Source: Pseudomonadales bacterium
GTDB taxonomy: Bacteria > Pseudomonadota > Gammaproteobacteria > Pseudomonadales > Azotimanducaceae
Reading direction: 5' to 3'
NCBI GenBank assembly: GCA_022827905.1
Contig: JAJEIQ010000071.1
Location: forward strand, 1-64,000
Length of the DNA: 64,000 bases
Of the stretch, positions 1-64,000 are shown piece after piece (position 1 is the first letter of the stretch; each line of letters starts with the position of its first letter). The notes beneath the pieces were generated by a model. The model was not told where the DNA came from. It saw only the letters and a program-made list of their open reading frames with translations, and did no database searches. A program made the position numbers and the translations under genes.

Positions 1-1484
1 GTCGCCGTCGCCTGCGTGCCGCCGTGGTCGTCCGCCGCCGACGGGAGGGCGCGCTCGAACGTCAGGAGCTCGCCGGCGCGCGTGCTCACGTACACGTGCT
101 GGCCGTCCGGGCTCGCCGCCGCGCCGACCGGCGCGCCGCCGTCGGGCAGGAGGCTGACGTGCGCCCCGCCGTCCGGGCCCGACGACAGCACCGCGCCCGC
201 GCAGAACACGTCCACCGTCGATCCGGGGCGAACCGCCGCGAACGCGCACCCTTCAAACCCGCCCCGCATGGCGTCCGCGGCGGGCAGGCGCGCCGGCGCC
301 CCGTCCCTCCCGGGCGCCAGCCACCGCGCGCCCCCGGCGTCCACCGCCAGCAGCCGTCCGGTCCCCGCGTCGTGGGCCAGCGGCACGCGCCCCCACGCAG
401 GGGCCTCAACGTCCACGTCCAGCGGGGTTCCCGCGAACCGTCCCGTTTGCCGATCCCTCTCGACCAGCAGCAGCCCGCCGTCGCCCGCCGCGTACAGCCG
501 GCCCGGCCCGCCGACCGCCGCGCCCCGCAGGCCCCGGACGGGCGTGGTTCCCTCGAACCGCAGCGAACCGTCCGCCTCCAGGGCGAAGGTGTCGAGGGCC
601 GCATCGCCGATCCGGTGGACCAGGCCGCCCGCCGCGTCCAGCAGCAGGCGCCCGCACCCGCCCGGGTCGCCGGGCACGGCCAACTCCCCCGGCCCGCCCC
701 CGTCCGCCGGGAACGAGCGCCACGCGCCGCAGTCGTGCGCCACCACCCGGTCCCCCGCCCCGTCCCAGGCCAGCGAGGAACCGGAGAGGTCGGAGTCCAC
801 GTGGCCGACGACCGCCAGCCCGCCGGTCGCCGCGTCGCGCTCGAACGCGGTCAGGCCCAGGCCCGACGCCAGGAACAGCCGGCCGCCGCCGAACGCCAGA
901 TCGCCCGGACGCCGCAACCCCACCGGCGCGCCCCGCGCGTCCAGCCCGCCGTCCGCCAGGCGGCCGGCGGGCCGCAGCCGCACCGGCGCCGCCGACGGGG
1001 ACCACCGAAGCGTGAAGCCGCCCGCAGCGGGCGCATCGACGGACACCGCATGGCTTGACCCGGCCTTCGCGTGGATGAGCGCCCGGCCCCCGCCCCGCCA
1101 CCGGCTCGACGACGCCACGCCGCCGGAATCCGCGTCCGTCAGGGTCACCACGTGCCCGGAGCCCTCGCCCCGCGCCTCAAAGCCGTACCAGCCGTCCGCG
1201 GGCGCCGTGAAGGTCCATGAACTCCCGCCGCCGTCCCCGGCCCATGCGCCGTGGCCGGACACCGCCCCGCGCGCCGCCGCCAAGGCGCCCCCGGCATCCG
1301 GCCCGTGCGCCGGGGCCGCGCCCAGCAGCGCCGGCAGCAGCGGCAGCAGCAGGACGGGCCGCAGCCGCCGCAGGGCGGAGGCCAGGCGGGCGGGAAGGGC
1401 TGCTGGAAGGGAGGCCGGACGCGGGAGGCGCGGGCTGCCGGGCCGCGGATGGACGGTGATGGAGCGGAAACCGGTTCGGCGCAT
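1..1484 (-). CDS. Secreted beta-propeller-like protein with N-terminal beta-sandwich, C-terminus cut by window edge
   Basis: An uninterrupted frame of 494 codons runs from an ATG at 1484 to the left edge, so the C-terminus is missing. The start has an AGGAG about 10 bases upstream (1495-1499). The first ~40 residues are Arg/Pro rich and precede a hydrophobic stretch (LLLPLLPALLGAAPAHG, about residues 45-61) that looks like a signal sequence. Residues ~70-150 (SSWTFTAPADGWYGFEARG and following) resemble the pre-peptidase C-terminal beta-sandwich fold. The remainder shows repeated short strands of the form GRLFLASGLGLTAFERD and GRLYAAGDGGLLLVERD, as in lactonase-like beta-propellers. Family assignment is inference. 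The opposite strand is also open here, which is common at very high GC; the signal sequence, ribosome site and coherent repeats favour the minus strand. Confidence 0.6.
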   Translation of the reverse strand, partial: MRRTGFRSITVHPRPGSPRLPRPASLPAALPARLASALRRLRPVLLLPLLPALLGAAPAHGPDAGGALAAARGAVSGHGAWAGDGGGSSWTFTAPADGWYGFEARGEGSGHVVTLTDADSGGVASSSRWRGGGRALIHAKAGSSHAVSVDAPAAGGFTLRWSPSAAPVRLRPAGRLADGGLDARGAPVGLRRPGDLAFGGGRLFLASGLGLTAFERDAATGGLAVVGHVDSDLSGSSLAWDGAGDRVVAHDCGAWRSFPADGGGPGELAVPGDPGGCGRLLLDAAGGLVHRIGDAALDTFALEADGSLRFEGTTPVRGLRGAAVGGPGRLYAAGDGGLLLVERDRQTGRFAGTPLDVDVEAPAWGRVPLAHDAGTGRLLAVDAGGARWLAPGRDGAPARLPAADAMRGGFEGCAFAAVRPGSTVDVFCAGAVLSSGPDGGAHVSLLPDGGAPVGAAASPDGQHVYVSTRAGELLTFERALPSAADDHGGTQATA

Positions 1485-1657
1485 CTTGTTGTTCTCCTGC
1501 CGCCTTGCCCAACGCTGGACGGCACCCACCGGCTACCGCCCGCACTCCGTCCGTGGCGGGGCCGCCTCCGCTCGCCGACCCAAGCCGGGGCCGCGGAACG
1601 CACCCTGCCACGGCAACGCCCAAGTTACACCTTCGCGCCATGGGGCGCAAACACTCA

Positions 1658-1666
1658 CTCGCCCGC
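1658..1666. repeat. Possible left target-site duplication of the ISKra4-type element
   Basis: The nine bases CTCGCCCGC directly precede the left terminal inverted repeat and recur directly after the right one at 3508-3516. This is what insertion with a 9-bp duplication would leave. The right flank continues with TCGCCCGC, so the motif is locally repetitive and a chance match is not excluded. Confidence 0.55.
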
Positions 1667-1686
1667 GGGTGTACGTCAGGATTGTG
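1667..1686. repeat. Left terminal inverted repeat of the IS
   Basis: Twenty bases, matching the reverse complement of 3488-3507 at 19 of 20 positions. This defines the outer left end of the element. Confidence 0.85.
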
Positions 1687-1727
1687 ATTGATCTTCGGGA
1701 TGTTGAAGCGGCGTGACTTTGCGGGCC

Positions 1728-1757
1728 GTTTCTGACAGCATATGTGCTGTCAGAAAC
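1728..1757. promoter_or_regulatory. Perfect 13-bp inverted repeat in the IS leader
   Basis: GTTTCTGACAGCA (1728-1740) is followed by four bases and its exact reverse complement (1745-1757). The repeat ends 14 bases before the small-ORF start and just upstream of its GGAGGAG ribosome site. As DNA it could be an operator or transposase binding site; as RNA it forms a strong hairpin that could limit transposase expression. Function is inferred. Confidence 0.6.
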
Positions 1758-1771
1758 ACGGAGGAGTTCCC

Positions 1772-2194
1772 ATGGCCCCTGAAGAGCAGCCGCAGGACCT
1801 GATCGACCGCCGGGACGGCATCGTGCATGCCTTGGGCATGCTGGGCGAAATGCAGTCCGGCTCCCTGGTGGCGCGCTACCGCAAGTGCGGCAAGCCCACC
1901 TGCCACTGCGCCACCGACGGCGGGCCGGGCCACGGCCCGAGCTGGTCGCTGACGCGCCGGGTGGACGGCCGGACCGTCACGCGCGTCATCGCGTCGGGCG
2001 AGGTTGCGCCGGTGCGGGCGCGCCTGGCCGAGCACCGCCGCATGCGGCGCCTGGTGGGCGAGTTGGTTGAGGTCAGCGACCGGCTTTGGGAGAGTCGGCG
2101 CGGGAGCGGGGAGGCGTCACGCGGGCCGGCCGCGAAAAAGGGGGCTTCGCGGCGGCCGTCGCGGCGGAGGCCGCGGCCGAGGCGGACCGTCTGA
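1772..2194 (+). CDS. DUF6788-like small protein, first ORF of the ISKra4 element
   Basis: A 140-residue protein. The ATG at 1772 is chosen because GGAGGAG lies just upstream (1760-1766); an in-frame ATG at 1742 falls inside the inverted repeat. Residues ~25-60 carry a short Cys-containing segment (RYRKCGKPTCHCATDGGPG) followed by a Gly/Pro-Ser-Trp patch, typical of the small ORF that accompanies ISKra4 transposases. The C-terminus after ~110 becomes Arg/Pro rich, as expected where coding information passes to the overlapping frame. It overlaps the transposase frame from 2086 to 2194, so it may be the N-terminal part of a frameshifted fusion. Confidence 0.75.
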   Translation: MAPEEQPQDLIDRRDGIVHALGMLGEMQSGSLVARYRKCGKPTCHCATDGGPGHGPSWSLTRRVDGRTVTRVIASGEVAPVRARLAEHRRMRRLVGELVEVSDRLWESRRGSGEASRGPAAKKGASRRPSRRRPRPRRTV

Positions 2195-3498
2195 TCGGCG
2201 GCGGCGCGCTGGACGGGATGGACTTCGAGGCCGTCGAGATGGCCGCCCGGGGGCTGGCGCTGGCGATCATGGGGCGTGCGCTGGCCGGGCGGCTGAACGC
2301 GGACCGTTCCGACGCGGCGGGCGCCCGCCTGCCGTGCCCCTGCGGCGCCCGGGCCCGCCATGCGGGGCGGCGGCCGAAGACCTTCACGACGGCATTGGGC
2401 GAGATGCGGCTGCAGCGCGCCTGGTACCACTGCGGCGCCTGCGGGAAGGGCTTCGCGCCGCGCGACCGGGCGTTGGGCCTGGACGGCGGCTCCCTGTCGC
2501 CGGCGGCGCTGCGCATGACGGGCCTCGCCGCCGCCCGGGCCAGCTTCGCCGAGGGCAGCGCCCTGCTGCGCGAGCTGGCGGGGCTCGGCATCGACCCGAA
2601 GTCGGTGGAGCGCCACGCCGAGGCGCTGGGGCGCGAGGTCGCCGACGACGAGCGGCGCGTGGTCGAGGCCGAGCCGAACCACGCCCGCACCCTCTACCTC
2701 GGCGTGGACGGCACCGGCGTGCCGGTGCGCAAGTCGGAGACCGAGGGACGCAAGGGCAAGCGGCCCGACGGCTCCGCCAGGACCCGCGAGGCCAAGCTGG
2801 CCGTGGTCTGGTCGGCCGAGTCCCTGGACAGCCAAGGCGCGCCGACGCGCGACCCCGACTCCGCCACCCACAACGCCGCCATCGAGACCGCCGCCTGCCG
2901 CGACGCCGACGCCGAGCCGCCCCCCTTCGCGCGCCGCGTCCTGCGCGAGGCCCGCCGCCGCGGCTTCGAGTCCGCCGAACGCCAGGCCGTGCTCGGCGAC
3001 GGCGCGGCCTGGATCTGGAACCTCGCCGACGAGCACTTCCCCCGCGCCATCCAGATCGTCGACGTCTTCCACGCCAAGGAGCACCTGTTCGAGACCGCCA
3101 AGGCCATCCACGGCCCCGGCTCCGACCTCGCCCAGGCTTGGGGCAGGCGGCGCCGCAGGGAACTCGACGAGGGCCGCCTCGACGACCTCATCGCCGCCCT
3201 CGCGGCGCACGCCCCAACCTGCGAGGCGGCCCGCAGGGACGTGGGCTACTTCTCCCGAAACCGGCAGCGCATGCGCTATCCCGAGTTCCGGGCCGCGGGT
3301 CTGCGCATCGGCTCCGGCGTCGTCGAGGGCGCCTGCAAAAACGTCGTCGGCACCCGCCTCAAGCGCGGCGGCATGCACTGGTCCGTCGACGGCGCCAACG
3401 CCATCATCGCGCTGCGGTGCGCCGTCCTCAGCAACCGCTTCGACGACTTCTGGGAACGCCGCGCCGACTCCGGCAACAGCGCCGCCTCACAATCGTGA
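2086..3498 (+). CDS. ISKra4-family DDE transposase
   Basis: The open frame covers 470 residues if begun at the TTG at 2086, but no convincing ribosome site is seen there. Expression by -1 frameshifting from the upstream ORF is more likely. A zinc-ribbon-like region (CPC at 84-86, CGAC at 116-119) precedes the catalytic core. Candidate DDE residues are Asp208 (LGVDGTGVPV), Asp305 (LGDGAAWIWN) and Glu414 (GSGVVEGACKNVVG). The C-terminal signature RLKRGGMHWSVDGANAIIAL is characteristic of ISKra4 transposases. It catalyses excision and insertion of the element. Length is usual for the family and no stop or frameshift interrupts the core. Confidence 0.88.
   Translation: MGESARERGGVTRAGREKGGFAAAVAAEAAAEADRLIGGGALDGMDFEAVEMAARGLALAIMGRALAGRLNADRSDAAGARLPCPCGARARHAGRRPKTFTTALGEMRLQRAWYHCGACGKGFAPRDRALGLDGGSLSPAALRMTGLAAARASFAEGSALLRELAGLGIDPKSVERHAEALGREVADDERRVVEAEPNHARTLYLGVDGTGVPVRKSETEGRKGKRPDGSARTREAKLAVVWSAESLDSQGAPTRDPDSATHNAAIETAACRDADAEPPPFARRVLREARRRGFESAERQAVLGDGAAWIWNLADEHFPRAIQIVDVFHAKEHLFETAKAIHGPGSDLAQAWGRRRRRELDEGRLDDLIAALAAHAPTCEAARRDVGYFSRNRQRMRYPEFRAAGLRIGSGVVEGACKNVVGTRLKRGGMHWSVDGANAIIALRCAVLSNRFDDFWERRADSGNSAASQS
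2135..2144 (+). other. Candidate -1 frameshift site linking the two IS ORFs
   Basis: The run AAAAAGGGGG lies inside the overlap of the two ORFs. In the frame of the first ORF it reads GCG AAA AAG GGG. Slipping back one base gives GAA AAA GGG, the transposase frame. It is close to, but not identical with, the canonical A AAA AAG heptamer. Direction and position fit; use is inferred. Confidence 0.5.
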
Positions 3499-3507
3499 CG
3501 TACACCC
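3488..3507. repeat. Right terminal inverted repeat of the IS
   Basis: Reverse complement of the left end at 19 of 20 bases. It overlaps the last codons and stop of the transposase gene. Confidence 0.85.
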
Positions 3508-3516
3508 CTCGCCCGC
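3508..3516. repeat. Possible right target-site duplication
   Basis: CTCGCCCGC, identical to the nine bases before the left end of the element. Confidence 0.55.
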
Positions 3517-3559
3517 TCGCCCGCGCGGCGCGCATGCGTTTCCTCCGAACCGCCGCGCC

Positions 3560-3712
3560 TTAGGCCTGTCCCACGGTCCACAGCACCTTGCCAACGACGT
3601 GCAAATCGCCGACCGGCGCAGTTCAAGCACCGGCGCTCCAACATGCTTGTTGTCGATGCGATAGTCGCCGCTACGGCAAAGGTGCATGCGCTGACCAAGG
3701 TCGTCCAGTAGG
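3560..3712 (-). pseudogene. Short decayed coding remnant, perhaps the C-terminus of an S24/LexA-type repressor
   Basis: The 359 bases between the IS and the next gene hold no intact gene. On the minus strand one frame reads LLDDLGQRMHLCRSGDYRID and continues to VLELR. After a frame change it reads GDLHVVGKVLWTVGQA and stops at 3560-3562. The last segment resembles the end of S24-type repressor/peptidases, whose C-termini often read D-L-x-V-x-G-K/R-V-x-W. The two pieces lie in different frames, so if real the gene is broken and lacks its catalytic and DNA-binding parts. This is a weak call from a short match. The IS immediately downstream could have helped truncate the locus. Confidence 0.25.
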
Positions 3713-3875
3713 TGGTGTCATGCTTGGGGGACCTGGATCCGCCACTGATGGAATTCACATAGCCTGCGTTGGCGCAGTTGTGACACAGCTGAAGTTTCAC
3801 ATTGATTGGGTCGGCTTGCGCGTGATCGCATGGGGTGACATGATTTCCGCGACCCCATCGTAGGGAACGTGGGCA

Positions 3876-5441
3876 ATGACCCGCCGCCAGCTCCCGATCG
3901 GCATCCAATCCTTCCGCAGAATCAGGGAGCGGGACTGCTACTACGTTGACAAGACCCCCCACATCCGGCGGCTGGTCGATGGAGGGGACTTCTACTTCCT
4001 GTCCCGCCCGCGTCGGTTCGGGAAGAGCCTGCTCGTCGATACGCTGCAGGAGCTGTTCGAGGGCAGCGAGCCGCTGTTCCGGGGGCTGGACATCCACGGC
4101 TATTGGGACTGGTCGGTCCGGCATCCGGTGGTGCGGCTGAGCTTCGACGGCAAGCACGACGAACCGGGAGACCTCGAGCAGAGCATCGCCAACCAACTGG
4201 CAATCATGGAAAGCGATTTCGGGCTTGAGACAGCGCAATCGCTAGAGACGGGTCCGGAACGTCTGCGGCGCCTGCTGCACCGCCTGCACCGGGCCACGGG
4301 CCAACAGGCGGTGGTGCTGGTGGACGAGTACGACAAGCCGATCCTGGACGTCATCGACAAGCCGGAGATGGCCCGGGCGAACCGGGACTACCTGCGGGGG
4401 TTCTACGGCATCATCAAGGGCAGCGCCCGGGACGTGCGCTTCGTGTTCGTCACCGGGGTGAGCATGTTCTCCCGGGTGAGTCTCTTCTCGGGCCTTAACA
4501 ACCTAGACAACATCAGCCTGGACCCGGAGTACGCCACCATTTGCGGCTACACCGACGCTGATCTGGATACGGTTTTCGCCCCGGAGCTGCCGGGGCTGGA
4601 CCGGGACGAGATTCGGGAATGGTACAACGGCTACCATTGGCTCGGTGAGGAGCGGCTCTACAACCCGTTCGACATGCTGCTGCTGTTCCGCAAGCGCGAG
4701 TTCATGCCGCACTGGTTCGAGACCGGCTCGCCGAGCTTCCTGTTCCGCATGATGACGGAGCGGGAGGTGAGCCCGCTGGAGCTGGAGAAGCGGACCGTCG
4801 AAGCCGGGCAGCTGTCGAAGTTTGACGTGGGGGACATCGGCATTGAAGCCCTCTTGTTCCAGACGGGCTATCTGACGATCAGGGGAAAACGCAGGGACGG
4901 CCCGCAGACCCTCTACACCCTTGACTATCCCAACTTCGAGGTGCGGCACAGCTTGAACCAGGAGTTGTTGGGCCATCTGGGCCGCCAGGGCAGGGAGGTG
5001 TGGGACAGCGGCAGGGAACTCGGGCGCCTGCTGGCCGCCAATGACTTCGACCGGTTCGCGGAGCGTCTGAGATCGTTCCTCGCAGGGGTTCCGTACCACT
5101 GGCAGGGAAGCAACGGCCCGGCCCGCTACGAGGCGTGGTACGCGGGGATGCTGTACGCCTGCTTCCGCGCCATCGGGCTGGACCTGAGGGTGGAGGAGTC
5201 CTCCTTTCGCGGCCGGGCGGACATGGTGGTGCTGCACGGCGGCCAGGTGTTCGTGCTTGAGTTCAAGATGGCCAATGGGGAAGGCGGCGGGAACGCTGCG
5301 GCGCAGAAGGCCATCGGGCAGATGCGGGACCGGGGCTACGCGGAGCAGTACCGGGACCGGGGGGAGCCGGTCCACCTGGTGGGCATCGCCTTCAGTCGGG
5401 AGGGTCGGAATGTGTCGGCGGTTAGGGCGGTCCCGGCCTGA
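3876..5441 (+). CDS. AAA-ATPase-like / PD-(D/E)XK nuclease superfamily protein (DUF1703 type)
   Basis: A 521-residue protein of the large family joining an AAA-ATPase-like domain to a C-terminal PD-(D/E)XK fold. The N-terminal YVDKT motif (24-28) is typical. A P-loop variant RPRRFGKS lies at ~44-51 and a Walker-B-like LVDEYDKP at ~148-155. The C-terminus has GRADMVV with Asp449, then VLEFKM with Glu462 and Lys464, matching the nuclease core. Proteins of this kind are abundant in accessory DNA and often come in many copies. Their targets are unknown; a role in nucleic-acid processing or defence is suspected. The start is supported by AGGGA about 10 bases upstream. It converges on the corrinoid-protein gene. 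Confidence 0.88.
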   Translation: MTRRQLPIGIQSFRRIRERDCYYVDKTPHIRRLVDGGDFYFLSRPRRFGKSLLVDTLQELFEGSEPLFRGLDIHGYWDWSVRHPVVRLSFDGKHDEPGDLEQSIANQLAIMESDFGLETAQSLETGPERLRRLLHRLHRATGQQAVVLVDEYDKPILDVIDKPEMARANRDYLRGFYGIIKGSARDVRFVFVTGVSMFSRVSLFSGLNNLDNISLDPEYATICGYTDADLDTVFAPELPGLDRDEIREWYNGYHWLGEERLYNPFDMLLLFRKREFMPHWFETGSPSFLFRMMTEREVSPLELEKRTVEAGQLSKFDVGDIGIEALLFQTGYLTIRGKRRDGPQTLYTLDYPNFEVRHSLNQELLGHLGRQGREVWDSGRELGRLLAANDFDRFAERLRSFLAGVPYHWQGSNGPARYEAWYAGMLYACFRAIGLDLRVEESSFRGRADMVVLHGGQVFVLEFKMANGEGGGNAAAQKAIGQMRDRGYAEQYRDRGEPVHLVGIAFSREGRNVSAVRAVPA

Positions 5442-5447
5442 AGGCCG

Positions 5448-6179
5448 TTAGCCCGCTTCGTTGTGGGTTTGCAGCCGCTTTTCGGAGATCAATGCCGTGG
5501 CGGTCGCCACCGCCACCGCCGCGTCCCGGCAGTAGGCGTCCGCGCCGATGGCCTTGCCGAATTCCTCGTTGAGCGGGGCGCCGCCCACCAGCACGATCAG
5601 CTCGTCGCGGATGCCTTTCTCCACCAGCGTGTCGATGACCACCTTCATGTAGGGCATGGTGGTGGTCAGCAGCGCCGACATGCCCAGGATGTCCGGCTGG
5701 TGCTCCTCGATGGCTTCAAGGTAGTTCTCCACCGGATTGTTGATGCCGATGTTGATCACCTCAAAGCCGGCACCCTCCATCATCATGCTGACTAGGTTCT
5801 TGCCGATGTCGTGAATGTCGCCCTTGACCGTGCCGATCACCATCTTGCCGATCGGCTTGGCGCCGGTTTCGGCCAGCAGCGGGCGCAGGATCGCCATGCC
5901 GGCCTTCATGGCGTTGGCGGCCAGCAGCACCTCGGGCACGAACAGGATGCCGTCGCGGAAATCGATGCCGACAATGGTCATGCCGTCAACCAACGCCTCC
6001 TGCAGAACCTTGTCCGCCGGCCAGCCCCGCTCCAGCAGGATTTCGGTGCCCTCGACGATCTCATCGCGCAGCCCGTCGTACAGGTCGTCGTGCATTTGCT
6101 CAACGAGTTCCGCGTCCGGCAGGGCGGCGAGATCGATGTCGTCCTGATCTTCAGGGATGGCTTCACTCATGGCTGTCAT
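5448..6179 (-). CDS. Cobalamin-binding corrinoid protein of a methyltransferase system (MttC/MtbC-like)
   Basis: A 243-residue corrinoid protein that accepts a methyl group from its partner methyltransferase and passes it to a second methyltransferase, usually giving methyl-tetrahydrofolate. An N-terminal helical cap (~20-105) precedes a B12-binding domain with the lower-ligand motif DIHDIG (Asp121, His123, Gly126). GMSALLTTTM and VLVGGAPLNEEF, also typical, follow. The ATG at 6179 overlaps the stop of the upstream methyltransferase as ATGA, so the two are translationally coupled. No corrinoid-reactivating protein or methyl-THF methyltransferase gene is visible nearby. Confidence 0.92.
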   Translation of the reverse strand: MTAMSEAIPEDQDDIDLAALPDAELVEQMHDDLYDGLRDEIVEGTEILLERGWPADKVLQEALVDGMTIVGIDFRDGILFVPEVLLAANAMKAGMAILRPLLAETGAKPIGKMVIGTVKGDIHDIGKNLVSMMMEGAGFEVINIGINNPVENYLEAIEEHQPDILGMSALLTTTMPYMKVVIDTLVEKGIRDELIVLVGGAPLNEEFGKAIGADAYCRDAAVAVATATALISEKRLQTHNEAG

Positions 6180-7720
6180 CCTCGGCCCACGGACTCGCGG
6201 GAAAGAAAGATGGGGAACTGCGACCGCACGCTTTCGTCGGCGGCGTCGGCGATGTGTTTCGGGTAGTGGCTGGCGAGGATCGCGCGCTTTCGCTCGGCGG
6301 CCTCGCGCACCAGCTCCGGCTTGCCGTTCTCTTCCCACACCGTGGGGCTGGCGCGGTCGCTGAACTCGGGGTAGATGTACTCGCTCTGCATGACCTTCAA
6401 GGTCAGGTTGGAGCTGAGATAGTGGCCCTCGCCACCGGTGCATACCCGCTTGATTTCATCGAAGCTCAGGGTCTCCGGCGTCACTTCGATGCCGCGGGTG
6501 ACGCGCATCGCCGAGCCGAGTACGTCGTTGTCGAGCAGCAGGCTCTCCGGACAGGCGCCGAGCAGGCTGGCGTACATGCCTGCGGCTTCGTAGATGATGT
6601 TGGCACCGGACAGGGCTGCCGCCAGCAAGGTCGAGGCCCGTTCCGCCCCGGCTTGGAAGTCCGGCATTTTCGAATCCGTCATGCCGCAGGCGGTGCCGAA
6701 CGGCAGGTCGAAGGCGACCCCCAACTGCGCGCAAGCGGCCGACAACAGGCCCTGTTCCGGGGACCCGCCGCTCATGGCGCCGGTGCGCAGGTCCGAGACG
6801 AACGGCCAAGCGCCGAGAATGGCCGGCGCGCCGGGTTGGATGGCGTTCACGTAAACCAGGCCGCCCAGACATTCCGCCCAGGCTTGGGAGACGGCGCCCG
6901 CCAGGCAGGCCGGCGTGGTGGCGCCCGCCTGTCCGGCCGAGAGCAGCAATACCGGCATGCCGCCCTCCACCGCCACGCGCAGGCATTCGAGCGCATCCAC
7001 GGCGAATTTCATCGGCGGCACCACGAAGCAGTTGGACTGGCTGACAAACGGCCGCGCCCGCCACTCGGCCTCGCTGCCGGCAAAGATGTGCAGCATTTCC
7101 AGCGTCCGCTCGACGTGGCTGGCCTGAACCCAGCTTGACCCCACATGCTTGGACGTGCCCTGCACCGCGCAGTAAGCGGTGTTTAGGTCCATGGCGTAGT
7201 TGTCTTCGACGTCGCGCAGCACGCAGGTGCGTTGGAACATGTGGATGTGCTCGCAGGTATCGACGATCCGCGCCATGTCGTAGAGATCCTGGGCAGTTGA
7301 GTCGCGATAGCGATTGCCTTCGGGGTCGGCGATCATCACCGCGGCGCCGGCAGTCGAAAAGTGCACCTTGCTGCCGCCGATCTGGAGGTCGTGGCGCGGG
7401 TCCTGCCCGTGCAGCATGAGGTTGTGGGGCGCTTGTGCCATGGCTTGCTCGACTAGGCCCCGGGGCATGCGCAGGCGGCCGTCATCGCCGAGCACGGCAC
7501 CGGCCGCGGTGCAGGTCTCGATGCAATGCGGCGTCGCGTCGGCAAAGCCGACTTCCTCCAGAATTCTGAAGACGTTCTCGGTGACGGCGGCGACGTCGGG
7601 TTCCGCCAACGGCTTGAACTGCCCCCCCGACTCACCGGGATGAACGGGCTTGATGGCGTCCGCGAGGGGTGCGCTGCGTTGCGCCTTGCGCGCTTGTCTG
7701 CCTCCTGGGCGTCGAGCCAT
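6176..7720 (-). CDS. MttB-superfamily methylamine/betaine-type methyltransferase, non-pyrrolysine
   Basis: A 514-residue member of the trimethylamine methyltransferase (MttB) superfamily, which moves a methyl group from a methylated amine to a corrinoid protein. The frame contains no in-frame amber codon, so it is not the pyrrolysine form. Non-pyrrolysine relatives are known to act on quaternary amines such as glycine betaine, carnitine and proline betaine; which substrate applies here cannot be read from sequence. Conserved stretches include SGGSPEQGLLSAACAQL and FGTACGMTDSKMPDFQAGAE. The start is supported by GGGAG six bases upstream. It is coupled to the corrinoid-protein gene and diverges from fhs. 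Confidence 0.9.
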   Translation of the reverse strand: MARRPGGRQARKAQRSAPLADAIKPVHPGESGGQFKPLAEPDVAAVTENVFRILEEVGFADATPHCIETCTAAGAVLGDDGRLRMPRGLVEQAMAQAPHNLMLHGQDPRHDLQIGGSKVHFSTAGAAVMIADPEGNRYRDSTAQDLYDMARIVDTCEHIHMFQRTCVLRDVEDNYAMDLNTAYCAVQGTSKHVGSSWVQASHVERTLEMLHIFAGSEAEWRARPFVSQSNCFVVPPMKFAVDALECLRVAVEGGMPVLLLSAGQAGATTPACLAGAVSQAWAECLGGLVYVNAIQPGAPAILGAWPFVSDLRTGAMSGGSPEQGLLSAACAQLGVAFDLPFGTACGMTDSKMPDFQAGAERASTLLAAALSGANIIYEAAGMYASLLGACPESLLLDNDVLGSAMRVTRGIEVTPETLSFDEIKRVCTGGEGHYLSSNLTLKVMQSEYIYPEFSDRASPTVWEENGKPELVREAAERKRAILASHYPKHIADAADESVRSQFPIFLSRESVGRG

Positions 7721-7736
7721 GTCAAGCTCCCGTCAA

Positions 7737-7757
7737 TGCACTCGCTGGCCGAGTGCA
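7737..7757. promoter_or_regulatory. Inverted repeat just upstream of the methyltransferase start
   Basis: TGCACTCG, five bases, then CGAGTGCA: an 8-bp perfect inverted repeat ending 17 bases before the methyltransferase ATG and next to its GGGAG (7727-7731). It could be a repressor operator or an RNA hairpin masking the ribosome site. No known consensus was recognised. Confidence 0.5.
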
Positions 7758-7945
7758 ACACCGGACTCCGTCGGCAAATTATCTCACCCGAATTGGCCCC
7801 TTCGGACCCGCAGTTAGTGCGGAATGCGACAACCTCTAATCCATAAGCGACCTACCGGCAGAGGCGCGCCGTGCGGGCGTTTGACTTCAACCATTGGGGC
7901 GGTGTTCAGTGTGCGCCCGCTCCGGGAAAACGTCGGACAAAGGTT

Positions 7946-7970
7946 GGAGCGAGGGCGTCCCGCCCTCGAA
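7946..7970. repeat. REP-like palindromic element, copy in the fhs leader
   Basis: GGAGCGAGGGCGTCCCGCCC followed by TCGAA. The core GAGGGCG-TCC-CGCCCTC is a 7-bp stem with a three-base loop. The element ends seven bases before the chosen fhs start, where a ribosome site would be expected. Related copies lie at 12593, 12637 (inverted), 14253-14318 and 23156. Confidence 0.8.
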
Positions 7971-7977
7971 TGTTTCC

Positions 7978-9633
7978 ATGAGAACAAACGCAGCGCTTCG
8001 TCCCATCACGGACGTGGCATCGGAACTCGGATTCAAACCCGGTGATGTGGAGCCGTACGGGTCGGTCAAGGCGAAAGTGCCGCTGGACGCCTTCCCCACC
8101 CGCAAGGTCCCGGGCCGGCTGGTGGTGGTCACCGCCATCACGCCGACGCCGGCCGGGGAAGGCAAATCCACCGTCGCCGTGGGGCTGACCCAAGGCCTCG
8201 CACGCCTGGGCAGGAGCGCGGCGCTGACCATTCGGCAACCGTCGCTCGGCCCGGTGTTCGGGCACAAGGGCGGCGGCACCGGCGGCGGGCGGGCGACCGT
8301 GCAGCCGGCCGAGGAAATCAACCTGCACTTCACGGGTGACTTTCACGCCGTGCAGTCAGCCCACAACCTGCTTGCGGCGATGGCCGACAACGCGGCCCAC
8401 CGCAAGGCCGTGCCGGGGCTTGAGGCGGCGGGCATCAGTTGGCGGCGGGTCACGGACGCGGAGGACCGGGCCCTGCGCCAAATCGTCACCGGCGTGGGCG
8501 GGCGCGTGAACGGGCCCATGCGGGAGGCGCGGTTCGACATCTCGGCGGCCTCGGAGATCATGGCCATACTGGCGCTGGCGTCGGATTACCAGGATCTGCG
8601 GCAGCGCCTTGGCGACATCGTGCTCGGCTGGACCAAGGATCAGCAACCGGTGCGGGCGCGGGACATCGGCGGCGTCGGCTCGCTCATGGCGCTGCTGCGC
8701 GACGCCTTGAAGCCCAATCTGGCGCAAACCGTCGAGGGGCAGCCGGCCATCGTCCATATGGGCCCCTTCGGCAACATCGCCCATGGGTGCAGTTCGATCC
8801 TGGCCGACCGCTTGGCGGTGAACTGCGCCGACCTGACGGTTACCGAAGCGGGCTTCGGCGCCGATCTCGGTTTCGAGAAGTTCATGGACATCAAGATTCG
8901 CCAAGGCGGGCCACCGCCGTCGGCCGCGGTGGTGGTCGCCACCATTCGCGGGCTCAAGTGGCATGGCGGCGTGCGGCGCAACGAACTCGACGCACATGAC
9001 GCCGCCGCCGTGCGCGAAGGCGCCAGCAATCTGGCCAACGCCATCCGCATCGTGCGCATGTACGGCCTGCCGGCCGTGGTGGCGATCAACCGATTCCCTT
9101 CAGACCGGCGCGATGAAGTCCAAGCGGCCAGCCGGGCGGCGCTCGACGCCGGTGCCGCTGCGGTGGCAGAGGCGAACGGGTTTGCCGAGGGCGGCGCGGG
9201 CATGACCGACCTGGCCGCCGCCTGCTTGGAAGCCACTGACAACGGCGATGCCGACATCAAGCTGCTTTACTCGGACAACGAATCCCTGGAGGCCAAGGTG
9301 GAACGCTTGGCGGAAGACATCTATCAGGCGGATGTGGTCGAGTGGGGGCCGCGAACCCGGGCCATGGCGGAACGCTTCGCCGGACTTGGCTGGAACTACC
9401 CGGTGTGCATGGCGAAAACGCACCTTTCGATTTCTGCCAAACCGGAACTGCTGAACGTGCCGACCGGACATACGCTGCCGATTCGGGAATTGCGCGTGCA
9501 AGCCGGTGCGCGGCAGATCGTCACGCTGGCTGGGGACGTCAACACCTTGCCGGGGCTGCCGTCCTATCCCAACGCCTTCGATATCGACCTCAACGATGCC
9601 ACCGGGGAGATAACGGGCATACTCAGCACTTGA
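7978..9633 (+). CDS. fhs: Formate-tetrahydrofolate ligase
   Basis: Interconverts formate, ATP and tetrahydrofolate with 10-formyl-tetrahydrofolate in the cytoplasm. The 551-residue length matches the family. The phosphate-binding loop TPTPAGEGKST lies at ~55-65, followed by the family signature around PSLGPVFGHKGGGTGGG. GFGADLGFEKFMDIK and the C-terminal PSYPNAFDIDLNDATGEITG are also typical. The ATG at 7978 is chosen because the protein starts conventionally there; an in-frame TTG lies at 7894 and a REP element fills the intervening leader. It diverges from the MttB/corrinoid operon. Methyl-THF made by that system, once oxidised to formyl-THF, could be released as formate with ATP gain by this enzyme; that link is inference. 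Confidence 0.95.
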   Translation: MRTNAALRPITDVASELGFKPGDVEPYGSVKAKVPLDAFPTRKVPGRLVVVTAITPTPAGEGKSTVAVGLTQGLARLGRSAALTIRQPSLGPVFGHKGGGTGGGRATVQPAEEINLHFTGDFHAVQSAHNLLAAMADNAAHRKAVPGLEAAGISWRRVTDAEDRALRQIVTGVGGRVNGPMREARFDISAASEIMAILALASDYQDLRQRLGDIVLGWTKDQQPVRARDIGGVGSLMALLRDALKPNLAQTVEGQPAIVHMGPFGNIAHGCSSILADRLAVNCADLTVTEAGFGADLGFEKFMDIKIRQGGPPPSAAVVVATIRGLKWHGGVRRNELDAHDAAAVREGASNLANAIRIVRMYGLPAVVAINRFPSDRRDEVQAASRAALDAGAAAVAEANGFAEGGAGMTDLAAACLEATDNGDADIKLLYSDNESLEAKVERLAEDIYQADVVEWGPRTRAMAERFAGLGWNYPVCMAKTHLSISAKPELLNVPTGHTLPIRELRVQAGARQIVTLAGDVNTLPGLPSYPNAFDIDLNDATGEITGILST

Positions 9634-9634
9634 G

Positions 9635-12583
9635 GTGACCCTGCGCTTGCTCTGTTCAAACACAGTTAAATGCTGGATCGTCGCGCTTGCCTGCCTTGTT
9701 GGCGGCTGGTTTTCTGTGGCCGACACCTGGGGCCAGCAGATGGGGGGCATCGAGGGGGCTGTCACCTCCAACGCCGCTCCCCAGGCCGGGGTTGCCGTTG
9801 AGGCCCGCAGTGCCGTCCTGCCGCGTCCGCGCACCGCTATAACGGATGCCGAGGGCCGTTACTGGCTGCCGATGCTGGTTCCAGGCGCCTACCTTCTGCG
9901 GGTTGTAGTGCCGGGGGGCAGCGGCTCGGACGTCGCCGTGGACGTCCTGCTCGACCAAACCGCCGTGGTCAATCTGGCGCTGGAGGATGCGCGGAGCGGC
10001 CCCATCGAGGAACTGCAAGTAGTCGCGCAGCGTCTCGGGGACCGCGGCGGCGCGTCGCTCAGCAACGCCTTGGATTCGGAATTGGTGCTCGGCGTGCCGG
10101 TCGGACGAGGCTTTCGCGACCTGATGAAGCTCGCCCCCGGCGTGCAGTACACCGAGGACCAGGTGCGCGGGCCGAGCGCGGGCGGCAGCGGCCAGGACAA
10201 CACCTACCGCTTTGACGGCGCGGACCTGTCTCTGCCGCTGTTCGGCACGCTGTCGGCGGAACCCGCCAACCATGACATCGAGCAGGTGGTGTTCGAACGG
10301 GGCGGCGCCGACGCGGTGGGCTTCAACCGCAGCGGCGGCTTCGCCATGGACTCCAAGGCCCGCTCCGGCACCGACCGGTTTGCGGCCAGCGTCGAGTACC
10401 GCCTCCAGCCCAAGGCGCTGGTGGCCAAGAATCGAAGCGGCGAGAAGCACGACACCCGCCAGGCCTGGACCACCGTGACGGCCAGCGGCCCGCTGCTGCC
10501 GCAGCGGCTTTTCTTTTACGGCTCCTATTTCGCGCCGGGGCAGGATCGGGACAACAAGGCCACAGCCTATGGCCCGGTCAAGGACTACAGCAGCCGTCGC
10601 GATGAGTACTTCGGCAAGCTGACCTTCGCGCCCACGGATCGCCTGCTGTTCAACGGCAGTTACCGTACTTCGAAGCGGAAAGACCGAGGCGTGTCAGTTG
10701 GCTTGTACGAGGCAGACTCAGTCTCCGTCGGCGAACGCTCCGAACAGGACATCCTCAGCTTGGACGGCTCCTGGCAGATCGACGCCGCCACCACCCTCGC
10801 TTTCCAGTACTTCGACTACGCGCTGCAGGGCAGCGAGCGGCCCGACGTGCTGCTCAGCGTCGAGCCCCGCCTGGACGGGATCTTGGATGTGGCCACCCTT
10901 GAGCGGATGGGCTACCTGAACGTGCCGCTTCCAGTGCCGGGAGCGGATGCCTACAACGCTAGGGTGCAGCCACTGATCGACCGCTACGGCTACTTGGACA
11001 CGTCAGGGAACCGGGTCGGCGGTGGCGCCGTCGGCGCCCATGCCCGCACTAGCAATGGCAACTACTTCAACCAGGGCTTGGATGTCACCTTGGACCGTGA
11101 ACTGTTCATCGGCAACGTCCGCCATAGCCTGCACGCGGGCTTTCGCTGGGCCGAGGGGCGGGAGTCGTTGCTCCGTACGTCCAACGGCTGGGGCGTCCTG
11201 CAGGTGCCCGGTGGGGTGGATCGGGCGGCGGACGGAACGCCCATCTTCTACACGGCGGCCGTGGAGCAAATGAGCTTGGCCCAAAGCGACGGCACCTTGG
11301 TCGGCCCCATCCGCTCGGCGGTCGAAAGCTACGGCATCGAACTCAACGACCGCATCACCTTAAGCTGCTTCACCGTCAACCTGGGCGTGCTGATTAGCAA
11401 AGACGTGCTCTACGGCCAGGGCCTTCGGCGGGTGGAGGGCAGCTACTCGGGCTTCGATCTCTCACCCGGGACGAAGTACCGGATGCGCACCATCCCGTGG
11501 GCGGACATGATCCAGCCGCGGCTGAGCATCGCCTGGGCCTACCACGACCGGGGCGAAGCCACCCTCAGCTTTGCCCGCTATCACCCCCAAGCCAACTCAC
11601 TGGCCCGCGCCGCCTCTTGGGACCGGAACACACGGGCGAGCCTGCGCGTGCTGTTCGACGAGCAAGGACGCATCATCTCCCACGCACCCTTCGCGGGGTC
11701 TTCGGGAAAGACCTTCCAGGGAGGCATCAAGCCGCGCCGGGTGGACGAGTGGATTTTGGGTGCGACCCACAGGCTCGGCGACGGCATCAGGTTGCGGGCC
11801 CATCTGCGTCACCGCAAGGGCAGCCGCTTTTGGGAGGACACTTGGAACCACTCCCGGGAGACCTACGACAACACGCCGGCGGACATTGCCGCCAAGGGAC
11901 CCTACGTACCGGACTTGGACGCCATCCGCGCCGAAATAGGGGGCTCCAGCTACGTCATCGCGCAACTCGACGGCGCTTACACCAAGTACTGGGAGGCTGT
12001 GGTGGAACTGGAGTGGCGCGGCGAACGGGGCTACCTCAACGCATCCTATGTCCGCAGCCGCTACACGGGCAACTTCGATCAGGACAACACCAGCAGCGTC
12101 AACGACGCCAACCGCTTCATCGGCTCCTCGCTCTTGGCGGATGGCTACGGCCGCCAGCTTTGGGACCGCAAGGATGGCGTCCTTCGCGGCGACCGCCCCC
12201 ACGTCTTCAAGGCGTTTGGCCACTACGCGCTGCCTTGGCGAGCCCAGCTCGGCGCCTTCCTCGTCTTTCAGTCCGGCCAGCCGTGGGAGGCTTGGGATGC
12301 GGTTGCCTACGGCCTGCCGTCCTACTTTTCCGCTGCCAACCGCTATGCTGAGCGGGCTGGCCGCCGCCGCAGCCCCAACCACTGGCAGCTCGACCTCAGC
12401 TACGCGCAGCGCTTTAGCCTGTTCCGCGGCACCAGCGCGCAGGTGCGGGTCGATGTGTTCAACGTCTTCGACCGCCAGACCGGCTACAACATCAACCCGT
12501 TCGTGAGGGATGCGGGGTTCGGGGAGGCGCGCAGCCACTTCATGCCCCGGCGTGTGCAGATTTCGGTGGCAGTGGCGTTGTGA
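9635..12583 (+). CDS. TonB-dependent outer-membrane receptor with carboxypeptidase-regulatory-like N-terminal domain
   Basis: A 982-residue outer-membrane receptor of the Oar-like type. Residues 1-~34 form a signal peptide. A transthyretin-like regulatory domain (~37-115; GIEGAV, then ITDAEGRYWLPMLVPGAYLL) is followed by a plug (~125-250; DNTYRFDGADLSLPLFGT) and a long beta-barrel. The C-terminus ends in RRVQISVAVAL, with a hydrophobic last residue. It begins with GTG one base after the fhs stop, indicating co-transcription and probably coupling. The ligand is unknown; the context suggests a methylated compound or a corrinoid, but the sequence is not obviously BtuB-like. A REP-like inverted pair follows the gene. 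Confidence 0.9.
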   Translation: MTLRLLCSNTVKCWIVALACLVGGWFSVADTWGQQMGGIEGAVTSNAAPQAGVAVEARSAVLPRPRTAITDAEGRYWLPMLVPGAYLLRVVVPGGSGSDVAVDVLLDQTAVVNLALEDARSGPIEELQVVAQRLGDRGGASLSNALDSELVLGVPVGRGFRDLMKLAPGVQYTEDQVRGPSAGGSGQDNTYRFDGADLSLPLFGTLSAEPANHDIEQVVFERGGADAVGFNRSGGFAMDSKARSGTDRFAASVEYRLQPKALVAKNRSGEKHDTRQAWTTVTASGPLLPQRLFFYGSYFAPGQDRDNKATAYGPVKDYSSRRDEYFGKLTFAPTDRLLFNGSYRTSKRKDRGVSVGLYEADSVSVGERSEQDILSLDGSWQIDAATTLAFQYFDYALQGSERPDVLLSVEPRLDGILDVATLERMGYLNVPLPVPGADAYNARVQPLIDRYGYLDTSGNRVGGGAVGAHARTSNGNYFNQGLDVTLDRELFIGNVRHSLHAGFRWAEGRESLLRTSNGWGVLQVPGGVDRAADGTPIFYTAAVEQMSLAQSDGTLVGPIRSAVESYGIELNDRITLSCFTVNLGVLISKDVLYGQGLRRVEGSYSGFDLSPGTKYRMRTIPWADMIQPRLSIAWAYHDRGEATLSFARYHPQANSLARAASWDRNTRASLRVLFDEQGRIISHAPFAGSSGKTFQGGIKPRRVDEWILGATHRLGDGIRLRAHLRHRKGSRFWEDTWNHSRETYDNTPADIAAKGPYVPDLDAIRAEIGGSSYVIAQLDGAYTKYWEAVVELEWRGERGYLNASYVRSRYTGNFDQDNTSSVNDANRFIGSSLLADGYGRQLWDRKDGVLRGDRPHVFKAFGHYALPWRAQLGAFLVFQSGQPWEAWDAVAYGLPSYFSAANRYAERAGRRRSPNHWQLDLSYAQRFSLFRGTSAQVRVDVFNVFDRQTGYNINPFVRDAGFGEARSHFMPRRVQISVAVAL

Positions 12584-12592
12584 CCATTTGCC

Positions 12593-12660
12593 GGAGCGAG
12601 GGCATCCTGCCCTCGAATTGAATCGATGCGACCCCGTCGAGGGCGGGGGGCCTTCGCTCC
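12593..12660. terminator. Inverted pair of REP-like elements between convergent genes, probable bidirectional terminator
   Basis: One element (12593-12617, GGAGCGAGGGCATCCTGCCC plus TCGAA) and a diverged inverted copy (12637-12660, ending CTTCGCTCC) face each other, 20 bases apart. Each can form its own stem and the two can pair over their whole length. They lie between the 3' end of the receptor gene and the 3' end of the amidase gene, a usual place for paired REP elements. Termination or 3'-end protection is inferred. Confidence 0.6.
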
Positions 12661-12731
12661 GAGGAGTGGTGCTTGACCTGAACGAAAAAGCCAAACTGGA
12701 AATTGCTGGCCGCTTCCGCTTGGGGTGCAAG

Positions 12732-14177
12732 CTACGGGTAGTCGGGCGGCGGGACGAAGCCGCCGAGTTCCTGGGCCATTAGGCGCGTGAATTCGATGGT
12801 CGTGTAGTCGTTGAACTCCGCGCCCACCGCCTGCAGGCCGATGGGCAGACCGTCCTTCGACGGCCCGGTGGGGAAGACCGTGCTCGGCAAGTGCGCGACG
12901 GTGATCATTCCCGCCCAGAACACCTGTTGAAAGTAGTTCTGGGATTCGTTGTTCACCATGAGTCGCCGTTCCAGGTATTCGCCGTGGTCGTGGGGGAAGG
13001 CGGCGGTGGCCACTTGGGGACAGATAAGGATGTCCCAGTCCCGAAAGAACGCCTGCCAAGCCTTGCGCAGGCCGAAGCGATGATTGTCGAACTTGAGCCA
13101 CTCGCCGTGCTCCTGAACTCCGAAGCGGGCCAATGAGGCGGGCACTTCCTCGCCTTCGATTTCCGCCTCGCGGGCCAGCCGGAGCCCTGCTTTTTCCTCT
13201 TCGGAAAGGCCCGCCGCCATCACGCCCCAGAGCAGGCTCAGATAGGCTTCGAAGGCGGCGTCGATGTCGATGTCGGGAAAGGCGCTGTCCGACACCGTTG
13301 CGCCGAGCCGCGCCAAGCGCTCGCCCACCTGCTGCACCCGGTCGGCCATCTCCGTCGCCACGGGGGCGCGGTCATGGTTGGGCAGAATCGCCACCTTGAA
13401 GTCGCTCAAGCGGCCCTTGGCGGGGCGCGGGAGGTTGAGTTGCCAGCCCGCTCGGTCCGTGCGCCCGGCGCCGGCCACGATGTCCATGGAGAGCGCCAAA
13501 TCCTCCGCGCTGCGCGCCATGGGGCCAACCACCGCAATGTCCGCCGGGGCTAGCTGTTCGGGCAGGGCATGGCCTTCGTCGGAGACGATGCCCCAAGTGG
13601 GCTTGTGGCCATAGATGCCGCAATAGTGAGCGGGATTGCGGATGGAGCCGCCGATGTCGGAGCCCGCCTCCAAAGCGGTCAGTCCCGCCGCCAGCGCCGC
13701 CGAGGAACCGCCTGACGAACCACCGGGGGTGCGCGTCAGATCCCAAGGGTTGTTGGTGGTGCCGTAGATGTCGTTGAAGCTCTGGAAGTCGCCCAGATTG
13801 AGCGGCACGTTGGTCTTGCCGAAGATGACGGCGCCGGCGCCCTTCAGGCGCTGGACGTAGTCCGCATCTTCTTCTGCGATGTTGTCGCGCATTTCCGGGA
13901 TGCCCCAGGTGGTGGGCAGCCCGGTGACGTTAAACGCCTCCTTGACGGTCATCGGCACGCCGTGCAGCGGCCCGGCTGATTCGCCTTTCGCCAAGGCGCT
14001 GTCGGCGGCCTTGGCCGCCTCCCGGCCCCGTTCAAAATCATGCACCACCACGGCGTTCGTCTGACCGTCGTAGCGCTCAACCCGCTCGATGTACATGTCG
14101 GTGAGCTCCAAGGAACTGGCTTCCTTGTTCCTAATGGCGGCAGCCAGCTCGATGGCCGTGGCGAATGGATCGATCAT
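12732..14177 (-). CDS. Amidase-signature-family hydrolase
   Basis: A 481-residue enzyme that hydrolyses an amide bond by a Ser-cisSer-Lys triad. Lys79 lies in PMTVKEAFN, the cis-Ser in PGGSSGGS (~154-155), and the nucleophile Ser178 in GSDIGGSIRNPA. Length and spacing are normal. The ATG at 14177 (MIDPF) is preferred because the upstream extension is Arg-rich and overlaps the repeat array. The substrate is not predictable; GatA is unlikely since no gatB or gatC is nearby and the C-terminal half differs. It runs convergently to the TonB receptor. Confidence 0.9.
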   Translation of the reverse strand: MIDPFATAIELAAAIRNKEASSLELTDMYIERVERYDGQTNAVVVHDFERGREAAKAADSALAKGESAGPLHGVPMTVKEAFNVTGLPTTWGIPEMRDNIAEEDADYVQRLKGAGAVIFGKTNVPLNLGDFQSFNDIYGTTNNPWDLTRTPGGSSGGSSAALAAGLTALEAGSDIGGSIRNPAHYCGIYGHKPTWGIVSDEGHALPEQLAPADIAVVGPMARSAEDLALSMDIVAGAGRTDRAGWQLNLPRPAKGRLSDFKVAILPNHDRAPVATEMADRVQQVGERLARLGATVSDSAFPDIDIDAAFEAYLSLLWGVMAAGLSEEEKAGLRLAREAEIEGEEVPASLARFGVQEHGEWLKFDNHRFGLRKAWQAFFRDWDILICPQVATAAFPHDHGEYLERRLMVNNESQNYFQQVFWAGMITVAHLPSTVFPTGPSKDGLPIGLQAVGAEFNDYTTIEFTRLMAQELGGFVPPPDYP

Positions 14178-14252
14178 GATTGAGGGTTCCGGTGGTGGAG
14201 CGAGTCGCCAAAATACGGAGTCTTGGACCCTCCGGCAAGCCGAAAGCTCTCC

Positions 14253-14318
14253 GGAGCGAGAGCGTTTTCTATTGGAGCGAGGGCGTTTTCTATTGGAGCG
14301 AGGGCGTCCCGTCCTCGA
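14253..14318. repeat. Tandem array of REP-like element heads
   Basis: Two 21-bp units (14253-14273 and 14274-14294, GGAGCGAG[A/G]GCGTTTTCTATT) are followed by a fuller element at 14295-14318 (GGAGCGAGGGCGTCCCGTCC plus TCGA). The first two copies have lost the right arm of the palindrome, replaced by TTTTCTATT. The array lies upstream of the amidase and downstream of the flavin monooxygenase gene. Confidence 0.75.
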
Positions 14319-14339
14319 TGAAAACCCTCGGTTCAACGA

Positions 14340-15332
14340 TTAGATGTCAGCCCCAATCTCCGCAGCGATCTCGTAGGAGCGCAGGCGGGCGGCGTGGTCG
14401 TAGATATGGGCGGAGAGGATCACTTCGTCCGCCTCTGTGCGCTGGACGAATGCTCTGAGCTGTTCGCGCACTTGGTCCGGGCCGCCGACCGCCGAGCAGG
14501 CGGTGATCTGGCTGAGCAGGTGGCGTTCGGCGGCGCTGAGCGTCGCCTCGAAATCGGCCTTGGGCGGCGGCAGCGGGCCGGGCGTGCCGGTGCGCAGTTT
14601 AAGGAACGATTGTTGGGAGGAGGTGCGCAGCAGCCGCGCCTCTTCCTCGGTATCGGCCGCGAACATGTTGAAGCCGACCATGATATGGGGCGCGTCCAAT
14701 TGCGGGGAAGCCACGAAGTGCTCCCGGTAGGTGGCCAGGGCCTCGTCGAGCGCGGCGGGCGCAAAGTGCGAGGCAAACGCATAGGGCAGCCCCAGCAGGG
14801 CTGCCAACTGGGCACCGTACAGGCTGGACCCCAGAATCCACAGCGGCACCCGGAGCCCCTCGCCGGGGACCGCGTGTACCTGCCGCTTCGGACCGGCCTC
14901 GGCAAAGTAGTCCCGCAGTTCCATCACGTCCCGGGGAAACTGGTTGATGTCCCCAGCCAAGGTCCGCCGCAACGCATGGGCGGTGACCTGATCGGTGCCC
15001 GGCGCCCGGCCGATGCCGAGGTCGATGCGCCCAGGATGCAGGGATTCCAAGGTGCCGAACTGCTCAGCGATGACCAGCGGCGCATGGTTGGGCAGCATCA
15101 CCCCGCCAGCGCCCACCCGAATGGTCGAGGTTCCGCCCGCGATGTGGCCGATGACCACGGCGGTGGCGGCGCTGGCGATGCCGCGCATGTTGTGGTGCTC
15201 CGCCACCCAATAGCGCACGTAGCCCCAACCTTCGGCGTGCCGGGCGAGGTCGAGGGAGTTGGCCAGCGCCTGGGCCGCATCGCCGCCTTCCACAATGGGC
15301 GCTAGGTCCAGAACGGCAAGTTTGGTCGCCAC
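14340..15332 (-). CDS. LLM-class flavin-dependent monooxygenase (luciferase-like, MsnO8/YhbW type)
   Basis: A 330-residue bacterial-luciferase-like TIM-barrel oxidoreductase, using reduced flavin and oxygen on an unknown substrate. Typical stretches are YWVAEHHN (about residues 43-50), [36 protein letters not shown] and [14 protein letters not shown]. The GTG at 15332 is chosen because a GAGGAG lies about ten bases upstream; a TTG at 15350 is in frame. No cognate flavin reductase is adjacent. This is one of three LLM-family genes in the window and belongs to a different subgroup from the two at 56997 and 57870. Confidence 0.88.
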
Positions 15333-15466
15333 GGCGTCGAGTCTCCTCAATGAGCGTCCAGCAGGACGGCTTTCGCAAGCGGGGCAGTATGCCTTCCCTA
15401 GTTGCGCACACCTAGCCCAGACGATTCACCAAGCCGCTTTGTTGGACAAAAAACTATACGACGGAT

Positions 15467-15480
15467 TTGTTGTACAACAA
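15467..15480. promoter_or_regulatory. Perfect 14-bp palindrome in the vapC/monooxygenase intergenic region
   Basis: TTGTTGTACAACAA is its own reverse complement. It lies in an AT-rich patch of the 251-base gap upstream of the monooxygenase and downstream of the toxin gene, about 135 bases from the monooxygenase start. A dimeric repressor site is the simplest reading; no known regulon consensus was recognised. Confidence 0.45.
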
Positions 15481-15583
15481 TTGCGTTGTATATCTTCCGG
15501 TCGGTGGCAGCGTTCCTAGTCAGAGGGCCAACGAACTGGAGGTTGGCGCCCTCACAACAGCACGTAGCGCTGTCCTACCACAC

Positions 15584-15955
15584 CTACAGCAGGTCGCAGT
15601 CGTAGTAGCGCAAACGTCGGTCGTCACTCATCAACTTGGTGTTCTGCGCCAGACTCTGCGCAATGAGCATCCGGTCGAAAGGGTCGCGGTGGTGAAATGG
15701 AAGTTCCTTCAAGAGGGCGGCGTCCATTGCCGAAAAGTCCAGAAGCTCGAATCCCAGCCGCTCGGCGCAGGCGATTGGGTCATGGTCGAAGCGCAACCTG
15801 TTGAGTGAAGCCTTGATCATGATCTCGGCAACGGAGACTGAACTGAGATAGATGGTGTTCGCTCGGCTTTCAAGTGCAGCCCTTTTGGCCGAGGACAATC
15901 GTTCAGACGCATTAAGAGCCCAGATGAACACATGGGTGTCGACTAGGATTCGCAA
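15584..15955 (-). CDS. vapC: VapC-like PIN-domain ribonuclease toxin
   Basis: A 123-residue type II toxin of the PIN-domain class, which cleaves RNA with metal ions. Acidic active-site positions are visible: Asp6 (LVDTHVFIWAL), Glu44 (SVAEI), Asp91/Asp94 (RDPFDRML) and Asp111/Asp112 (SDDRRL). Length is normal. It overlaps the antitoxin gene by 13 bases, as toxin-antitoxin pairs usually do. The cellular RNA target cannot be predicted. Confidence 0.92.
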   Translation of the reverse strand: MRILVDTHVFIWALNASERLSSAKRAALESRANTIYLSSVSVAEIMIKASLNRLRFDHDPIACAERLGFELLDFSAMDAALLKELPFHHRDPFDRMLIAQSLAQNTKLMSDDRRLRYYDCDLL

Positions 15956-16188
15956 TCATCGTCTCCATAGAACATGTTCTCGATCTCTTCATCCACTTCA
16001 AAGAACACTTGGTCGGGCACGTCAAGCTCACCTTTGAGAAACCCCAGTTTGCGCTTGCCACCGGGCCGATGCGGCACCAAGTCGGCAATTGGGAGATTGT
16101 TTTTTGCAATGACCACCTTCTCTCCGTGGTAAACACGATCTATCAGGTTGGAAAGGTGCGCTTTCGCTTCAGAGATGTTGACTATCAT
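15943..16188 (-). CDS. Phd/YefM-type antitoxin
   Basis: An 81-residue antitoxin preceding the PIN toxin. The N-terminus MIVNISEAKAHLSNLIDRV and then GEKVVIAKNNLPIADLVPH match the Phd/YefM DNA-binding fold. The acidic C-terminus (DEEIENMFYGDDDCES) would wrap the toxin. It should neutralise VapC and, with it, repress the operon through sites just upstream, where an inverted repeat is seen. Confidence 0.9.
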   Translation of the reverse strand: MIVNISEAKAHLSNLIDRVYHGEKVVIAKNNLPIADLVPHRPGGKRKLGFLKGELDVPDQVFFEVDEEIENMFYGDDDCES

Positions 16189-16230
16189 GGTTTGACCTGC
16201 CTAGGGGCTCTCGCATCCCTCTGACGTAGT

Positions 16231-16266
16231 TGGTCAATCAGACCATATTAGGTCTGGATGGTCAAT
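16231..16266. promoter_or_regulatory. Candidate operator of the toxin-antitoxin operon
   Basis: An inverted repeat AGACC-N6-GGTCT (16240-16255) is framed by two direct copies of TGGTCAAT (16231-16238 and 16259-16266). The block lies 43-78 bases upstream of the antitoxin start, in the only AT-rich stretch of the gap. Autoregulation through such repeats is usual for Phd-type antitoxins. Confidence 0.5.
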
Positions 16267-16318
16267 GGGCGCTTACCTGTCGAACGGGCCCCGTCGTTTT
16301 GGGAGAAGGCCACCGACA

Positions 16319-17551
16319 CTACCCCAACGAAAACCGCACCCCCGCGTTGTTGTTGAGGCGGTCGATCAGGGCGGCGCCCATGGCGGTAGCCGGAGTGCTG
16401 AAGCCGCCGGGGGCGTTGCTGCCGTCCTGGGCGAGGCAGACGGCGCTTTCGGCCAGCATCTTGGCGGTGGCGCCGTAGCCGGGGTCGCGGTCGCCTTGGA
16501 CGTAGGCGAGCACGTTCTTGGCCTTGTCCTCGGGGTGGCGGGCGAGAAGAGCCAGCTTGAAGTGGCCGTCGGCCATCTGCTGTTCGCTGGGGCCGCTGCC
16601 CGGTTGGGGCAGGTGGCGGGCGGCGAGTTCGCGCACCGGGCGCAGGGTCATGGCGGCCATGGTGCCGGCGGATGCGGCGGCCATGGCGTTGGCCGCGGCC
16701 CAAGCGCCGGGGGTGGGGAGTTTGGGGAAGGCGATGGCTTCGTCGTAGCGGAATTCGGGGCCGTAGGGATAGCCCATCAGGGCGTGGCTGCGGCGCACCA
16801 CCCGGGTGTTGACCGGCCCCATGATGAAGGGCGCGGCCCAGGCGGCGAAGTCCTCGTCGTAGAAGGCGGTGAGGCGGTCCGGCCCATCGAGGCCCCGGTC
16901 GGCGTCGGTTGGATTCAGCGAATAGGGGTCGGTGAGCAGGTCGCGAATGTTCGAATCTAGGCTCGCCTGCTCCATCAGCTCGATCATGCTGGCGATGGTG
17001 CCGCCGCTGAAGCCGCCCTTGAAGTCCAGCACCCGCAGCTTGACCTCCTTGGCGTAGATGCCGTGCCGTTCCTGCATCGCCCGCTGCACGTAGAGCACGC
17101 CGAGATCGGAGGGGATGCAGTCGAAACCGCAGGTGTGGACGATGCGCGCCCCGCTGGCCTCGGCGGCTTCGCCGTGGGCGTCCATCATGGCGCGCATCCA
17201 CTGCACTTCGCCGGTTAGGTCGCAGTAGTCCGCGCCGTTTTCCGCGCAGGCTTGCACGAGACTGCTGCCGTGGCGGGCGTAGGGGCCGACTGCGCTGCAG
17301 ACCACCCGCGCCCGGCTGGCGGCCTCGCGCATCGCATCTAAGTCATTGGCGTCCGCGACCACGGGGGTCAGTTGCCCGTCGGCGGCTTTCAGCGCCGTGC
17401 GCACCGCTTCCAGTTTCTCGAGGTTGCGGCCGCCAATCGTCCAGCGCAGCCCTTCGCCGTCAACGCCGTAGCGGTCGGCCAAGTGCTGGGCCGTCAGCCG
17501 TCCGGTGAAGCCGGTGGCCCCCCACAGCAGCACGTCGAATTCCCTGTCCAT
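16319..17551 (-). CDS. Saccharopine-dehydrogenase-like NAD(P)-binding protein (trans-acting enoyl reductase type)
   Basis: A 410-residue member of the saccharopine dehydrogenase NADP-binding family, of the subgroup annotated as trans-acting enoyl reductase. The N-terminal Rossmann motif GATGFTGRL lies at ~10-18, followed by ADANDLDAMREAA and VVCSAVGPYARHGS. A second patch, HTCGFDCIPSDLGVL (~138-152), is typical of this subgroup. Those studied in mycobacteria act in lipid synthesis; the role here is unknown. It starts 24 bases after polB ends on the same strand, so it is probably the last gene of the FAD-oxidase/polB operon. Confidence 0.85.
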   Translation of the reverse strand: MDREFDVLLWGATGFTGRLTAQHLADRYGVDGEGLRWTIGGRNLEKLEAVRTALKAADGQLTPVVADANDLDAMREAASRARVVCSAVGPYARHGSSLVQACAENGADYCDLTGEVQWMRAMMDAHGEAAEASGARIVHTCGFDCIPSDLGVLYVQRAMQERHGIYAKEVKLRVLDFKGGFSGGTIASMIELMEQASLDSNIRDLLTDPYSLNPTDADRGLDGPDRLTAFYDEDFAAWAAPFIMGPVNTRVVRRSHALMGYPYGPEFRYDEAIAFPKLPTPGAWAAANAMAAASAGTMAAMTLRPVRELAARHLPQPGSGPSEQQMADGHFKLALLARHPEDKAKNVLAYVQGDRDPGYGATAKMLAESAVCLAQDGSNAPGGFSTPATAMGAALIDRLNNNAGVRFSLG

Positions 17552-17575
17552 CGTTTCCCTCCCTATTGGTTCTCG

Positions 17576-19912
17576 CTACAACAAGCGCAATTGCCGATCA
17601 TCGCCGATTACCTGCTCGAACTTAAGCCCCAAGGTGGCGAGGATGGGCGTGGCCACCGGGCGCAACTGCTTTTGGACGTAGTGCTCGCGGTCCGGCGGGG
17701 CGGTCTGGTTGTCCAAGGGCTCCGGGCCGGCGAGGGTGATGAGGTAGGCGATCACTCGGCCCGGCGGTGCCTTGGATTTCTCCGCCGCGGCCACATGGGG
17801 TGGCTTGCCGGCTCGGTAGTCGCCCACCGCTTTGCGCAGGCCCTTGCGGTACACCAATTGCTCGTCCAGGGCGCCATTGCGCAGCGCTGCCACCAGTTCG
17901 CGCAAATAGCCGTCCACCGGCTCGCCGCGAAAGAAGCGGGCGTAGAGTTCCCGCTGCGCGCGTTTTGCGAATTCGGTCCAGTCCCGACGCACCACCTCCA
18001 TGCCGATGAACTCGGGCTCGTCTTGACCGCAAACCAGTCCAACATAGCGTTTGCGGGCGCCGCCGGCCCCGGAGCGCACCGGCGGCAGGAAGAGCTTGGC
18101 GTAGAGCTTTTCGAACTCCAGTTCCAGGCGGCTGCGCACGCCGGATTCGGCATTGATGAAATCCGCCAAATCCTGGGTCAAGTTGACGGCCAGCGCCGGT
18201 CCTTGGTCCAGCGCCGGCTCGCTGTCGTTGTGCCCGGAGCCGACGAACAGGCTGTCAGTGTCGCCGTACAGCACCTTGAGGCCACGCGCCTCGAACCAGT
18301 CCTTGGACCACAGCAGCAGGTGCCGCCCCTGGCCGGTGATGGCGTTGGCGATGTCGGGGTTGTAGAAGCGGCAGCCGGACGCGCCGAGCACCCCGTAGAA
18401 CGAATTCATCAGGATTTTGATCGCCTGGGAGGCCACCGCATCGCCGTCGAGCTTCGCCTTGTCCCGCTGCGGCGCCAGCCGGTCGAGCAGGCCGGGCAGG
18501 ATGGCGCTCTCGCGGCGGAAGCGGGCGCCGTTGGCCAGCGTGATGGGATTCGGCGTTTGGTCGTCCTTCCCGTCGATGAAGCCGAGGGGATCGATGTTGT
18601 AGGTGCGGATGAGGCTGGGGTAGAGGCTTTTGAAGTCGAAAACCCAGACGTTTTCGTGCAATCCAGTGACTGGGCTAAGCACGTGGCCGCCCGATTGGGG
18701 CCGGTGGGCTTGGCCCTCGTCGCGGATCAGCGTCGGCGCCACCCGGCCGCGCCGGTTCAGTTCGGCGAGGTAAAGAAAGTCGAACGAGGCGATGCTGGCT
18801 GACACCCGGTCCGGCGTCATGCCGGTCAGGCGGCTGCGGGCCACGGCCAGGTTCACGAGGTCGAGAGCCTCGATGATCTCCAGCGCCAAGCGGGCGTCGG
18901 TGCGGGCGTAGAGGGCGAAGGCGTCAAGGTCGTTGGCGTAGTTGCTTAAGATCTCCCCGGCCCGGTCCTTGGCGTTGCCGCTGAGCGCCTTGCCTTCGCC
19001 GAGCACGGAGCGGGCCACGGCGTCGAGCGAGTAGTCGTCCATGCGCACGAAGGCGCCGCGCAGCAGGGCGATGCCGTCGAGCACGAGGCGGCCCGGAATG
19101 TCCGCCCGGCTGCTGCCGAAATAGCCCTTCGCCGGACGAATGCGCGGCGCGCCGGGCCAGCGTCCGAGCTGGAAGGCGGCCTTGGTCCTCGCCGCCACCC
19201 GCGCCAGCACGCTGAGGTCGAAGTCGATGACGTTCCAGCCGGTGAGCACGTCGGCATCGAGCGCCCGCACCCGCTGGCAGAAGGCCTCCAAGGCCGCGGC
19301 CTCGGTTGGGCAGCCGATGGCTTTGGGTGGCATGGGACGGTCCAGCGGGTCCACGACATAGACTTCATCGGCACCGCAGCCGTACAGGGAGATGGCCAGC
19401 AGGCGACTGGCCTTGGGGTCCGTTTCGATGTCGAAGGCGAGCGTGCGGGGCGCAAAGTCCGCATCGGCGGGTTCAACTTGCGGGTCAGTGAACAGCCAAC
19501 CCCGGCCCGTCGCTGCGTTGTCCGGCTGCGCCTCGCCCTGAATCCGACAGCCGCCCTTGATGCCGCGGTCGATCAGGTAGCGCTGGGCCGGGTCGAGATC
19601 CGCTTCGAACGTCGGCACCTTGCGGCTGTCGAGCTGTTCGGTGAGTTGCCGGACGGCGGGCACCGTGGCCCGCACCTCGGTGACGGGTTCGCCGGCAAAC
19701 GTGGTCCTCTGCGAGGGGGTTAGGGTGGCATCCCGCCATTGCGTGGGATTCAGCGCGGCGGCGTCGGGGCTGCGGACGTAGAAGCGGGCCGTTTCGCGCC
19801 GTTCCCGCACCCGGAAGCCGTCGCCGTTCTCCAAGCGTCCGCAAAGCTGCACTTCGCAGGCACCCGCCCGCGTGTGGCTGGCTGCTTGGAGGATGAACCC
19901 GCGATGGTTCAT
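17576..19912 (-). CDS. polB: DNA polymerase II (family B)
   Basis: A 778-residue proofreading repair and translesion polymerase, close to the 783 residues of E. coli Pol II. Exonuclease motif I has Asp161 and Glu163 (FDIETD). Exo II is seen in NVIDFDL and Exo III in YARTDARL. Polymerase motif A is DFKSLYPSLI (Asp426), motif B KILMNSFYGVLG and motif C YGDTDS (Asp551, Asp553). The ATG at 19912 (MNHRGFIL) fits the family N-terminus and lies five bases after the upstream stop. In E. coli polB is SOS induced; no LexA box was recognised here, and placement inside an operon behind an FAD oxidase argues for different control. Confidence 0.95.
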   Translation of the reverse strand: MNHRGFILQAASHTRAGACEVQLCGRLENGDGFRVRERRETARFYVRSPDAAALNPTQWRDATLTPSQRTTFAGEPVTEVRATVPAVRQLTEQLDSRKVPTFEADLDPAQRYLIDRGIKGGCRIQGEAQPDNAATGRGWLFTDPQVEPADADFAPRTLAFDIETDPKASRLLAISLYGCGADEVYVVDPLDRPMPPKAIGCPTEAAALEAFCQRVRALDADVLTGWNVIDFDLSVLARVAARTKAAFQLGRWPGAPRIRPAKGYFGSSRADIPGRLVLDGIALLRGAFVRMDDYSLDAVARSVLGEGKALSGNAKDRAGEILSNYANDLDAFALYARTDARLALEIIEALDLVNLAVARSRLTGMTPDRVSASIASFDFLYLAELNRRGRVAPTLIRDEGQAHRPQSGGHVLSPVTGLHENVWVFDFKSLYPSLIRTYNIDPLGFIDGKDDQTPNPITLANGARFRRESAILPGLLDRLAPQRDKAKLDGDAVASQAIKILMNSFYGVLGASGCRFYNPDIANAITGQGRHLLLWSKDWFEARGLKVLYGDTDSLFVGSGHNDSEPALDQGPALAVNLTQDLADFINAESGVRSRLELEFEKLYAKLFLPPVRSGAGGARKRYVGLVCGQDEPEFIGMEVVRRDWTEFAKRAQRELYARFFRGEPVDGYLRELVAALRNGALDEQLVYRKGLRKAVGDYRAGKPPHVAAAEKSKAPPGRVIAYLITLAGPEPLDNQTAPPDREHYVQKQLRPVATPILATLGLKFEQVIGDDRQLRLL

Positions 19913-19917
19913 GGGCG

Positions 19918-21525
19918 TTAGGGATCGAACAGGACGCCGGGGTTCATCAGGCCCTTGGGATCGACGCTGCGCTTGGCGGCGCGGAAGGCGTCGGCGAACA
20001 GGTCCGGGCGCTGCCGGTCGTATCCGGGGCGGTGCATCCGGCCCACCGCATGGTGATGGGTGATGGTGCCTCCGGCGGCGACCACCGCTTCGCTGGCGGC
20101 GGCCTTGAGCTGCGACCACTGCTCGAACTCGCCGCCCAGCGCGGCGGGGCCGGAGAAGCTGTAGTAGGGCGCGGGGCCATCGGGATAGACGTGGGTGAAG
20201 CGGCAGGAGAGGCTGGTGCCTTCGCCTAGAACGCGGGTCAGGGCATCGTCCATCGCCTCGCGCACCGCAGCGTCAAACTCGGCGAATTGGTCCCAGGTAA
20301 TGGCCGTCTCAAAGGTGTCGGAGAGCAGGCCTAAGCCGTTGGTCAAACCCGCGTTGACGCCGATGAAGGCGTTGCGCCAAGCGCCCACCGCACCGCCCCG
20401 GCCGGTGGCGCGGCCTTTGCCGTCGTCGATGCGGATGGCTTCATCATCGATGTCGCCGCCCGCGCTCCGGGCGATGGCCACGGCGGCGTGGATGTTGGCC
20501 GCTTGGGGGGCGTCGGCGGATTCGAAGCCGACGATCAGCAGCGCCGTGCCGTCCTTGACGCCAGCGGCCTGCCGCGCCTCCACCGGGTCGAGCAGGCGCA
20601 GGTTGGCGGGCCACAGCTTGGCTTGGACGACTTGCCGCACCGCTTCGGCGCCCTGCGCCCAACTGGCGAAGGCGACGCCCGCGGTGGCGCGGAACGTCGG
20701 GCGTTTCTGCAGGCGCAGCCAGCACTCGCTGATGATGCCGAGGACGCCTTCGGAGCCGATCACCATGCGGTCCGGGCTGGGACCGGCGCCGCTGCCCGGC
20801 AGGCGCCGGGATTCCCACCAGCCCCGGGGCGTCAGCAGGCGGGTGCTCTCCACGAAGTCGTCGATGTGGGTGTGGTTGGTGGCGTAGTGGCCCCCGGAGC
20901 GGGTCGCCACCCAACCGCCGACCGTGGACCAAGGGAAGCTCTGCGGAAAGTGGCGCAGGGTGAGGCCTTCCGGGCGCAGGGCATCCTCAAGGTCCGGGCC
21001 GAGGATTCCGGCCTGCACCCGGGCGGCGCGGGACACCGGGTCGAGTTCCAGCACCCGGTTGAGGCGATCGAGATCGACCGTCACGACGGTGTCGGCCCCC
21101 TCCGGCGCATTGACACCCCAAACCACGGACGTGCCGCCGCCGTAGGGCACCACCACATGGCCTTGCTCGTCAGCCCAAGCCAAGGTTCGTTCGAGTTCCT
21201 CTTCGCTGGCCGGATGGGCCACCGCGTCAGGCGGATTCTCGAAGCGGCCGCGCAGTGCCGCCAGCAGTTCCAGTGAATGGCCGCCGTAGGTGTGCAGCAG
21301 CCGGTCCTCCGCATCCGTGCTCACCCAGCCTTGCAGGGCCGAGGGCACCTTGAGACGCGGCGCTCGAATGTCGATGTCGGCCAAGTCCGGCACCGGCGGC
21401 GGCGTCACTTCGACACCCGTGCGCCGGGCGATGCGCTTCGCTGCCTCCTGCCGGTCGGCCAAACTGGGCTCATCGGCAGTGGAGCCCCAAGTCCAGAAAC
21501 TGCGTTTTCTTAGGTTTTCGGCCAC
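19918..21525 (-). CDS. FAD-binding oxidase, alkyldihydroxyacetonephosphate-synthase-like
   Basis: A 535-residue VAO-family flavoprotein. The FAD-binding motif VVPYGGGTSVV lies at ~125-135, preceded by HPASEEELERTLAWA. GWVATRSGGHYAT and DRMVIGSEGVLGIISE follow, and a C-terminal THHHAVG (~488-494) matches the His cluster of alkyl-DHAP synthases. The GTG at 21525 is preferred because GGGAGG lies six bases upstream. In eukaryotes and some bacteria such enzymes make ether-lipid precursors; many bacterial relatives are of unknown function and may be D-2-hydroxyacid or lactate dehydrogenase-like. It heads the polB operon. Confidence 0.88.
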   Translation of the reverse strand: MAENLRKRSFWTWGSTADEPSLADRQEAAKRIARRTGVEVTPPPVPDLADIDIRAPRLKVPSALQGWVSTDAEDRLLHTYGGHSLELLAALRGRFENPPDAVAHPASEEELERTLAWADEQGHVVVPYGGGTSVVWGVNAPEGADTVVTVDLDRLNRVLELDPVSRAARVQAGILGPDLEDALRPEGLTLRHFPQSFPWSTVGGWVATRSGGHYATNHTHIDDFVESTRLLTPRGWWESRRLPGSGAGPSPDRMVIGSEGVLGIISECWLRLQKRPTFRATAGVAFASWAQGAEAVRQVVQAKLWPANLRLLDPVEARQAAGVKDGTALLIVGFESADAPQAANIHAAVAIARSAGGDIDDEAIRIDDGKGRATGRGGAVGAWRNAFIGVNAGLTNGLGLLSDTFETAITWDQFAEFDAAVREAMDDALTRVLGEGTSLSCRFTHVYPDGPAPYYSFSGPAALGGEFEQWSQLKAAASEAVVAAGGTITHHHAVGRMHRPGYDRQRPDLFADAFRAAKRSVDPKGLMNPGVLFDP

Positions 21526-21625
21526 GATGCGCCTCCCATGATTCTTGCCGGATGTTAACCCGGCTGGCCCTCTAGCGGTGCTTGGACCAGCGACCGCCGC
21601 GGGCACCAGTTGCTCGGTCCCGGCG

Positions 21626-22873
21626 TCAATCCGAGCCCGCATGGCTAGAGCCGCCGATGCCGGCAATGGGCGTGCCTTCGGAATGCGCGGGCGGGTCGAT
21701 GTTGAGCAGGCGGGCGACGGTGGCGGCGATGTCGATCTGATGGGCGGGGGGGAGCCGTGCACCTGCCTCCACGCCGCGGCCGAGGGCGAGGAGGACGCCG
21801 CCCATGTGGGGATGGTCGGGGGGATAGCCGTGGCCGCCAGGGGACAGGCAGCGTCTGGGAATCAACGCGCATAGAGGGTTGGATGGCGGCGTCAGCACAT
21901 AGGGCGGGACGGTGGTGACCACGAGGTCGCCGGTTCGGCCCTCGTGGCGCAGGCGCCAGGCGGCGGGGATTTCGTCGCGCCGATGGACGCTGACGTTCTT
22001 CAAGGTAGCAAGGGCTGCGGCGGCGGTTTCCAAGTCTTGCGCATCCTCCAGATAGACGTTGGCCACCGCCGAGCCGAGCACTCGGGCTTCGACGCCTGCA
22101 TCGGCCAACGGGGCGGCGGCGTCAATCAACTGGCCCGTGTCCGTCATGCCGTGGTCGCTCAATACCAGGAGCGTCAGGGTGGGCCACAGTTCCAAGGAAT
22201 CGATGCCAGCCAGCAGTTGTCCGAGGGCGGCGTCCTGAAGTCTGAGCTGCTCAGCCACGGCGGGGTCCGCCGGCCCGGTGCGGTGGGCGACGGAGTCAAC
22301 GCCTGCCCAATAGCTCATGATGAGCCGTGGGCGTTGCGCTTGCGGCAGCCGCAGCCAACGGAGCATCTGCTGGACCTTTTTCGCCTCGGGCCGGTTCGGG
22401 TCGAAGGGCGATACGCGGTGGCGGGCGCTGATGCCATTCCAGTCGGTCTCGGAGCCGATCCAGAAGTAGGCGGCGGCGGGCAGCCCTTGGCGCTCCGCCG
22501 CCGCCCAGAGGGGTTCGGCCTTGATCCACTCGGCGTCGTCTTCGTAGCGGTAAACGCCCCGCTCGGCATCCTCGAAGTGGTTGTCGATCACGCCGTGGAC
22601 ATCGGGCCAGGTGCCGGTGGCGATGGAGACGTGGCCGGGGAAGGTGTTGGAGGGATAGACCGGGATCAGGCGCTCCGCCCGCGCCCCTTCGCGCTGCATG
22701 CGTTGCATGGCTGGAAGCGGGGCGGCGTCGAGGAAGTCGTGACGTACGCCGTCCATGGAGACCAGCACTACTGTCCCGCCGCCGGCTTTCGCGATCCCGA
22801 TGGCGAGGGTGCCCAGTAGGACGAGCAGCACTTGAATGAGCCGCTTGGCGCAGCGATGGGCGAGGGGTTTCAT
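21626..22873 (-). CDS. Secreted nucleotide pyrophosphatase/phosphodiesterase family protein
   Basis: A 415-residue alkaline-phosphatase-superfamily enzyme with an N-terminal membrane/signal segment (LIQVLLVLLGTLAIGIAKA, ~12-30). Zinc-site and nucleophile motifs are seen: VSMDGVRHDFLDA, YPSNTFPGHVSIATG (nucleophile Thr), DSVAHRTGP and LVLSDHGMTD, with a late His in GHGYPPDHPHMGG. These match ectonucleotide pyrophosphatase/phosphodiesterases, which hydrolyse phosphodiester or pyrophosphate bonds in the periplasm. It ends 100 bases before the FAD-oxidase start on the same strand. It diverges from the small gene at 22937. Confidence 0.9.
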   Translation of the reverse strand: MKPLAHRCAKRLIQVLLVLLGTLAIGIAKAGGGTVVLVSMDGVRHDFLDAAPLPAMQRMQREGARAERLIPVYPSNTFPGHVSIATGTWPDVHGVIDNHFEDAERGVYRYEDDAEWIKAEPLWAAAERQGLPAAAYFWIGSETDWNGISARHRVSPFDPNRPEAKKVQQMLRWLRLPQAQRPRLIMSYWAGVDSVAHRTGPADPAVAEQLRLQDAALGQLLAGIDSLELWPTLTLLVLSDHGMTDTGQLIDAAAPLADAGVEARVLGSAVANVYLEDAQDLETAAAALATLKNVSVHRRDEIPAAWRLRHEGRTGDLVVTTVPPYVLTPPSNPLCALIPRRCLSPGGHGYPPDHPHMGGVLLALGRGVEAGARLPPAHQIDIAATVARLLNIDPPAHSEGTPIAGIGGSSHAGSD

Positions 22874-22936
22874 GTGCGAAGCTTGCCCTGAAACCGTGCT
22901 ATCTTACCCGGCAATTTTTTCCAGCGATTCCCAACC

Positions 22937-23140
22937 ATGGCCACACCAACCACCCAATTGCCCATCGACTACAAGGGCAAGCGCTATTCCGGCGTCTATT
23001 CCGTTTCCGGCACCCTGATGATCGCCCGCATTCCCGGCATCAGCTCCAAAAGCGGCGAAGTGGGCGACGATGAAGGCGCCACCGCCCGTGATCTGCTGAC
23101 CGCCATCCTGGACGATGCGGACAGCGCCGGGCGGCTATAG
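22937..23140 (+). CDS. Small conserved-looking hypothetical protein
   Basis: A 67-residue protein without a recognised family. It reads MATPTTQLPIDYKGKRYSGV and goes on through a beta-rich middle (VYSVSGTLMIARIPG) to an acidic C-terminal helix. The composition is balanced, unlike the Arg/Pro-rich antisense frames nearby, and it is the only coherent frame between two minus-strand genes. It is followed within 16 bases by a REP-like element. Function unknown. Confidence 0.6.
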   Translation: MATPTTQLPIDYKGKRYSGVYSVSGTLMIARIPGISSKSGEVGDDEGATARDLLTAILDDADSAGRL

Positions 23141-23989
23141 GCAGCCACATCCCCCGGAGCGAGGGCGTCCCGCCCTCGAATTGAGTCCTCGGCTTCTGAG
23201 GTAGCGGCGCGTCTTGAGGCGGTAGCGCAGGTTGGTCTCCCAGCGCCGTAGCGGGGACGGGGGCGTTTCCTTGTAGGTTTGGCGGTAGGGGGCGACGCCT
23301 TCGAGCAGGGCAGTCCAGGCGTCGTCGGTTTCGTAGCCGAAATCGATCAGGCTTTGGGTCAGGTCCGGGTGGTCTTCGAGCTGGCCCTTGATTCGGGGCA
23401 GGTGGCTGCGCCAGCCGTCCAGGCGGGAGGCGTCGAAGGGACGGGCGCCGTTGAGCGACGCTTCGGCCAAAGATGGCACGGCGGCGTCCTCTGGGTACTC
23501 GACAAAGGCGCGGCAACGGGTCAGGAATGGCAGCCGAGCCTCGATGTCCGCTTGCACGGCATCCGGTGCGGTGATCAGGGACTCAAAGCGGATGACGGTG
23601 AAGCGCGGGTGCTCCGCCAGGCGCTTGATGGCAGCGGCATAGGCGCGCCAGCGCTGGAAGCTTGCGAAGTACACGTCCGGGCGATCGCGGTGGCGGCTCG
23701 TGACCACCGCCCGGGGGTCGCGCAGCATGGCGATCAGATAGGTTTCGCCATCGCGCAGGAAGGCGGGGATGATGCGCGTGGTGTCCGGCGGTTTTTTCGT
23801 CAGGTAGAGGGTTTCGCCGGGCGGCACCGGCGCCAGAAGGGAGGTTTCGTGCTCGCCGCGGCCGCTGAAGGCGTAGCTGTACCAGAGCAGTTCCATCATC
23901 AGGGTGGTGCCGCTGCGGCGGCAGCCGACGATATGGACCCGCTGCGCCTGCTGGCGGGGTGGTGCGACCTGAGGGCGTTTCAGGCCCAA
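23135..23989 (-). CDS. Sulfotransferase-family protein
   Basis: A protein of about 284 residues. The 5'-phosphosulfate-binding loop VGCRRSGTT follows an early beta-strand, and LIAMLRDPRAVVTSRHRDRP matches the 3'-phosphate-binding region, where Arg and Ser contact the PAPS cofactor. It would move a sulfate group to a sugar, lipid or protein; the acceptor is unknown. The start is uncertain: no ATG is suitably placed, and the TTG at 23989 overlaps the aceE stop by ten bases, suggesting coupling. The last ~15 residues are encoded by a REP-like element, so the true end may once have been elsewhere. Finding it directly behind aceE is unusual. Confidence 0.78.
   Translation of the reverse strand: MGLKRPQVAPPRQQAQRVHIVGCRRSGTTLMMELLWYSYAFSGRGEHETSLLAPVPPGETLYLTKKPPDTTRIIPAFLRDGETYLIAMLRDPRAVVTSRHRDRPDVYFASFQRWRAYAAAIKRLAEHPRFTVIRFESLITAPDAVQADIEARLPFLTRCRAFVEYPEDAAVPSLAEASLNGARPFDASRLDGWRSHLPRIKGQLEDHPDLTQSLIDFGYETDDAWTALLEGVAPYRQTYKETPPSPLRRWETNLRYRLKTRRYLRSRGLNSRAGRPRSGGCGCL
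23156..23180. repeat. REP-like palindromic element
   Basis: GGAGCGAGGGCGTCCCGCCC plus TCGAA, identical in its 25 bases to the copy at 7946-7970. It falls inside the last codons of the sulfotransferase reading frame on the other strand and just after the small gene at 22937-23140, so it may end the transcripts of both. Confidence 0.8.
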
Positions 23990-26649
23990 ACCGGGTCGGC
24001 CTGATCGAGGTTCAGCCCGTGCCGGCCGGCGAATTCCAAGGCCGCCTGCCCAGGTGCCAAGTTGTTCTGCGCCAGCGTGGAGAGCGCCGCGAATGCAATC
24101 CACTCCCCGGAGACCTCAAAGTAGTCCCGCAGTCGGTCGCGGGCCTCGGACAGGCCGAATCCGTCGGTGCCGAGCACGGTGTAGGCGCCGGGAATCCAAG
24201 GCGCGATCATGCCCGGCAGCGCCTTCATGTAGTCCGAAGCGGCGATGAAGACGCCGCTCTCGCCTTCGAGCAGCGCTTGCACGTAGGGCTTCTCCTCGGT
24301 GCCGCCGAGGCTCAGCATCTGCTGGCGCTCCACATGCCGGGCCTCGCGCGCCAACTCGTTGTAGCTGGTGACGCTCCAGACGTTGCTACGCACCCCGTCG
24401 GCGCTGAGCAGGTCCCGCGCCCGTAGTACCTCGGCCATCACCGCGCCGCTGCCGAACAGGTTGACCGTGGCGCCCTCGGCGCGGTCGAAGCAGTACATGC
24501 CTTGCAGCACGCCGTCCTCAACGCCCTCGGGCATCGGCGGCATCGAATAGGCTTGGTTGGTCAGGGTGATGTAGTAGAAGACGTCCTGGCGCTCCTGGTA
24601 CATGGCACGGATGCCGTCGCGCACGATCACCGCAATCTCGTAGGCGAAGGCCGGGTCGAAGCTCTTGAGGTTGGGCACCGTGCTGGCGATCAGTTGCGAG
24701 TGGCCGTCCTGGTGCTGCACCCCTTCGCCGTTCAAGGTGGTGCGCCCGGAAGTGCCGCCGAGCAGGAAGCCCTTGCACATCATGTCGCCGCAGGCCCAGA
24801 TCATGTCGCCGACCCGCTGAAAGCCGAAGATGGAATAGAAGATGTAGAACGGAATCATCGGCAGGCCGTAGTTGGCGTAGGCCGTGCCGGCGGCGAGGAA
24901 CGAGGCCATGGCGCCGGTCTCGCAGATGCCCTCCTGGAGAATCTGGCCGTCCTCGGACTCCTTGTAGGGGGCGATGGTGCCGAAATCCACCGGCTGGTAG
25001 CGCTGCCCCTCCGGTGAGTAGATGCCGGCTTGGGGAAACAGGCCGTCCATGCCGAAGGTGCGCGCCTCGTCCGGCACGATGGGCACGATGTAGCGGCCGA
25101 GGCGCTTGTCGCGCAGCAGGCGGGAGAGCATGCGCACCACCACCATGGTGGTTGAAGCCTCCCGCTCCGATCCCTTCAGGAGGTCTGCGAACAGCTCCAG
25201 TTCGGGTGCCTTCAGGCGCTCGCAGCGCACCTCGCGGCTCGGCATGGAGCCGCCGAGCGCCTCGCGCCGCGCCCGCAGGTAGCGCATCTCCCGGGAGTCC
25301 TCCTCCGGGCGGTAGAAGGCGGCACGCAGCACGTCCTCATCCGATAGGGGAATGTCGAAACGCTTGGCCAGTTCCCGTCGCTCATCGGGGTTGAGGTACT
25401 TTTTCTGGTGCACCGTGTTGGCCCCCTCGGCGCCGGGACCCAAGCCATCGCCCTTGACGGTCTTGAGCAGCACCACGCAGGGCTTGCCGCGCACTTCGGC
25501 GGCTTGGCGGAAGGCGGCGTAGATCTTGCGGTGGTCCTGGCCGCCGCGCTGGATGGAGCGAACTTCCTCATCGGTGAGGGTCTTCATCAGTTCGCGCAGT
25601 TCCGGCGTGTGTTCCACCCAGTGCTCGCGCACCGCGTCGCCGGGAGAGACGGTGTACATCTGGTAGTCGCCATCCACCGCCTGCTCCATGCGCGCCTGCA
25701 GGACGCCGTGGTGGTCGCGGGCCAGAATCGGATCCCAGCCGCCGCCCCAGATTACCTTGATGACGTGCCAATCCGCGCCCCGGAAGGAGCGCTCCAGTTC
25801 CTGGATGATCTTGCCGTTGCCGCGCACCGGTCCGTCGAGGCGCTGCAAATTGCAGTTGACCACCAGCACCAGGTTGTCGAGCTCCTCGCGGCTGGCGATG
25901 TTGATGGTGCCGAGCACTTCCGGTTCATCCGCCTCGCCATCGCCGATGAAGGCCCAGATCTTGCCGTCTCCCGACTTCTTAAGGCCCCGGCTTTCCAAGT
26001 ACTTGGCGAACCGCGCCTGATAGATGGCGCAGGGGGTGGACAGGCCCATGCTGGCGGTGGGCATGGTCCAGAACCAAGGCAGTCGCCGGGGATGGGGATA
26101 GGATGGCAGGCCGCCCCCCTGGCCGAGTTCGCGGCGAAAGTTGGTGAGCTGGGTTTCGCTCAGGCGGCCTTCCAGGAAAGCCCTTGCGTAGATGCCGGGC
26201 GAGGTGTGGGCTTGGAAATGCACCTGGTCTCCGTCACCTGGCTCGGTGCCGGCGCGGAACAGGTGGTTCAGGCCCACCTCCATCATGGTCGCTGCGGACA
26301 GGTAGGTGGCGATGTGCCCTCCCACTCCGGAACCGCTGTCGAAGGCCTGCAGCACCATGGCCACCGCGTTCCAGCGGATCACGTTGCCGATGCGCGTCTC
26401 AAGCTCGATGTCGCCGGGGTACTCGGGCTGGTCCTTCAAGTCGATGGTGTTCTTGTAGGGCGTGTTCAGCGCCGCTTCTGTCAACACGACGCCTTGGCGG
26501 CTGAGGCGTTGCTGAAGACCGAGCAGCAGGGTCCGAGTCTCCTCCTCGCCACGGTTCTCAAGCACGTCGTCCAGGGCCTCGAACCACTCCTGCTGCTCAA
26601 GCCGCCATTCGTCGTCGATTGGCCGGTCGCTGTGTGGGGTGGCGGGCAT
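23980..26649 (-). CDS. aceE: Pyruvate dehydrogenase E1 component, homodimeric type
   Basis: An 889-residue thiamine-diphosphate enzyme that decarboxylates pyruvate and acetylates the lipoyl groups of E2. Length and sequence match E. coli AceE (887). The thiamine-binding motif FIGDGEADEPEV through NLVLVVNCNLQRLDGPVRGN is present, as are the N-terminal RRLPWFWTMPTASMGL region, ICETGAMASFLAAGTAYANY and YFEVSGEWIAFAALSTLA. It lies nine bases behind the EEP-family gene in an operon that starts with cytochrome c4. Neither aceF (E2) nor lpd (E3) follows, contrary to the usual arrangement, so these partners must be encoded elsewhere. Confidence 0.96.
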   Translation of the reverse strand: MPATPHSDRPIDDEWRLEQQEWFEALDDVLENRGEEETRTLLLGLQQRLSRQGVVLTEAALNTPYKNTIDLKDQPEYPGDIELETRIGNVIRWNAVAMVLQAFDSGSGVGGHIATYLSAATMMEVGLNHLFRAGTEPGDGDQVHFQAHTSPGIYARAFLEGRLSETQLTNFRRELGQGGGLPSYPHPRRLPWFWTMPTASMGLSTPCAIYQARFAKYLESRGLKKSGDGKIWAFIGDGEADEPEVLGTINIASREELDNLVLVVNCNLQRLDGPVRGNGKIIQELERSFRGADWHVIKVIWGGGWDPILARDHHGVLQARMEQAVDGDYQMYTVSPGDAVREHWVEHTPELRELMKTLTDEEVRSIQRGGQDHRKIYAAFRQAAEVRGKPCVVLLKTVKGDGLGPGAEGANTVHQKKYLNPDERRELAKRFDIPLSDEDVLRAAFYRPEEDSREMRYLRARREALGGSMPSREVRCERLKAPELELFADLLKGSEREASTTMVVVRMLSRLLRDKRLGRYIVPIVPDEARTFGMDGLFPQAGIYSPEGQRYQPVDFGTIAPYKESEDGQILQEGICETGAMASFLAAGTAYANYGLPMIPFYIFYSIFGFQRVGDMIWACGDMMCKGFLLGGTSGRTTLNGEGVQHQDGHSQLIASTVPNLKSFDPAFAYEIAVIVRDGIRAMYQERQDVFYYITLTNQAYSMPPMPEGVEDGVLQGMYCFDRAEGATVNLFGSGAVMAEVLRARDLLSADGVRSNVWSVTSYNELAREARHVERQQMLSLGGTEEKPYVQALLEGESGVFIAASDYMKALPGMIAPWIPGAYTVLGTDGFGLSEARDRLRDYFEVSGEWIAFAALSTLAQNNLAPGQAALEFAGRHGLNLDQADPVWA

Positions 26650-26658
26650 GGGTCGCCC

Positions 26659-27462
26659 TCAGCGTGGCGTCAGCGTCACTGCGACGGGCCGGTGATCCGA
26701 CAGATGGCAGTCGAGCACGGCGTGATCGTCCACCCGGATGCCCGGGGTGACCAGCACGTGGTCGAGGGCCAGGGCCGGACTCCAAGCTGGCCAGGTGGGC
26801 TCAGGGGCCGCCGCCGAACGCAAGGGTGAATGCCGCAACGGCGAGCGCGACAGCAGGCGCGCCAAGAGGCCGTTCATGTCGCCCATGACCACGGCGTGGT
26901 CCTCGTGGCGAATCAGCTCCCGAACATAGGCGAGCTGGGCTTGCCGGGAGACGCCGCCCAAGGACAGGTGCAGCAGCACCACCAGAATCTCCGCCCCTTG
27001 GCAGGGCAGGCGCACGACGATGGCGCCCCGGCCCGGAATCAGGCCGGGCAGCTTGTGGTCCTCGAGGCCGTGCGGCTTCACCCGCGTCAGCAGGCCGTTG
27101 CCGTGCTGGGCGAGCGGGCCGAGGTCGCGGTTCAACTGGGCGTACCAATAGGGGAAACCGGCCCGCGCCGCGAGGTACTCCACTTGGTTGACGAAGCCGC
27201 TGCGCAGGCTGCCGCCGTCCACTTCCTGCAGGGCCACGAAGTCATACCCCGCCACCACGTCAGCGATGCGCTGCAGGTTTTGCTGGCGGCTGAAGTGGGG
27301 CAGGACGTGCTTCCAGCCCTTGGTCACGTACTGGCGGTAGCGGCTGGTCTTGATGCCGACTTGGATGTTGAAGCTCAGCAGGCGCAGCGCAGCGCCTTCG
27401 GCGCTGCGTTCGAGTTGCTGCGCAACTCGGCGCTTTGGGGGTTGGCTCAGTGGCACCGGCAT
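26659..27462 (-). CDS. Endonuclease/exonuclease/phosphatase-family protein
   Basis: A 267-residue metal-dependent hydrolase of the EEP fold. Family motifs in order are LLSFNIQ (~28-34), FVALQEVDGGS (catalytic Glu), VVMGDMNG (Asp/Asn), LDHVLV and the C-terminal SDHRPV. No signal peptide is seen. Its position behind dsbA and cytochrome c4 reproduces an order found in Pseudomonas relatives. The substrate is unknown; DNA, RNA or phosphoinositide-like esters are possible in this fold. It ends nine bases before aceE. Confidence 0.9.
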   Translation of the reverse strand: MPVPLSQPPKRRVAQQLERSAEGAALRLLSFNIQVGIKTSRYRQYVTKGWKHVLPHFSRQQNLQRIADVVAGYDFVALQEVDGGSLRSGFVNQVEYLAARAGFPYWYAQLNRDLGPLAQHGNGLLTRVKPHGLEDHKLPGLIPGRGAIVVRLPCQGAEILVVLLHLSLGGVSRQAQLAYVRELIRHEDHAVVMGDMNGLLARLLSRSPLRHSPLRSAAAPEPTWPAWSPALALDHVLVTPGIRVDDHAVLDCHLSDHRPVAVTLTPR

Positions 27463-27484
27463 TGAGCTTCGCCTGCGGTTCAGC

Positions 27485-28138
27485 TTACTCGCCAGCTGCC
27501 TCGTTGGTGGAGGCGCGTTCTGCGTCGATCAGAAAGCTGGCCACGTCGAGCATCGCCTGGTAGCTGCCGCCCGCCATCCTAGTGTCGATGCGGAACTTGC
27601 CGTTGACCACCAGGCTGGGGGTTCCGGTGATGCCGTAGGCCTTGCCAGCCGCCTCGGCGCGCCGCACTTGGCCTTGCACACTGAACGAGGTGAGCGCCGC
27701 TTCGAAGTCCCTGCCCTCGACTTCGGCCATGTTGGCGAAGAAGCGAGCGGCAAGCGAGCGGTCAAGGAGATTCTGCCCGCGTTCGTGCAGCGCTTCGAAG
27801 ATGCCGCCATGCACCTGCTCCAGAACCCCGAGCTGTTCGGCGGCGTAGAACAGGCGGGCGAATTCCGCCCACTGGGAGTTGAACACGGCGGGCACCCGCC
27901 GAAACGCCACGCCGTCGTCGAGCTTGGCCTGCCAGGCCTCGATGTAGGGTTCGAAGGTGTAGCAGTGGACGCAGGCGTAGCTGAACACCTCGACCACTTC
28001 AACCCGGTTCGCGTCGGCGGTGTCCACCGGCACGGGCAGCCGCTGGTAGTGGACGCCCTCCTGAAAGGCCGGCTCGGCCTGGCAGACGCAGGCGGCAAGA
28101 GCGGCAGCGACGCCGAGCAGCAACTTGAATCGACGCAT
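27485..28138 (-). CDS. dsbA: Thiol:disulfide interchange protein DsbA
   Basis: A 217-residue periplasmic oxidase that introduces disulfide bonds into exported proteins. The signal peptide covers ~1-21 (KLLLGVAAALAACVCQA). The active site is Cys56-Val-His-Cys59 (FSYACVHCYTFEP) and the cis-proline loop is GITGTPSLVVNGKF. CxHC with an aromatic neighbourhood is usual for DsbA. It lies 18 bases downstream of the cytochrome c4 gene and 22 upstream of the EEP gene, so it probably belongs to one operon with them. Confidence 0.95.
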   Translation of the reverse strand: MRRFKLLLGVAAALAACVCQAEPAFQEGVHYQRLPVPVDTADANRVEVVEVFSYACVHCYTFEPYIEAWQAKLDDGVAFRRVPAVFNSQWAEFARLFYAAEQLGVLEQVHGGIFEALHERGQNLLDRSLAARFFANMAEVEGRDFEAALTSFSVQGQVRRAEAAGKAYGITGTPSLVVNGKFRIDTRMAGGSYQAMLDVASFLIDAERASTNEAAGE

Positions 28139-28156
28139 GGCGTTCTCCTTTGGTGG

Positions 28157-28843
28157 TCAGTCCGCCGCGCTGCTGTGGCCCGCGGCCGGTGCCGAGGCGT
28201 GGTCGGCGGGCATCAGGCCTTGCAGGTAGTCGGCCAACAGGCTGATCTCCTTGTCGGTCAGACCGCGCGCGGCGTCGCGCATCATGCCGCCGTAGTCTTC
28301 GTCCGTCCGGCGCTCGGCTTCGCGGAAGGCTTTGAGTTGAATCTCGGTGTAGGCCGCCGGTTGGCCCCGGAGGCGCGGGAAGCCGGCCGGCGCGTTGCCG
28401 CCGCCGGACGGCGAGTGGCAGGCCATGCAGGCTGGCACCCGGCGTTCCAGGATGCCGCCGCGATAGATGGCTTGCGCCTGGGCGATAGCCTCATCGTCGC
28501 CCTCAGCCTGCTTGATCTTGCCGGGCAGGGAGGCGTAGTAGGCCGCGAGATTTTCCAGATCCTTGTCGGACTTGCCGGTGAGCTGGCCGGTCATCAGCAG
28601 GATGGGGCGCTCGTTGGATTGGATGAGTTGCATTTGGCGCAGCAGGTATCTTTCATTCTGCCCGGCCAAATCCGGGTAGGTGGGGTCCAGGCCGGTGGCG
28701 CCGTCCATGCCGTGGCAAGCCGAGCAGGCCAGGGACAGCGCCTTGCCTGCCGCCGGGTCGCCTGCCCCGTGGGCGGTGGTCGCCAAGCTGAGGCAAAGAG
28801 CGACCCAAGCCGTTTGAATTGTCCGAACCCAATGAAACCCCAT
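28157..28843 (-). CDS. Dihaem cytochrome c4
   Basis: A periplasmic electron carrier of about 228 residues with two homologous cytochrome c domains. After a signal peptide ending near TTAHGAG, haem sites are CSACH (~40-44) and CMACH (~139-143). Axial methionines are likely in ILLMTGQL and GGMMRDAARGL. The ATG at 28843 is chosen over an in-frame TTG at 28861 because GGGAGA and AAGG lie just upstream. It heads the c4-dsbA-EEP-aceE operon and diverges from engB, a conserved gammaproteobacterial arrangement. It probably passes electrons to a terminal oxidase. Confidence 0.93.
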   Translation of the reverse strand: MGFHWVRTIQTAWVALCLSLATTAHGAGDPAAGKALSLACSACHGMDGATGLDPTYPDLAGQNERYLLRQMQLIQSNERPILLMTGQLTGKSDKDLENLAAYYASLPGKIKQAEGDDEAIAQAQAIYRGGILERRVPACMACHSPSGGGNAPAGFPRLRGQPAAYTEIQLKAFREAERRTDEDYGGMMRDAARGLTDKEISLLADYLQGLMPADHASAPAAGHSSAAD

Positions 28844-28992
28844 GAAACCTTGTTCTCCCAACTTCGTCGAGCCTTGTCAGGCGCGGTGCGTCAACCCTTG
28901 CTGCGCGAACGCATAGAATGGCCTAAGTTCGGCCCGTCGAATCGACCGCGCCGAAACCGGGCGCGGATTATACCCAAACCGGAGCGGATGCA

Positions 28993-29616
28993 GTGACGGC
29001 CTTGGACCATCGCTTAAACATGGAGTTTCTGGCCAGTGCGCCGGACTTGGCGCGGTGCCCGGCGGGGGAGGCCCCAGAAGTGGCCTTCGCTGGCCGCTCC
29101 AATGCCGGTAAGTCCAGCGTGCTCAACCGCCTCACCGGCGACCGGCACACCGCCAAGGTGAGCAAAACCCCTGGCCGTACCCGCCTGCTCAACTTCTTCG
29201 CCTTGGAAAACGGCGCCCGCCTCGTGGACCTGCCCGGCTACGGCTACGCCCGGGCCTCCGCCAAGTCCCAAGCCAAGTGGCAGGCTGCGGTCAACGAGTA
29301 CCTGAGCTTTCGGGAGCAGTTGGCGGGCGTGGTCTTGGTGACCGACATACGCCATCCCGGCATGGCGTTCGATGCCGAGTTCATCGACTGGGCGCTGGCC
29401 TCCGAGATGCCGCTGCACGTGCTGCTGAACAAGGCCGACAAACTCAAGCGCGGCGCCCAAGGACGGGCGCTGGCAGCCTATCGCAAGCGGCTCGGTGGAG
29501 CGGCCACGGCACAGCTCTTCTCGGCATTGCGCGGGCAGGGGAGCGCTGAACTCGCCGCCTTGGTGGAGGGCTGGCTGGCCAACGCCAGCGACGCTGCAGC
29601 GCATCGCTTGCGCTGA
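28993..29616 (+). CDS. engB: Ribosome-biogenesis GTPase EngB (YihA/YsxC)
   Basis: A 207-residue GTPase needed for assembly of the large ribosomal subunit. G1 is GRSNAGKSS (34-42), the G2 Thr lies in SKTPGRTRLLNFF, G3 is DLPGYG (79-84), G4 is NKADKLK and G5 falls in LFSALRG. Length is normal. The start is GTG. It diverges from cytochrome c4 with a 149-base gap and is followed by the DUF3750 gene on the same strand. Confidence 0.95.
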   Translation: MTALDHRLNMEFLASAPDLARCPAGEAPEVAFAGRSNAGKSSVLNRLTGDRHTAKVSKTPGRTRLLNFFALENGARLVDLPGYGYARASAKSQAKWQAAVNEYLSFREQLAGVVLVTDIRHPGMAFDAEFIDWALASEMPLHVLLNKADKLKRGAQGRALAAYRKRLGGAATAQLFSALRGQGSAELAALVEGWLANASDAAAHRLR

Positions 29617-29656
29617 AGTGCGGGGGGCTGCACTCTTGACTGGTGGAGCAATCAAG

Positions 29657-30442
29657 GTGGTTGGCAAGGTACCAGTGGCGCGTGAAGGGAAGCGAAAAGT
29701 GGTTTTGGCGGTGCTGATCGTCTTCTTGGGCCCGGCGGTGGTGGCAATCGTCCACCGCGCTTTGACGGACCAACCCCATTGGCGCGATGCCAGCCATGCC
29801 GCCTCCGGACTGGCGCCCCTGCCCGACCAAACTCCCGAAGCGGTGGTGCAGGTTTACGCGGCGCGCACTTGGGGACTGCGCGGGGCCATTGCGGTTCATA
29901 CTTGGATTGCCGTCAAGCGTTCCGGCGCGAATCACTACATCCGCCATGAGGTCATCGGCTGGGCGTTGCGGCGCAGCGGCAGCGCGGTGGTGAGGCGGCT
30001 GGGCAATCCGGATGCCCAGTGGTTCTCCAATCCGCCGCAGTTGCTGGTCGATCGGCGTGGGCCAGGGGTCGATGCGCTCATCGACCGGATCGAAGCCGCC
30101 GTGGTGGCCTATCCCTACGCCGCCGAATACCGCACCCTGCCCGGCCCCAACAGCAACACCTTCACAGCGTTCGTGGGCCGGCAGGTGCCAGACCTTGGCC
30201 TCGACCTGCCGCCGACCGCCATCGGCAAGGATTTCCTCGCCGGCGGCGCCCTGATTGGCCGTGCCCCAAGCGGCGCCGGCCATCAGTTTTCGCTTTTGGG
30301 GTTGGCGAGCGTTCTGGCGGCGCCACGCGAGGGCGTGGAAGTGAGTCTGCTTGGGATGGGGGTGGGCGTGCGCTTCAAGCCCTTGGCGATTAGGCTGCCG
30401 GGTTTGGGCACTTGGCCGCAGCGGCAGGCTGTTGCGAAGTAA
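29657..30442 (+). CDS. DUF3750 family protein
   Basis: A 261-residue protein with one N-terminal membrane segment (VVLAVLIVFLGPAVVAIVH). It contains the DUF3750 signature: AVVQVYAARTWGLRGAIAVH, HTWIAVKR, YPYAAEYRTLPGPNSNTFTA and LPPTAIGKDFLAGG. The Pro-Gly-Pro-Asn-Ser-Asn-Thr motif and conserved His suggest a catalytic pocket, but no activity is established. The GTG at 29657 is preferred because GGTGGAG lies eight bases upstream; the frame is open into engB. It lies 40 bases behind engB on the same strand. Confidence 0.85.
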   Translation: MVGKVPVAREGKRKVVLAVLIVFLGPAVVAIVHRALTDQPHWRDASHAASGLAPLPDQTPEAVVQVYAARTWGLRGAIAVHTWIAVKRSGANHYIRHEVIGWALRRSGSAVVRRLGNPDAQWFSNPPQLLVDRRGPGVDALIDRIEAAVVAYPYAAEYRTLPGPNSNTFTAFVGRQVPDLGLDLPPTAIGKDFLAGGALIGRAPSGAGHQFSLLGLASVLAAPREGVEVSLLGMGVGVRFKPLAIRLPGLGTWPQRQAVAK

Positions 30443-30484
30443 GGTCGCTGCCCGCGCCTTGTTGGCCTCCCCGGCTGCCGAGAT

Positions 30485-30841
30485 TCACAGCGTTTCGATT
30501 CGGTCCACCCGGTCGGGGTAGAAGGCGAGGTGCTCCTTGATCTGCGCGACCCCGGCGAACGGCGTTTCATAGGTCCACACAGCGTTCTCGGCTGTCTGCT
30601 CGCCCACCGAGAGCGAAAAATAGGCGGCATCGCCCTTGTAGGGGCAATGCGTCGAATGGGCGGTGCGCTGATAGAGCGCCATGTTGGCATCCGAGCGCGG
30701 AATGTAGAGCACCGGCGGGTAGCGGCCTTCACGCAGGCTGAGCGCACTGCCGCTTTCGGCGACCGTCTTCCCGGCGAACAGCACCCGCACCCGACCCGGA
30801 TGCGGCGCTATGGTGATGTGGGGTGCAGGCTTGTCCTTCAT
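30485..30841 (-). CDS. DUF427 domain protein
   Basis: A 118-residue single-domain protein. The family patches are HPGRVRVLFAGKTVAES, PPVLYIPRSDANMALYQRT, THCPYKGDAAYFS and the C-terminal YPDRVD. DUF427 proteins are small beta-rich cytosolic proteins of undefined function. It is converging with DUF3750 (42-base gap) and is probably transcribed alone. Confidence 0.9.
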   Translation of the reverse strand: MKDKPAPHITIAPHPGRVRVLFAGKTVAESGSALSLREGRYPPVLYIPRSDANMALYQRTAHSTHCPYKGDAAYFSLSVGEQTAENAVWTYETPFAGVAQIKEHLAFYPDRVDRIETL

Positions 30842-30936
30842 GGTACGGTCAGTTGAAAGCTAGACAGTAGTTTACACCCCGGCCCACCGAGGTGCGGGCT
30901 GCGTACCGAAACACCGGTCAAGCCCGGACACCACCG

Positions 30937-31620
30937 TTAGCGCGCCACCCAGCCTCCGGCGAACGGAAACGCCTGCCCGGTCATGAAGCCGCATTCGTCG
31001 CTGGCTAGGAAGAGGGCGAACATTGCGTCTTCACGGGGGGTGCCGAGTCGGCCCACCGGCACCTGCCGCTTCAGCGAGGCGACGAACGAAGGCTTCTCCA
31101 TGAGTTCCGGGGGGTAGTAGTCGGCGCTCTGCACGTAGTTCTGGGCGATCAGGTTGATCTGCACGTTGTGTGGCGCGGCCTCCACGCCCACCGACTGTAT
31201 GTAGCCCACTTGGGCGGCGCGGGCGGCGGAGTAGGCGCACAGCGTCTTTAGCCCGCGTAGGGCGGTGGCGCTGCCGTAGGCCACGATCTTGCCTTGGCGG
31301 CGTTCAATCATGGACGGCAGCACGGCCTGGGTGAGCCAGTGCAGAGGATGCACGAGTTGGTTGAAGGGCGTGTGCCAGTCGTCGTCGGCAATGTCGGTTG
31401 CCGCCGTGCCGCTGAAGTTGGGGGAGGTCAAGTTCGCCACCAGCACGTCCACCGGGCCGCTTTCCTCGATGAGCCCCCGGCAGGCCTCGGCGGTCACCAG
31501 TGAGCGGGTGTCGGCAATCACCTCAGCACCCTCCTCTTGGAACACCTCCACGGTGATGGGCCCCATGAAGTCCGCCGCCTGGGTCACGACGACGCGCTTG
31601 TCTTTCAGCCTGTCCGCCAT
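30937..31620 (-). CDS. SDR-family protein with altered catalytic residues
   Basis: A 227-residue protein of the short-chain dehydrogenase/reductase fold. The usual Gly-rich loop TGxxxGIG is replaced by TQAADFMGPITV (~13-24). The NVAN-like segment reads VLVANLTSPN. The active-site motif YxxxK reads YSAAR, with the Lys replaced by Arg, although a preceding Ser (YGSAT) is present. The C-terminal SDECGFMTGQAFPFAGGW is typical. Similar divergent members occur among halohydrin-dehalogenase-like SDRs, which also lack the Gly-rich nucleotide loop, so a non-redox reaction is possible. Gaps to neighbours are about 46 bases downstream and over 90 upstream. Confidence 0.8.
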   Translation of the reverse strand: MADRLKDKRVVVTQAADFMGPITVEVFQEEGAEVIADTRSLVTAEACRGLIEESGPVDVLVANLTSPNFSGTAATDIADDDWHTPFNQLVHPLHWLTQAVLPSMIERRQGKIVAYGSATALRGLKTLCAYSAARAAQVGYIQSVGVEAAPHNVQINLIAQNYVQSADYYPPELMEKPSFVASLKRQVPVGRLGTPREDAMFALFLASDECGFMTGQAFPFAGGWVAR

Positions 31621-31666
31621 AGCGGCCTCCTGTGGGAGTGTGGTGCGCCGGGATTTTAGGGCAGCG

Positions 31667-32452
31667 TCAGTGAGCGGTCACTTCGATCTGAAACAGCCTC
31701 GGCCAGTGCTTGCCGGTGACGAACAACCGCTTGCCGGCGTCGTCGTAGGCGATGCCGTTGAGCACGTCGGTGCGCGGGGTGCGGAACACGAGGGGCAGCA
31801 GGCCCGTCAGGTCAAGCCAGCCGCGCACTTGGCCGTTGGCCGGATTGATGATGGCGATCCGGTCGCTGGGCCAGACGTTGGCGTAGAGGTCGCCTTCGAC
31901 GAATTCCAACTCGTTCAGGCCCACTACCGGCTCGGTGCCGTTGCGCACCTGAAGGCGCCGAACTTCGGTCAGGGTGGCTGGGTCGAGAAAGCGCAGCTCG
32001 GCGCTGCCGTCGCTCATCACGAGGCTGTCCGCGCTGGCGGCCAATCCCCAGCCCTCGCCACCGTAGCGAAACTCGCCGATGGAGGCGAGGGTCGTCGCAT
32101 CGTGAATGAAGCCGTCACCGGCCTTCCAAGTCAGTTGATGGAGCCGCCCGCCGCTCAGCGCCAAGCCCTCGCCGAAACGATTGTCCGGCAGTTGGCGCTC
32201 CCGCAGCACCCGGCCGCTGGCGAGATCCACGATGCGCAGAGACGACTGGCCGTAGCCGCCGGTGCTTTCATAGAGTTGGCCGTCCGCAAACAGCAGCCCT
32301 TGGGTGAACGCCTCGGGATCGTGGGGATGGCTGGCGATGACTCGATAGGTGTAGCGGACTGAAGCGGCGGCGGGCTCTTCATTGGCGGCCAGGGCCGGTT
32401 CCATCCAGGTGGCCAGCAGGATGAGCAGTGCGCTCTTGAGCGGTGCGTTCAT
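31667..32452 (-). CDS. Glutaminyl-peptide cyclotransferase (glutamine cyclotransferase family)
   Basis: A 261-residue exported five-bladed propeller enzyme that converts N-terminal glutamine to pyroglutamate. The signal peptide is ~1-22 (APLKSALLILLATWMEPALA). Family motifs include HDPEAFTQGLLF, LYESTGGYGQSSL, EGWGLAASADSLVMSDGS and DVLNGIAYD, followed by LFVTGKHWPRLF. The ATG at 32452 overlaps the tesB stop as ATGA, so translation is coupled. It ends the ahcY-tesB operon, an unexpected partner for these enzymes. Confidence 0.92.
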   Translation of the reverse strand: MNAPLKSALLILLATWMEPALAANEEPAAASVRYTYRVIASHPHDPEAFTQGLLFADGQLYESTGGYGQSSLRIVDLASGRVLRERQLPDNRFGEGLALSGGRLHQLTWKAGDGFIHDATTLASIGEFRYGGEGWGLAASADSLVMSDGSAELRFLDPATLTEVRRLQVRNGTEPVVGLNELEFVEGDLYANVWPSDRIAIINPANGQVRGWLDLTGLLPLVFRTPRTDVLNGIAYDDAGKRLFVTGKHWPRLFQIEVTAH

Positions 32453-33327
32453 CGCAGGCGAATCAGTCCTTCCTGGGTGGCTGAGGCCACCAACTCGCCG
32501 GCTTGGCTGTAGATCAGCCCTCGGGTGAGGCCCCGGGCACCGCTGGATACCGGGCTGTCCTGAACGTAGAGCAGCCATTGGTCGGCGCGAAACGGGCGGT
32601 GGAACCACATGGCGTGATCCAGGCTCGCCACCTGCAGACTGTCATCGAAGTAATTCACCGCGTGCGGCAGCATGGCGGTGTCGAGCAGCGACCAGTCGGA
32701 CAGGTAGGCCAGCACGCACTGGTGCAGGCGGGGGTCGTCCAGCAACCGGTCCCGGGCCCGCATCCAGCACATTTGCCTCGGCACCTCAGTGCTTGGTTTG
32801 TAGATGTTGACCGGGTTGACCGGTCGGATCTCGACGGGCCGCTGCCGCGCGTAGGGTTCCGGCAGTCCCGGTGGCCGGTCCTTGGCATACCGCGCCCGCA
32901 CAGCCTCCTCGTCCTCCAAGGTCTCCGGATCCGGGGCGTCCGGCATCTCGAACTGATGCGCGAGGCCCCCTTCGTCGATCTGGAAGGAAATGGACATGGC
33001 GAAGATGGCCTCGCCGTTCTGAATGGCCACCACCTGCCGGGTGGTGAAGCTCTTTCCATCGCGTATCCGGTCCACGGTGTAGAGGATGGGGGTGTTCATC
33101 TCGCCAGGGCGCAGAAAGTAGCCATGCAGGGAGTGGGCATTGCGGCCTGGCTCCACCGTGCGCGAGGCGGCGACCAGCGCTTGGCCGATGACCTGCCCGC
33201 CGTAAACCCGCTGCCAGCCCTCATTGGGGCTGGTGGCCCGGTAGTGGTTCCGCTCGATCGTCTCCAGATCCAGCAGCCGGATGACGTCCTGAAGGCTTTG
33301 CTCCACGGCGCTGGCTGTTGCGCTCAA
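32449..33327 (-). CDS. tesB: Acyl-CoA thioesterase II
   Basis: A 292-residue double-hotdog thioesterase that hydrolyses acyl-CoA to free fatty acid and CoA. Typical stretches are [42 protein letters not shown] and [19 protein letters not shown], the last holding the catalytic Asp. [18 protein letters not shown] is the C-terminal Thr/Gln region. The start is a TTG at 33327 overlapping the ahcY stop; an in-frame GTG at 33306 is an alternative. It is coupled to both neighbours. Confidence 0.93.
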
Positions 33328-34700
33328 TACTTGTAGTCGGCGGGCTTGAAGGGGCCCTGCCGGTCAACGCCGATGTAGCTGGCTTGGTCGGCGGTTAGCC
33401 TGGTGAGCACGCCGCCGAAGCCCTCCACCATGAGTGCCGCCACCTGCTCGTCAAGCTGTTTGGGCAGCACTTCCACGCTCACCGGCGCCCGCTGGTTCTC
33501 CGGCTGGTCGGCCCAGCGTTCCTGGTAGAGGTGCATCTGCGCCAGCACTTGGTTGGCGAAGGAGCCGTCCATCACCCGCGAGGGGTGGCCCATGGCGTTG
33601 CCGAGGTTCACCAGCCGCCCCTCGGAGAGCAGGATAAGGTAGTCGGATGCCGCATCGCTGCGGAACACCTGGTGCACTTGGTCCTTGACCTTCTCCCAGC
33701 GCCAGTGCTCGCGCATGTAGGCGGTGTCGATCTCATTGTCGAAGTGGCCAATGTTGCAGACCACGGCGCCGGCTTTGAGGCTGGTAAGCATGTTGGCGTC
33801 GCAGACGTTGCTGTTGCCGGTGCAGGTGACCACTAGGTCGGTATCGCCCAGCAGTGCCGCATCGATGTCCTCCAAGACACCGGTGTTGAGGCCGTCCCGA
33901 TAGGGGGAGACCAATTCAAAGCCGTCCATGCAGGCCTGCATGGCGCAAATCGGGTCGGCCTCCGCCACGCGCACGATCATGCCCTCTTGACGCAGGCTTT
34001 GGGTGGAGCCCTTGCCCACGTCGCCGTAGCCGATCACCAACGCCCGCTTGCCGGCCAGCAGCATGTCGGTGCCGCGCTTGATGGCATCGTTCAAGCTATG
34101 GCGGCAGCCATAGCGGTTGTCGTTCTTCGACTTGGTGATCGAGTCGTTGACGTTGATCGCCGGGGTCTTGAGCTCGCCTTTGCGCAGCATCTCGAGCAGG
34201 CGGTGGACACCGGTGGTGGTCTCCTCGCTGATGCCGTGGACGGCCTTGAGCATGGCCGGATAGCGCTCATGCACCATCAGCGTGAGGTCGCCGCCGTCGT
34301 CGAGCAGCAGGTTGGCGTCCCAGGGGGCGCCGTCCTTGAGGATGGTCTGTTCGATGCACCACTCGTACTCCGCCTCGGTTTCGCCCTTCCAGGCGAACAC
34401 CGGGATGCCTTGGGCCGCCATCGCCGCTGCCGCGTGATCTTGGGTGGAGAAGATGTTGCACGACGACCAGCGCACCTCGGCACCTAGGGCGATCAAGGTT
34501 TCAATGAGCACCGCGGTTTGCACGGTCATGTGGATGCAGCCGATGATGCGCGCGCCAGCCAGCGGCTGCTCCGCTTCATAGCGCCGGCGCAGGGCCATCA
34601 AGGCTGGCATCTCCGCTTCGGCCAAGGCGATCTCCCTGCGTCCGAAGTCAGCGAGCGCGATGTCGGCGACCTTGTAATCGTTAAAGGCGGTGTCGGGCAT
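33324..34700 (-). CDS. ahcY: Adenosylhomocysteinase
   Basis: A 458-residue NAD-dependent enzyme that splits S-adenosylhomocysteine to adenosine and homocysteine, clearing the product of SAM-dependent methylation. The NAD-binding motif GYGDVGKG lies at 224-231. [42 protein letters not shown] and the C-terminal [21 protein letters not shown]-type ending are diagnostic. The ATG at 34700 is chosen because AAGGA lies nine bases upstream; an ATG at 34718 is in frame. No SAH riboswitch was recognised in the 216-base leader. It heads an operon with tesB and glutaminyl cyclase. Confidence 0.96.
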
Positions 34701-34916
34701 GGATGAATCCTTGTGCATTTTGGCGGCTAGGAGAGCCCTCGCCGCGTCGACGCAAAGCGCCGGGCGGGGAGAGTGGGGCGCGAATGCTAACAACGCAGGA
34801 CGGTCTCGGCAAAGTTCACGGCCAAAATGAGAACTGCTGGTTGAATCGTCGTTGACGTTGAAATTCGCTGTGCGGGTGCGCCAGAATCCGCCCTCCCCCC
34901 AACTCGCGGTTGTCCA

Positions 34917-36089
34917 TTGGCCATAGCAGAGCACTCCACGGCGGGCGGCTTGGACAGCAAGCTGCCTGAAGTCGGCACCACCATATTCACCGTCATGTCG
35001 GCATTGGCTGCGGAAGAGGGCGCCCTGAACTTGTCCCAGGGCTTCCCTGATTTCGACGGGCCGCCGGAGTTGCTTGGGCGGGTGCAGCACTACCTCACCC
35101 ACGGCTACAACCAGTATCCGCCCATGGCGGGGGTTCAAAGCCTGCGCGAGGCGATCGCGAGCAAGGTGCTTGATCTGTACGGTCTCGCCGCGGATCCCGA
35201 GACCCAAGTCACGGTAACCTCCGGCGCTACGGAAGCGCTGTTCTGCGCAATCACGGCGGTGGTGCGGCCCGGCGACGAGGTCATCCTATTCGATCCGGCC
35301 TACGACAGCTATGAGCCGGCGGTGCAGCTGTCCGGCGGCGTGGCGCGCCACGTTCCGCTCAAGCCGCCCACCTACGGCGTCGATTGGGATCGGGTGCGTG
35401 ACGCCATCACGCCGCGAACCCGGCTGGTGATCTTCAATACGCCGCACAACCCAACCGGCACGGTGTGGTCGCACGACGATTTGCGCTGCCTTGAGGCCTT
35501 GGCCCTCGACCACGGCCTGCATGTGCTGTCCGATGAGGTTTACGAGCACATCATCTTCGACGGTCAGGCCCATCAGAGCGTTTGCCGCTTTCCCGACCTG
35601 TGGCGGCAAAGCTTCGTGGTGTCGTCCTTCGGCAAGACCTACCACACCACCGGTTGGAAGATCGGCTACTGCGTCGCTCCGGAGCATCTGACCGCGGAGT
35701 ATCGCAAGATTCATCAATTCGTGACCTTCACCTCCAACACGCCGGTGCAGCACGGCTTGGCGGATTTCCTCAATGCACACCCGGAGCATCACTTGGAGCT
35801 CGGCGCCTTCTATCAACGCAAGCGCGACCTGTTTTGCGCCCTGCTTGAGGGGAGCCGCTTCAGCCTGACGCCCAGTGCGGGCACCTACTTCCAACTGCTC
35901 GGCTACGAGGGCATCAGCAACGAGCGCGACAGCGAGCTGGCGGTGCGCCTGACCCGTGAGGCCAAGATCGCGTCCATCCCGGTATCGATCTTCTACGCCG
36001 ACGGCGCCGACCATAAAATGCTGCGCTTTTGCTTCTGCAAGGATGACCGCACCCTGCGCCAAGGCGCCGAAATCCTGCTTGGGCTGTGA
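34917..36089 (+). CDS. Methionine aminotransferase, PLP-dependent (YbdL-like)
   Basis: A 390-residue class I aminotransferase close to E. coli YbdL (386), which transaminates methionine and some aromatic amino acids using 2-oxo-acids. Pyridoxal binding is at Lys240 ([13 protein letters not shown]). Other motifs are [14 protein letters not shown] (~38-51), [23 protein letters not shown] and [10 protein letters not shown]. The N-terminus [18 protein letters not shown] aligns well with YbdL, supporting the TTG start. The omega-amidase gene follows after three bases; such pairs reclaim 4-methylthio-2-oxobutanoate in methionine salvage. Confidence 0.93.
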
Positions 36090-36092
36090 ATC

Positions 36093-36881
36093 ATGACGGC
36101 CGACCTGACCCTTAGCCTCGTGCAGACGCCCACCCATTGGCATGACCCGCCGCGCAATCGGGTGCGCTTTGACGCCCTGTTTGAGGATCTGCCGCCCAAT
36201 GCGGATGTGGCGCTGCTGCCGGAAATGTTCACCACCGGATTCACCATGCGTGCGGCTGAAGTGGCGGAGTCCATGGATGGCCCTTCGGTGGGGTGGATGC
36301 GCAATCGGGCGCAAGCGCTGGGTTGCGCATTGTGCGGGAGCCTGGTCATTGAGGAGGGCGGCAAGTATTTCAACCGCATGATCTGGGCGTCCGCCGACGG
36401 CGGCATCACCACCTACGACAAGCGCCATCGGTTCCGCATGGCCGGCGAGCATGAGCACTACGACGAGGGAACGGCGCGCGTGGTGGTGGATTGCCGGGGC
36501 TGGCGGATCAGCTTGGCGGTTTGCTACGACTTGCGTTTTCCGGTCTGGCTGCGCAATCGCGGCGATTACGATCTGTTGCTGTTCGCCGCCAACTGGCCCG
36601 AAGCCCGGCAGTTGGCTTGGACTGCGCTGCTTCGAGCCCGGGCGATCGAGAACCTGAGCTTCGTGGCGGGCGTCAACGTGCTTGGCGAGGATGGCAATGG
36701 CGTGCGGTACGCAGGCGGCAGTGCGCTTTATGGGCCGGAGGGCGACGCCTTTCTCGATGCGGGTGAGCGGACCGGTGTATTCACCGCAACCTTGGAAAAG
36801 TCCGCCTTGGACACGTACCGGGCCGGATTTCCTGCTTGGCGTGACGCCGACGAATTCGTGATCGACGGACTAACGCCGTGA
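36093..36881 (+). CDS. yafV: Omega-amidase (nitrilase superfamily, YafV-like)
   Basis: A 262-residue enzyme that deamidates 2-oxoglutaramate or 2-oxosuccinamate, pulling forward glutamine-dependent transamination. The Glu-Lys-Cys triad is seen at Glu44 (LLPEMFTTGF), Lys110 (TYDKRHRF) and Cys144 (AVCYDLRFPVW). Length is usual. It follows the aminotransferase by three bases and overlaps the cytochrome gene through a GTGA, giving a three-gene operon. With the aminotransferase it forms the glutamine transaminase/omega-amidase pathway. Confidence 0.94.
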   Translation: MTADLTLSLVQTPTHWHDPPRNRVRFDALFEDLPPNADVALLPEMFTTGFTMRAAEVAESMDGPSVGWMRNRAQALGCALCGSLVIEEGGKYFNRMIWASADGGITTYDKRHRFRMAGEHEHYDEGTARVVVDCRGWRISLAVCYDLRFPVWLRNRGDYDLLLFAANWPEARQLAWTALLRARAIENLSFVAGVNVLGEDGNGVRYAGGSALYGPEGDAFLDAGERTGVFTATLEKSALDTYRAGFPAWRDADEFVIDGLTP

Positions 36882-37279
36882 TCGATGGTGAAAACGTGCG
36901 GAAACGCCAGCTCCCGTTGCGGTGGGCCGGGATTCGCCGCTTGTTGCTGTGCGGCGCCTGCCTTTGGTTGACCGCCTGCGCGGACGATTCAGGCGCTCCG
37001 GAAAGCGATGGCGAAGCCGTCGCCAACGCGCATCGTTCCGGCGCCGCCATTTACCAACGCTATTGCTTCTCTTGCCACGCGGCGGGGGTGGCAGGAGCGC
37101 CCAAGACGGGCGATGCGGAGGCTTGGTCGCCGCGCATGGCCAAGGGCCGGGACGCGCTGCTCCGCTCCACCATCGACGGCATGACCGGCATGCCCGCCAT
37201 GGGGCTGTGCTTCGACTGCTCGGAACAGGAACTCTTGGACGCCATCGGCCATATGAGCGGGGCAGGGCAGACGCCCTAG
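36878..37279 (+). CDS. Cytochrome c5-like lipoprotein
   Basis: A 133-residue single-haem cytochrome. A hydrophobic N-terminal segment ends in a lipobox (LWLTAC, Cys ~34), so it is probably lipid-anchored in the periplasm. The haem site is CFSCH, the axial Met is probably in GMTGMPAMG, and a second Cys pair CFDC precedes SEQELLDAIGHM; that pair is a mark of the c5 family. The GTG at 36878 overlaps the yafV stop as GTGA; a second GTG lies six codons on. It likely passes electrons to an oxidase; its link to the salvage genes upstream is unclear. Confidence 0.88.
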   Translation: MIDGENVRKRQLPLRWAGIRRLLLCGACLWLTACADDSGAPESDGEAVANAHRSGAAIYQRYCFSCHAAGVAGAPKTGDAEAWSPRMAKGRDALLRSTIDGMTGMPAMGLCFDCSEQELLDAIGHMSGAGQTP

Positions 37280-37318
37280 ATCGAGACCTCTCGTGCTTCG
37301 AAGCGAGTTTCCCCAACT

Positions 37319-37348
37319 TTGCCTACTTTGGGACGCTTGCCCTACAAT
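37319..37348 (+). promoter_or_regulatory. Possible sigma-70 promoter upstream of manC
   Basis: TTGCCT (37319-37324), an 18-base spacer and TACAAT (37343-37348) resemble -35 and -10 boxes. The site lies 91 bases before the manC start, in the 159-base gap after the cytochrome gene. Confidence 0.4.
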
Positions 37349-37438
37349 CCTCCAATTCCCACCGGAGCAGGTGAGGCTGACATGCCGCATTTGGCCCGTC
37401 GGTTGGTTTTCTCCCCCCATCAGGAGGCATAGGCGCCC

Positions 37439-38854
37439 TTGAAGCCGCTCGTTCCCGTGGTGTTGGCCGGCGGCGTTGGCAGCCGATTGTGGCCCTTGTC
37501 CAGGGCGCTGTATCCCAAGCAGTTCCATGCCTTGTTCGGCGAACGCTCTCTGCTGCAGAACACCGTGTTGCGGGCCGCCGCCGTTACGGACCGGCCGCCG
37601 ATTGTCATTTGCAACGAAGACAACCGCTTCTTGGTCGCTGAGCAGTTGCGGGCGCTGGATCTGGCTTGGCAGTGCATTGCATTGGAGCCGGAAGGCCGCA
37701 ACACCGCGCCGGCCATTGCGTTAGCCGCCCATCTCGCCGCAGCCGAAGCGGAGGGTGCCCAACTGCTGGTGCTGCCGTCCGACCATCTAATCGATCAGCC
37801 CGAACGCTTTGCCGCTGCCGTGAAGTCCGCCCAAACCGCGAGCGAGAGCGGTTCGGTGGTGGTGTTCGGCATCGCGCCCACTTGTGCAGAAACTGGATAC
37901 GGCTACATCGAGTTGGAGACCGACCCGCAGCACGGCGTCCAGCCGGTCAAGTCCTTCGTCGAAAAGCCCGATCGCGACCGAGCCCGCGCCTTCGCCGCCT
38001 CTGGCCGCCATCTTTGGAACAGCGGCATGTTTTTGGTGGATGCCGACGTGGCGCTGGCGGAGATTCGGGCGCACAGCCGTGAGATGGCCGAAGCCGTGGC
38101 CGAATCCGTGGAAACGGGTCGGTCCGACCTGGAGTTCTTTCGGCCGGGCGATGCCTTTCTGCGCAGCCCCAATGCCTCCTTCGACGTGGCGGTGATGGAG
38201 CGGACCGCCCGGGCCGCCGTGCTGCCGGTGGACTTTGGTTGGAGCGACATTGGCTCTTGGGAGGCGGTGCTGGAGGCATCGGAGGCGGACGGGCGCGGCA
38301 ACCATTTTTCCGGCGATGTGTTGCCCGTGGATGTGGATGGGACCCTGATTCGAGCCGACCATCGGCTGGTGGGCGCTATCGGGGTCGATGGGTTGGTCAT
38401 CGTGGAAACCGCCGATGCGGTGCTGGTTGCCGATAGAGGCCGGGTTCAGGAAGTCAGCGCCCTGGTGGCGCAGCTCGGTGCAACTGATCGCTCCGAGCAC
38501 CTTCTGCACAAGGAAGTGTACCGCCCTTGGGGCAGCTACGAAGGCGTCGGCAGCGGGGAGCGCTACCAAGTAAAACGCATCAAGGTAAAGCCCGGCGCCA
38601 GCATCTCGCTGCAACTGCACCGGCACCGCGCCGAGCACTGGGTGGTGGTGCGGGGCGTGGCCGAAATCACCCGCGGAGAGGAGACCTTCTCACTGTCCGA
38701 AAACCAGAGCACCTACATCCCCCAAGGCACCAAGCACCGGCTGCGCAATCCCGCCGATCAGACCTTGGAGCTCATCGAGATTCAGGTGGGTGACTACCTG
38801 GGGGAGGACGACATCGTGCGGTTCGATGACTTGTATGGGCGGGGTGAGGGTTGA
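37439..38854 (+). CDS. manC: Mannose-1-phosphate guanylyltransferase / mannose-6-phosphate isomerase
   Basis: A 471-residue bifunctional enzyme of GDP-mannose synthesis. The nucleotidyltransferase signature VLAGGVGSRLWPLSR lies at ~8-22, with NTAPAIALAAHLA, LVLPSDHLI, FVEKPD and NSGMFL following. The C-terminal cupin isomerase domain has VKPGASISLQLHRHRAEHW (~380-399, metal-binding His) and ENQSTYIPQGTKHRL. The start is a TTG with AGGAGG eleven bases upstream. GDP-mannose feeds polysaccharide or glycolipid synthesis, fitting the minus-strand glycan genes that converge on it. Confidence 0.94.
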   Translation: MKPLVPVVLAGGVGSRLWPLSRALYPKQFHALFGERSLLQNTVLRAAAVTDRPPIVICNEDNRFLVAEQLRALDLAWQCIALEPEGRNTAPAIALAAHLAAAEAEGAQLLVLPSDHLIDQPERFAAAVKSAQTASESGSVVVFGIAPTCAETGYGYIELETDPQHGVQPVKSFVEKPDRDRARAFAASGRHLWNSGMFLVDADVALAEIRAHSREMAEAVAESVETGRSDLEFFRPGDAFLRSPNASFDVAVMERTARAAVLPVDFGWSDIGSWEAVLEASEADGRGNHFSGDVLPVDVDGTLIRADHRLVGAIGVDGLVIVETADAVLVADRGRVQEVSALVAQLGATDRSEHLLHKEVYRPWGSYEGVGSGERYQVKRIKVKPGASISLQLHRHRAEHWVVVRGVAEITRGEETFSLSENQSTYIPQGTKHRLRNPADQTLELIEIQVGDYLGEDDIVRFDDLYGRGEG

Positions 38855-39641
38855 AGCTTGCGACAACCTCGATTAGTTCGGCGCGGATCCCAGCGTCGAG
38901 ATCGTCAATTTGAACGATTATCGTGGGCATGCCCGTTTCGCTGATGATTGACGACGCGAGGTCAAATCCCCAATTCATGGTCATTAGCGCACCATCGGGC
39001 TTGGTTGGATCTCCGTGATAGATAGGTTCCAAATGGTGCTCGATTTCACCCGATGGAGTTCGAGTCGCCCTCCGCTCACTTGCCTTGGCACCATTAACCA
39101 GAGGAACAGTGAAAATGTGTGCGCCACCGGGTTTCAAGACCCTGCCTATTTCTCGGAAGGCCGCATGGGGGTCGAAAACGTGTTCCATGACGTCTTGGGT
39201 AACGAACAGGTCGAACTGTTCGTCGTCGAAAGTCAGACGTTCGAGGTCTTCGCAGCGCCGCCCGCTTTGCGTATCGACCGCGCCAAGGGTGACCTCCTCC
39301 AACAGGAATGAGGAGCTGTAGGATGGGCATTCGTCGGCCAAGCGCTTGCTTACGCCTCGGCCAACCGGAGAGGATTCGTGAATCCGCAGTTCGGCATATT
39401 TGGGAAAGAACTGCTTAATCACCCGCATCAAAGCGCGTTCACGAGGAATCGACCCGCAGCCGCTGCAGACCAGATGATCCCTGAACCAACTGTGGTGCGC
39501 CACGAACGTGACTTTGTCCTCGCAGATGTCACAGGTTCCTTGGTGGCTGAAGTGCTTAGTCGCTGCAGAACTTGTCGCGTCCGCTCGTTTCTTGTTCTTG
39601 AAAAGTCGTGTTCGAAGTGGATGCGCAATGCGTTTGAACAT
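38772..39641 (-). CDS. Class I SAM-dependent methyltransferase with N-terminal Cys-pair (zinc-like) site
   Basis: A 289-residue methyltransferase. A possible zinc site is formed by CDICEDK (~37-43) and CSGCGSI (~59-65). The methyltransferase fold follows: LRIHESSPVGRG in place of the usual Gly-rich motif I, then FDLFVTQDVMEHVFDPHAAF and IGRVLKPGGAHIFTVPL. It begins at an ATG with GGAGG four bases upstream. The frame overlaps the end of manC by 83 bases tail to tail and its last ~25 residues are Pro/His rich, so the original stop may have been lost. It is the last gene of the minus-strand glycan operon. Confidence 0.8.
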   Translation of the reverse strand: MFKRIAHPLRTRLFKNKKRADATSSAATKHFSHQGTCDICEDKVTFVAHHSWFRDHLVCSGCGSIPRERALMRVIKQFFPKYAELRIHESSPVGRGVSKRLADECPSYSSSFLLEEVTLGAVDTQSGRRCEDLERLTFDDEQFDLFVTQDVMEHVFDPHAAFREIGRVLKPGGAHIFTVPLVNGAKASERRATRTPSGEIEHHLEPIYHGDPTKPDGALMTMNWGFDLASSIISETGMPTIIVQIDDLDAGIRAELIEVVASFNPHPAHTSHRTARCRPPPGSHPPESR

Positions 39642-39691
39642 CCGTCCTCCTCGCTCTACCTGCTCAGGCGTGCCAGCCCAAGCGGCGGTTC

Positions 39692-40882
39692 CTAAACCTT
39701 GAAGCCGATCAAAAGGTCACGCCAGAGTTGATGTTCTGAGCCCCGGACGCACTGCACCCGTGCGAAGCCGCCCTCGGCCAGCATGAAGTCCTCAATCCAA
39801 GCACTGTCGTAATCCATGCCGATCCGGCCACCGTAATGGTCTTCGGAGGACTCGCCCATCTCCAGGACGCATAGGCGTTTGGTTTTTTGGAACAGCCAGC
39901 GCATGCATTCCAAGCCGCTTTCCGGCCCGCGCTGGATCATCACCCACTGGAAGACGCTGAATGCAGAGGTGACGTCGAAGCGCTCATCCGGCGTGCTGCC
40001 CAGATACTTGTAGGCGTTGGCGACCTCGTAGGTGGCCAAGTCGCGGCGAAAATAGGTGCTGAGCAGTCGGGCTATGCGGATATCATTGGCCGTGACGTCC
40101 ACCCCCTTGGATGTGAAACCCGCTTTCGCCATGCCGTGGCAAAAGAACCCGGTGTTGCAGCCTATGTCCAAGTAGGATGCGTGCGCCTGCGGCAAGCCCT
40201 CGTCTGCGCAGACAGCCAGCATGAGGTCGAGCCGCTGCTGGCTGTCCTCCCGGTTGACTTGCCATTTGCGGCACTCCGGCAGTTCAATGGGTTGGTACGT
40301 TGCATCGGTGCCGGGGAACGGCTTCCCCTCACGGAGGCATTCGATGATCTCCGTCTTGGCCTGCGTCTGCAGGCGCACGAAGCACGCCTTGCAGACCGAC
40401 TCAGTTCGATTCTCATGGTCGTGGACGAAGAAGTGGCTGGCCTCTCGCCGTTCGCAAGCCTGACAAGTCAGAGTCAGGCGGGTGGCCCGGTGCCCGCGCT
40501 TTTTGAGCGCCTTGATTTGGGGGTCGCTGGGTGCTGCGATCAACAACTCGGCACCCCGGTTTGCCGCAGCGCACCAATGCTCGACCAGACGTTCCCCAAA
40601 GTGGTGGGCCTCATCAAAGGCCAACAGGGCGTTGGGTTCGGCTTCGCTGAGCAGTTCAACGCAGTGGTCGGCGGATACGAAGTGATCCAAATGGGTGCGC
40701 AGCCCCGAGCGGGAGCTCATTCTGCGACGCCCGGTTAGGTTGCGGCGGCTGCGCAGCCGCGGCGAATCGCCGCACAGAAAGGTCGCGGTAGTCCGACCGG
40801 CTTTCTGCGCTTCGGCGACGGCGAGGATCAGCTTCTCGGTCTTTCCCACGCCGGGCAGGCCGGTAAGGATAGTTATAGGCAT
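39692..40882 (-). CDS. Thymidine-kinase-like P-loop domain fused to a SAM-dependent methyltransferase
   Basis: A 396-residue fusion. Residues 1-~170 follow the plan of type II thymidine kinases: P-loop GLPGVGKT (8-15), SRSGLRTHLDHF, Walker-B-like LLAFDEAHHFGER (86-98), then a zinc ribbon with CQAC (140-143) and CKAC (164-167). Residues ~205-396 form a methyltransferase with motif I LDIGCNTGFFCHG (238-250), GVDVTANDIRIARLL and FDVTSAFSVFQWVM. The P-loop and DEAHH suggest nucleotide binding, but the kinase lasso and substrate residues cannot be confirmed. It starts nine bases after the giant glycosyltransferase gene and probably modifies a glycan or nucleotide sugar. No fusion of this kind is familiar to me. 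Confidence 0.75.
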   Translation of the reverse strand: MPITILTGLPGVGKTEKLILAVAEAQKAGRTTATFLCGDSPRLRSRRNLTGRRRMSSRSGLRTHLDHFVSADHCVELLSEAEPNALLAFDEAHHFGERLVEHWCAAANRGAELLIAAPSDPQIKALKKRGHRATRLTLTCQACERREASHFFVHDHENRTESVCKACFVRLQTQAKTEIIECLREGKPFPGTDATYQPIELPECRKWQVNREDSQQRLDLMLAVCADEGLPQAHASYLDIGCNTGFFCHGMAKAGFTSKGVDVTANDIRIARLLSTYFRRDLATYEVANAYKYLGSTPDERFDVTSAFSVFQWVMIQRGPESGLECMRWLFQKTKRLCVLEMGESSEDHYGGRIGMDYDSAWIEDFMLAEGGFARVQCVRGSEHQLWRDLLIGFKV

Positions 40883-40891
40883 GGTTGCGGG

Positions 40892-43800
40892 TCAGGGGGC
40901 TGCGTCGGCCCGATGGACCTTCCGGTCGGTGGCCGGGGCATCCTCGTCCAAGTCGAGAATCTCCCTTAGCACCTTGACGCCTGCCTCCAGGGTGTGACTC
41001 TTGCGCATGGCGGCAAGGCCCCCTTTCCTGAGTTGTCGCCAGACGGCTTCGTCGCAGTATGCGGCCTCAAGATGCTGCGCCCATTTCGCCTTGTCGCTGG
41101 CCACGAGAATGTCGCGCCCGTCCTTCAGGTTCATTCCTTCGGCGGCCACCGGGGAGGCGACCACGGGAACTCCGTGGCAGAGGCTTGACACCACCTTGCC
41201 CTTGGCGCCAGCGCCGTAGCGCAAAGGCGCGACGGTCAATCGGATTTGGTCGAACAGGCTGGCGAGATCTTCGATGTAGCCGATGGTTCGAACGCCTTCC
41301 GATTCTTGGAGCCGCTCCACCTCGACCGGCATCTGTGCGCCGCCTAGGATGAGTTCCGCACTGGGTACGGCGGCATGGAAGGACGGCCAGATTTCGTGGA
41401 CGAAGTGGCGCACGGCGTCCAAGTTGGGTTCATGCAGGTAGTTGCCGATGAAGGCGATGCCGTGTCGCTTGCTGAAACTTGTCTTTCCGGTGCCGGGGAT
41501 TTCGCGGATCAGTGGCATGTGAAACACCGGCGTGCCGTCAACAGCATCCTTAAGCAGGTCCTTCTCGTGGTCGCTTACCACGACGATGGCATCGGCCTTG
41601 CGCGCTAGCTGGAGTTCGGTCTTTTTCGTGAGCTCTGCCTGTTTCCTTAGCCTTTCGGAATGTTCCGTTTCTGCCTGCCGCGCCTCGCGGATATGGTGTA
41701 GATCGACGGTATGGAAGACGATGCGGGCGTTGTGGCAATGAGTCCTCAGGAGCGCTGCCCATTCCTTGAATACGCCAACACGGTGGACCAGCACGTAGTC
41801 GATGTCCTTGCCGGCCTGCTTGAGGTAGCGTTTGAGCGAGTCGCAATAGGGTGCGTAGAGCATCTCGACACCGAGCCGCTGCAAGTCGTCCGTATAGCTT
41901 CCGTAGTAGTCCAGATCCCGGTGGCCGGCGAAGACTGTCTTGATACCCAAGCTTCCCAGCATGCGTACTAGATTGAAGATGTCTGCTGAGCCGGAGTCGT
42001 GGTCCGGCATCGGGACCGCCCAGTCCATGACCAGAGCACGGCCCTTCACGCCCCGGTCCTTGGCGAGGTCGGCCGGGGAATCCGGTGTGAGATGGCTAGC
42101 CTCCAGCGTTTTTCGCCATCGCTTCAGGAACCTGAGGCGGTTTTCCGCTTGGTAGCGCTTTTCGCCTTGGGACAGATCGGTGCCGCAGGTGGCGCCTTCG
42201 CTGTGCACGATTTTGGCGAAGGGCTGGTAGAGCACCCGGTATCCTGCTTCCCGGACGCGGAAGGCAAGATCGGTGTCTTCGTAGTAGGCGCGAACGTAGT
42301 AGTTGTCGAACCCTCCCAACTCGCGCCACAGTACGAGCGGCAACATGATCGCGGCACCGCTGCAGTAGTCGGCGTCGCGAACATAGTTGTATTCGGGCTT
42401 GCGGGGATCGTCGCCGCGGCCAAAGTTCATGGCGGAGCCGTCCGACCAAACGATGCCGCCCGCTTCTTGCAGGCTACCATCCTCGAAGTAGAGCTTTGCG
42501 CCGACTAGGCCTACGTTTTCCTGAACGTCAAAGGTGTCAGCAAGGGCGTCGATGGCGCCGTTTTCAACTGTTGCATCGTTGTTCAGCAGCAAGATGTAGC
42601 TGCCCCGAGCCAGCGCCGCGCCGCGATTGCAGGACTTCAGAAAGCCTAGGTTTTCGTCGTTGCGCACATAGCGGATGCCGGATAGCGATGGCAGCACGTC
42701 GGCGCTTTCATCAGGAGATGCGTCGTCCACCAGAATCACTTCGAATGTCCGCTGGCCCTCCAAGTCGCTCAGGGACTTGAGGCAACGCAAGGTGAGATGG
42801 CACTTTCCGTGGACGGGTATCACGACGGACACATCGGGCTTGCGGGGGCAGGGCAACTGGATGCCGGCTGGCGTCGCCGAGTATGCCGGACCGACCGGAA
42901 CCACCTGTTTCGAGACTAGCGCTTCGGTGCCGGACTTTGAATCGCCCGCCGCAGCGGGATGGAGCCGCACTGGATCCGCCGGCTGCCGTGCGACCTCTTC
43001 CACGGCGTCCCGAGTCGCCTGCAGAAAGGCGTAGCCGAATCGCTGGTCGGGTTCGAGATAGGCTCCCTCCCCCCATTCGTTCCAAGCGTTGACGAATAGC
43101 AGTCGTTCATCCTTGGAACGGTCTTGAGCGAGCGTCCAGCGCATTGCCGAGCGCAGCCAACGGCCGTAGCCCGCTGGCGAATTGCCTTGAAACAGATGCG
43201 CCTCAGACTTCCGGCGAGGTGTATTGTCCCAACCCGGCATCACGCCGCGAATCTGGGTCCAGGGTTGCTCGGGCTGCACTTCACACTTGGTTGCGTAGTC
43301 CTGCCAATCGAACACATAGCCGCGAAAGTCGGACTTGGGGGGAACCAAGTGGGTGGTGATGTCGGTCGGCAGCCCGGTGTGCCATGGAAACTCTACAGCG
43401 GCGTCTATGCCATATGGTCTTGGGTCCAGAATCTGAAACGACTGAGCCATCGCTATGTACAGCTCCCCGACGCCGTTTTCGCGGCACCACTCGCGCCACC
43501 TGCCAAATGTCTCTGAAGCCTTTGGAAAAAGTGCTGGCCGATAGACCAGCAGCAGCGGGCGGTCGTCGATGCGGATGTATCTGGGATCCTTGAGGTATCG
43601 GGAGATGTACTGGATGAATTCCAAGTCGTCGTCAGGGGAGTGCTGTTGGCCGATCAGCAGGTCCTGTTCCCTGCCATCCCAGCGCCGCGTCCAGTTTTCA
43701 TTTGCCCAGCACAGGCAAAACGGCAGATCCATGGAGGGGTCTTCGAGATAGTTGAGCAGCGGCGTTTCCAGCAGCCGGTGGCCAGCGAACCAGTAGAAGT

Positions 43801-45565
43801 AGAAGCAGAATCCGCCGATGCCGTAGCGCTTGGCAAGCTCCACCTGCCGACGCTGAACATCCGGATCGCGCAGATCGTAGTAGCCAGAGTCGATGGGCAC
43901 CCGAGGCTGGTAGTGGCCCGTGAACTGAGGCGTTGCCGTGCGCACGTTGGTCCACTCGGTGAATCCCGAGCCCCACCAGGCATCATTTTCCGGTATGGAG
44001 TGGAATTGGGGTAGATAGAAGGCGATCAGCCGCACGTTGCTTGATGGCGGGGGAGCGCCCCTGAACTCCGGCACGAAGAGGGCATGCTCGGTCTGGCTGT
44101 CCATGTCCAGCGTGGCGATGGCGGCGGCGCTTGGTGTTGGGGTTGTTGAGGACCGAAGCCAACGGCGCATTCGATGGGGAATGAGGCGCGCCACCCATCG
44201 GGGCGCGTGCCGACGGTAAAACGGCAAGACGGCATGGGCAGCCTTGCGAAGCTGGCCAGTGCCTAGCCAGCCGACGATTTTCGCTAAGAGCAGGCATCTG
44301 CGAAGCAGCCGACCGAAGGCGAGTTTGGACCATCGCAAGGGCGCTGTAAGCCGCCAACTCGAAGACTCCAATAGGCTGGCGATGCGCCGTTCCCGCTCGT
44401 TGACGGCCGCCATGAGGGACGCGATCTGGTGTCGGGCATTGGTTAGGGCGTCGCCCAATGAAGCAAGCTTGCGCTCCTGGCTGTCGATCATGGCCCGTTG
44501 TTCCGCGACTTCCCCGGCCTGCTCCGCGATTTCCTCAGCCTGTCGGGCTGTCGCTTGGCGCAGGGTCTCCGCTTCGGCTGCCGTTTGGGTGACTACCCGC
44601 TGCAGCTCGTTGGTTCGGACTGTTTCGGCCTCCAAAAGGCTCGCCAGTTCATTACGCTCCCCTTCCAGCCTTCGCGCACTGTGCATTGCCCGCCGCCCGA
44701 GCTCGATGGGACGGCCAAAAAGCGGACCCAGTGCGTTCAAGCTGGACCGAATCTCGTCAAGGGTTGCGATGTCTGAGTCCCTTTCCTTACCGGCGGACCA
44801 CCTTTGCAGTATCTCGTAGGTTTCGGATACCCATCGGATCGCCTGGCTGTCCGGCTCAATCGCATCCCTTGGGTCGGCATGATGGCGCAGGTCGGGTGTC
44901 AGGAAGTCGGCGACTTCCAGATCCGTAGCGCTCGAAATTCTCGGCCAGGACACTTCAAGCGCCTCTCCGATACGGGTCACGAGGTTGCGCCAATCATTCA
45001 ACAGCTGGTCAAAGCGCACGGTGACTCGTTGGCAACGCCGACTGCCAGCCTCGGCGTCGAGGACATGCCTCAGCCACAACAGATGGCCGATCGACGGATC
45101 GATGTCGTCTCTGCGCTTGAGAGAGGCGGCGACATCTCGCGGATTTCGGATTGGCATGACGACCAACGGCGTGGCGTCGCAGGACTCGATGACCTTGATC
45201 CACAAGTCCATCAATCGGCAGAAGCGTGGATCCTTGACTACAAACAGGCGGCTCGGCCCGAATTCGGCAGCTAGGACCTCACGGGCCTCGTCAAAGTACT
45301 GGGGATGGAGCGGAGACGCGTACCAACTTGAGTTGATGGGTTCCCAGTCGTCCCAACTCGAACCCGCAGAGGCCAGAATCTCGTTGTTCAATTCGAATAT
45401 GCGCTGCGATTCCCAATGGCCGCGCTCGTTGCCTCGGTTGTCGCCGCCCATTGGCGTATTGGGCATGTCGCATCCCACTAGGTTCAGTGTTCGGCTGAGG
45501 GCCGAAGTGCCGCTGCGGTGCATGCCAGCGATGATGATCGCTTTGGCTGGATTCTCCTTTTCCAT
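40892..45565 (-). CDS. Giant multidomain glycan enzyme: sulfotransferase, coiled coil, WbsX, GT2 and GT4
   Basis: A 1557-residue protein. Residues ~8-290 are a sulfotransferase (IIIAGMHRSGTSALSRTL; PAPS-like Arg/Ser in MPIRNPRDVAASLKRR). Residues ~290-405 are Glu/Gln/Ala-rich coiled coil ending in SSSWRLTAPLRW, a phrase common in large glycosyltransferases. Residues ~510-855 are a WbsX/GH99-like domain (LIAFYLPQFHSIPENDAWWG, FTEWTN, FVNAWNEWGEGAYLEP). Residues ~909-1130 are GT2 (VSVVIPVHGK, VDDASPDES, LLNNDATVENG, YYEDTDLAFRVREAG). Residues ~1170-1540 are GT4 (FIGNYLHEPNLDAV, LRYGAGAKGKVVSSLCHGVP). It probably builds and sulfates a surface polysaccharide. It starts 36 bases after the next sulfotransferase gene. 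Confidence 0.88.
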   Translation of the reverse strand: MEKENPAKAIIIAGMHRSGTSALSRTLNLVGCDMPNTPMGGDNRGNERGHWESQRIFELNNEILASAGSSWDDWEPINSSWYASPLHPQYFDEAREVLAAEFGPSRLFVVKDPRFCRLMDLWIKVIESCDATPLVVMPIRNPRDVAASLKRRDDIDPSIGHLLWLRHVLDAEAGSRRCQRVTVRFDQLLNDWRNLVTRIGEALEVSWPRISSATDLEVADFLTPDLRHHADPRDAIEPDSQAIRWVSETYEILQRWSAGKERDSDIATLDEIRSSLNALGPLFGRPIELGRRAMHSARRLEGERNELASLLEAETVRTNELQRVVTQTAAEAETLRQATARQAEEIAEQAGEVAEQRAMIDSQERKLASLGDALTNARHQIASLMAAVNERERRIASLLESSSWRLTAPLRWSKLAFGRLLRRCLLLAKIVGWLGTGQLRKAAHAVLPFYRRHAPRWVARLIPHRMRRWLRSSTTPTPSAAAIATLDMDSQTEHALFVPEFRGAPPPSSNVRLIAFYLPQFHSIPENDAWWGSGFTEWTNVRTATPQFTGHYQPRVPIDSGYYDLRDPDVQRRQVELAKRYGIGGFCFYFYWFAGHRLLETPLLNYLEDPSMDLPFCLCWANENWTRRWDGREQDLLIGQQHSPDDDLEFIQYISRYLKDPRYIRIDDRPLLLVYRPALFPKASETFGRWREWCRENGVGELYIAMAQSFQILDPRPYGIDAAVEFPWHTGLPTDITTHLVPPKSDFRGYVFDWQDYATKCEVQPEQPWTQIRGVMPGWDNTPRRKSEAHLFQGNSPAGYGRWLRSAMRWTLAQDRSKDERLLFVNAWNEWGEGAYLEPDQRFGYAFLQATRDAVEEVARQPADPVRLHPAAAGDSKSGTEALVSKQVVPVGPAYSATPAGIQLPCPRKPDVSVVIPVHGKCHLTLRCLKSLSDLEGQRTFEVILVDDASPDESADVLPSLSGIRYVRNDENLGFLKSCNRGAALARGSYILLLNNDATVENGAIDALADTFDVQENVGLVGAKLYFEDGSLQEAGGIVWSDGSAMNFGRGDDPRKPEYNYVRDADYCSGAAIMLPLVLWRELGGFDNYYVRAYYEDTDLAFRVREAGYRVLYQPFAKIVHSEGATCGTDLSQGEKRYQAENRLRFLKRWRKTLEASHLTPDSPADLAKDRGVKGRALVMDWAVPMPDHDSGSADIFNLVRMLGSLGIKTVFAGHRDLDYYGSYTDDLQRLGVEMLYAPYCDSLKRYLKQAGKDIDYVLVHRVGVFKEWAALLRTHCHNARIVFHTVDLHHIREARQAETEHSERLRKQAELTKKTELQLARKADAIVVVSDHEKDLLKDAVDGTPVFHMPLIREIPGTGKTSFSKRHGIAFIGNYLHEPNLDAVRHFVHEIWPSFHAAVPSAELILGGAQMPVEVERLQESEGVRTIGYIEDLASLFDQIRLTVAPLRYGAGAKGKVVSSLCHGVPVVASPVAAEGMNLKDGRDILVASDKAKWAQHLEAAYCDEAVWRQLRKGGLAAMRKSHTLEAGVKVLREILDLDEDAPATDRKVHRADAAP

Positions 45566-45601
45566 GGAAGGTGCCCTGAAGCCCTGACTCCGCAGAGGTT
45601 A

Positions 45602-46414
45602 CTAGGCTTCCGATGACCGCGTTTCGGCGTGTTCGCCGTTGTGCGTGCTTGCCAACTCCATAGCGTTTTCTCTTGCGAGCGCCGCCTGAACCTCCTTCAG
45701 GTTTAGAACCATTTCGCTGTTGTTCTTGATGATTTTCACCAGTGGCGTGGAGAGCGGACGACTGTCGATGCCCAGAAACGCTTGGACGTCGTCCAGGGCG
45801 GACGACTGCGGAGACACAACATCCTCGTAGGCGATGGTCAGGCTTCGGTGGTCCCGATAGAGGTCAAACGCGGCTTGCTGCCTTTGCTGTACGTCGTTGA
45901 TATAGGCCATGAAGTGATCGATGTCCACCGTGAAGGGCGCCACCTGTGGCCGGTCGTCCTTTGTCCGCAGCAAGGTCAAGCCGGTCTTCTCGACGACTCT
46001 GTGGGAAACGTACTGGTCGAGCAGATTTCGCCGGATCAGGTGAATGATCTTGATGTCCTTGTCGGCGGCGATGACCTCCCGAATTGTTTTGAAGCTGGGC
46101 TGAAACGCCTCATCCGTCTTGAATTTGAAGCCGACGCACCGGCGGCCCTGGGGATTGAAGGCAATGTCGTAGAGGAACCTCTGCGGGTGCTGGTCCCGGT
46201 AGCGGCGAATTTCCCGCCCGAAATCCGGGTTGTCCTTGTTCATCCGTACGTAGATGCCGGACAGCGGCGGCTGCTGCTGGGCAAGGACTTCGCCGTGGCA
46301 GATCGCTTGGGGATGCGAGCGGATCAGGGTGCACAGCATGGTGCTGCCACTTCGGGCCGCGCAACTAACTAGGAACTTGTCATCGCGAAAGTGCATGGGC
46401 AGGGTCGGCAGCAT
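45602..46414 (-). CDS. Sulfotransferase of the LPS/Stf0-like type
   Basis: A 270-residue PAPS-dependent sulfotransferase. The cofactor loop is VSCAARSGSTMLCTLIRSHP (~13-32) and the 3'-phosphate region is IIHLIRRNLLDQYVSHRVV. GFKFKTDEAFQP, ending in basic and aromatic residues, is typical of carbohydrate sulfotransferases. The ATG at 46414 (MLPTLPMHF) is chosen because the upstream extension is Cys/Arg rich and unlike the family. It is the first gene of the minus-strand glycan operon and may act on the same polymer as the giant protein downstream. Confidence 0.85.
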   Translation of the reverse strand: MLPTLPMHFRDDKFLVSCAARSGSTMLCTLIRSHPQAICHGEVLAQQQPPLSGIYVRMNKDNPDFGREIRRYRDQHPQRFLYDIAFNPQGRRCVGFKFKTDEAFQPSFKTIREVIAADKDIKIIHLIRRNLLDQYVSHRVVEKTGLTLLRTKDDRPQVAPFTVDIDHFMAYINDVQQRQQAAFDLYRDHRSLTIAYEDVVSPQSSALDDVQAFLGIDSRPLSTPLVKIIKNNSEMVLNLKEVQAALARENAMELASTHNGEHAETRSSEA

Positions 46415-46616
46415 GGTTGGCTGGGAACGCGAGGCGGGTACCTCCAAGGCTTCTAGAATACCGCCTTGGCGCTCTGGGCCGCAAGCACTGCACTCAGTAC
46501 GATCTGTGTTGTGCCGCGCTTGGCAGGCCAAGTCTCATCCGGCCAACCCACGCAGTGGCCTTGGCTGCCAGACGACCACCATAGCCATCACTCCCGAGTC
46601 TCGGCATTGGAGGAAA

Positions 46617-47078
46617 TCAAGACAGCGTTTGGATGTGCGGTCGGCAGGCATCCCGGAGTGACCCCAGTCGCTCAATGGCCCAAGCGCGCAGTTCGTCCCA
46701 CCGGTCGCTGTCCTCGACGCTCAACTCCGCCGGAAAGTAGCTGGCAATCCGGCAGGCTCGGCTTTGCTCCAGTGAATCCCACTCCAAGGGTGCCCCAAAC
46801 CGCGCCTTGATGGATTCACGACCTTGCATCAGCGCATCGAAGCGGGCAGTCGCCGTCTCCTTGTCTTTGGCGTCCACGTAAAGCTCAACGCGAAACCAAG
46901 GCTGGCTTTCTGGTCGGCAGAAGTTCACCGAGTAGTGCAGGGCCGAAAGCCCGGCGTCGAAGTCGATATGATTTTCCGTTTCGGCCGCGGTCTTTTGGAG
47001 CCACTCCGGGTGACGCGCATGGAACTCCCGAAGGAACACGGTCCAGAAGTCGCGGTATAGACGTTGCTTTGGAGTCAT
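46617..47078 (-). CDS. DUF4268-like protein
   Basis: A 153-residue protein. The N-terminal YRDFWTVFLREFHARHPEWL, the strand pair around NFCRPESQPWFRVELYVDAKD and the C-terminal DRWDELRAWAIERLGSLRDA match the DUF4268 fold, which is often attached to restriction-endonuclease-like domains. Here it stands alone. The ATG at 47078 is preferred over upstream starts. No methylase or restriction partner is adjacent, so a defence role is only a possibility. It diverges from the AbiE-like operon. Confidence 0.7.
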   Translation of the reverse strand: MTPKQRLYRDFWTVFLREFHARHPEWLQKTAAETENHIDFDAGLSALHYSVNFCRPESQPWFRVELYVDAKDKETATARFDALMQGRESIKARFGAPLEWDSLEQSRACRIASYFPAELSVEDSDRWDELRAWAIERLGSLRDACRPHIQTLS

Positions 47079-47197
47079 GGCGTGGGCTTTCCAGTCCGAT
47101 GGACGCCGGAGTATAAGGGCGGGCTCGGCCACAGGCTCCTAAGGGCAGTGACAGGCGACCGCCAGTGCGCTACTCGGCCCGCAATGACGCACGGATA

Positions 47198-47252
47198 ATT
47201 GACTAAAATAATTGACTTGACATATCAGTCATTCCATATCATTCTGTCAATC
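47198..47252. promoter_or_regulatory. Repeat-rich leader of the AbiE-like operon, probable operator and promoter
   Basis: Two direct copies of ATTGACT lie at 47198-47204 and 47211-47217. ATTGAC at 47211-47216 has its inverse GTCAAT at 47247-47252, directly before the start codons. The stretch is AT-rich, and TTGACA at 47217-47222 could serve as a -35 box. AbiEi-type antitoxins bind repeats in their own promoters, so autoregulation is likely. Confidence 0.5.
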
Positions 47253-48329
47253 ATGATGTCGCCCACCCAAAAGGAACTAGTCGCTCAGGCCCGCGGAATT
47301 CTGGCCGACCTGACTGAGCATCTCCACCACGAGGTCGAATTGGAACAGCCGCAGGCCGAGCCAAGCGCGCCGGACGCACTCCTGCGGGCCGGAGGGGCCA
47401 TCTTCGTGCTTGAGTGCCGCGTCGCGACGTCCACCGCCGCCCTCTACCAGGCCATCCGGACGGTCAAGGCGCACGGCTCTCGGACCCGTGCGTTGGGCTT
47501 TGCGGCGGAAGTCGTTCCCGTGCTTGCCGTCCCTTTCATGGGTCCCACCGGGCGTGCCCTGTGCGACGAGGAGTCTTGCAGTTGGCTCGACCTGTCCGGC
47601 AACGCGAACATCCGGGCACCCGGGCTCCTCGTCCGAATCGAGGGCAACCCAAACCGCTTCAAACGCCGTGGGCGCCCCGCGTCCGCCTTCTCCCCAATGG
47701 CGTCCCGCATCACTCGAGTGCTGCTCACGTACCCCACTGTCGACTTTTCTCAGCGCCAGTTGGCACAGAGAACCGGCATCGATGAGGGGTACATCAGCCG
47801 CATCGTCCGCAACCTCGTTGACCAAGGACTGGTCGGCAAGTATGGCAACCTCATCCGTGTCCCCGACCCCGATCTTCTGCTTCGCGCTTGGCTGGACGAC
47901 TACGACTTCGCCAAGCACCGCCGCATCGCCGGACACATCCCTGCCCGGGACGGCGACGAACTCATCCGCAGGCTCGCGGGGGCACTCGCACATCAGCCGC
48001 ACCAACCTGCGTACGCAGCCACCGGACTCGCCGCTGCGTGGTGCATGGGCCGATACGCCGCGTTCCGAACCGCCAGCGTCTATGTCCACAGCGAGGATGC
48101 CCTCGACGGTCTCCGCGACCTGTCCTTCCGCCCGACCGACCGCGGGGCGAACGTGTGGGTGCTCGTGCCGGCCGACGCCGGCGTGTTTCAAGGCGTCGCG
48201 ACCAAGAACGGCATTCATTGTGTCGCGCCCGTCCAGGTTTACCTGGATCTCCACGCCCACTCCGAGCGCGCCCGCGACGTAGCGCTCGAGTTTCGAAGGC
48301 ACCACCTCAACTGGGGGAAGAGCCAATGA
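47253..48329 (+). CDS. AbiEi-like antitoxin/transcription regulator
   Basis: A protein of about 358 residues with a central winged helix-turn-helix (SQRQLAQRTGIDEGYISRIV, ~166-185) and a C-terminal region like that of type IV AbiEi antitoxins (HQPAYAATGLAAAWCMG, VHSEDALDGL, VWVLVPADAGVF, VAPVQVYLDLHAHSERARDVA). The N-terminal ~150 residues resemble a restriction-endonuclease-like fold (FVLECRVATS), seen in some larger members. ATG at 47253 and at 47256 are equally possible. The stop overlaps the next start as ATGA. It would repress the operon and counter the nucleotidyltransferase. Confidence 0.78.
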   Translation: MMSPTQKELVAQARGILADLTEHLHHEVELEQPQAEPSAPDALLRAGGAIFVLECRVATSTAALYQAIRTVKAHGSRTRALGFAAEVVPVLAVPFMGPTGRALCDEESCSWLDLSGNANIRAPGLLVRIEGNPNRFKRRGRPASAFSPMASRITRVLLTYPTVDFSQRQLAQRTGIDEGYISRIVRNLVDQGLVGKYGNLIRVPDPDLLLRAWLDDYDFAKHRRIAGHIPARDGDELIRRLAGALAHQPHQPAYAATGLAAAWCMGRYAAFRTASVYVHSEDALDGLRDLSFRPTDRGANVWVLVPADAGVFQGVATKNGIHCVAPVQVYLDLHAHSERARDVALEFRRHHLNWGKSQ

Positions 48330-49183
48330 GCGCCAAGCCACCCACCGCCGACGGATACGATCCCGCCACCACTCGCCAAGCGAAAGCCACTTGCCTCTAC
48401 GTCGCCACGAAGCTCGGCGATCTAATGGACAGTGTCATCGTCATCGGCGGTCTTGTCCCCACCCTTTTGGTTCCCCAGAACTCACGCACTGACGTCGCCG
48501 AGGCGCATGTAGGCACCATGGATCTCGACTTGGGACTCAACGTCGAGCTTCTGACCACCGGCCTCTACGAGCCCCTCGCGGACCGTCTCCGAACCGCTGG
48601 CTTCACACTCGACACCAACGATCGCGGAAATCCTACCCGTCAACGGTGGCTGCCTGATGCCTCCTACCCTGGCGTCGCCATCGACTTCCTCATTCCTCCA
48701 ACCCGCGAATCGGACCGCGGAGGCCAGCTGCGCAACATCCAGCCCGACTTCGCAGCTGTCATCGCGCCGGGCCTCCATCTCGCGTTCCGGGATTCGGTTA
48801 CCGTCCCCGTTTCCGGGATGACAATCGCAGGCGAGCGTGCCACGCGTCGAATAAACGTCTGCGGCGCGGGCGCATTTGTCGTCCTAAAGGCTTTGGCATT
48901 CCGCGAACGTGGCGAGAACAAGGACGCGTACGATCTCTACTACATCCTGCGGCACTACGGCTCCCGCGTTGACGACGTCGCCGACCGACTGCGGCCCCTA
49001 CTCGCGGACGCTGATGCCCGCTCCGCTATCGGCATCCTTCGGGAGGACTTCATCGAACACGACGGAGTTGGGCCGCGGCGCGCTGCCGCCTTCCTCAACG
49101 TTGGCCAGCCGGACGACGACATCCAGGCTGATGTGGTTGGCTTTGCCAAGCGACTGCTCGATATACTCGCCGCTACTCCCTGA
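48326..49183 (+). CDS. AbiEii/AbiGii-type nucleotidyltransferase toxin
   Basis: A 285-residue nucleotidyltransferase. The GG motif lies at 41-42 (VIVIGGLVPTLL) and metal-binding Asp66 and Asp68 in TMDLDLGLN. RRINVCGAGAFVVLKALAFRERGENKDAYDLYYIL matches the lysine-containing helix and KDxxD-like region of AbiEii. AbiEii toxins transfer nucleotides to tRNA or proteins and abort phage infection. The ATG overlaps the antitoxin stop. A further conserved stretch, ILREDFIEHDGVGPRRAAAF, fills the C-terminus. Which RNA or protein is modified cannot be told. Confidence 0.82.
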   Translation: MSAKPPTADGYDPATTRQAKATCLYVATKLGDLMDSVIVIGGLVPTLLVPQNSRTDVAEAHVGTMDLDLGLNVELLTTGLYEPLADRLRTAGFTLDTNDRGNPTRQRWLPDASYPGVAIDFLIPPTRESDRGGQLRNIQPDFAAVIAPGLHLAFRDSVTVPVSGMTIAGERATRRINVCGAGAFVVLKALAFRERGENKDAYDLYYILRHYGSRVDDVADRLRPLLADADARSAIGILREDFIEHDGVGPRRAAAFLNVGQPDDDIQADVVGFAKRLLDILAATP

Positions 49184-49327
49184 CCAACGCTTGCACACTG
49201 CGTCCCAACTCCGCTATGCCCACCACGAGCTGATTTGTCAGCGCCAGCCCCGTAAGTCAAACTGATGCGCTACCGGTTGGCTGCATGTACGCAGCCTAGA
49301 GCGCACTAGTCCATAGGCAATCACCTC

Positions 49328-50221
49328 ATGAATCTGCGCGATCTCAAGTACTTAGTGGCTCTCGCCGAGCATCGTCACTTTGGCCGGGCTGCCGATGCCT
49401 GCTTCGTCAGCCAGCCCACCCTGTCCACGCAGTTGAAGAAACTGGAGGAAACCCTCGGTGTGACCCTTATCGAGCGCAACCGGCGCCGGGTGATCCTCAC
49501 GCCGGTGGGCGAATCCATCGTGACGCAGGCGGATACCGTGCTGCAGAACGTCGATCAGTTGCTGCGCCTCGCTGATGAGCATCGCGATCCGTTGGGTGGC
49601 GACTTTCGCTTGGGGCTCATTCCCACATTGGCGCCCTATTTGCTCCCCTTGGTGCTTGCGCCGGTGCGCCGGGCATTGCCCAAGCTGAGGATGCAGATCA
49701 CCGAAGGCCAGACCGCAAGCATCACGCGGATGCTGCAGGCTGGGGCACTCGATGCGGTCGTCCTCGCGTTGCCGCTGCCGGAGGAGGACTTGGTGCAGAC
49801 GCCGATCTTCGATGAGCCGTTCCACTTCGCGGCTTCCGTGCGCCATCCCAAGGCGTCCCAGGCTGCCATCAGCGAGGCGGAACTCGATCGGGAGCAGGTG
49901 CTGCTGCTAGAGGACGGCCATTGCCTGCGCGACCAGGCCTTGGCGATTTGCAAATCCCGCAACGCCGTGGAGAACACCGATTTCCGTGCCACCAGCCTCG
50001 AAACCCTGCGCCAGATGGTGGCCGCCGACGTCGGGGTCACGCTGATGCCGGAACTGGCCATCACGGATGCCGTTGCTGACGTGCGCTACATTCCTTTCAG
50101 CGGTTCGAATCCGCCCCATCGGACCATTGGCGTCTGCTGGCGGAGCAGTGCGACCCGCACGCCGCTGCTCAAGGAGTTGACCGAGGTTCTTACTGAGGCA
50201 GTGGCTAGCCGAGATCGCTGA
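49328..50221 (+). CDS. oxyR: Hydrogen-peroxide-sensing LysR-type regulator OxyR
   Basis: A 297-residue LysR-family regulator. The N-terminal helix-turn-helix is FGRAADACFVSQPTLSTQLK. The redox pair falls at Cys199 (EDGHCLRDQ) and Cys208 (LAICKS), the same numbers as in E. coli OxyR, so peroxide sensing by disulfide formation is expected. TDFRATSLETLRQMVAADVG follows, as in the family. It lies next to a rubrerythrin operon, converging on it with a 17-base overlap, which suggests that operon is part of its regulon. Confidence 0.94.
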   Translation: MNLRDLKYLVALAEHRHFGRAADACFVSQPTLSTQLKKLEETLGVTLIERNRRRVILTPVGESIVTQADTVLQNVDQLLRLADEHRDPLGGDFRLGLIPTLAPYLLPLVLAPVRRALPKLRMQITEGQTASITRMLQAGALDAVVLALPLPEEDLVQTPIFDEPFHFAASVRHPKASQAAISEAELDREQVLLLEDGHCLRDQALAICKSRNAVENTDFRATSLETLRQMVAADVGVTLMPELAITDAVADVRYIPFSGSNPPHRTIGVCWRSSATRTPLLKELTEVLTEAVASRDR

Positions 50222-50786
50222 GCAGCGAATCGCGGACCGCGCCTTCAGGCTCCACCGCGCAGGTCATGGCGGGATGGTCGATGCCGAAGCGCAGGTTCAT
50301 CCCTTGGCGCAGGGCCTGCACTTGGTCGGCGCTGAGCTCGAAGCGCAGGAAGTGGACCGCGGCGGTCTTGTCTTCGTTGGAGCGATCGAGATCCTCGTTG
50401 GCGATGGCGAAAACTCGGTCCCCGTCGCCCACTTGGGCCCAGACCCGCTGCTCGATGTCTTTGAGTTGCTCAAGTGCCCGGCGCCGTTGCTCGACGTCCG
50501 GATACTCGATCATAAAGGTCGCCTTCCAGTTGCTGCCGTCGGGAATGAGCGGGTTGTAGGCCTCGATTTCCGCCTCGATTTCCGCCGGTTCGAAGATGCG
50601 CTCCACACGCAGCATCTCCTGCACTTGGTACTTCATGGTCAGGAAATCCTCGAAGTAAAGCGCCGCGTGATCGGTCAGGCGCACCCTTCGGTGGCGCTTG
50701 TGGGCGATGACCTGGCGGCGGAATGCCGGGCGCTCCACCGCGTAGTCCTCAAGCCCCCAGAGTTTGGAGCGATCCAGTTTTTCCAT
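50205..50786 (-). CDS. DUF3501 family protein
   Basis: A 193-residue protein with the DUF3501 layout: KLWGLEDYAVERPAFRRQVI at the start, RVRLTDHAALYFEDFLTMKY, EAYNPLIPDGSNWKATFMIEY and a C-terminal RFGIDHPAM. Members accompany cysteine-rich Fe-S proteins and rubrerythrin in many proteobacteria. Function is unknown. The gene follows the Fe-S protein by 13 bases and overlaps the 3' end of oxyR. Confidence 0.9.
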   Translation of the reverse strand: MEKLDRSKLWGLEDYAVERPAFRRQVIAHKRHRRVRLTDHAALYFEDFLTMKYQVQEMLRVERIFEPAEIEAEIEAYNPLIPDGSNWKATFMIEYPDVEQRRRALEQLKDIEQRVWAQVGDGDRVFAIANEDLDRSNEDKTAAVHFLRFELSADQVQALRQGMNLRFGIDHPAMTCAVEPEGAVRDSLLSDLG

Positions 50787-50799
50787 CTTGGCCTGTCGC

Positions 50800-52134
50800 T
50801 CAAATGCCGTAGGCGAAACGGGCCATGGAGATGGGATGCTCGGCGGCGTCCGCGTCCTGGTCGAGCGCGTGGCCGATCAGGCGCCCGGCCATGGGGCAGT
50901 CGGAGCCGAATCGGTCCGGCGCGGCCTGCTTCACCCGGTTGACCACCGGGCGGACGATTTTCATCGCCTTGGCGTAGGTCTCCGCCTTGGCGGCGTAGGT
51001 GCCGTCGTGGCCGGAGCACCGCTCGATGGCGGTGACCTCCGTGCCGTCGATGAGGTTGAGGAACTCGCGCGTCTTCAGGCCGATGTTCTGCACCCGTTGA
51101 TGGCAGGCGACCTGGTAGGCCACCTTGCCGAGCGGGCGCTTGAAATCGGTGTTGAGCAGCCCGGCGCGATGGCGCAGCATCAAGTACTCGAACGGGTCGA
51201 AGAACGCCTGCTTCACCCGCCCGGCGTCTGCATCATCGGGATACATCAGCGGGATTTCCTGCTTGTACATCAGCACGCAGGAGGGGATGACGGCCATCAG
51301 GTCGTAGCCGTCGTCGATGGCGTTCAGAAAAGTGGGCAGGTTGGCCTCCTTGGCCGCCGCCACCCGCTCGAGGTCGCCGAGTTCCAGCTTGGGCATGCCG
51401 CAGCAGCGGGCGTCCTTGAGCACCTTGACGGGAATGCCGTTGTGGTTCAGCACGGCGATGAGATCCTCCACCACCTCGGGACAGTTGTGCTCACCGTAGC
51501 AGGTGGCGTAGATGGCCACCTTGCCCGTCGTGCGGTCCGAAGGCTCTGCCGCCAAGTCGCTGCCCGCGATGCCTTTCACCCGCCGGGAGAGCGGCTTGGC
51601 CGCAAACTTGGGCAGCGGCGCTTCAGCGTGCAGCCCGATGATGGGCGCACCGGCCTTGCGCAGCGCTGGCACCGACGCAGCGGCATTGGCCGTCTGGGCG
51701 ATGCCGGGCGTGGAGAGCATCTTGAACACCGGCCCGGTGCTGGTGATCAGCTTATCCCGCCAACGGGTCTTGCCCGCCTTGAAGCGCTCCGCCTTGGCGC
51801 GCAGCATCAGGTGCGGAAAGTCCACCGCCCATTCGTGCGGCGGCAGGTAGGGGCACTTGGTCTGGGCGCATAGGTCGCACAGAAAGCACTGCTCCACCAC
51901 CTTGGCGTAGTCGGCCGGGTCCACGCCGTCCACTTCCATGGTGTCCGACTCGTCAACGAGGTCGAACAAGGTCGGAAAGGCGTCGCACAGGCTCACGCAA
52001 CGGCGGCAGCCGTGGCAGATGTCGAAGACCCGCTCAAGTTCGGCGTTCAGGTCCGCCTTGTCGTAGAAGGCGTCGGAGCGCCAATCAATGGGACGGCGCT
52101 CCGGCGCTTCAAGGCTGCCTTCGCGGACGGCCAT
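50800..52134 (-). CDS. Cysteine-rich Fe-S protein (GlpC/heterodisulfide-reductase-like)
   Basis: A 444-residue protein with an N-terminal pair of [4Fe-4S] sites: CHGCRRCVSLC (~40-50) and CFLCDLCAQTKCP (~82-94). Two C-terminal CCG-type domains hold CCGMPKLELGD and CHQRVQNIG with CSGHDGTY. This is the plan of GlpC and of heterodisulfide-reductase subunit D-like proteins that relay electrons from quinone-linked or flavin dehydrogenases. It starts six bases after the rubrerythrin stop and is followed by DUF3501, so it may supply electrons to rubrerythrin; that is inference from the operon. Confidence 0.9.
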   Translation of the reverse strand: MAVREGSLEAPERRPIDWRSDAFYDKADLNAELERVFDICHGCRRCVSLCDAFPTLFDLVDESDTMEVDGVDPADYAKVVEQCFLCDLCAQTKCPYLPPHEWAVDFPHLMLRAKAERFKAGKTRWRDKLITSTGPVFKMLSTPGIAQTANAAASVPALRKAGAPIIGLHAEAPLPKFAAKPLSRRVKGIAGSDLAAEPSDRTTGKVAIYATCYGEHNCPEVVEDLIAVLNHNGIPVKVLKDARCCGMPKLELGDLERVAAAKEANLPTFLNAIDDGYDLMAVIPSCVLMYKQEIPLMYPDDADAGRVKQAFFDPFEYLMLRHRAGLLNTDFKRPLGKVAYQVACHQRVQNIGLKTREFLNLIDGTEVTAIERCSGHDGTYAAKAETYAKAMKIVRPVVNRVKQAAPDRFGSDCPMAGRLIGHALDQDADAAEHPISMARFAYGI

Positions 52135-52140
52135 GGAGTT

Positions 52141-52557
52141 TTACTCCATGGCGTCCAAGGCCTTTTGAAAGCGATTGGCGTGGGAGCGCTCGGCCTTCGC
52201 CAAGGTCTCGAACCAATCGGAGATCTCCTCGAACCCCTCGTCCCGGGCGGTCTTCGCCATGCCGGGATACATGTCGGTGTACTCGTGGGTCTCACCGGCG
52301 ATGGCTGCCTTGAGGTTGTCGCTGGTGGTGCCGATGGGCAGCCCGGTGGCCGGGTCGCCGACTACCTCCATGTATTCGAGGTGGCCGTGGGCGTGGCCGG
52401 TTTCGCCTTCCGCCGTGGAACGGAACACCGCGGCGACGTCGTTCTCGCCCTCGACGTCCGCCTTGGCGGCGAAGTAGAGGTAACGCCGGTTGGCTTGGGA
52501 TTCGCCGGCGAAGGCGTCCTTGAGGTTTTGCAGGGTTTGGCTGTCATTCAGATCCAT
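52141..52557 (-). CDS. Rubrerythrin, ferritin-like domain only
   Basis: A 138-residue non-haem diiron protein that reduces hydrogen peroxide. The four-helix iron ligands are seen in [40 protein letters not shown] and [10 protein letters not shown]. The C-terminal rubredoxin domain of classical rubrerythrin is absent. A strong AAAGGAGG precedes the ATG. It heads the three-gene operon; a Fur-box-like sequence lies about 150 bases upstream. Confidence 0.93.
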
Positions 52558-52707
52558 GGGATTGCGCCTCCTTTAAGATGGTTTCAGCAAGTGTCCGCAG
52601 GTCATTGCCTAGCCAGATTACACGCGATGGCTTGGCCTTTGCCATTTGAAAGTTTGAATCAACGGCATAGCCCTTGGCTATCATAAAGGCCGAAATCGAA
52701 AGTTCTT

Positions 52708-52726
52708 CTATATGATAATCATTATC
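52708..52726. promoter_or_regulatory. Fur-box-like sequence upstream of rubrerythrin
   Basis: GATAATCATTATC at 52714-52726 is identical to the last 13 bases of the 19-bp Fur consensus; the whole 19-mer matches at 15 positions. It lies about 151 bases before the rubrerythrin start and 96 before the MATE gene, so either divergent unit could be iron controlled. Confidence 0.6.
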
Positions 52727-52821
52727 GTTTGAAGCGCGCCAACGGCATGCCAACGGCTGTGCCGTTCCCGGTCGGCGTTCCGGGCTAAAATGGCTGCCCT
52801 CCCCCTAGATGTGCGGTTCCC

Positions 52822-54180
52822 GTGGTTCGACAGGAGTTGAGTCAGCTTGTGCGGCTGGCGTTGCCGATCATTCTGGCCCAGCTCTCGCAGATGGGCATGG
52901 GGGTGGCGGATACCGTCATGGCCGGGCGGCTGAGCGCCGCGGATTTGGCCGGCGTCGCCCTTGGCGGCAACCTGTTTTGGCCGGCGATGCTCTTCATAAC
53001 CGGCCTCATGATGTCGATTACCCCGTCAGTTTCGCAGCTTCATGGCCGGGGGCAAGGCGACCGAGCCGGGGAGGTGGTGCGTCAAGCCCTCTGGATAGCC
53101 TTGGTTGGTGGCGGCGCGCTCATCGTGCTGCTGCGCAACGCGGAGCCGATCCTGCGCGGGATCGAAGTTGATCCGCTGGCCATCCCGATTTCCGGTGCCT
53201 ACCTCAAGGCCCTGTCCTGGGGCGTCCTGCCGATGCTGGGCTTTTTCGCCATGCGCTACCTCTGCGATTCGATGTCCTGGACCCTGCCGGCCATGGTCGT
53301 GGCGCTGTCGGGGCTGGCGCTTAAGGTGCCGCTCAACGCCCTGTTCATTTATGGCGGGCTTGGCGTGCCGGGCCTCGGCGGTGCTGGCTGCGGTTACGCC
53401 AGCGCCATCGTGATGACCGGCCAGATGTTGGCCATGGCGGGCATCGTCGCCTTCTCGCGCATGCGCAGCGCCGGCCTGTTCAACCGCTTTAGCTGGCCGG
53501 ACTTTCGCGAAATCGGACGCCTGTTCCGGCTGGGGGCCCCGATTGGCGCCTCCCACTTTCTTGAGATCAGCATGTTCTCCGCGGTCACGCTGCTGATCGG
53601 CCGTCTGGGCGTGGACGCGGTGGCAGCTCATCAAATCGCGGGCAATGTCGCTGGCCTCACCTTCATGGTGCCGCTGGCCTTGGGCATGGCGGCGTCGGTG
53701 CGGGTGGGCTTCAATGTGGGTCGTGAGGATTGGCGTGCCGCACGGCGCAGCGGCAACGTAGCGCTGGGCGTCAGCATCGCCTTCGGGGTGGCTGCGGCAG
53801 TGGCCATATACCTGTGCCGGGATCTCGTGCCGAGCTTCTACACCAAGGATCCAGCCGTGTTTGCCTTGGGCGCCAATCTCATGCTGTTCGTGGTGGCAAT
53901 TCAGATTGTGGATGGCGCCCAAGGCACCGCCATGGGGGCGCTGCGCGGCTACAAGGACACGCGCACGCCGATGCTATTTGCGGGCCTCGCCTATTGGGGT
54001 GTGGGGCTGCCGTTGGCGGCTTTGTTGGGGTTTGGGTTGATCGGAGCACCGGCCTTAGGGGTCTATGGATTCTGGACCGGCACGATCGCCAGCCTTGCCG
54101 TGGCCGCGGTGGCGCTCATCGTCCGCCTGCAGTGGCTGTCGCGCCAGCCGCACCGGATTCGTCAACTGGCCGTGCGTTAA
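52822..54180 (+). CDS. MATE-family multidrug efflux transporter (NorM-like)
   Basis: A 452-residue inner-membrane antiporter with twelve predicted membrane segments, exporting cationic drugs or metabolites in exchange for sodium or protons. Family patches are LALPIILAQLSQMGMGVADTV, MAGRLSAADLAGVALG, GAPIGASHFLEISMFS, AAHQIAGNVAGLTFMVPLAL and DGAQGTAMGALRGYKDTRTP. The GTG start is the first in frame. The drug-transporter gene downstream begins five bases after its stop, so both are probably expressed together. Confidence 0.92.
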   Translation: MVRQELSQLVRLALPIILAQLSQMGMGVADTVMAGRLSAADLAGVALGGNLFWPAMLFITGLMMSITPSVSQLHGRGQGDRAGEVVRQALWIALVGGGALIVLLRNAEPILRGIEVDPLAIPISGAYLKALSWGVLPMLGFFAMRYLCDSMSWTLPAMVVALSGLALKVPLNALFIYGGLGVPGLGGAGCGYASAIVMTGQMLAMAGIVAFSRMRSAGLFNRFSWPDFREIGRLFRLGAPIGASHFLEISMFSAVTLLIGRLGVDAVAAHQIAGNVAGLTFMVPLALGMAASVRVGFNVGREDWRAARRSGNVALGVSIAFGVAAAVAIYLCRDLVPSFYTKDPAVFALGANLMLFVVAIQIVDGAQGTAMGALRGYKDTRTPMLFAGLAYWGVGLPLAALLGFGLIGAPALGVYGFWTGTIASLAVAAVALIVRLQWLSRQPHRIRQLAVR

Positions 54181-54185
54181 CGTTC

Positions 54186-55073
54186 ATGCTGTGGGTGTGG
54201 CTGACGCTGGGCGCCGCCTTCGTGCAGAACGTCCGCTCGCTGCTGCAGCGCCAGCTTTCCGCCGCCGAGGCGGCTCCGCTGACCGTTCTCGGTGCCACCT
54301 ACGTCCGTTTCCTCTACGCTATGCCTTTCGCTTGGCTGGGCGCTGCGCTCCTGTTTGCCGACCGGCCGGTCCCGGAGGCTGGCACGGCATTCTGGCTCAA
54401 CAGCGCCATTGGCGGCGTCGCTCAGGTTGGCGGCACGGCTGCCTTGCTGGGGTCGTTCCGGCGCCGCACCTTTGCCGTGGGCACCGCCTTCTCCAAGACC
54501 GAGGCGATGCAGACCGCCGCATTCGGTTTCGTGTTGCTGGGCGATTCGCTGTCCTGGCTCGCCTTTGCGGGCATCTTGGTCAGCCTGGTTGGAGTGGTCG
54601 CCATGACGGTTCAGGAAAGTCCCAAGGGCCGGGCGCATTGGCAAGGTGGAGTCGGCTTGGGCCTGCTGGCAGGCGCTGGGTTCGCAGTGGCCGCGGTCTG
54701 CTATCGGGGCGCGGCGCTTAGCTTGCCGGGGGGCGCTTTCTTCGAGCGGGCGCTGGCGACCTTGGCGGTTGCCTTGACGGTGCAGACTGTGGCGATGGGT
54801 TGCCTTCTGCGCCTGTGGGAGCCAGGCACCCTGACCGCGGTGGTGGCCGCTTGGCGCCCCGGCGCTGCAGTGGGTGCAGCGGGCGCCTTGGCCTCGGCGG
54901 GCTGGTTCTCCGCCATGACGCTGCACAACGCGGCGTTGGTGCGGGCACTCGGTCAAGTGGAGTTGATCTTCGCCTTTCTCACCAGCGTTTGGCTCTTTCG
55001 GGAGCGGGTTCGGTGGCGTGACGCCGTCGGCGGGGGTCTGCTCCTGCTCGGCGTGGCGCTGCTGGTCGCTTAG
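54186..55073 (+). CDS. EamA/DMT-superfamily transporter
   Basis: A 295-residue membrane protein with ten hydrophobic segments in two repeats, as in drug/metabolite transporters. RFLYAMPFAWLGAALL, TAFSKTEAMQTAAFGFVLLGD, WLAFAGILVSLVGVVAM and the C-terminal QVELIFAFLTSVWLFRERV are typical; the last is the EamA signature. The ATG at 54186 lies five bases after the MATE stop. Substrate unknown. Its end overlaps the idi end by four bases. Confidence 0.88.
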   Translation: MLWVWLTLGAAFVQNVRSLLQRQLSAAEAAPLTVLGATYVRFLYAMPFAWLGAALLFADRPVPEAGTAFWLNSAIGGVAQVGGTAALLGSFRRRTFAVGTAFSKTEAMQTAAFGFVLLGDSLSWLAFAGILVSLVGVVAMTVQESPKGRAHWQGGVGLGLLAGAGFAVAAVCYRGAALSLPGGAFFERALATLAVALTVQTVAMGCLLRLWEPGTLTAVVAAWRPGAAVGAAGALASAGWFSAMTLHNAALVRALGQVELIFAFLTSVWLFRERVRWRDAVGGGLLLLGVALLVA

Positions 55074-55639
55074 CCGTCCTCAAGGACGCGCGGCCACTCC
55101 AAGCGCAGCCAAGGGGTAAATGGGCTGGATGGCTCGGCTAGGCGCCGCGTCAGCTCGGCGGGGGCCACCCAGGCCCAGTCCTCGATTTCCGTGACGTTGA
55201 CGACGGGTTCGCCGGCAAATCGCGCTTGGAATACCGAGCAGAGTTCGTGCTCGCTGCCTGCGGCGCCGAAGGCGGCATGGTACTCAAACTTGTAGATGTA
55301 GCGCAGATCCCGCACTTGGGCAGGCGGCATGCCGAGCTCCTGGTTGAGACGGCGGCGCACAGCGGTTTCCATCGTTTCGCCGCGCCGGGGGTGGGAGCAG
55401 CAGCTGTTTGACCAGTAGGACGGCCACAGGCGCTTGTCCGCCGCGCGCTTTTGAATCAGGACCTCGCCCCGGTCGTTGAAGATGAAGGCCGAGAAGGCGC
55501 GGTGCAGGATCCCCTTGCCGTCGTGGCACGACGACTTGTCCAAAAAGCCCACGGGGTTGTCCGAAGCGTCCACGAGTATGAGGTCTTCCGCGTCGGAGGA
55601 TACGATCTCCGACTTGGTGGCACGGGCAAGGCTGCTCAT
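55070..55639 (-). CDS. idi: Isopentenyl-diphosphate delta-isomerase, type I
   Basis: A 189-residue Nudix-fold enzyme that interconverts isopentenyl and dimethylallyl diphosphate for isoprenoid synthesis. The catalytic Cys81 lies in SYWSNSCCSHPRRGE and the catalytic Glu132 in SEHELCSVFQAR. The Nudix-like helix is RGETMETAVRRRLNQELGM and the N-terminal HRAFSAFIFNDRGEVLIQKR is diagnostic. Length matches E. coli Idi (182). It converges on the EamA gene and follows the MFS gene. Confidence 0.93.
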   Translation of the reverse strand: MSSLARATKSEIVSSDAEDLILVDASDNPVGFLDKSSCHDGKGILHRAFSAFIFNDRGEVLIQKRAADKRLWPSYWSNSCCSHPRRGETMETAVRRRLNQELGMPPAQVRDLRYIYKFEYHAAFGAAGSEHELCSVFQARFAGEPVVNVTEIEDWAWVAPAELTRRLAEPSSPFTPWLRLEWPRVLEDG

Positions 55640-55674
55640 GGCGTTCCTAGTCGTTGTTCGGAATGTTGACGATT

Positions 55675-56916
55675 CTAACCTGAATTGTCGTGCGGCGCGT
55701 TGGCGGTGGATTCATATGACCACAGTCCGCTCTTGATGACGCCGATGCCGAAGATGACCAAGGAGATGGCCATGCCTGGCACTAGGCCGGCCATCGGGTC
55801 GAAGCGCTCCACCAAAACGCCGAGCAGTATCGCGCTGACCGGGGCGGAAACCATGAAGCTGAAAATCAGCACGGACAAAATTCGGGCGCCCTCCTGGGGA
55901 GGTGCCAGTTCCTGGACGATGGCGCGCGACAGGGTTGTCGTGACCCCTTGGTTGATCCCCCAGACGATGAGTGCGGCGTAGAACAGGGGCAGCGCAGGCG
56001 CGAGCCAAATCACGCACAGGATCGCCACCCGCGTGAGCTGCAGCATGAGAAACAACTGCCCTGGCCGCTGTAGCGGCATGAAGGGCAGCAAGGCCACGTT
56101 GGAGCCGATGGCGCCCGTGGTGAATATGATCAGCACTAGGGCAAAGGTCTCCGCGTCGCCCAGATAGATTTCCTTGACGATGTAGGGAATGACGATGATG
56201 TAGGCGCCGGCGTTGAACAGGCTGCTGAGGAAGTTGAGCCCGATGACGTTGCGGACCAGCGGGATCCGCGATACGGCCTTGAGACCGGCGCCGATGTCGG
56301 GTCGCTGGGCTGAACGGGCCCCGGGCAGCGAGGGTAGCCGCCAGACTGCCACCAAGCCCGCGAGAAACGTCAGCGATTGGATGACGAGCACGGTGGTTAG
56401 CCCCAGCTTGTCCAGTTGGCCGCCGACGGCCATGCCGCCAATGCCGACCAACGACGTGGCGATGGTCATGATCGTTACCGCCCGTTGGATGTCGAAGCGC
56501 GCCACCCGAGCGAGCGTGGACTGCCGGACCGGGTCGGACAGCGATTGGATGCCGGCCATCAGCACGCCGAACGTCACCACCCACCAGTAGCTGAGCAGCC
56601 CGAGTTCGAACACCATCGCGATGGCCAAGGGCGGCAGGCACATGAGCAGGTGCATGACGGCCAGATAGGAGCGCCCATTGAAGCGGTCGCCGAGCACGCC
56701 GCCGATGAGCAGCATCACCAGCGGTGGAAACTCGGCCAAGGAGCGGGCGATGCCGGCTTGGTCGGCGGGAATCTCCAGCACGCCCACCAGCAGCCAGGTG
56801 AACAGGAATCCTTGCAGGCTCATACCCGCCATCCACAGGCTGGAACTCGCTAGGTGCCACGGGTAGGCGGAACGGGGAGGGGCAAGGGGTGGGGGAGGTT
56901 GAGGTTCACTTTTCAT
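55675..56916 (-). CDS. Major facilitator superfamily transporter
   Basis: A 413-residue transporter with twelve membrane segments in two halves. It resembles the enterobactin-exporter/tetracycline-like MFS group: LLIGGVLGDRFNGRSYL is the loop 2-3 motif, and SLSDPVRQSTLARVA with TIATSLVGIGGMAVGGQLDKL follow. The ATG at 56916 is the start; the leader has a Pro-rich tail (EPQPPPPLAPP). It diverges from the LLM oxidoreductase gene with an 80-base gap. Substrate unknown. Confidence 0.9.
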   Translation of the reverse strand: MKSEPQPPPPLAPPRSAYPWHLASSSLWMAGMSLQGFLFTWLLVGVLEIPADQAGIARSLAEFPPLVMLLIGGVLGDRFNGRSYLAVMHLLMCLPPLAIAMVFELGLLSYWWVVTFGVLMAGIQSLSDPVRQSTLARVARFDIQRAVTIMTIATSLVGIGGMAVGGQLDKLGLTTVLVIQSLTFLAGLVAVWRLPSLPGARSAQRPDIGAGLKAVSRIPLVRNVIGLNFLSSLFNAGAYIIVIPYIVKEIYLGDAETFALVLIIFTTGAIGSNVALLPFMPLQRPGQLFLMLQLTRVAILCVIWLAPALPLFYAALIVWGINQGVTTTLSRAIVQELAPPQEGARILSVLIFSFMVSAPVSAILLGVLVERFDPMAGLVPGMAISLVIFGIGVIKSGLWSYESTANAPHDNSG

Positions 56917-56996
56917 GTTGGCCGGGGGATGATAACGCGACGCGCAATTGGCCCATTGGGGCGATTTGGAACACGAGTTCAGATTGGGAGAGGAAC

Positions 56997-57854
56997 ATGA
57001 AAATCGGCGTATCGATGGCATTCAATCACTTCACCCCGCCCGCCTTCATCGGCGCGGCGGCCCAGGCGGTCGAGGCCGCCGGCTTCGATGCCATCTGGCT
57101 GCCGGAGCACGTCATCTTTTTCCCGGAGTACCAGTCCCGCTACCCCTATTCGGAAAACGGCCGCATTCCGGGCGAGCCGGAGGGTATTCTCGACCCCTTC
57201 ACGGCCTTGACCTTCATCGCCGCCCACACTGAACGCGTCCGCCTCGGCACCGGCATCTGCCTCGTGCCCCAGCGCAATCCGATTTACACCGCACGCATGG
57301 TGGCGGACCTCGACTACCTCTCCGGCGGCCGGGTGGACTTCGGCGTCGGCATCGGCTGGCTGAAGGAGGAGTTCGACAACCTGCAAGTCGATTTCGCCAC
57401 CCGCGCCGGGCGCACGGTGGAGTACATCGAGGTGATGCGGGCGCTTTGGGGCCCTGGGCTGGCCGCCTACGAGGGCGAGACCTACCGACTCGCCCCCTGC
57501 CACTTCAACCCCAAGCCGGTGCAGTCGCCCCATCCGCCGATCTTCTTCGGTGGCGAGAGCGAGCCCGCCCTGCGGCGCGTCGCCAGCCACGGCGACGGCT
57601 GGTACGGCTTCAACCTCAGCCCGGAGTCGTTTGCGGAACGGCTAGCGCGCTTGGACGCCCTGCTGGCTGAGGCAGGGCGCAGCCGGGCCGATGTGCAGAT
57701 TTACGTAGGCCCCAACCTCGAATCCCAGAACGCCGAGGCCATTGCCCAGTTCAAGGCTCAGGGCGCGGACCAAGTCATTGTGTCTCTGATGGGCGTCAGT
57801 GCGGACAAGCTGGAGCCGCGCATGGAGAGGATGCTGCGCCTGGTCCACGGCTAG
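56997..57854 (+). CDS. LLM-class oxidoreductase, F420-type (TIGR03619-like)
   Basis: A 285-residue luciferase-like TIM-barrel protein. Stretches of the F420-type subgroup are seen: FDAIWLPEHVIFFPEYQSRYPY, LTFIAAHTERVRLGTGICLVPQRNP, DYLSGGRVDFGVGIGWLKEEF and PPIFFGGESEPALRRVASHGDGWYGF. Such proteins are annotated as F420-dependent, but many bacteria without F420 carry them and may use FMN. The ATG at 56997 has GGGAGAGGA six bases upstream. It faces its paralogue at 57870 tail to tail, and diverges from an MFS transporter. Confidence 0.88.
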   Translation: MKIGVSMAFNHFTPPAFIGAAAQAVEAAGFDAIWLPEHVIFFPEYQSRYPYSENGRIPGEPEGILDPFTALTFIAAHTERVRLGTGICLVPQRNPIYTARMVADLDYLSGGRVDFGVGIGWLKEEFDNLQVDFATRAGRTVEYIEVMRALWGPGLAAYEGETYRLAPCHFNPKPVQSPHPPIFFGGESEPALRRVASHGDGWYGFNLSPESFAERLARLDALLAEAGRSRADVQIYVGPNLESQNAEAIAQFKAQGADQVIVSLMGVSADKLEPRMERMLRLVHG

Positions 57855-57869
57855 TGTGCTGACGGTACC

Positions 57870-58733
57870 CTATCCGCCCACGGCAGCCATGTAGGATTCG
57901 ATGCGCCCCAAGTGTCCGCCGGCGTCCGTTTCGCCGGCGTTGTGGGTGGCGACCGCGAGATGGGTCGCGCCCATTGCCCGCCACTTCTCAGCGTGCACTC
58001 GCCAGCGTTCGGGGGTGCCGCCTGCGAACTGGGCTTGAGCCTGGATGCCAAAGCCGTCCCAGGGCTGGCCTGCCGCCTCGCGATGGGCGCGCATCGCATC
58101 GATGCAGGCTTGGCTCTTGGCGCTGGGGCCGCCGAGCGGCATCCAGCCGTCGCCGAGTTCGGCGCAGCGCTTGAGCAGGGCGGGCGCGCCGCCGCCAAAC
58201 CAGACGGGTATGGGTTGGGACGGGCGCGGATTGATCCCGGCCTGAGTGACCCGGTGGTAGTCACCTTCAAAGCTGAAGGTGTCCTCGCTCCACAGGCGGC
58301 GCATTAGGCTGACCTGCTCGGCCTGGCGCTTGCCGCGGTTGTTGAATTCCTCGTTCAGGGCTTCGTACTCCACGGCGTTCCAGCCCGTGCCGATGCCGAG
58401 GCGCAGCCGATTGTTCGACAGCAGCGCCACTTCCGCCGCCTGCTTGGCCACCAAGGCTGTTTGCCGCTGGGGCAGTACCAGCACCGTGGTGACCAACTCT
58501 AGGCGGGTGGTCACGGCAGCGACGAAGGCATAGAAGGTGAAAGGCTCGTGGAAGGCGACGTCCTTGTCGTAGGGGCCGCTCCAGCCGCCGGGCCGATCCG
58601 GGTCGGCCCCCAGCACATGGTCGTAGATCAGCAGATGGGTGATGCCTAGGGCCTCAAGGCCCTGGACATAGGACTTGATGGCTTGCGGATCCGTGCCGAT
58701 TTCGTTGTGGGGCAGGACAGCGCCGATTTGCAT
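57870..58733 (-). CDS. LLM-class oxidoreductase, F420-type, paralogue
   Basis: A 287-residue member of the same subgroup. Motifs include MQIGAVLPHNEIGTDPQAIK, HLLIYDHVLGADPDRPGGW, LELVTTVLVLPQRQTALVAK, LRLGIGTGWNAVEYEAL and PIPVWFGGGAPALLKRCAELGDG. The ATG at 58733 is preceded by GGAG seven bases away. The gene is convergent with the upstream paralogue (15-base gap) and diverges from ileS. Substrate unknown. Confidence 0.88.
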   Translation of the reverse strand: MQIGAVLPHNEIGTDPQAIKSYVQGLEALGITHLLIYDHVLGADPDRPGGWSGPYDKDVAFHEPFTFYAFVAAVTTRLELVTTVLVLPQRQTALVAKQAAEVALLSNNRLRLGIGTGWNAVEYEALNEEFNNRGKRQAEQVSLMRRLWSEDTFSFEGDYHRVTQAGINPRPSQPIPVWFGGGAPALLKRCAELGDGWMPLGGPSAKSQACIDAMRAHREAAGQPWDGFGIQAQAQFAGGTPERWRVHAEKWRAMGATHLAVATHNAGETDAGGHLGRIESYMAAVGG

Positions 58734-58852
58734 GGTTTTTCTCCACATTGGGTTTCGTTTCTCAAGGGGCGCAACCTACCACATCGGCACGCCTTCAAAG
58801 GCTGCTTATGGATGCCTTAGAATGCGTCCCCCTCCCTCATCTTCAGTTCACC

Positions 58853-61800
58853 ATGGCGGAACCGGCGGCAGCGACGGGCACCTTCTCCTTTGTGCGGATG
58901 GAGCACGAAGTGCTTGAGCTTTGGGAGCGCTCCAGGGTCTTTGAGCGCTCCATGGACCAACGCAAAGGCAAAAAGCCGTACATTTTTTACGACGGCCCGC
59001 CCTTCGCCACCGGACTGCCGCACCACGGCCACATCGTCGCGAGCACCATCAAGGACATCGTGCCGCGCTACTGGACCATGAAGGGGCGCCATGTGCTGCG
59101 CCGTTTCGGCTGGGACTGCCACGGCCTGCCCATCGAGCACGAAATCGACAAGCAGTTGGGCATGTCCGCCCAGCAGGCGGTGGCGGAGCTTGGGGTGGCC
59201 GGCTACAACGACGAGTGCCGGGCCATCGTCGGGCGCTACGTCGCCCAATGGCGGCAGACCATCACCCGCCTTGGCCGCTGGGTGGACTTCGACAACGACT
59301 ACAAGACCATGGACGCTTGGTACATGGAGTCCCTCTGGTGGGTGGTCAAGGCGCTGTGGGACCGCGGCCTGATTTACCAAGGCCACAAGATCATGCCGGT
59401 CTCCACGGCCTTGGAGACGCCGTTGTCGAACTTCGAGGCGAGCGCCAACTACATGGAGGTGCAGGACCCGGCGATCACGGTGCTGCTGAAACTGAGCGAC
59501 GAGGACGCCTTCCTGTCCGTGTGGACCACCACGCCCTGGACCCTGCCGTCGAATCTGGCCGTCTGCGTCAACGCCGGCTTGAGCTACGTCAAGGCTCAGG
59601 ATCCCGCTTCGGGCAGGCACATCTACTTCGCCGAGGAGCGGCTTGCCGCATACGGCGATCTAGAGATCAAGGCGCGGCAGCGCGGCAGCGATTTGGTCGG
59701 ACGGTCCTACGAACCCCCCTTCCCCTACTTTGCCGAGGAGCTGGCGCGGGGCGCCTTCCGAGTGGTGGCCGATGACTACGTCACGGCCGATGAAGGCACC
59801 GGCCTCGTGCACCAGGCGCCGGCCTTCGGGGAGGACGATGCGCGGGTGCTCAAAACGGCGGGCATCGAGGCGTTCGTGTGCCCGGTCAGCATGCAGGGCC
59901 GATTCACCGACGAAGTCAGCGATTTCGCCGGCCAGTACGTCAAGGACGCCGACCGCGCCATCATCGATCATCTCAAGGGCGCTGGTGTCCTCTACCGCCA
60001 GGAAACGGTGCAGCACGCCTATCCCTATTGCTACCGCTCAGACACCCCCCTGATCTACCGGGCGGTGCCCAGTTGGTACGTGCGGGTCACCGACATCGTG
60101 GACAAACTGCTCGCCGCCAATGCCGAGGTGCGTTGGGTGCCGGAGCACATCAAGGACGGCCGCTTTGGCAACTGGCTCAAGGGCGCGGTGGATTGGGCCA
60201 TTTCCCGCAACCGGGTGTGGGGGACGCCCATTCCCATCTGGATCAATGATGTTTCCGGCAAGGCGGTCTGCATCGGCTCGCTGGACGAGTTGGAGGCCCG
60301 CACCGGAGCGCGCCTCGAGGATCTGCACCGGGAGCACGTGGACCCGCTGACCTTCTCCATCGACGGCGAGGACGGCACCTACCGCCGCATCCCGGAGGTG
60401 CTCGACTGCTGGTTCGAATCCGGTTCCATGCCCTACGCGCAGTTGCACTACCCGTTCGAGAACCAGGACATCTTCGAGGCGGGCTTTCCGGCGGAGTTCA
60501 TTGCCGAAGGCCTGGACCAGACCCGGGGCTGGTTCTATACCCTCACGGTGCTGGCCGCAGCGCTCTACGAAAAACCGGCATTCCGCAACGTCATCGTCAA
60601 CGGCATGGTGATGGCCGCGGATGGCAAGAAGATGTCCAAGCGGCTGAAGAACTACACGCCGCCAGACGAACTGATGGAGACCTTCGGCGCTGACGCCTTG
60701 CGGCTTTACCTCATCAATTCCGGTTTGGTCCGGGCCGAGGAGCAGCGCTTCGCCGACGCCGGGGTGCGCGACATGACGCGGCGTGCCCTGCTGCCTTGGG
60801 TCAACGCCTTCACCTTCCTGAAGACCTACGCGGAGATTGACGGCTGGTCGCCTGAAAAGGGCAGCCATCCCGGTGACAACATCCTCGATCAGTGGATCTT
60901 GTCCCGGCTGCAGACGTTGAAGGAGGGCGTGGCCCGGGAGATGGACGCCTATCGGCTGTACAACGTCGTGCCTAGGCTCTTTGAGTTCATCGAGGACCTG
61001 ACCAATTGGTACATCCGCCTCAACCGCAGCCGCTTCTGGGGCGAGGAGATCACGGCCGACAAGATCGCCGCCTTCGCCACCCTGCACTCGGCCCTGCAGG
61101 AACTTTGCCTAGTCATGGCCCCATTTGCGCCGTTTCTGTCGGAGCACCTCTACCAAGCGCTGTCCCAGTTTGGCGGCGGCAAGCCAAAGCCGGAATCGGT
61201 GCATCTGTGCGACTACCCCAAGGCGGAGAAAGGCTTCGTCAAGCCCGCCTTGGAAACCGCCGTAGCCCGCATGCGGCAGGTGATCCTGCTCGGACGGGGG
61301 CAGCGTGAAGAGGCCAAGATTGGCCTGCGCACCCCCCTCAGGCGGCTCACCATCATTCACAGGGACCCGGAACTGCTCGACGAGATCGGCAAGCTCAGCG
61401 CCACAGTCAAGGCCGAACTGAATGTGCAGTCGCTGACCTTCGACAGTGACGAAGCGCGCTACATTGAACTGGTGGCCAAGCCCAACTTCAGGGTGCTCGG
61501 CAAGCGCCTCGGCAAGCGCATGAAGGCCTTTGCTGCCGCGATCGGGTCACTGTCTGCGGAGCAAATTGCCAAGTTTCAGGCTGATGGCGAGCTCCTGCTC
61601 GACGGCGAACGCTTCGGCCCCGAGGAAATTGCCGTGCAACACCAACCCCTGCCGGATTCCGGCGCCGAGACGGACGGCCAAATCAGCGTGGTTGTGGACT
61701 GCACCTTGACCGACGACCTGATTCGCGGCGGCTACGCCCGGGAGCTGGTCAACCGGGTGCAGCGGGCGCGCCGGGAGCGCGGCTTCGCCGTGTCTGACCG

Positions 61801-61993
61801 CATCGTGCTGCGCTATGAGGCCGCCGATGCCTTGGCGCAGTCCGCCGAGGAACACCGGGACTACATCATGGGCGAGACGCTGTGCACCACCTTTGAGCGG
61901 GTCGAACTCGGCGACGGCGAAGCGCCCATCGAGGTGGAGATCGACGGGATGGCACTGCGCTTCTCGATGACTCGAGCGGTGTACTACAAGTAG
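58853..61993 (+). CDS. ileS: Isoleucyl-tRNA synthetase, eukaryotic-like type 2
   Basis: A 1046-residue class I synthetase that charges tRNA-Ile. The HIGH motif reads HHGH (57-60, in DGPPFATGLPHHGHI) and KMSKR lies at 593-597. VWTTTPWTLPSN marks the editing domain and GLDQTRGWFYTLTVLA the catalytic core. GPPFATGLPHxGH and the long C-terminal region (AKPNFRVLGKRLGKRMKAFA, then DDLIRGGYARELVNRVQRAR) place it in the IleRS2/eukaryotic type; most Gammaproteobacteria use IleRS1. That type is generally tolerant of pseudomonic acid. The ATG at 58853 is chosen by comparison; ATG at 58808 is in frame. Confidence 0.94.
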   Translation: MAEPAAATGTFSFVRMEHEVLELWERSRVFERSMDQRKGKKPYIFYDGPPFATGLPHHGHIVASTIKDIVPRYWTMKGRHVLRRFGWDCHGLPIEHEIDKQLGMSAQQAVAELGVAGYNDECRAIVGRYVAQWRQTITRLGRWVDFDNDYKTMDAWYMESLWWVVKALWDRGLIYQGHKIMPVSTALETPLSNFEASANYMEVQDPAITVLLKLSDEDAFLSVWTTTPWTLPSNLAVCVNAGLSYVKAQDPASGRHIYFAEERLAAYGDLEIKARQRGSDLVGRSYEPPFPYFAEELARGAFRVVADDYVTADEGTGLVHQAPAFGEDDARVLKTAGIEAFVCPVSMQGRFTDEVSDFAGQYVKDADRAIIDHLKGAGVLYRQETVQHAYPYCYRSDTPLIYRAVPSWYVRVTDIVDKLLAANAEVRWVPEHIKDGRFGNWLKGAVDWAISRNRVWGTPIPIWINDVSGKAVCIGSLDELEARTGARLEDLHREHVDPLTFSIDGEDGTYRRIPEVLDCWFESGSMPYAQLHYPFENQDIFEAGFPAEFIAEGLDQTRGWFYTLTVLAAALYEKPAFRNVIVNGMVMAADGKKMSKRLKNYTPPDELMETFGADALRLYLINSGLVRAEEQRFADAGVRDMTRRALLPWVNAFTFLKTYAEIDGWSPEKGSHPGDNILDQWILSRLQTLKEGVAREMDAYRLYNVVPRLFEFIEDLTNWYIRLNRSRFWGEEITADKIAAFATLHSALQELCLVMAPFAPFLSEHLYQALSQFGGGKPKPESVHLCDYPKAEKGFVKPALETAVARMRQVILLGRGQREEAKIGLRTPLRRLTIIHRDPELLDEIGKLSATVKAELNVQSLTFDSDEARYIELVAKPNFRVLGKRLGKRMKAFAAAIGSLSAEQIAKFQADGELLLDGERFGPEEIAVQHQPLPDSGAETDGQISVVVDCTLTDDLIRGGYARELVNRVQRARRERGFAVSDRIVLRYEAADALAQSAEEHRDYIMGETLCTTFERVELGDGEAPIEVEIDGMALRFSMTRAVYYK

Positions 61994-61999
61994 TTTGGC

Positions 62000-62890
62000 C
62001 TAGAACAGCCGCAGTAATCGCACCCGCAACCCGATCGCATCAGCGCCGGGAGCCTGGGTGACTAGGGTGGGCGTGGTGAATTCGGTGAGCGTCTTCCTGC
62101 CGTAGTCGGCGTAGTAGGCTTCGATTTGAAGCAACGCCCGCTGCCCGATGGGCTTGCCGACGCCCAAGCCCAGGGTCCAGGCGGTGCGGGCCTTGCTGAA
62201 CCGACTGCTGCCGGACGTGAAATCGGCTGCCGTTGGGCAGGGCGTGGGGAGGCTGGGCGTAGGCGGGGCAAGGCATCCGAGGTAGCGGTTGACGTACTTG
62301 GTCTCGGTGCGTTGGATGCCCGCCAGCGCGTGGAGTTCGGCGTTGGGGCCCAGCAGAGCGCTGAGGAAGCCGGGCTGGCCGCCCAGGCGCAGGGTCGCGC
62401 CGTAGCTCCAGTCTTGCTTGAAGCGCCAAGCGTCCGGCCAGCTTTCCCCCGCTTGCGCCCAGCCCCGGTCGCCGAATTCCGGCACCGGCTGGCCCTGTTC
62501 GGATTCGTACGCGGCCCGCGCTTGGAGGTTGCGCACGCCGGCCAACTGTCCCTTGGCCTTGCCGCCGTGCCAAGTGACATTGAACTCGGCGCTCAGATGC
62601 AAGCCGTTGCCGTTTAGAGGCAGTCGGTAGCCCGCCACGGCGCCCAATCCGGTAGTCGTTCCGTCGCCGGAATCCCGGTCGCGGAACACCTGGCCTTGGG
62701 ATGGCGTCTGATTGCCGGGTTGCCGGTTGTCCACGACCTTGCGAATGGTGGCGTCGAACTGCTCAGCGGCGGCCGCAAGCCCCAAGTAGAAGCCCCCGTC
62801 TTGGGCGAAGCCGCTGGTGGGCAGGCCGCCCAGAGCGGCGATGGCGCCCAGCAGAATCCGGCGGATGCGGTTGGTGGATTGTTTTTTCAT
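62000..62890 (-). CDS. Outer-membrane beta-barrel protein
   Basis: A 296-residue exported protein. The signal peptide covers ~1-29 (RRILLGAIAALGGLPTSGFAQ). Alternating hydrophobic strands (FYLGLAAAAEQF, GLGAVAGYRLPL, LHLSAEFNVTWHGG, WSYGATLRLGG, AWTLGLGVGKPI, ALLQIEAYYADYG) and a C-terminal Phe (RLLRLF) mark an OmpA-like or porin-type eight-stranded barrel. An extracellular-type loop (CLAPPTPSLPTPCPTAAD) holds two cysteines. Function unknown. It converges on ileS with a gap of six bases. Confidence 0.8.
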   Translation of the reverse strand: MKKQSTNRIRRILLGAIAALGGLPTSGFAQDGGFYLGLAAAAEQFDATIRKVVDNRQPGNQTPSQGQVFRDRDSGDGTTTGLGAVAGYRLPLNGNGLHLSAEFNVTWHGGKAKGQLAGVRNLQARAAYESEQGQPVPEFGDRGWAQAGESWPDAWRFKQDWSYGATLRLGGQPGFLSALLGPNAELHALAGIQRTETKYVNRYLGCLAPPTPSLPTPCPTAADFTSGSSRFSKARTAWTLGLGVGKPIGQRALLQIEAYYADYGRKTLTEFTTPTLVTQAPGADAIGLRVRLLRLF

Positions 62891-62894
62891 GCTG

Positions 62895-63686
62895 TCAATT
62901 GCCTGTGAAAGTGGGTGTGGTTTTGGCTAAGTAGGATTCGATGGCCGCACGCCGGTCGTCGCTGCCGGCGGCGAGCAGGTTCTGGTCAGCGTCCATGTGC
63001 ATGATGGCGGCATCAAGGGCGCCGGCGATTTGATTGACGCTCTGCTTGATCATCTGCGCGGCAATGGGCGGCTTGGCCGCGTAGCGCTCGGCCATCGCCT
63101 TGGCCGCGTCGAGCAATCTTTCGTGGGGTGCTCGCTCGTCGAGAACGCCCCAGGCGAACAGGGTTTCGGCTTGAACGCGTTCGCCGCCGATCACCAGCCG
63201 CTTGGCTCGGGCGGCGCCGACTAGGCGCACCAGCAGGGGCAGGCTGCACCACATCAAGTTGACGCCAATGTCAATTTCCGGGTACTGCATGAAGCAGTCA
63301 TCGGCGCCGATGCGGAAGTCGAGTGCGGTGGCGATGCAGGCGCCGCCGCCCATGGCGGCGCCGTTCCAAGCGGCGATGGTGATCTGGTCCATTTCGGTGA
63401 GGGCGCGGATGCAACGTTCGCCGATGCGCATGCGGCGGCGGCGCTGCACGAGGGGCGCACGGTAGGCGCTGCTGTCGTCGGTGAGGTCGGCACCGGAGGA
63501 GAAGTGGGCGCCGGCGCCGGTGAAGACGACCACTCGAGTCTCGGACTCCTCACGAAAGGCCAGTGCAGCGGCCTCGATTTCCGCTAGGTGCTCGTAGTGC
63601 AAGGCGTTGGCCTTGGCGGGGCGGTTGAAGGTGACCGTCGCAATGGCGGGAGATGTCTGCTCAACCTTGAGATGACGATAGTTCAT
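62895..63686 (-). CDS. Enoyl-CoA hydratase/isomerase family protein
   Basis: A 263-residue crotonase-fold protein. The oxyanion-hole regions are GAHFSSGADL (~59-68) and NGAAMGGGACIATALDFRIG. FMQYPEIDIGVN follows where catalytic Glu residues often lie. The C-terminal KPPIAAQMIKQSVNQI is typical. It may hydrate enoyl-CoA in fatty-acid or side-chain degradation; the exact substrate cannot be read. It ends four bases before the outer-membrane protein start, so the two may form an operon. Confidence 0.9.
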   Translation of the reverse strand: MNYRHLKVEQTSPAIATVTFNRPAKANALHYEHLAEIEAAALAFREESETRVVVFTGAGAHFSSGADLTDDSSAYRAPLVQRRRRMRIGERCIRALTEMDQITIAAWNGAAMGGGACIATALDFRIGADDCFMQYPEIDIGVNLMWCSLPLLVRLVGAARAKRLVIGGERVQAETLFAWGVLDERAPHERLLDAAKAMAERYAAKPPIAAQMIKQSVNQIAGALDAAIMHMDADQNLLAAGSDDRRAAIESYLAKTTPTFTGN

Positions 63687-63759
63687 GGCCGCAACCCTAC
63701 TTGGAGAGGCGGAAGGGTCGCAAGGGGTGTTTGGTCCTTAGAGATGGGCAGGGAAAGAA

Positions 63760-63810
63760 GAGGGATACCCGTGGGAAGGGGGAGGGGAGGGAGGAAGCCG
63801 GGTATCCCTC
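63760..63810. promoter_or_regulatory. Long inverted repeat with a G-rich loop upstream of the enoyl-CoA hydratase
   Basis: GAGGGATACCCG (63760-63771) and its exact reverse complement (63799-63810) enclose 27 bases. The loop carries GGG-AA-GGGGG-A-GGGG-A-GGG (63773-63791), which fits a G-quadruplex pattern. It lies 74 bases upstream of the hydratase start. The 314 bases from 63687 to the right edge contain no gene that I can support. Confidence 0.6.
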
Positions 63811-63904
63811 ATGTCGGCGCCTATTCACTCAACCAGTGAATTCGTTCCTTGCTTGGCTGCGGCCCGTCGAGCCGCTAGCCGTGCATCGCGTCCGATGCCC
63901 CTAT

Positions 63905-63967
63905 GTTACTTTTGGTAACGCCAATTGCAACCGTAGGTAACGCAACAGTCTGTTGCATAAGTGCAAC
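63905..63967. promoter_or_regulatory. Cluster of nested short palindromes, probable operator region
   Basis: Within 63 bases lie GTTAC-TTTTG-GTAAC (63905-63919), two GGTAACG copies 22 bases apart (63914, 63936), GCAACAG-T-CTGTTGC (63942-63956) and GTTGCA-TAAG-TGCAAC (63952-63967). GCAAC recurs at 63927, 63942 and 63963. The region is AT-richer than its surroundings and probably controls a gene beyond the right edge. Confidence 0.55.
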
Positions 63968-64000
63968 GCTCCAATGCAGAATGTCGGTACGTCATGGACT

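Follow-up and report, generated by a model that had tools for sequence, protein, structure and literature searches.

Type II thymidine kinases (TKs) are known for thymidine salvage. Their P-loop, DE pair, four-Cys zinc ribbon and fold (PF00265; structures 1xx6, 2ja1 and 2orw) are all shared by the protein described here, which differs from them in falling under the Pfam cut-off and in being joined to a methyltransferase. WbdD, the O9a O-antigen kinase-methyltransferase (4azs), likewise carries its methyltransferase and its kinase on a single chain, and the accessible part of its description has both act on one acceptor (PMC3482155). The WbdD kinase, however, has another fold and is attached to the opposite side of the methyltransferase, so that the domain order is reversed with respect to our protein, and WbdD carries a coiled coil after the methyltransferase. 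In Klebsiella pneumoniae O7, ORF6 joins a methyltransferase to a kinase that, in the part of the report available, is unlike that of WbdD in sequence and predicted structure (PMC11231755). The O7 protein thus resembles ours in pairing a methyltransferase with a non-WbdD kinase domain, although the same partial source gives that kinase as AmiN-like, not a TK, and accompanied by coiled-coil and glycosyltransferase modules. WbdD and O7 ORF6 together, as far as this source goes, provide a precedent for methyltransferases paired with different kinase domains.

The window analysed here, a 64,000-nucleotide stretch of a Pseudomonadales genome, harbours on its minus strand a fusion gene (39692–40882, ATG start, TAG stop; all fusion coordinates below refer to this strand) for a 396-residue protein. 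A type II thymidine-kinase-like domain (residues 1–174, 40361–40882) is followed by a class I SAM methyltransferase domain resembling that of WbdD (residues 178–396, 39695–40351). Along the sequence come the P-loop GLPGVGKT (residues 8–15, 40838–40861), a Walker B motif with a putative catalytic Glu, DEAHHF (residues 90–95, 40598–40615), the zinc Cys pairs C140-x2-C143 (residues 140–143, 40454–40465) and C164-x2-C167 (40382–40393), separated by a lasso of 20 residues, and the methyltransferase motif I LDIGCNTG (residues 238–245, 40148–40171), which falls within a Methyltransf_11 match. The first-pass annotation had reported the P-loop, DEAHHF and both Cys pairs in TK order, together with a full motif I in the C-terminal half; all are present in the open reading frame, and the two-domain architecture that it proposed is right, being shared by the window protein and every one of the 10 relatives found. 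The assignment of the halves as TK-like and methyltransferase exceeds chance. The annotation also knew of no described enzyme with this pair, and our search of the open-licence literature, with narrow terms, found none either.

The fusion is a small, rare bacterial family. Among 97 near genomes (own included), one full-length relative was found, in G001 of the same genus, with 54% identity over residues 1–395. A second genome, G007, retains a start remnant between unrelated genes (around 1501–1605 of its locus; residues 1–54 at 59%, or 1–35 by profile), which indicates that the fusion gene can be lost. The 20 other weak matches in the 97 genomes concern the methyltransferase half, except for one in G064 (residues 121–311, four stops). 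When the N-terminal profile was run against 206 genomes of the family, 17 scored at E ≤ 0.01: nine that carry the complete domain, the window's own genome among them, then the G007 remnant, six genomes of one other genus and one at 0.006. The six range from 1.6e-5 to 4.2e-4, five reading as TKs, one of which Pfam assigns to TK at 5e-49. Further afield, a 9-row profile at E ≤ 1e-8 found the domain in 2/390 genomes of an order sample, 1/398 of the phylum and 1/303 of the class (own included each time), and at E ≤ 1e-5 in 2/140 genomes of the family of G474 (G474 itself and G1007). A full-protein search of phages, plasmids and viral contigs gave no relative. A single-sequence scan of genome contigs likewise gave none, and a scan with a two-row profile gave one record. 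Three viral loci raised by N-terminal profiles were discarded after inspection by eye, one as a RecD-like helicase (L088) and two as Zot-like (L042 and L043); their matches cover 28–29 residues at the P-loop, or residues 1–91 for L043. A defence-system reading was also set aside, the PADLOC match of the window protein being weak (PDC-S41, E 0.014). The methyltransferase half of one longer relative (L044) matches PADLOC mad2 at E 5e-9, a match that the window protein does not show at E ≤ 1 and that we judge to reflect general methyltransferase resemblance.

The searches yielded 11 fusion proteins in all, one of them cut by a contig end, and each of the 11 has both halves; the 11-row alignment used below leaves out the G007 remnant locus (L024) and a shortened copy in G195. 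Nine are longer forms (eight of 529–571 residues as aligned, the cut one of 497) that end in an additional domain of about 130 residues, absent from the window protein and from the protein of locus L002. Pfam scans of four longer forms gave no match for this domain, and its best PDB sequence match is at E 0.35; it occurs in 8/206 genomes, always within the fusion protein or its G195 copy. It carries a GYW-D-W motif and forms the C-termini of L029–L035, L044 and L054. No intact lone half of either kind was found, and the only partial copies are those of G195 and G007. Specifically, a methyltransferase profile at E ≤ 1e-12 retrieved from 180 family genomes eight fusions and the shortened G195 copy, with no intact lone methyltransferase. 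The G195 copy (L105, 1120–1785) retains only the methyltransferase end and the extra C-terminal domain, without the TK-like half and motif I. Since it lies inside its contig, lacks these parts and adjoins a sulfotransferase frame that is also short, it probably arose by deletion or through an assembly fault.

The two halves share their descent: trees of both place the window protein and L002 on one side and the nine longer forms on the other. Four close pairs among the longer forms have dN/dS values of 0.085–0.198 for the TK-like half and 0.057–0.081 for the methyltransferase half, so both halves are under purifying selection there. Distant pairs have a saturated dS: the ratio of their TK-like halves is 0.225 between the window protein and L002 (dS 2.3) and 0.079 between L032 and L033, and the methyltransferase ratio cannot be computed. 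Saturation makes purifying selection less certain for the window lineage, in which both halves are nevertheless probably kept by selection too.

As to which P-loop family the N-terminal half belongs to, the annotation had proposed a profile check against thymidine kinases and had named a better match to another P-loop family as a result that would count against it. Searched with the 9-row profile against all PDB chain sequences, TKs are the first six matches and eight of the first nine, the best reaching E 1.5e-4 over the whole sequence and 1.6e-3 for its best single stretch. Ahead of the first helicase (E 0.27), the matches other than TKs are RSC8 (0.012) and ClpE (0.084), and both align in the zinc part. 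Profile–profile comparison depends on the TKs supplied: with five E. coli-type TKs, AAA_30 (63.6) and AAA_22 (55.9) score above TK (50.9), but with 10 TKs the order is reversed (TK 82.2, AAA_30 63.2, AAA_22 57.4), and over residues 1–120 alone TK and AAA_30 tie. Evidence from single sequences and small profiles is weaker or mixed. In the window protein Pfam finds no TK at E ≤ 1, and AAA_22 below threshold (4e-4); NCBIfam gives thymidine kinase at 1.1e-3 (19 bits against a cut-off of 183), and PHROGs a Zot-like family at 3.4e-3, with thymidine kinase at 9.1e-3 for L044. Among five further fusion proteins, Pfam lists TK only for L035, at 15.7 bits against a cut-off of 20.6. The predicted structure has a TK fold across the P-loop domain and zinc ribbon (residues 1–174); an initial model, for which two sequences were used, was of low quality (pLDDT 56.8), and its fold matches are taken as supporting only. 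A better-fitting P-loop family was therefore not found in the fuller tests (PDB profile search, 10-TK comparison and fold matches), although one did come out ahead in the 5-TK comparison and drew level over residues 1–120.

Residue conservation bears on whether this domain could still transfer phosphate. The P-loop GLPxxGK[ST] is found in 10 of the 11 rows, the eleventh being cut by a contig end before its N-terminus. D90, E91 and A92 are invariant (11/11), and in the alignment E91 stands opposite the Glu of DEAQ in TKs; the corresponding Glu is named as the catalytic base in the accessible part of a TK structure paper (PMC4433323), a correspondence that we set by the aligned DE motif. The four zinc Cys are likewise conserved in 11/11, the first pair as C-x2-C in two and C-x-C in nine. 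One alternative makes the domain a nucleotide sensor or an ATPase, gating the methyltransferase without phosphorylating anything. This would suit a lasso of only 20 residues throughout the family, yet with P-loop and Walker B retained, and it would suit the fit of generic AAA/RecA-like P-loop profiles to residues 1–120. Retention of the Walker B-adjacent Glu and of the TK zinc ribbon in every member argues against it, as does the invariance of R46, N48, M55, R58 and D66 between the P-loop and Walker B, which seems to go beyond the needs of nucleotide binding. We regard a purely gating role as somewhat unlikely.

The most pronounced departure from TKs lies around the thymidine pocket. The spacer between the Cys pairs is 20 residues in 11/11 fusions and 34 in 10/10 TKs from related genomes (five of which come from one genus); it is 29 in Thermotoga maritima TK, counted in the alignment, and 29 in L. 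major TK by the residue numbers in the accessible part of its paper (PMC4433323). Type II TKs thus have a lasso of 29–34 residues with an Arg and a Tyr, both of which the fusions lack. The Arg stands nine residues after the second Cys in 10/10 TKs, presumably equivalent to L. major R153, and neither Arg nor Lys occurs at +9 or +10 in any of the 11 fusions; the Tyr four residues before the third Cys is found in 10/10 TKs and 0/11 fusions. The loop preceding the zinc part, D-F-x-G in 9/10 TKs, is replaced by PS..Q. With the lasso cut and its Arg and Tyr gone, thymidine is an unlikely substrate to judge from the sequence, and with no full-length lasso the protein would not count as a strict thymidine kinase.

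These changes weigh on a second alternative, that the fusion is still a deoxynucleoside or nucleotide kinase whose methyltransferase acts on the same nucleoside or nucleotide. The TK fold speaks for it, as does a phosphoribosyltransferase gene close to the fusion in four loci (L048, L049, L052 and L053; adjacent in three, identified by Pfam in L052 only). In vaccinia TK, however, the accessible part of the source describes a thymine ring held by backbone contacts between the lasso and the core domain (PMC1636055), and it is this lasso that is shortened here; moreover, in the flanks as read, no nucleotide-salvage gene was seen beside the fusion in the other loci. A retained nucleoside specificity appears decidedly unlikely.

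The C-terminal half is more readily placed, and the profile check suggested for it bore out the earlier reading. Three Pfam methyltransferase families exceed their cut-offs, with Methyltransf_11 at E 1e-7 over residues 238–330, and a comparison with PDB sequences gave WbdD at E 7e-11. WbdD is the closest solved relative by both sequence and fold, sharing the methyltransferase fold over the whole length; UbiG and ChlM are the next fold matches, and UbiG is also the next sequence match. WbdD Tyr16, Arg36 and Asp82 align with Y196, R217 and D262, invariant in 11/11, so that the SAM residues (Arg36 and Asp82) and the Tyr essential for methylation are retained, the last within an equally invariant Y196-Q197 (40292–40297) aligned with WbdD Tyr16-Gln17. 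The phosphate-handling His132-His133 pair, essential in WbdD, is by contrast replaced in all 11 proteins by Gln-Trp (Q312-W313, 39944–39949). Towards the end of the fold match, where Arg203 of the WbdD phosphate site also falls, the fusions have an invariant R388; the fold match yields no residue pairing, and the sequence alignments end before Arg203. No eukaryotic-like protein-kinase family was found in the window protein at E ≤ 1 (Pfam and NCBIfam), and the chain ends at residue 396 with no coiled coil. As the His pair, the kinase fold and the coiled coil are missing, the fusion is not a member of the WbdD family, though it may work as a kinase-methyltransferase pair in its own right.

We tentatively favour, at somewhat short of an even chance, a bifunctional tailoring enzyme that phosphorylates a hydroxyl other than that of thymidine and methylates the same acceptor. 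The two folds on which this builds are present in the predicted structure; kinase activity, a common acceptor for both halves and the sequence of the steps are inferred. The N-terminal domain, as a TK-fold kinase with a rebuilt thymidine pocket, would employ its P-loop and Mg-ATP and, with E91 acting as the base, transfer phosphate to a hydroxyl of some non-thymidine substrate. The WbdD-like domain would methylate that same acceptor with SAM, either at a hydroxyl or at the added phosphate. One acceptor with two modifications is the most economical reading. In favour of the tailoring enzyme are the kept kinase residues, the shortened lasso, the inseparability of the halves, the selection on both and the likeness to WbdD. 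Against it stand the loss of WbdD His132/His133, the reversed domain order and the lack of a shared pathway among neighbouring genes; besides, a TK-like fold is no proof of phosphotransfer, and generic P-loop families also fit residues 1–120. A more specific proposal, that the TK fold has been diverted from nucleosides and that a methylated phosphate is made on a non-nucleoside acceptor via the Gln-Trp site, we consider unlikely as it stands.

The surroundings of the window copy lend partial support to the glycan acceptor that the first-pass annotation had considered. A gene (40892–45565) that ends 9 bases before the start of the fusion gene, likewise on the minus strand, encodes a 1557-residue protein that in one chain combines Pfam matches to WbsX, GT2 and GT1 with a sub-threshold sulfotransferase-like N-terminus. 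A stretch of this protein looks like coiled coil by eye. A sulfotransferase gene lies at 45602–46531, and a manC-like gene is close to the fusion on the other strand. Around this small glycan island, the remaining frames that were scanned are mostly housekeeping-like, and some are matchless. The fusion precedes an adjoining second methyltransferase frame (38772–39641, minus strand), in which Pfam covers only the second half of the domain, N-terminal CxxC pairs are visible by eye, and 83 bases overlap the opposite-strand manC-like frame. Elsewhere in the window, an S-adenosylhomocysteine hydrolase frame (33324–35207, minus strand) is unusually long at 627 residues with a TTG start, which is probably mis-set.

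The relatives do not share this setting. Their flanks comprise 123 open reading frames of at least 110 residues in 10 loci, 20 of which, from eight loci, were scanned with Pfam, and the remainder judged from BLAST pairs and by eye. The scanned set contains one GT9 glycosyltransferase about 4 kb off, with BLAST partners in two sister loci, and one sulfotransferase adjoining the fusion, with a partner in one sister locus; of the others, two are matchless and the rest include cation efflux, phosphoribosyltransferase, acyl-CoA dehydrogenase, DEAD helicase and aspartate-kinase-like genes. The sulfotransferase-family genes beside the fusion (L050, 8101–9018, by Pfam; L051, 5145–6068, by BLAST), like the one near it in the window, may be there by chance. 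No run of glycan genes and no shared pathway was seen in the flanks read; such a run was seen at the window copy only. Since the neighbours differ, a glycan setting is not a family trait on the flanks read. The glycan idea therefore holds in part: WbdD is the best solved relative and the window copy adjoins glycosyltransferase and sulfotransferase genes, but the relatives' flanks and the absent His pair do not bear it out. A sugar or glycan end is a plausible acceptor for the window copy only.

The same observations bear on a narrower form of the tailoring-enzyme explanation, in which the fusion caps glycans as WbdD does, phosphorylating the non-reducing end sugar, methylating that phosphate and so ending chain growth. 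WbdD as top match of the methyltransferase, the invariant equivalents of Tyr16, Arg36 and Asp82, and the multi-glycosyltransferase and manC-like genes next to the window copy would all fit such a role. The missing His132-His133 site and coiled coil do not, nor do the flanks of the 10 relatives, where no run of glycan genes was seen and a single GT9 gene lies 4–8 kb from the fusion in three loci. We consider chain-end capping quite unlikely.

Returning to the broader tailoring-enzyme reading, a TK core that has been kept while much of the lasso was lost and a WbdD-like methyltransferase was gained suggests reuse of the fold for other acceptors. The fusion would then represent another kinase-methyltransferase pair that was assembled independently, and if the non-nucleoside reading is true, a further kinase fold would be used for methylated phosphate beside those of WbdD and O7 ORF6. 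The window protein offers a short, expressible representative of the family on which such reuse of the TK fold may be tested.
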